NCBI GenBank assembly: GCA_021155845.1
Contig: JAJNBK010000045.1
Location: 1-13,455 of the forward strand
Direction: 5' to 3'
Source: Nitrososphaeraceae archaeon
Lineage (GTDB): Archaea > Thermoproteota > Nitrososphaeria > Nitrososphaerales > Nitrososphaeraceae
DNA: 13,455 nucleotides
The notes beneath the pieces were generated by a model, which was not told where the DNA came from, ran no database searches, and was given only the letters and a program-made list of their open reading frames with translations. Shown in pieces: positions 1 through 13,455 of this stretch; positions within the stretch are counted from its first letter, which is position 1; every line of letters starts with the position of its first letter. The position numbers and the translations under genes are program-made.

Positions 1-372
1 AAATGAGTAGTAGGAACGACCTTGCGGGTCGCGCCCGCCGACGCGTGGGTTCTCCACGGCGTTGTTGAAGGGGCCGCCGGCGTAGTGGAAAACGTCACTC
101 ACGTCGACGCCGCGGGCGATCAAGTTGTCGCGGGCGGCGTCGATGTCGTACACCGCCAGGACCGGGCGATCGATCGAGCCCGGCTGGGCGGAAGTGATCC
201 CCTTGCCGAAGATGATCGACGCCTCCGAACCGGGAGGAGTGAATTGTATTCCCCGGAAGCCCTCGTTGGCGACGTAGTCGATATCCAAGCGAAATCCCAG
301 TTTCTCGTAGAAGCGCTTGGCCCGATCGACGTCAGAGACAGGTACGAACAAAACTTCTAGTTTCATATCCAT
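1..372 (-). CDS. VOC-family (glyoxalase/bleomycin-resistance-like) protein, C-terminus off window
   Basis: The minus strand is open from ATG at 372 to the window edge, giving 124 residues without a stop. The N-terminus (MDMKLEVLFVPVSDVDRAKR, then FYEKLGF) is the classic beta strand plus helix of the vicinal oxygen chelate fold, and DPQGRSYYSF at the edge matches the stretch just before the usual C-terminal DPDGN motif, so only about 15-20 residues are missing. Such small VOC proteins act as lyases, dioxygenases or resistance proteins; the substrate cannot be told. An AAAGGAG Shine-Dalgarno at 384-390 lies 11 nt before ATG 372; a second in-frame ATG at 366 is possible. The gene is strongly GC-rich (clearly above 55% by eye) while everything after about 430 is AT-rich, and its codons end mostly in C or G, unlike its neighbours. 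That points to transfer from a GC-rich bacterium or to a chimeric assembly. The plus-strand frame over it is only a shadow. Confidence 0.85.
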   Translation of the reverse strand, partial: MDMKLEVLFVPVSDVDRAKRFYEKLGFRLDIDYVANEGFRGIQFTPPGSEASIIFGKGITSAQPGSIDRPVLAVYDIDAARDNLIARGVDVSDVFHYAGGPFNNAVENPRVGGRDPQGRSYYSF

Positions 373-383
373 GATCAATAATA

Positions 384-460
384 CTCCTTTTGGTGACGAA
401 TAGCCGCTTGCCGGAAAGAGGCAAGACTTGAAAAAGTGCGTAGTATTATTTCCTTATAAC
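384..460 (-). promoter_or_regulatory. Leader and putative promoter of the VOC gene: TATA box, hairpin, Shine-Dalgarno
   Basis: Reading on the minus strand, a TATA-like GTTATAAGGA (451-460) lies in AT-rich DNA. About 25 nt further on, transcription would start near 430, close to where the GC-rich segment begins. The leader then holds a perfect 6-bp hairpin (CTTGCC/GGCAAG, 407-412 with 420-425, 7-nt loop) and the AAAGGAG ribosome-binding site (384-390). The promoter part looks archaeal and the leader bacterial; start site and use are inferred. Confidence 0.45.
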
Positions 461-564
461 TAAAAGACATTTATTTATAAAACAAAATATTCTATGACAA
501 AATAAATTAGCAAAAGATTTCAAATAATTTAATATCCATAATTTATCATCAAGCATCCTTATCG

Positions 565-840
565 TTATTGTGCAATCAGATCCAAATGTGAATTAGGACG
601 TACAATTACATCTGCCCCTATGATATCTACTAGCATATAACTTTTACCATCAGTTCCTTCAACAATTTGTATAAAAGCAAAATTGAATATTCCACCCTCA
701 ACATAAAAGATTGTGGGCTTAAATGTAGGATCTGGCATTAAAAGAGGAGCAATGGGAATAGCCGAAGTAAAAGCATTAAGAGGACCAGATATTATTTCAT
801 AAACATCGACAGAATCTTTATCACCATTCACAATCATCAT
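565..840 (-). CDS. Hypothetical protein, 91 aa
   Basis: I do not recognise this family. The start is best placed at ATG 840: a textbook archaeal Shine-Dalgarno, AGGTGATT, sits about 8 nt upstream, and the longer reading from GTG at 852 would use that very motif as coding sequence. The protein (begins MMIVNGDKDSVDVYE, ends NSHLDLIAQ) has alternating hydrophobic and polar stretches such as KPTIFYVEGGIFNFAFIQIVEG and YMLVDIIGADVIVRP, which suggest a compact all-beta or alpha/beta domain. There is no signal peptide or clear membrane helix and no metal-binding motif. It stands alone, with relics on the far side. The good RBS argues that it is real. Confidence 0.6.
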   Translation of the reverse strand: MMIVNGDKDSVDVYEIISGPLNAFTSAIPIAPLLMPDPTFKPTIFYVEGGIFNFAFIQIVEGTDGKSYMLVDIIGADVIVRPNSHLDLIAQ

Positions 841-891
841 TATTGTAATCACCTGAACTTACAGTCTTTATCGCTCCATTACCAAAATCAT

Positions 892-1072
892 AAATATTTT
901 ATTGGAACTCAAGCTAACCTGGCTGCTAATGCTCCAAACTACGCTTTTCCATTGCCATTAATATTGGGAACTATTGCTGTGTGAAGCGCAGTTTGACAAC
1001 CTAGAAGATAGACAACGCCACGAGTTGATAGACCACATACAAAAAGGCGAGATTCCTACAAAAGAGAAGTAA
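892..1072 (+). pseudogene. Possible gene relic in two frames
   Basis: Two overlapping open stretches on the plus strand look protein-like but have no usable start. The first (from about 892 to TGA at 982-984) reads KYFIGTQANLAANAPNYAFP and then a hydrophobic LPLILGTIAV. The second (962-1072) is in another frame and is highly charged, with DRQRHELIDHIQKGEIPTKE before TAA. A frameshift between them would join a hydrophobic and a charged part, as in the tail of a former gene. The family is not recognised, and these could be two unrelated chance frames. Confidence 0.25.
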
Positions 1073-1141
1073 AATAGTCATTAGCAGTAACTTCCAGTGA
1101 CAGCAAATATAGCTGTTATCGTCAACACTATGTATGTTTAT

Positions 1142-1285
1142 TTATACCGCTGCAATTTTAATAATAATACCTAAGAAGTATCTTATACTTCTGCCGTTCC
1201 TATCGATGATATTTTTACCTCGATCGTTAGCTATTATTTTTTTGACTGCTTCTCACGGAATAACAGTAAGATAATTCCTCTTACT
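1142..1285 (-). pseudogene. Possible gene relic with in-frame TGA
   Basis: On the minus strand a frame reads SKRNYLTVIP, then TGA at 1253-1255, then EAVKKIIANDRGKNIIDRNG and RSIRYFLGIIIKIAAV to TAA at 1142-1144. The continuity of charged and hydrophobic pattern across the TGA suggests a small former gene. No start codon and no known domain are visible. The remaining bases between 1073 and 1363 hold nothing else I can support. Confidence 0.22.
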
Positions 1286-1363
1286 CTAGCAAACCGGTTT
1301 TACCAGAATTCTATAACATGATATTTGTCTTATTACATGATTTCTTTTCTTATTTTAGCATCA

Positions 1364-1489
1364 TCATTGCCAACAATAACCCTTCCTTTTATATTTAGCA
1401 TATTTATAATGCTCTTCAAGTTTTCTTTCTGAATTAAATGACATGTCACACTCTTCACATTTATAAGAAGATCCACTCGTTGACATCAT
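1364..1489 (-). CDS. C2H2-zinc-finger-like miniprotein, 41 aa
   Basis: A short minus-strand frame from ATG 1489 (or 1486) to TGA 1364-1366. It contains YKCEECDMSF followed by a helix ending EEH: C11-x2-C14-x12-H27 is exactly the first three ligands of a classical C2H2 finger. The fourth ligand is missing: residue 33, at H-x5 where a His could stand, is Tyr (TAT, one base from CAT). A TATA-like TATAAATTAA lies about 25 nt upstream (1511-1520), so the transcript would be nearly leaderless. Nitrososphaeria carry many such one-finger proteins (from memory); they are presumed nucleic-acid binding. Here the site may be three-coordinate, rescued by another residue, or dead, so the gene may be a recent pseudogene. 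Confidence 0.6.
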   Translation of the reverse strand: MMSTSGSSYKCEECDMSFNSERKLEEHYKYAKYKRKGYCWQ

Positions 1490-1510
1490 TTTAGCTTTAC
1501 ATCATACCAG

Positions 1511-1520
1511 TTAATTTATA
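1511..1520 (-). promoter_or_regulatory. TATA-like box for the zinc-finger miniprotein
   Basis: On the minus strand TATAAATTAA is centred about 26 nt before ATG 1489, the usual distance from an archaeal TATA box to the start site. No Shine-Dalgarno follows, which fits leaderless expression. Confidence 0.45.
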
Positions 1521-1626
1521 GTTTACACTAGTAAATTTGCTATATTTGTATCTCAAGTATCACTGCTGTATATATTTGCGGAAAATATCTATTTGATTAA
1601 ATTCCAACAGCTTATAGAGGTTCAAT

Positions 1627-2196
1627 CTAATATGGAGTACCTTTTGATCTTTGATTCTTGAAGGCTTCAATATACCATTCAAATTCCTCAAGAAATCGTT
1701 CGACTCTTTTATCATATCTCTCATCTATTAATTTACCATATTCATCAAAAACATCTTGTACCCTTGATATTGGAAATGATGAAGATATCGATGGTGCTCC
1801 AAGCTCTGCGAATATATGGCGCAGATGCTGTGCTGCATTTATGCCACCAAAACCGCCTGGGGAATAGGAGACAATAGCAGAAGGCTTAAAATAATATTCT
1901 TCTAAAAAATAATCTAATGTATTTTTCATTGCAGCTGATGTACTATGGTTGTACTCTGGAGTGACAGAAAGGTAGCCTTCTGCATCCTTAATTTTGTTCC
2001 CGAGGTCTCTCAACTTTTCCGAAGGATTCTCCATCTCTTTATACATCCTATCAAGTAAAGGCAGATTGAGCTCAAGTGGATCAATGAAAAATACAACATG
2101 GTTACGGTTCTTCAGTTTCTCTTCTATCCAGCGGGCAACTTTGATACCTTGACGATCTCGTCTAACTGATCCAACTATTAAAGCAATTTTAGCCAT
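1627..2196 (-). CDS. NAD(P)H-dependent FMN reductase / flavodoxin-fold oxidoreductase
   Basis: The 189-residue product is a typical member of the NADPH-dependent FMN reductase family, which binds FMN on a flavodoxin-like fold and transfers two electrons from NAD(P)H to flavin, quinones, azo dyes or metal ions. Seen in the sequence: the phosphate-binding loop GSVRRDRQG at residues 9-17, the conserved TPEYNHSTSAAMKNTLDY block at 79-96, and SPGGFGGINAAQHLR at 112-126, which continues the flavin site. There is no signal peptide, so it is cytoplasmic. Length is normal for the family and the frame is clean. Start ATG 2196 fits the first beta strand; TATA-like sequence lies about 40 nt upstream and only a weak purine-rich site precedes the ATG. 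It stands alone, back to back with the decayed plus-strand gene that starts near 2242. The substrate cannot be predicted. Confidence 0.93.
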   Translation of the reverse strand: MAKIALIVGSVRRDRQGIKVARWIEEKLKNRNHVVFFIDPLELNLPLLDRMYKEMENPSEKLRDLGNKIKDAEGYLSVTPEYNHSTSAAMKNTLDYFLEEYYFKPSAIVSYSPGGFGGINAAQHLRHIFAELGAPSISSSFPISRVQDVFDEYGKLIDERYDKRVERFLEEFEWYIEAFKNQRSKGTPY

Positions 2197-2241
2197 TATC
2201 TACCACATCTTGTTCTAACTTCTATTAATATTACTATTTAT

Positions 2242-2718
2242 CAATTAAATCAAGAAGAACTGTCTAGATTTATTTCAATATGCAGAAAAGAATGGTATTG
2301 ACTTAACAAACAGGAAAAAATTATATAGAATATGGAAAAAGCTAAAGAACTTATTGGGAAGTACGAAAAAATATCACCCAAAATAAATACCGGAACACAA
2401 CACAACACCCGAAGATGCACTAAAAGAGAGCATATCTTCTCCATCAATAGAAGATCCGGCGAGCCAGCCCACTACTGATCTATGTCCAAAGAGGAAAAAA
2501 TTCCGAGACAATTCAAGCGGTTCATCAGACGCGCGAATCATAATTAGCTTTCCGTTGACAGCCAGACCACCCAATACTAGCTCCTAGGGTAAACTATCTT
2601 TCGCTCTATCGCAGCTGTACTAACTGATGAAGACGAGGAGAGATCCACCGTGGAAGTTATATGGCCACACCCCTACAAAATTCGAATGAGAGGAAGAAAT
2701 AAAGATGCAGAATCCTGA
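2242..2718 (+). pseudogene. Decayed gene of unknown function with stops and frameshifts
   Basis: Protein-like stretches follow one another on the plus strand. QLNQEELSRFI (2242 onward) continues after a frameshift as QYAEKNGIDLTNRKKLYRIW, then a Lys-rich segment up to an in-frame TAA at 2384-2386. The same frame resumes with EHNTTPEDALKESISSPSIE and a Ser/Pro-rich, probably disordered part to TAG at 2585-2587. A further shift leads to SIAAVLTDEDEERSTVEVIW and PHPYKIRMRGRNKDAES, ending at TGA 2716-2718 inside a terminator hairpin. The order (charged helical part, flexible linker, acidic then basic tail, stop, terminator) argues for one former gene of about 155-160 codons. I do not recognise the family. 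The minus-strand frames here (2250-2574) look like shadows. Confidence 0.5.
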
Positions 2719-2732
2719 AAACAGGGTTTTTT
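2711..2732 (+). terminator. Stem-loop plus T-run terminator
   Basis: AATCCTG-AAAA-CAGGGTT forms a 7-bp stem (one G-T pair) with a four-base loop, followed by TTTT. It overlaps the last stop codon (2716-2718) of the decayed gene, which supports that gene's 3' boundary. Confidence 0.55.
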
Positions 2733-2789
2733 ATAGATGTTGATATCAGAAGATTTCAAAAATGCATTTCAAATGGGTTCGGAATGAGG

Positions 2790-2958
2790 CTACAGAAAAA
2801 GAGCCCCTTCTTTACCGCCCTTCTGTCTTATTCCTGCGCCTAATTTTATCAAAATATCTCCTGTACTTTTGTCAACATTAACAGGATAAAATGTCTGATT
2901 TTTTGCCCAAACAGTCCTGTCTGATACTTTGCGTCCAACAAAGAAGTAAAAACATCAT
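2790..2958 (-). pseudogene. Small hypothetical gene (about 55 codons) broken by one base in a T-run
   Basis: A clean frame of 52 codons (2790-2948, minus) reads YFFVGRKVSDRTVWAKNQTF, then YPVNVDKSTGDILIKLGAGI and RQKGGKEGALFL to TAG, but has no start. Immediately upstream are two ATGs (2958 and 2955) one base out of frame, separated from it by a run of five T (2948-2952). With four T the gene would begin MMFYFFVGRK and be 55 codons. The product would be a small basic, beta-rich cytoplasmic protein of unknown family. A TATTTATTT box lies about 20 nt before the ATGs, in the 50-bp gap it shares with the divergent flavoprotein gene. A sequencing error in the homopolymer is as likely as a true mutation. 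Confidence 0.5.
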
Positions 2959-3008
2959 AAAATAAACTGGAAATAAATAAAGGTTATAGAACATACCCAT
3001 TTACTTTA

Positions 3009-4514
3009 GTGTCTAATACAAACACATTTGATCTTATTGTAATTGGAAGCGGTTCTGGCTTGGATGTGGCAAATGCAGTATACCAGCATGGTCTTAAAGT
3101 TGCAGTTATCGAAAAAGACAAGATAGGTGGAACGTGTCTCAATCGAGGTTGTGTGCCTTCTAAATTGCTCATACATAGTGCGGATGTATCCGAAATTATC
3201 AAAAGCGCCCATCTTTTTGGAATAAAAGTTGATGGATTTACAATTGATTTTGAATCAATAGTTAATCGTGTTAATAACATAACAGATTCTCAATCAGATG
3301 AAATTAAAAATGCATTTGCAGCTAGTCAAAACCCAAAACTTTTGTCTAAGGAATGCAAATTCATTGGAGAAAAGACAATTACCATAGGCGAGGATCAAAA
3401 TATCTCTGCAGAAAAAATATTGATTGCCTCTGGTACTAGACCTAGGATTCCTAAAATAAGAGGTCTTGAAGAAAGTGGCTACATCACAAGCGATGAAGCT
3501 TTAAGGCTTAGAAAACAACCTAAAGTTCTTACCATTATAGGTGGAGGCTATATAGCTTGTGAGTTGGCTCACTTTTTTGGGGCCCTTGGAACAAAGATTA
3601 ACATAGTTCAGCGAAGAGATGTATTAATACCATCTGAAGATGAAGAGATCTCACAAAGATTCACAGAAATATTTTCCAAAAAGTACAATGTCTATTTAGG
3701 TTGTGAAGCAGAGTTTGTTTCAAAGAAACACAGGAATAATGATGGTGGTGGTAATGCCGCTGATTCTGATGCTACTGCTATCAACCACGACGATGATAAT
3801 GATGGTGGTAGTATATTTCACATTCTAGTAAAAGACTCTCATGGCAAATCAATAGAACTTTTATCAGATCAACTTCTAATTGCTGCAGGAAGAATTCCAA
3901 ATTCAGACACTCTTGATTTAGAAAAGACAGGTGTAAAACTTACCAAAAAGGGTTTTATAATTACAGACAGATATCTTGAGACTAGTGCAAAGGGAATATT
4001 TGCATTAGGAGACGCAATTGGGAGATACCTATTCAAACATAATGCGAATCATGAAGCTCAGTATGCTTATAATAATATAATGCATCCAGATAGAAAGATT
4101 CCTGTGAATTATGCTGCTATGCCCCATGCAATATTTAGCTCGCCCCAAGTTGCAGGTGTAGGATTTACAGAACAAGAATTAAAAGAGGAAGGAATAAAAC
4201 AACAAGATAAAAATAAGAATAATAGTATTGATTATGTAAAATCTGTTTATCCTTACATCAATACTGCTATGGGACGAGCGCTTGAAGATAAAGACGGTTT
4301 TGTCAAATTTCTCGTCCATAAAAAGAATAGAAAAATATTAGGTTGTCATATCATTGGAAGTCAGGCATCAATTCTTATCCATGAGGTGCTAGTAGCTATG
4401 AAATCTAATGAAGGTCTTGATACAATTGATAATATTACAAGAGCAGTTCATATTCATCCAGCACTCTCAGAAGTTGTTCTAAGAGCAGCTCATGATATTC
4501 AGACAAAAATGTAA
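3009..4514 (+). CDS. Dihydrolipoamide dehydrogenase-like class I pyridine nucleotide-disulfide oxidoreductase
   Basis: The 501-residue flavoprotein moves electrons between NAD(P)H and a disulfide through FAD and a redox-active Cys pair. It has the N-terminal FAD fold (DLIVIGSGSG, residues 8-17), the active disulfide in GGTCLNRGCVPSK (C43, C48), the NAD(P) fold (IIGGGYIACELAHFFGALG, about 176-194), the second FAD motif near GIFALGDAIG, and a dimer domain ending HIHPALSEVV, with the His483-Glu488 catalytic pair. GSGSG and HPALSE also resemble mycothione and mercuric reductases, so the substrate (lipoamide, a low-molecular-weight thiol or a metal) is open; no 2-oxoacid dehydrogenase genes are nearby. 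The start is GTG 3009: no in-frame ATG exists before the core fold, and an AT-rich TATA-like box (about 2970-2982) is ~30 nt upstream. An Asn/Asp/Gly-rich insert (about 238-266) is unusual. Confidence 0.92.
   Translation: MSNTNTFDLIVIGSGSGLDVANAVYQHGLKVAVIEKDKIGGTCLNRGCVPSKLLIHSADVSEIIKSAHLFGIKVDGFTIDFESIVNRVNNITDSQSDEIKNAFAASQNPKLLSKECKFIGEKTITIGEDQNISAEKILIASGTRPRIPKIRGLEESGYITSDEALRLRKQPKVLTIIGGGYIACELAHFFGALGTKINIVQRRDVLIPSEDEEISQRFTEIFSKKYNVYLGCEAEFVSKKHRNNDGGGNAADSDATAINHDDDNDGGSIFHILVKDSHGKSIELLSDQLLIAAGRIPNSDTLDLEKTGVKLTKKGFIITDRYLETSAKGIFALGDAIGRYLFKHNANHEAQYAYNNIMHPDRKIPVNYAAMPHAIFSSPQVAGVGFTEQELKEEGIKQQDKNKNNSIDYVKSVYPYINTAMGRALEDKDGFVKFLVHKKNRKILGCHIIGSQASILIHEVLVAMKSNEGLDTIDNITRAVHIHPALSEVVLRAAHDIQTKM
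3736..3809 (+). repeat. 14-bp direct repeat bracketing a low-complexity insert in the flavoprotein gene
   Basis: ATAATGATGGTGGT occurs at 3736-3749 and again at 3796-3809, exactly 60 bp (20 codons) apart and in the same frame. The segment encodes NNDGGG...DDDNDGG within a loop before a beta strand. It looks like replication slippage that lengthened a surface loop without breaking the frame. Confidence 0.8.
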
Positions 4515-4548
4515 GAATTCAATTTCATGTGAATATATAAAAGGTCAA

Positions 4549-4791
4549 AGACTCATTTCATGGTTTATACACGATTCAAAAGACGAACAGAAAAGGTACA
4601 TATATTTGAGTTCGATACTAACGGCTTTATCAGTTATGGGTGCCGCCTTCCTGTCTGCAGGAGGATATCATCACCATATCGGAATGAATACATGGCATAC
4701 TTTGAATGGAGAAGTTCATGGCAATGAGAAGGCTGGATTGGAAGACTTTACAATAACCATACCTGACAGATCATTTTTATCATCGCCATTA
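4549..4791 (+). pseudogene. Fragment of a VOC extradiol dioxygenase (catechol-2,3-dioxygenase/CatE-like)
   Basis: The plus frame contains GAAFLSAGGYHHHIGMNTWH and then AGLEDFTITIPDRS. The YHHHIGxNTW block is a hallmark of the CatE-type catechol dioxygenase branch of the VOC superfamily and includes a metal-binding His. Only about 60 recognisable residues remain, against about 280-300 in the family: the preceding part (DSKDEQKRYIY...ILTALSVM) is a damaged version of the usual start of this half domain, and similarity stops near 4770. The frame starts (ATG 4492) inside the flavoprotein gene and ends at 4818 inside the opposite-strand coiled-coil gene, so a functional product is unlikely. The fragment abuts the HTH/coiled-coil pseudogene. 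Confidence 0.6.
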
Positions 4792-5046
4792 TTATTCCTT
4801 CCACATCAACTTTTCTAGCCTCTCCTTTTGCTCAATCAGTTCTTGTACCTGTTGTTCTTTTCTCCTGCAATCGTGTTCACAAGAGAATGCTGTTGCATCT
4901 AATATTGAAATTTTATTCTTCATAGCTTGTATATCGTTTGATAAATATTGTCTTGTGCGTTGCATATTATCTACCACATCTTTTACCTGTCCATAGAGGG
5001 CTTCCATAGAAGGAAGTTTGTCATCAGCGATGTCTACGACATGCAC
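4792..5046 (-). CDS. Coiled-coil protein; C-terminal half of a broken HTH/coiled-coil gene
   Basis: An 84-residue open frame, begun here at GTG 5046. After an acidic start (HVVDIADDKLPSMEALYGQV) it is one long heptad-like helix, ending KEQQVQELIEQKERLEKLMW, with a Cys pair in FSCEHDCRRKE. Reading on upstream in the same frame gives GYFVKLCESEKK, a TAA, then DIGIEKVVHVVD, which is the natural link to the HTH gene ending at 5106. So this was probably never a separate gene: 4792-5462 was one gene of about 220 codons or more, now cut by an amber codon (5295), a frameshift (about 5106-5120) and this TAA near 5075. Full-length relatives as I remember them are longer, so the C-terminus may also be truncated where the dioxygenase fragment begins. 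Confidence 0.55.
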   Translation of the reverse strand: MHVVDIADDKLPSMEALYGQVKDVVDNMQRTRQYLSNDIQAMKNKISILDATAFSCEHDCRRKEQQVQELIEQKERLEKLMWKE

Positions 5047-5105
5047 AACTTTTTCTATCCCAATATCTTATTTCTTTTCCGATTCGCATAACTTTACAAA
5101 ATATC

Positions 5106-5462
5106 CTATACCGTTACTCCTAATTCTTTATAAGCCAAATAGAATTTATGCAGTCGCTTCAGCTTGCAATATTCTATGAACATTCTGGTTACTTCTGGTT
5201 CTTTAAGGTTTAGTGTGATAGCTACTTCGACAGGGTACTTATCTTTAGAAAACAGTTCATATGCTTTGGTAGCAAGTAAAGAAGAAGAATGTTTCTAATT
5301 ATTAGTAACGATACTATTATTCCTTTGTTCTTCCTTCTTTAGTATGGTAGTTATCGTATTTGGTGGCATTCCAAGCTCTTTTGCTATATCACGAAAAGTC
5401 TTTCCTTGATTATAGTAAAGATCTATAACACGTCTCTCTTTTTCTTCTTTACTTAGGAACAT
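5106..5462 (-). pseudogene. Helix-turn-helix protein interrupted by an in-frame TAG
   Basis: From ATG 5462 the frame reads MFLSKEEKERRVIDLYYNQG, then KTFRDIAKELGMPPNTITTI, a compact HTH of the sigma-70 region 4/resolvase type (helix, turn GMPP, recognition helix), to TAG at 5295-5297 after 55 residues. The same frame continues without shift for 62 more codons: KAYELFSKDKYPVEVAITLN, then LKEPEVTRMFIEYCKLKRLH, to TAG 5106-5108. That second half matches the second half of the intact-looking 132-residue copy at 10208-10606, so the TAG is a nonsense mutation within one gene (NN-stop-KHSS). A longer TTG start at 5495 is unlikely because that region belongs to another gene. The first half alone could still be made. 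Role: presumed DNA-binding regulator. Confidence 0.7.
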
Positions 5463-5488
5463 TTGATTTATCTTCAAGACTAAAGAAT

Positions 5489-5656
5489 GGTTCAAGTCGC
5501 GGAACTAGAAAGGAACTTAAAGATCTTATAAATATGTCAAAAGAACTCAAGATTAAAGTGTCAAGACGATTCAAACTCGATGAAACAAAAGAAGCTATAC
5601 AAGCTTTGTTTGCCAAAGAAAGGCAGGGTCGAATTATGTTAGAAATTTCGGATTGA
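5489..5656 (+). pseudogene. C-terminal fragment of a zinc-type alcohol dehydrogenase (MDR family)
   Basis: The plus frame reads GSSRGTRKELKDLINMSKEL, then KVSRRFKLDETKEAIQALFA and KERQGRIMLEISD to TGA 5654-5656. The G-T-xx-L / F-x-L-D-E-x-x-E-A / G-x-I-x-L order is the end of medium-chain (zinc) alcohol dehydrogenases and quinone reductases. Only about 55 of some 340 residues remain; the catalytic and Rossmann domains are gone. The break lies at about 5480-5489, right at the 5' end of the HTH gene, where that gene's upstream sequence should be. It is not functional alone. Confidence 0.7.
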
Positions 5657-5763
5657 TTGAACTGTAATCATATGTAGTAGTTGTACAGATATATTATTAT
5701 CTGCTACTAGTAGTTAGACTATAGTCAATATTGTCGTTCCTCGCTTATCTCTTTTGGCAGAAG

Positions 5764-5904
5764 TCAAGCAAATCTATATTGGGTGAATATTCTATGACCC
5801 CGCAGAAATATTACAATCGCTGCTGCAGAGGCGAAAATAATACTGCTAATGAATGGATCGTAATGTGAGCCAAAATTGGGAAATGGAAATTGGAAAAAGT
5901 TGGC
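5764..5904 (-). pseudogene. C-terminal membrane-anchor tail of the alpha/beta hydrolase, beyond a TGA
   Basis: Directly after TGA 5905-5907 the same frame runs on for 46 codons: ANFFQFPFPNFGSHYDPFIS, then SIIFASAAAIVIFLRGHRIF and TQYRFA to TGA 5764-5766. The segment FISSIIFASAAAIVIFL followed by RGHR is a standard membrane helix with a positive stop-transfer end. With the N-terminal signal peptide it would fix the enzyme on the outer face of the cytoplasmic membrane. Such a sensible tail in the right frame shows that the TGA is a nonsense mutation (or read error) rather than the true end. Confidence 0.6.
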
Positions 5905-6771
5905 TCATGCTAATGCTGACAGTTCTAAACTCATATCACTCTGTCTACTCAGCTTCCTGTCAGGATCTGTCAGCCAAGAGTATATGTCTTCTAAGATGTA
6001 ATCGCGAATGGGACCAGGTACCTCAATCCAGCTGTCCTCTCCAATATAGGTCAGAAGATGTCCATGACCCGGATATACTATTATAGTGTGGTCAGGATGG
6101 TTTAGAGCTATCAGTTTCTGTTCTAGCATGAACGCTTGCGCAGGCGGCTGTCCGAGATCATGTCCACCTTGAATTATCAGAATGCTAGAGGAGGAGAGAT
6201 TTCCAATTACGCTTAGATTGTCAAGTTCTGCTATAGACCTCATCATAGGAGGACACCCCACACCTAGATATGGGCAGGATCTGTCCTCAGTATCTACAAA
6301 TATTGATTGAAATCTTTGCTCAAGGAAGCTCCTGAGTGTGGTGTCAATTTCTATTGCTTGTTCGCCGCCGTCAACTTCTCTTGTCTCTAATCCTTCTACA
6401 AATCCATAGTCGCCAGTAGTGCTGTTTTCTACAAGCATCCTGCTTGGAATCGGAGCAGAAGTCCAGTAGGGTGTATTCTCAGTTGCCACAACCTCGGATA
6501 GCGATACAAAGCCATCATGGTTCCTATCCAAAATTTCCCTTGCATACTGCAGGGTGGTGTTTACCATAAGTGTATGTATAATATCGCCTAGTTTTTCAGC
6601 TCCAGTAGATAGCAGCAAGACATTCTTTACAAATGGATTGGCAGCAACTAACCTTGTTGCGATCCATGATCCTTGGCTCCCACCTAATACTGAAACGTTG
6701 TCTTTATCTACTTCTGGCTGGTCGACCAAAGTATGCAGAGCCTTGTTTGCATCGCTGATCAGGTCATCCAT
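5905..6771 (-). CDS. Alpha/beta hydrolase, main catalytic part (second piece of a split gene)
   Basis: This 288-residue frame holds most of a serine hydrolase: the nucleophile elbow GGSQG (Ser32), the acid region IIQGGHDLGQPP and the catalytic His in GHGHLL. In the cap region between nucleophile and acid is a perfect EF-hand loop, DRNHDGFVSLSE (residues 82-93): D1, N3, D5, G6 and E12 are all in place, so calcium binding is likely. The nominal start, ATG 6771, lies inside the end of the upstream frame, and the HG oxyanion motif is only in that upstream piece, so this piece alone cannot be a complete enzyme. A TGA at 5905-5907 cuts off the membrane-anchor tail. Together the pieces make a secreted, surface-anchored hydrolase of about 460 residues; the substrate is unknown. 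Confidence 0.8.
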   Translation of the reverse strand: MDDLISDANKALHTLVDQPEVDKDNVSVLGGSQGSWIATRLVAANPFVKNVLLLSTGAEKLGDIIHTLMVNTTLQYAREILDRNHDGFVSLSEVVATENTPYWTSAPIPSRMLVENSTTGDYGFVEGLETREVDGGEQAIEIDTTLRSFLEQRFQSIFVDTEDRSCPYLGVGCPPMMRSIAELDNLSVIGNLSSSSILIIQGGHDLGQPPAQAFMLEQKLIALNHPDHTIIVYPGHGHLLTYIGEDSWIEVPGPIRDYILEDIYSWLTDPDRKLSRQSDMSLELSALA

Positions 6772-7148
6772 TGTCTGGTGTCAGGGTCTTCTATGGTGCC
6801 GTTTGCTCCAATTGCTCTTTTGTCATAACGCAAGACCACAAAGCCTCTTTCAGAGAGATATTCTGCAATTTGCTTAAAATCTCTGCTATCTGGCGGAATA
6901 AACTGATCCCTGTCCAAAGGTCCCAAACCATGAATCAAGAGAATAGCGGGAAGGGAACGGTTAGCCAGTACAGGCATTGTCAGTTCTACGTCCGTCTGTA
7001 TTCCATTCCCTAAATCTATAGTCAAATCTCTGTGCCTGATGGTCTTGCTGCTGTTTTCATGTGCAGTAGTAGCGTACACTCCATTAATAAGAAAAGAAAA
7101 AACAAGTACACAGCTTACGGATAACGCTATAATTGTTCTTGCAAACAT
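6759..7148 (-). CDS. Alpha/beta hydrolase, signal peptide and N-terminal part (first piece of a split gene)
   Basis: From ATG 7148 (MFARTIIALSVSCVLVFSFL) a clear signal peptide ends near INGVYATTA. It is followed by the first strands of the hydrolase fold and the oxyanion motif ILLIHGLG (about residues 69-76), then GFVVLRYDKRAIGANG, a conserved block before the nucleophile strand. The frame stops at TGA 6759 just after DPDTRQWMT, where homologues should continue into the nucleophile elbow. That part is found in another frame from 6771, so a small insertion or deletion near 6765-6775 splits the gene. A purine-rich GGAGATGA is directly before the ATG. The gene starts 33 nt after another decayed gene on the same strand. 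Confidence 0.8.
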   Translation of the reverse strand: MFARTIIALSVSCVLVFSFLINGVYATTAHENSSKTIRHRDLTIDLGNGIQTDVELTMPVLANRSLPAILLIHGLGPLDRDQFIPPDSRDFKQIAEYLSERGFVVLRYDKRAIGANGTIEDPDTRQWMT

Positions 7149-7181
7149 TCATCTCCATGTGTCTATTATGTAGTTAAGAAT

Positions 7182-7624
7182 TTACAAACTGTTTTCTGGG
7201 TTATTATTCTCAAATATCATGAACGCAATTATCCGTCCTTGACTACTATCAACTGGATTCGGATTTACAGAAGTCCCATTTCCATGCCTATTCAAGTATA
7301 TTGATGAGTACTGGTGTGCATGAAACTTTATAGCCTGACTAGCCATACGAGTAAGAACGACGATGAAACTGCAACAAGGAAATTTTCATGGATGTAATTC
7401 TTGTATAAATTGTTTTACAGCCGCATTCCTTGCTGGTTCTCCTCGATTTTGTCCTTTCCACATCATTCCTTTGGTCTTGAGTATAGATATCATTCGAAAA
7501 CCAGTTCATGTTGTGTTATTGCCTGCTCCTGAGTAGTAGATTGTGCTGGACTTTGTTGTGGTGGTTCCAAAGCATTAATTGCAGTCGTACATAGACCACT
7601 AGGAAAGGTTGACACACACACACA
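7182..7624 (-). pseudogene. Decayed gene of unknown function in two frames
   Basis: Frame one (7490-7624) reads STFPSGLCTTAINALEPPQQ, then SPAQSTTQEQAITQHELVFE to TGA 7490-7492. Frame two overlaps it by four bases (ATG 7493): MISILKTKGMMWKGQNRGEP, then ARNAAVKQFIQELHP, TGA 7386-7388. After further codons the same frame continues MASQAIKFHAHQYSSIYLNR (ATG 7346) to TAA 7182-7184, ending FMIFENNNPENSL. Composition and spacing suggest one former gene of about 145 codons with a Gln/Pro/Thr-rich N-terminus and a basic middle. The last 54 codons could be read as a small gene of their own, but no promoter or RBS precedes that ATG. Family not recognised. Confidence 0.45.
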
Positions 7625-7625
7625 C
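7612..7625. repeat. (AC)7 dinucleotide repeat
   Basis: Seven AC units lie near the 5' end of the decayed minus-strand gene. With six units, an upstream ATG at 7653 would come into frame with the STFPSG reading. No TATA box is correctly placed for that ATG. Confidence 0.85.
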
Positions 7626-7666
7626 TATTAAAAGAAAGCTGACTCTTAGTCATATACAATTAAGGC

Positions 7667-7673
7667 ATTTATA
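7667..7673 (+). promoter_or_regulatory. TATA box for the metallo-beta-lactamase-fold gene
   Basis: ATTTATA is centred 28 bp before ATG 7698, the distance expected for a TATA box and a start site at or next to the ATG. No Shine-Dalgarno is present, so a leaderless transcript is likely. Confidence 0.55.
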
Positions 7674-7697
7674 CTGACATTTTAGATACTATCCTCA

Positions 7698-8894
7698 ATG
7701 CATAAAATACGATATGCAAAATCTCTCGGATTGATGATTTTACTAACAATAAGTCTCGCAGTTTTGCCAACGTTATTACTTGATGGTTTAACATCAGTAA
7801 AAACAGGAACTACCCCAGAACTCTTCTTTGAATATGTGTATGGAGAACAAGAAGAAAGTGTAGAAGAGGCTTACCTGAAGTTTGTGTCAGAAATACAACA
7901 ACAACAATCTGGCGATAGTATTAGTAATGTTACCAATACCACCACAATGACACAGATACCTGAGACAGCAAAAGGACCCACTATACCAAGCGAAAAAGGA
8001 TACTTGGTACAAGAAATAGGTGAGGAGTTGTATTCAGTTTCTGATGGTAGTTATAATACGATGTTTATGGTGACAGATGAAGGAGTGATTGCCATTGATG
8101 CACCTCCTACATTAGGAGCCAATTATCTCAAAGCCATAGCAGAAGTAACTGACAAACCTATCACACATGTGATTTATAGTCACGCTCATCTGGACCATAT
8201 TGGTTCTGCAGGAGTATTTCCTGATAATGCCACTTTTATCGCTCAACAAGAAACAGCAAATGAATTACAAAGAGCGATGAGCGTCACTGCAAATACATCC
8301 ATGGTCCCTCCAGTACCTACAGTCACTTTTCCTGAAAATATGACTCTGCAACTTGGAAATCAAACGCTGCAGTTAGATTACCATGGCATTAACCATTTAC
8401 CTGGAAACATATTCATCTATGCTCCAAAACAAAAAGTGCTCATGTTAGTTGATGTCATATTCCCAGGGTGGATCCCGTTTGCATATTTAGCGATAGCCAA
8501 AGACACTGCAGGTTTTATCCAAGCCCATGATATAGCATTAAATAATTATGACTTTGACACAATAGTTGCTGGACACCTTACAAGGCTGGGAACTAGGGAA
8601 GATGTTGAGGTACAGAGGGAATTTGTATCGGACTTAGAAAAGGCAGCAGCCAATGCAAATCAGAATGTTTCTTTTAGCGATATTGCAAACCAGATAGGAA
8701 GCTTTGATAATCCCTGGCTGATTTTCTCAACATATATTGATACTATCAACAAGCAATGTGAAGATGAGATGTTACCAAAATGGCAAAGTAGGCTTGGAGC
8801 TGCAGAAATATTTATGTCAACTCACTGCTTTACTATGACTGAGTTTGGAAGAGTCGACCCTACTACACAAGCTCTGCTCCAAAGTGTTAGCTGA
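7698..8894 (+). CDS. Secreted metallo-beta-lactamase-fold hydrolase
   Basis: The 398-residue protein starts with a signal peptide (KIRYAKSLGLMILLTISLAV, up to about residue 30), followed by a flexible Gln/Ser/Thr-rich linker (about 65-95). The MBL domain starts near residue 100. Its dinuclear metal site is visible: HAHLDH (H162, H164, D166, H167), H233 in GINHLPGN, D252 in LVDVIFPG and H293 in VAGHLTRLG. The third-His motif is HLPGN instead of the usual GHTPG, as in secreted MBL proteins near the quinoprotein/SoxH-like and lactonase groups, so the substrate stays open. Several N-x-S/T sites suit glycosylation outside the cell. A C-terminal helical part (about 300-398) with two Cys (CEDE, THCF) follows. 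The gene is intact, has its own promoter and stands alone. Confidence 0.9.
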   Translation: MHKIRYAKSLGLMILLTISLAVLPTLLLDGLTSVKTGTTPELFFEYVYGEQEESVEEAYLKFVSEIQQQQSGDSISNVTNTTTMTQIPETAKGPTIPSEKGYLVQEIGEELYSVSDGSYNTMFMVTDEGVIAIDAPPTLGANYLKAIAEVTDKPITHVIYSHAHLDHIGSAGVFPDNATFIAQQETANELQRAMSVTANTSMVPPVPTVTFPENMTLQLGNQTLQLDYHGINHLPGNIFIYAPKQKVLMLVDVIFPGWIPFAYLAIAKDTAGFIQAHDIALNNYDFDTIVAGHLTRLGTREDVEVQREFVSDLEKAAANANQNVSFSDIANQIGSFDNPWLIFSTYIDTINKQCEDEMLPKWQSRLGAAEIFMSTHCFTMTEFGRVDPTTQALLQSVS

Positions 8895-8916
8895 TAAGTT
8901 TTGATATAAATTCCAA

Positions 8917-8931
8917 ATCTTAAATTAAGAT
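8917..8931. repeat. Perfect 15-bp palindrome after the MBL gene
   Basis: ATCTTAA-A-TTAAGAT is a perfect inverted repeat 23 bp after the stop codon, followed by a T-rich stretch. It could be a protein-binding site or help end transcription; the AT-only stem is weak as a hairpin. Confidence 0.35.
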
Positions 8932-9061
8932 CTATTATCTTTAATTTATGTTATAGGAATGTATAATCAACATAACACCATTTGAAATCCTCATATTGCG
9001 TTCAATGGATTGGATGACAGACAGCTGCCTTAGGTTTTATAGATAATTTCATCATACAACG

Positions 9062-9107
9062 TCATTACCACTATAATATGACTGATTTGTTTGCGTTATA
9101 GTAATGA
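9062..9107. repeat. Long inverted repeat between convergent genes
   Basis: TCATTA-CCA-CTATAA (9062-9076) is matched by TTATAGTAATGA (9096-9107): 12 matching bases per arm with a small bulge and a 19-base loop. It lies between the MBL gene and the end of the decayed minus-strand operon and overlaps that operon's last stop, so it may be a two-way terminator. Confidence 0.4.
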
Positions 9108-9449
9108 TGATAATTTCCAACACGTCATTTTCTGACCAACTAAGTTACCCCTGCGAGATATATTAGAAGGAACTTGACGGGAAGCAGAAGTTGTAGACGG
9201 TAGAATAACTTGACTATGAAGAGTCTACTGCTGAGTGTTTTGAGCTTCCTTCTGTTGTTGTTCTTTAGTATTAGATATTCAGGTTGATTATGAACTTGAT
9301 TTAGTATATGATGTACTGTAAACCTTAGTAATTCTATTGTACTTTCTTCTTTAATCAATCCAGCTTCATATTAAGCTTGGTTAGCATAAGAAATAATTAA
9401 AATCTTCTATCGATAGCTTTGTTGACAATATCTGTTTATCATAGTTCAT
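9096..9449 (-). pseudogene. Decayed second gene of the HTH/coiled-coil operon
   Basis: ATG 9449 lies 3 nt after the stop (9453-9455) of the coiled-coil gene, an operon-like spacing. It reads MNYDKQILSTKLSIEDFNYF, is shifted near TTATGCTAA, continues ANQA-stop-YEAGLIKEESTIELLRF and TVHHILNQVHNQPEYL, shifts again to NTKEQQQKEAQNTQQ, hits TAG, and ends TLHSQVILPSTTSASRQVPS, NISRRGNLVGQ and a short tail to TAA 9096-9098. Reassembled it is about 115 codons: a helical N-terminal half followed by a Gln-rich then Ser/Arg-rich tail. Part of it is open from a TTG at 9358 to 9140, but that reading leaves the protein-like frame halfway. The function is unknown; it was probably co-transcribed with the HTH gene and shares its fate. 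Confidence 0.5.
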
Positions 9450-9452
9450 TGG

Positions 9453-10037
9453 TTACTCTTTATCATTTTTATAAATTCCTAATTGACTATTATCATTATA
9501 TCTGAGTTCTTCTCTTTCATCATATGTATTATTATGGGGTAGTTTCTGCTTGTTGTTATTATTATTACCTATTGATGGTAACGATGGTGCTCTAATAGCT
9601 ATTGCTGTTGCTGCTATAACTATATTTGCTAATTCAGCTGTTAACTTATTATAAAGCTTTTCAGACTCTTCTAATATCAAAGCAGTATAGCTATCGTTAA
9701 ATGATTGTTGTTGCTGTTCTCCTGACGACACTAATGAAAGGTAGTTAGATCCATAAGTAGTAGAAGTAGTTTCAACGAAAGTACTATACGATATAAAATT
9801 AAATAATTCAGGGTTGCTTCTCAATGATTCAATTACTGAGAGTGTAGCAAATTTCAAGAGTAGTTTACTGTCTGTTAAAAGACTTTTCACCTTTTCTTCA
9901 GCTGCCTGTTTGATTTCAAGATATTCCTCATTATTGTTCTTAAATCCTCTTACGATAGTCTCAAGTCTTGCCTTTTCATTGTAGAGCTTTCTTATCTCTC
10001 TTTTTTCTCTTATACAAGATATACGATAAGAGTTCAA
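9453..10037 (-). CDS. Coiled-coil protein; C-terminal part of a broken HTH/coiled-coil gene
   Basis: A 194-residue open frame from ATG 10037 (MNSYRISCIREKREIRKLYN). Residues 1-55 are a strongly charged coiled coil (EKARLETIVRGFKNNNEEYL). A helical domain follows (KLLLKFATLSVIESLRSNPE), then a helix with EESEKLYNKLTAELANIVIA and an Asn/Lys-rich flexible tail. The gap to the HTH frame (10038-10207) is coding in other frames: KAKGIGLKQVV, then NDLPSIEERLKTHRNDISIL, a TGA, then WERRLYKLNNQISSTIRLL leading into NSYRIS. So this frame is the last half of one ancestral gene of about 380-400 codons that began at 10606, and the ATG here is an internal Met or Leu-Asn-Ser context, not a true start. A presumed DNA-binding regulator or scaffold with a multimerising coil; no enzymatic motif. 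Confidence 0.65.
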   Translation of the reverse strand: MNSYRISCIREKREIRKLYNEKARLETIVRGFKNNNEEYLEIKQAAEEKVKSLLTDSKLLLKFATLSVIESLRSNPELFNFISYSTFVETTSTTYGSNYLSLVSSGEQQQQSFNDSYTALILEESEKLYNKLTAELANIVIAATAIAIRAPSLPSIGNNNNNKQKLPHNNTYDEREELRYNDNSQLGIYKNDKE

Positions 10038-10207
10038 GAAGTCTGATTGTTGATGATATTTGATTGTTCAATTTGTATAATCTTCTCTCCCAATTATGTT
10101 TTCAAAATTGCAGTATACTTATATCATTTCTATGTGTTTTAAGTCGCTCTTCAATAGATGGTAAATCATTGTTAACAATTGTAAGAAGATAACAACTTGT
10201 TTGAGAC

Positions 10208-10606
10208 CTATACCTTTGGCCTTTCACCTTTAGTCTCTTCATAAACTGTATTCAGTCTGTGTAGCTGCTTTAGCTTCCAATATTCTCTATAGAATTTAGT
10301 TGCCTCTGACTCTCTAAGGTTTAATGCAATCGCTACTTCTAATAGAGTGTTACGTTCGGAAAAGAGTTTGTAGGCTTGGGCTGATAGAGATAGGTGTTGT
10401 TCATGTTCTTGATTGTCGTTCTTTGAATTAATATTATCTTGTTCTTCTTTTGATCCTTCAGCCTTCCATCTAATTGTCTTATTCAAAATAATTCCTATAT
10501 CGCGTGGAGATATTCTTGCCTCCTTAGATATCTCACGATAAGTCTTACCCTGATTGTAAAGCTCTAAAACAAGTCTTTCTCTTTCCTTTCTTGTTAATAT
10601 CGTCAT
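10208..10606 (-). CDS. Helix-turn-helix protein; N-terminal part of a broken HTH/coiled-coil gene
   Basis: The 132-residue frame from ATG 10606 begins MTILTRKERERLVLELYNQG. It has the HTH KTYREISKEARISPRDIGII (about residues 21-40), a polar linker (about 50-75), and a second helical domain with SAQAYKLFSERNTLLEVAIA and NLRESEATKFYREYWKLKQL, which itself looks like a second HTH. It ends KGERPKV at TAG, where a small deletion has joined YEETKG to a shifted KAKGIG; the rest of the ancestral protein follows in pieces down to 9453. A paralogue is at 5106-5462. The TATA-rich ATACTATATATTT (10629-10641) lies about 27 nt before the ATG, so it is probably leaderless, and a nine-unit repeat array lies just upstream (10655-10740), a likely binding region, perhaps for this protein itself. 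The two HTH domains are intact and might still work alone. Confidence 0.75.
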   Translation of the reverse strand: MTILTRKERERLVLELYNQGKTYREISKEARISPRDIGIILNKTIRWKAEGSKEEQDNINSKNDNQEHEQHLSLSAQAYKLFSERNTLLEVAIALNLRESEATKFYREYWKLKQLHRLNTVYEETKGERPKV

Positions 10607-10616
10607 ATATATTTTG

Positions 10617-10641
10617 TATCTTCAAGAAATATATAGTATAA
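10617..10641 (-). promoter_or_regulatory. TATA-rich promoter and conserved leader motif of the HTH gene
   Basis: On the minus strand TTATACTATATATTT (TATA box, 10629-10641) is followed by TCTTGAAGATA (10617-10627) just before ATG 10606. The same 11 bases stand at 5469-5479, just before the ATG of the second HTH copy, so the motif was duplicated with the gene and may matter for expression. Confidence 0.45.
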
Positions 10642-10654
10642 TGGAAGCTTAAAG

Positions 10655-10740
10655 CTGTTATTGTTATCATCTGTTACCAGTTTTGTTATCCTTGCTATCA
10701 CTTCATTACCTCTGCTATCATCTGTTTCCAACCGTTACCA
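10655..10740 (-). repeat. Array of nine ~10-bp degenerate repeats (plus-strand YTGYTAYCA) upstream of the HTH gene
   Basis: On the plus strand the units are CTGTTATT (10655), TTGTTATCA (10661), CTGTTACCA (10671), TTGTTATCC (10683), TTGCTATCA (10692), TTCATTACC (10702), CTGCTATCA (10712), CTGTTTCCA (10722) and CCGTTACCA (10732). Five successive steps are 10, 10, 10, 10 and 9 bp, so the sites fall on one face of the helix. On the transcribed strand the motif is TGRTARCAR. The array sits 15-100 bp beyond the TATA box of the HTH gene, as expected of a multi-site operator or activator platform; iterons are an alternative. No such array is found elsewhere in the window. Confidence 0.7.
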
Positions 10741-10910
10741 ATGCACAGTAATTGAATTCAGAGCATCAGTAATAATGCTGTTATATATGTACTAAATATC
10801 GATGGTGAATTTCTTTTGATATTATCTTTCTCTAACTGTCAAATAGAAGTTTGCAATGCTGTCTTTAGGATAATATATTAAACGTTTTGGGACTCTGATG
10901 AAAATTGATA

Positions 10911-10959
10911 CGGGCCCAGAGGGCAGGCAGCCATTCTATCCAAGCTGAACTATGAGCCC
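10911..10959 (-). pseudogene. Internally deleted tRNA gene relic (49 nt)
   Basis: On the minus strand GGGCTCA-TA-GTTC-AGCTTGGATA-GAAT-G is a normal tRNA acceptor strand and D arm. It is followed by GCTGCCTGCC (5' side of the anticodon stem and CT-GCC, which would read as a glycine GCC anticodon), then directly TC and TGGGCCCG. The last seven bases before G pair with GGGCTCA along the whole acceptor stem (one G-T), and G is the discriminator. The 3' anticodon strand, variable loop and T arm (about 26 nt) are missing, so no working tRNA can form. A TTGATAAAGGATAA box (about 10978-10991) stands where a tRNA promoter should be. The identity is uncertain. Confidence 0.6.
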
Positions 10960-11137
10960 CCGGTGTAGGTTAGCGCTTATCCTTTATCAACTTCCCCTCT
11001 AAGGGATAATCTAAACCATTCAATTAAGACATTTAGATTAAATCATATATAGTATATCTATCAATGACGTTTCTATCCTAAATTATCTTGCAATCGTTGT
11101 ATTATTAGCATTATCTACACATCGATTGATTCATTTC

Positions 11138-11530
11138 ATGAACTTTTACGAGCTGTTCTTATAGCTAGGTCTTCAAAATAGTATTATTATATTATTTTGT
11201 ATTGATGATTACAACTTATCACTAATTTGAAGAGACTTTACAAAAATCAATTTGCTTCTGTTAATCAACACTCTTTGGATTTATTTGAAAACACAATTTA
11301 TAAGCTTATTAATGATATCTCCTTGCCATTATCAAACTAATGGACTATCATCTTATACGTCAATTATTTAGGAATGGTTGAATCAAAGCTTTAGAGATAT
11401 AACAAACAGACAACGACAACAACAACAAGAATGCCAAACATGAGTAACTATTCAAAGAACAGGACGAATGATATCAAATGATTATGATCATTATGTAGAT
11501 GTACTTTGTTCTAGAATTAGTAACCAATAG
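11138..11530 (+). pseudogene. Decayed helical protein gene of unknown function
   Basis: Plus-strand fragments in changing frames line up as one gene: MNFYELFL-stop-LGLQNS (ATG 11138), then LQLITNLKRLYKNQFASVNQ and HSLDLFENTIYKLINDISLP (11209-11340). After a shift comes YQTNGLSSYTSII, TAG at 11369-11371, EWLNQSFRDITNRQRQQQQE, a shift to MSNYSKNRTNDIK, and a last shift to NDYDHYVDVLCSRISNQ with TAG at 11528-11530. The reassembled product (about 130 residues) is almost all amphipathic helix with a Gln run, like phasin-type or other coiled structural proteins, but I cannot name the family. At least four lesions rule out a working gene. Confidence 0.45.
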
Positions 11531-11869
11531 GAAAGATGTAAGAAGTTAAATAAATCACGAATAATTTAATGAAAGAAAGGATTTATCTTATTCATCGCAA
11601 ATATTAAACTGAAGAATGAAATATTACAAAAACCTTTATAAAAAACAAACTTTATCCGCATATTCCTAAACTTGAGGCCGTGTTCTATTGTACAGAAAAA
11701 GGTGAGATGCTATTATAAGTATATAATATAGAAGTCATTTATTGTCTAGAAGAAAAATAGGTTCTCTGGAATAATATTTATGGGATTTCATCAGCAGATT
11801 AACAGAATTTCCTTTAACAAGTTCTTAGGATGAGAAACTGATAACAACATTAAGAACTATTAGTTAGTT
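11531..11869. other. Intergenic region without supported genes
   Basis: About 340 AT-rich bases. The only open reading is a 17-codon MGFHQQINRISFNKFLG just before the membrane-protein gene, which I do not call. No hairpin-plus-T terminator, repeat or RNA gene is evident. Confidence 0.4.
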
Positions 11870-12193
11870 ATGGGTCTCTTTACATGGATAATAATAGCTG
11901 TATTGATCTTATCCATTATAGGTTTAGGATGGCAAACATTTGTTGTAGGAGTGTTCAAAGGCGGAGAGAAAATAATTGACAATAATCCTGAAATAAAAAA
12001 TGCAACTCAGAAAGTTAAACAATATATTATAAATATTATCAAAAATGCTTCGGAAGAATTGATCCAGAATAATACTATCAGTAATCAATCATCTTCTGGC
12101 ACAATTCAAAGTAAACAAGAAGAGGAAGGAAACAAAGAAAAATTACATATAATTGAATTAGTTGTTTATTATCCTTTAATACATAAAAGCTAG
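11870..12193 (+). CDS. Small single-helix membrane protein, 107 aa
   Basis: ATG 11870 begins MGLFTWIIIAVLILSIIGLG, one strong membrane helix at residues 4-24 with no charged residue before it. Then comes WQTFVVGVFKGGEKIIDNNPEIKNATQKVKQYIINIIKNAS: an amphipathic, Lys-rich helix probably lying along the membrane, followed by a Ser/Gln/Glu-rich tail and a final hydrophobic bit, ELVVYYPLIHKS. Several N-x-S/T sites (NAT, NAS, NNT, NQS) would suit an outward-facing domain. I remember similar MGL-type one-helix proteins in Nitrososphaeria, all without known function. The last 15 residues look less ordered than the rest and may come from a late frameshift. No clear Shine-Dalgarno is seen. Confidence 0.65.
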   Translation: MGLFTWIIIAVLILSIIGLGWQTFVVGVFKGGEKIIDNNPEIKNATQKVKQYIINIIKNASEELIQNNTISNQSSSGTIQSKQEEEGNKEKLHIIELVVYYPLIHKS

Positions 12194-12542
12194 ATTAATA
12201 GTGAGAATGAATCTTTTTTATCAAATCTTGTCCTAAGATAACATCTAAAAAGATATGTTTGCTAAGACACTGTTTCTATAGAGAAGAATAGTTACTTTTT
12301 TATTAAACAATAATTATTGAACAAACACAAAGCCAAATGAGAATAATCATAAGCAATAGATGGAAAATTATAGAAAGTTCATAACATCATTGTGAGGCAA
12401 ACATTCAACAACAATTTCTTATTGATAGAACTATATCATAATTAGATATATTTAAGCATAATTCATTATATGGGTCTGATTTATGGTATAGAAACAAGAA
12501 AACGAGTAAATTAGTTCATGTCAACAGGAACAGACGTCCCTC
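12194..12542. other. Intergenic region, no supported gene
   Basis: About 350 AT-rich bases. A TATATTTAAG box (12447-12456) precedes a 14-codon frame MGLIYGIETRKRVN (ATG 12470, TAG 12512-12514), perhaps the head of a lost gene. Nothing else is supported. Confidence 0.35.
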
Positions 12543-12695
12543 ATGAAACATTATAGAAAAGACCACAAAATATATAGTTATTCTTGCATATTCTTTATTC
12601 TTATTCTTGCTCCAATTGTTTGCTCTTTTTCATATAGTGATCTTGTTGCTCAAGATAATCCGTACAAATACACTACATTCGATCTATCATTATAA
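12543..12695 (+). CDS. Short secreted protein or truncated secretory gene, 50 aa
   Basis: ATG 12543 opens a frame with a clear signal peptide: a basic N-terminus (MKHYRKDHKIYSYS), a hydrophobic core (CIFFILILAPIVCSFS) and a likely cleavage region near SDLVAQ. The mature part would be only QDNPYKYTTFDLSL or slightly longer, ending at TAA 12693-12695. That is very short for a secreted protein, so this is either a small peptide or the surviving N-terminus of a larger exported protein cut by a stop. No continuation is readable in any frame downstream. No clear RBS is seen. Confidence 0.5.
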   Translation: MKHYRKDHKIYSYSCIFFILILAPIVCSFSYSDLVAQDNPYKYTTFDLSL

Positions 12696-12864
12696 TGACG
12701 AATAAGGAGATACTTCAAACTTTTCTTCAAAATGTATATTATTATGCCTAGGCATAGAAGCTATTTGAAGAATTTGAAAATTAATTGTATGTTAATTAGA
12801 CAATCCCAAGTGACTATCTTTATCAATTAAAATGGTAATTGACAAATCACAACCTTCTGACAAT

Positions 12865-12888
12865 AAAGTGACACAGTGGTGTCATCTG
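12865..12888 (-). terminator. Hairpin terminator downstream of the HtrA-like gene
   Basis: TGACAC-agtg-GTGTCA (12869-12884) is a perfect 6-bp stem with a 4-base loop, about 35 bases after the protease stop codon. On the minus strand it is followed by CTTTATTGT, a T-rich release region. Confidence 0.5.
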
Positions 12889-12919
12889 GCTTTATTCTTA
12901 AATATATCTTGCCCTCCTA

Positions 12920-13455
12920 TTATCGTCGAAAGAGAAAGTCACATATGTCATTGCCTGCTAGTTTTAAGCATTCATTATAAAGGCCATTATACGGCAATTC
13001 TTCTGGTGTTCTTCCAGGGGATTCATTTTCTGATCCTGCAGGCGTTTGAATATTTGCAAACTCTTCTGAGGTTGGTCTTGCACCAAGCGTAACAGGTATC
13101 TTTTCTGTTCGTCCATCTCTAAGTATTGTCAGCTGTACAATATCGCCTACTTCTTTTTCTCTTTCTAAATAAGTGAGTATATCGTCAATCTTTCTGATTT
13201 TTTTATCATCTATTTGCAATATTATGTCTCCTTCTAGTTGTTGTATTTCTCCTTGGTTGATGTCAGTTAGTGAACTACCTCCGCGTATCCCAGCTTTATC
13301 AGCAGGACTTCCTGGAGTAATACCAGTTACTAAAAATCCTCTTGCTTCTTGCAATCCCAAACCTCCTGCTATTTCTGGCGTAACATCAGTACCTAAAACT
13401 CCTAAGTATGGATGTTGATAGGAACCTACTGCAATTATAGACGGGACCACTTTTT
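12920..13455 (-). CDS. HtrA/DegP-like serine protease, C-terminal PDZ domain (N-terminus off window)
   Basis: The frame is open to the right edge (codons continue upstream of GTG 13450 as KVVPSII), so the true start lies outside. It holds the end of the trypsin-like domain (VPSIIAVGSYQHPYLGV), then one PDZ domain: GFLVTGITPGSPADKAGI with the carboxylate-binding GFLV loop, GDIILQIDDKKIRKIDDILT, and VGDIVQLTILRDGRTEKIPV. Proteases of this family sit in or outside the membrane and degrade or refold damaged exported proteins; the PDZ binds C-termini of clients. The Ser-His-Asp triad is not in the window, so activity cannot be checked. A tail after the PDZ (about 55 residues, PELPYNGLYNECLKLAGN-type) has two Cys (NECL, DICDF) that could form a disulfide. 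The gene is intact here and followed by a hairpin terminator. Confidence 0.9.
   Translation of the reverse strand, partial: KVVPSIIAVGSYQHPYLGVLGTDVTPEIAGGLGLQEARGFLVTGITPGSPADKAGIRGGSSLTDINQGEIQQLEGDIILQIDDKKIRKIDDILTYLEREKEVGDIVQLTILRDGRTEKIPVTLGARPTSEEFANIQTPAGSENESPGRTPEELPYNGLYNECLKLAGNDICDFLFRR

Follow-up and report, generated by a model that had tools for sequence, protein, structure and literature searches.

Helically Phased Repeat Arrays Upstream of an HTH/Coiled-Coil Gene Family in Nitrososphaeraceae as Candidate Operators of Their Own Genes

Introduction

What purpose could be served by a run of short repeats, spaced about one helical turn apart, upstream of an archaeal gene that is itself broken? 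The question is raised by a stretch of 13,455 nucleotides from a Nitrososphaeraceae archaeon (GCA_021155845.1, contig JAJNBK010000045.1), referred to here as the window, in which a first-pass annotation had described such an array upstream of a gene for a helix-turn-helix (HTH) and coiled-coil protein. Helix-phased operator arrays are known from single systems. We find that the array, its phasing, its orientation and its position recur upstream of members of one gene family, to which the arrays are linked, and that the types of unit are specific to subfamilies. We propose, with a probability of roughly 0.6, that the array serves its own gene as an operator and that this gene is autoregulated through cooperative binding of the encoded protein to one face of the DNA.

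Results

The array of the window reads in the direction of the HTH gene (Table 1). A matrix trained on 160 units from other genomes, with none from the window, finds a chain of eight units on the minus strand of 10660-10742 with a score of 77.7; elsewhere in the window, both strands included, no chain exceeds 15.1. When the whole window was randomized 100 times with a first-order Markov model, the top score was 22.0, and 2000 copies of 10609-11000 gave at most 20.8. The array is present where the first-pass annotation had placed it. Of the nine copies counted there, eight stand in phase and the ninth (10655) does not, lying 6 bp from its neighbor at 10661; a spacing of "mostly exactly 10 bp" holds for five of the seven intervals, which run 10, 10, 10, 10, 9, 12, and 10 bp toward the gene. 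In the unit nearest the gene, the core starts 62 bp ahead of the start codon at 10606. A weak unit stands at 10703 (-3.7 bits), and locus L033 has a similar one at the matching place (-1.8 bits). Because the units are degenerate, Tandem Repeats Finder at a score of 30 does not have the array among the repeats that it reports, and plain autocorrelation is modest (0.41 at lag 10, 0.41 at lag 20, and 0.39 at lag 9). The pattern YTGYTAYCA with one mismatch has 45 matches in the window, seven of them inside 10661-10740.

Table 1. Features of the array locus and of family copies in the window
Feature	Position	Strand	Basis or remark
Array, eight phased units, core GRWANCA	10662..10739	minus (direction of HTH gene)	matrix chain and spacings
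Unit cores, far to near the gene	10733-10739, 10723-10729, 10713-10719, 10703-10709, 10693-10699, 10684-10690, 10672-10678, 10662-10668	minus	
Element between array and gene, AGCTTTAAGCTTCC, resembling AAAAGCTW of other members	10643..10656	minus	one base differs between window and L033
5' piece of broken family gene, HTH1 and HTH2, 132 codons	10208..10606	minus	ORF, frames, Pfam HTH matches that stay under the cut-offs
3' piece of the same broken gene, coiled coil and C-terminal part, other frame	9453..10037	minus	ORF, frames
Second, more decayed family copy	4792..5495	minus	ORF, HTH matches, frames; array score upstream 4.2

As read, the gene next to the array is broken, with its two pieces in different frames and stops between them, and the binder of the window array would therefore have to be an intact relative. 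The joined pieces used as a query found 1110 relatives; among the 120 listed, lengths are 328-433 residues and the source annotation often reads "transposase" or "hypothetical protein". Neither viral contigs nor plasmids yielded a close relative of the window protein or of alignment A1, and two short peptide patterns yielded none in genome contigs; members of the family were reached via another gene of the window and by whole-genome searches. The search of Nitrososphaeraceae genomes matched 39 of 70, and a class-level sample of 250 genomes had 22 with a family match, the single one outside the family list at 7.5e-4. Genome G001 holds 52 matched stretches, pieces of one copy being counted apart, many of which are short or contain stops. 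These stretches have the look of a graveyard of copies, often still carrying arrays, and contig ends may account for some of the short ones.

The predicted model of relative P0001 (56 sequences; mean pLDDT of 70.2, pTM of 0.28) is all helix; its two HTHs fall within residues 6-62 and 75-126, and they are followed by long helices (147-293) and a C-terminal helix (314-359). At this level of model confidence, it agrees with the two HTH-like domains and the long coiled coil that had been read from the window sequence. Six relatives were scanned. The Pfam sigma-70 region 4 match is above its cut-off in two and below it in three, and no catalytic or enzyme domain exceeds a cut-off in the Pfam, NCBIfam, and PHROGs scans. 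A defense-family scan of five relatives returned one weak match, which lies over the coiled coil. A match to 8vd6 "CAP REPEAT", which we take to be a designed protein, was set aside as generic HTH similarity.

To see the array in the context of the family, we collected 83 starts of family genes and dropped 10 with identical last 150 upstream bases, which left 73 distinct starts, two of them in the window. Besides the window, 28 genomes contributed to these starts, G001 alone providing 25 of the 73, and all counts that follow are counts of related paralogues. The units of the matrix were picked by a fixed core, which forces the core columns, and we therefore counted the bare core as well. Upstream of the 73 starts we counted 207 GRWANCA cores on the gene strand against 34 on the opposite strand and 20.9 in dinucleotide shuffles, and the distances between pairs of cores, taken without any spacing model, peak at 10, 20-21, 30-31, 41, 51, and 61 bp. 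When each genome was scored with a matrix trained without it, 51 of the 73 forward regions (210 bp each at most) and none of the 73 reverse regions came out above 15.3, the 99.9% control level obtained from 3000 random genomic pieces of 200 bp. The passing regions come from 21 of the 29 sources, so the repeats that the first-pass annotation had suggested looking for upstream of homologues are there; the other 22 regions fall below the control level, and some of them carry other units that lie outside the matrix scoring. A chain score of at least 25 is reached by 38 regions from 12 sources. Long arrays are therefore common in G001, G003, G004, G020, and G021, and elsewhere the arrays are short or different.

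Position and orientation are consistent as well. Of 43 chains scoring 22 or more near the 73 starts, 41 are found on the gene strand and upstream of the start, and the other two belong to loci with a second cassette; the putative one at L095 is suggested by its match to L194. Arrays persist beside broken genes, both in the window and in G001, and the second family copy of the window has none, its upstream score being below the control level. As far as sequence comparison can tell, the repeat sites sit in the promoter region of many family genes and stay with them across genomes.

Specificity was measured on 97 contigs of G001, G021, and G004 that were chosen by number (772,131 bases), passing over, in G001 and G021, the numbers of contigs already giving family loci. 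The sample includes two stretches of the family but no complete start, and so measures specificity, not sensitivity. Three chains in it score at least 25. One of them, in L144 (73.2), was considered as a non-family array and rejected, being a coding Gly-Ser-Ser repeat in exact 9-mers. The other two, L180 and L194, match the array-and-leader regions of G001 family loci and are relics of the same cassette whose gene is lost or cut short. Five weaker chains score 22.4-23.6, one in the Gly-Ser region of L144 and four, of 2-3 units, with no adjoining family gene. Another 19 loci from this taxon (L001-L018 and L028; 225,245 bases) contain no chain that reaches 22, and neither do their Markov copies. 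Equally good runs at random places, which had been named at first pass as evidence that would count against the array, were thus not seen at that strength.

The units of an array stand about one helical turn apart. Among the 44 of 73 regions with a chain score of at least 20, the 35 arrays of at least four units have a mean period of 10.05 bp (sd of 0.30). The intervals in the 44 regions are 10 (108), 9 (42), 11 (38), 12 (19), 8 (17), and 13 bp (6), counts that lean to 10 because the chain model permits 8-13 bp and favors 10, which makes the pair distances above the freer evidence. The long arrays of G004 and G021 alternate in part between 10 and 11 bp, near the B-DNA turn. Arrays range from 2 to 16 units and many have only 2-4; the longest, in G004, includes four units below 1 bit. 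A displaced unit (8-9 and then 12-13 bp) recurs in the G001 copies, and the architecture is therefore more than a plain 10-bp ladder. We also considered a two-unit grammar of 21 bp, under which a GRA-type unit follows in 2 of 28 cases after 11-12 bp and in 26 of 58 after 10 bp (Fisher p of 0.0004), and did not build on it because it rests on 10 of 19 arrays of at least seven units and on related copies.

The type of unit follows the protein. Two or more AATCA units occur at seven of the 10 loci with an ISLKDIG-like recognition helix and at none of the 63 other starts, the group having been delimited after the sequences were seen, and 12 of the 14 neighboring distances in those seven loci are 9 bp. 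A GRTARCA unit, with a GTAACA-type core, is found at 47 of the 63 starts outside the AATCA group. Genome G005 holds both types, GRTARCA at L038 and AATCA at L048. Such subfamily-specific units are in keeping with every protein recognizing its own array, but cassettes descending as linked blocks would show the same pattern. Self-regulation, put forward at first pass as the simplest idea, keeps that place as the proposed reading.

When the window is compared with L033 of G003, in which the order of units is similar with one unit fewer, identity is 78% in the array, 70% in the leader, 80% in the first 120 coding bases, 64% in the next 270, and 60% in the flanks; shuffled array pieces of the G001 copies give 62% with the same aligner. 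Eleven G001 copies (55 pairs) are 82.5% identical in the array, 88.4% in the coding start, and 61.4% in the far flank. In these copies the array has diverged more than the coding start and therefore shows no extra constraint. A second conserved block lies above the array in G001 loci such as L054, L086, L087, and L100, at about -240 to -135, where mean identity over the 11 copies is 73.8% as against the 61.4% further up.

In the window, an element similar to AAAAGCTW stands between the array and its gene. AAAAGCTW occurs in 21 of the 73 upstream regions, in six genomes, where 1.2 are expected, and 13 of the 21 hits lie 40-49 bp before the start. We regard this element, AGCTTTAAGCTTCC in the window, as a candidate BRE/TATA. 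A further motif above the array, TGARTTCA, was found at 6 of 73 loci (0.9 expected) and is too rare for a claim.

Discussion

The mechanism that we favor treats array, core promoter, and gene as one Nitrososphaeraceae cassette, the gene encoding a protein with a sigma-70-region-4-like HTH, a second HTH, and a long coiled coil. Copies of this protein would occupy the units head to tail along a single face of the DNA, roughly one per helical turn. The coiled coil would join neighboring copies, which would make binding cooperative and steep in concentration. The bound array would end beside the likely BRE/TATA and could in this way control transcription of its own gene; since it lies just upstream of the presumed TATA, repression and activation are both allowed. 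Weighing on the other side are the 22 starts whose upstream DNA falls short of the control level, the arrays kept beside broken genes, the G001 copies in which the coding start is better conserved than the array, and the fact that linked descent would also pair unit type with subfamily.

Partition systems offer the nearest comparison and also the first competing explanation, that the array is a centromere-like or chromosome-organizing site which the protein coats like ParR or TubR, tethering or bridging DNA, with autoregulation secondary. Up to 16 units seem beyond the needs of simple autoregulation, and the long coiled coil of the predicted model may suit such a role. Partition repeats, too, are found upstream of the binder's operon. 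In the available excerpts of the source reports, tubC consists of direct repeats upstream of an operon that TubR represses, with higher-order complexes forming on the repeats (PMC5016525), and ParR of pB171 binds two 10-bp repeats where ParR of R1 needs two 11-bp repeats (PMC9426499). To judge from these excerpts, both systems are like ours in having short direct repeats upstream of the operon of a DNA-binding protein, the encoded binder being putative in our case. TubR and ParR, however, are small RHH or winged-helix proteins, whereas the family combines HTH, HTH, and coiled coil and has many stretches per genome. Among the 25 clusters listed of ORFs of at least 90 codons in the fetched flanks of the 73 starts, which are often short, none occurs in more than two genomes, and this lack of a recurring partner gene beside the cassettes, such as the NTPase or cytomotive gene of partition systems, speaks against membership in a partition system of the TubR/tubC or ParR/parC kind. 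The many arrays of 2-4 units and the 52 family stretches within a single genome also tell against a centromere-like site, which we consider unlikely.

A quite improbable reading, to our minds, is that all arrays are bound by one or a few host regulators instead of the encoded proteins, and that these regulators govern the expanded family. The GTAACA-type core is common to most members, as the 47 of 63 starts with GRTARCA attest, and the four short chains away from family genes (22.4-23.6) could be sites of a wider regulon. One regulator would be insufficient for all arrays, however, given the two unit types at L038 and L048 inside G005, and in the 772 kb sampled there is no chain of at least 25 at non-family genes apart from the coding repeat.

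If the array were instead the binding end of a transposon, the HTH protein would be its transposase. The dispersed and decayed stretches of G001, the name transposase that many of the listed relatives carry, and the homology between copies, which often spans array and gene together, would all suit such an element. The domain scans speak otherwise, since the six relatives match as HTH and coiled coil with no catalytic domain above cut-off. Over the 45 longest of 267 matches, the upstream limit of homology falls anywhere between about -5 and -960 and the copies share no end. No array lies 3' of the gene except at a second cassette. We hold a transposon end to be very improbable. That the array acts in RNA, as part of a transcribed leader, is the most remote of these readings, for although the window array is within about 135 bp of the start codon, the window leader folds no better than shuffles (z of 1.07), Rfam has no match in the window at gathering scores, and a period of one helical turn is a feature of DNA.

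Autoregulation through an operator array has partial parallels elsewhere. Stf76 of pSSVx, according to excerpts of its description, is an archaeal HTH protein that binds sites at its own promoter, the distal site with two direct repeats (PMC4027180); on that account it differs in being one small plasmid-virus protein with two sites, where the arrays here have 2-16 phased units and belong to a large family. The CRISPR repeat-binding protein Cbp1, likewise archaeal, has several HTH domains laid along repeated DNA in the portions of the report available (PMC10883916). One of the six scanned relatives, P0085, has a weak match to the Cbp1 model NF040595, at 19.6 bits far below the NCBIfam cut-off of 140, and the units here stand about 10 bp apart without spacers of the CRISPR type. 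In Beggiatoaceae, excerpts of one study describe many sets of short TAACTGA direct repeats, which mostly precede start codons (PMC4679880). Those are, as described there, tandem 7-mers, mostly exact, found at many kinds of gene and not tied to one gene family, whereas the arrays here are tied to one.

Among the best-ranked matches in the open-access literature searched, we found no description of the family or its arrays, and the available excerpts of a study of integrated elements in Thaumarchaeota (PMC6563490) do not mention the family. A family without a found description, with up to 52 matched stretches per genome, an array at most of the starts examined, and subfamily-specific units, provides a natural series for testing the joint change of HTH proteins and repeat operators, and the arrays give a first handle on the role of this expanded HTH/coiled-coil family. 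More speculatively, the cassettes could be private address codes, each paralogue binding best to its own array by unit type, spacing, and number. One archaeal genome would then hold many orthogonal, self-recognizing regulator-operator pairs, perhaps for mutual exclusion or as chromosome landmarks, which would diversify by recombination with the pool of broken copies. We hold this extension to be rather doubtful.

Other Features of the Window

Relative P0105 shares 40 residues letter for letter with the window remnant at 9918-10037 (minus strand), while the whole proteins are 63% identical; this looks like recombination between family members. Positions 1-370 have 60.3% G+C as against 35.0% in the rest of the window and may represent a foreign gene or a joined contig. 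On the minus strand at 5905-7148 lies an alpha/beta-hydrolase-like gene in two overlapping frames, 5905-6771, which carries the Pfam match, and 6759-7148, probably split by a frameshift.
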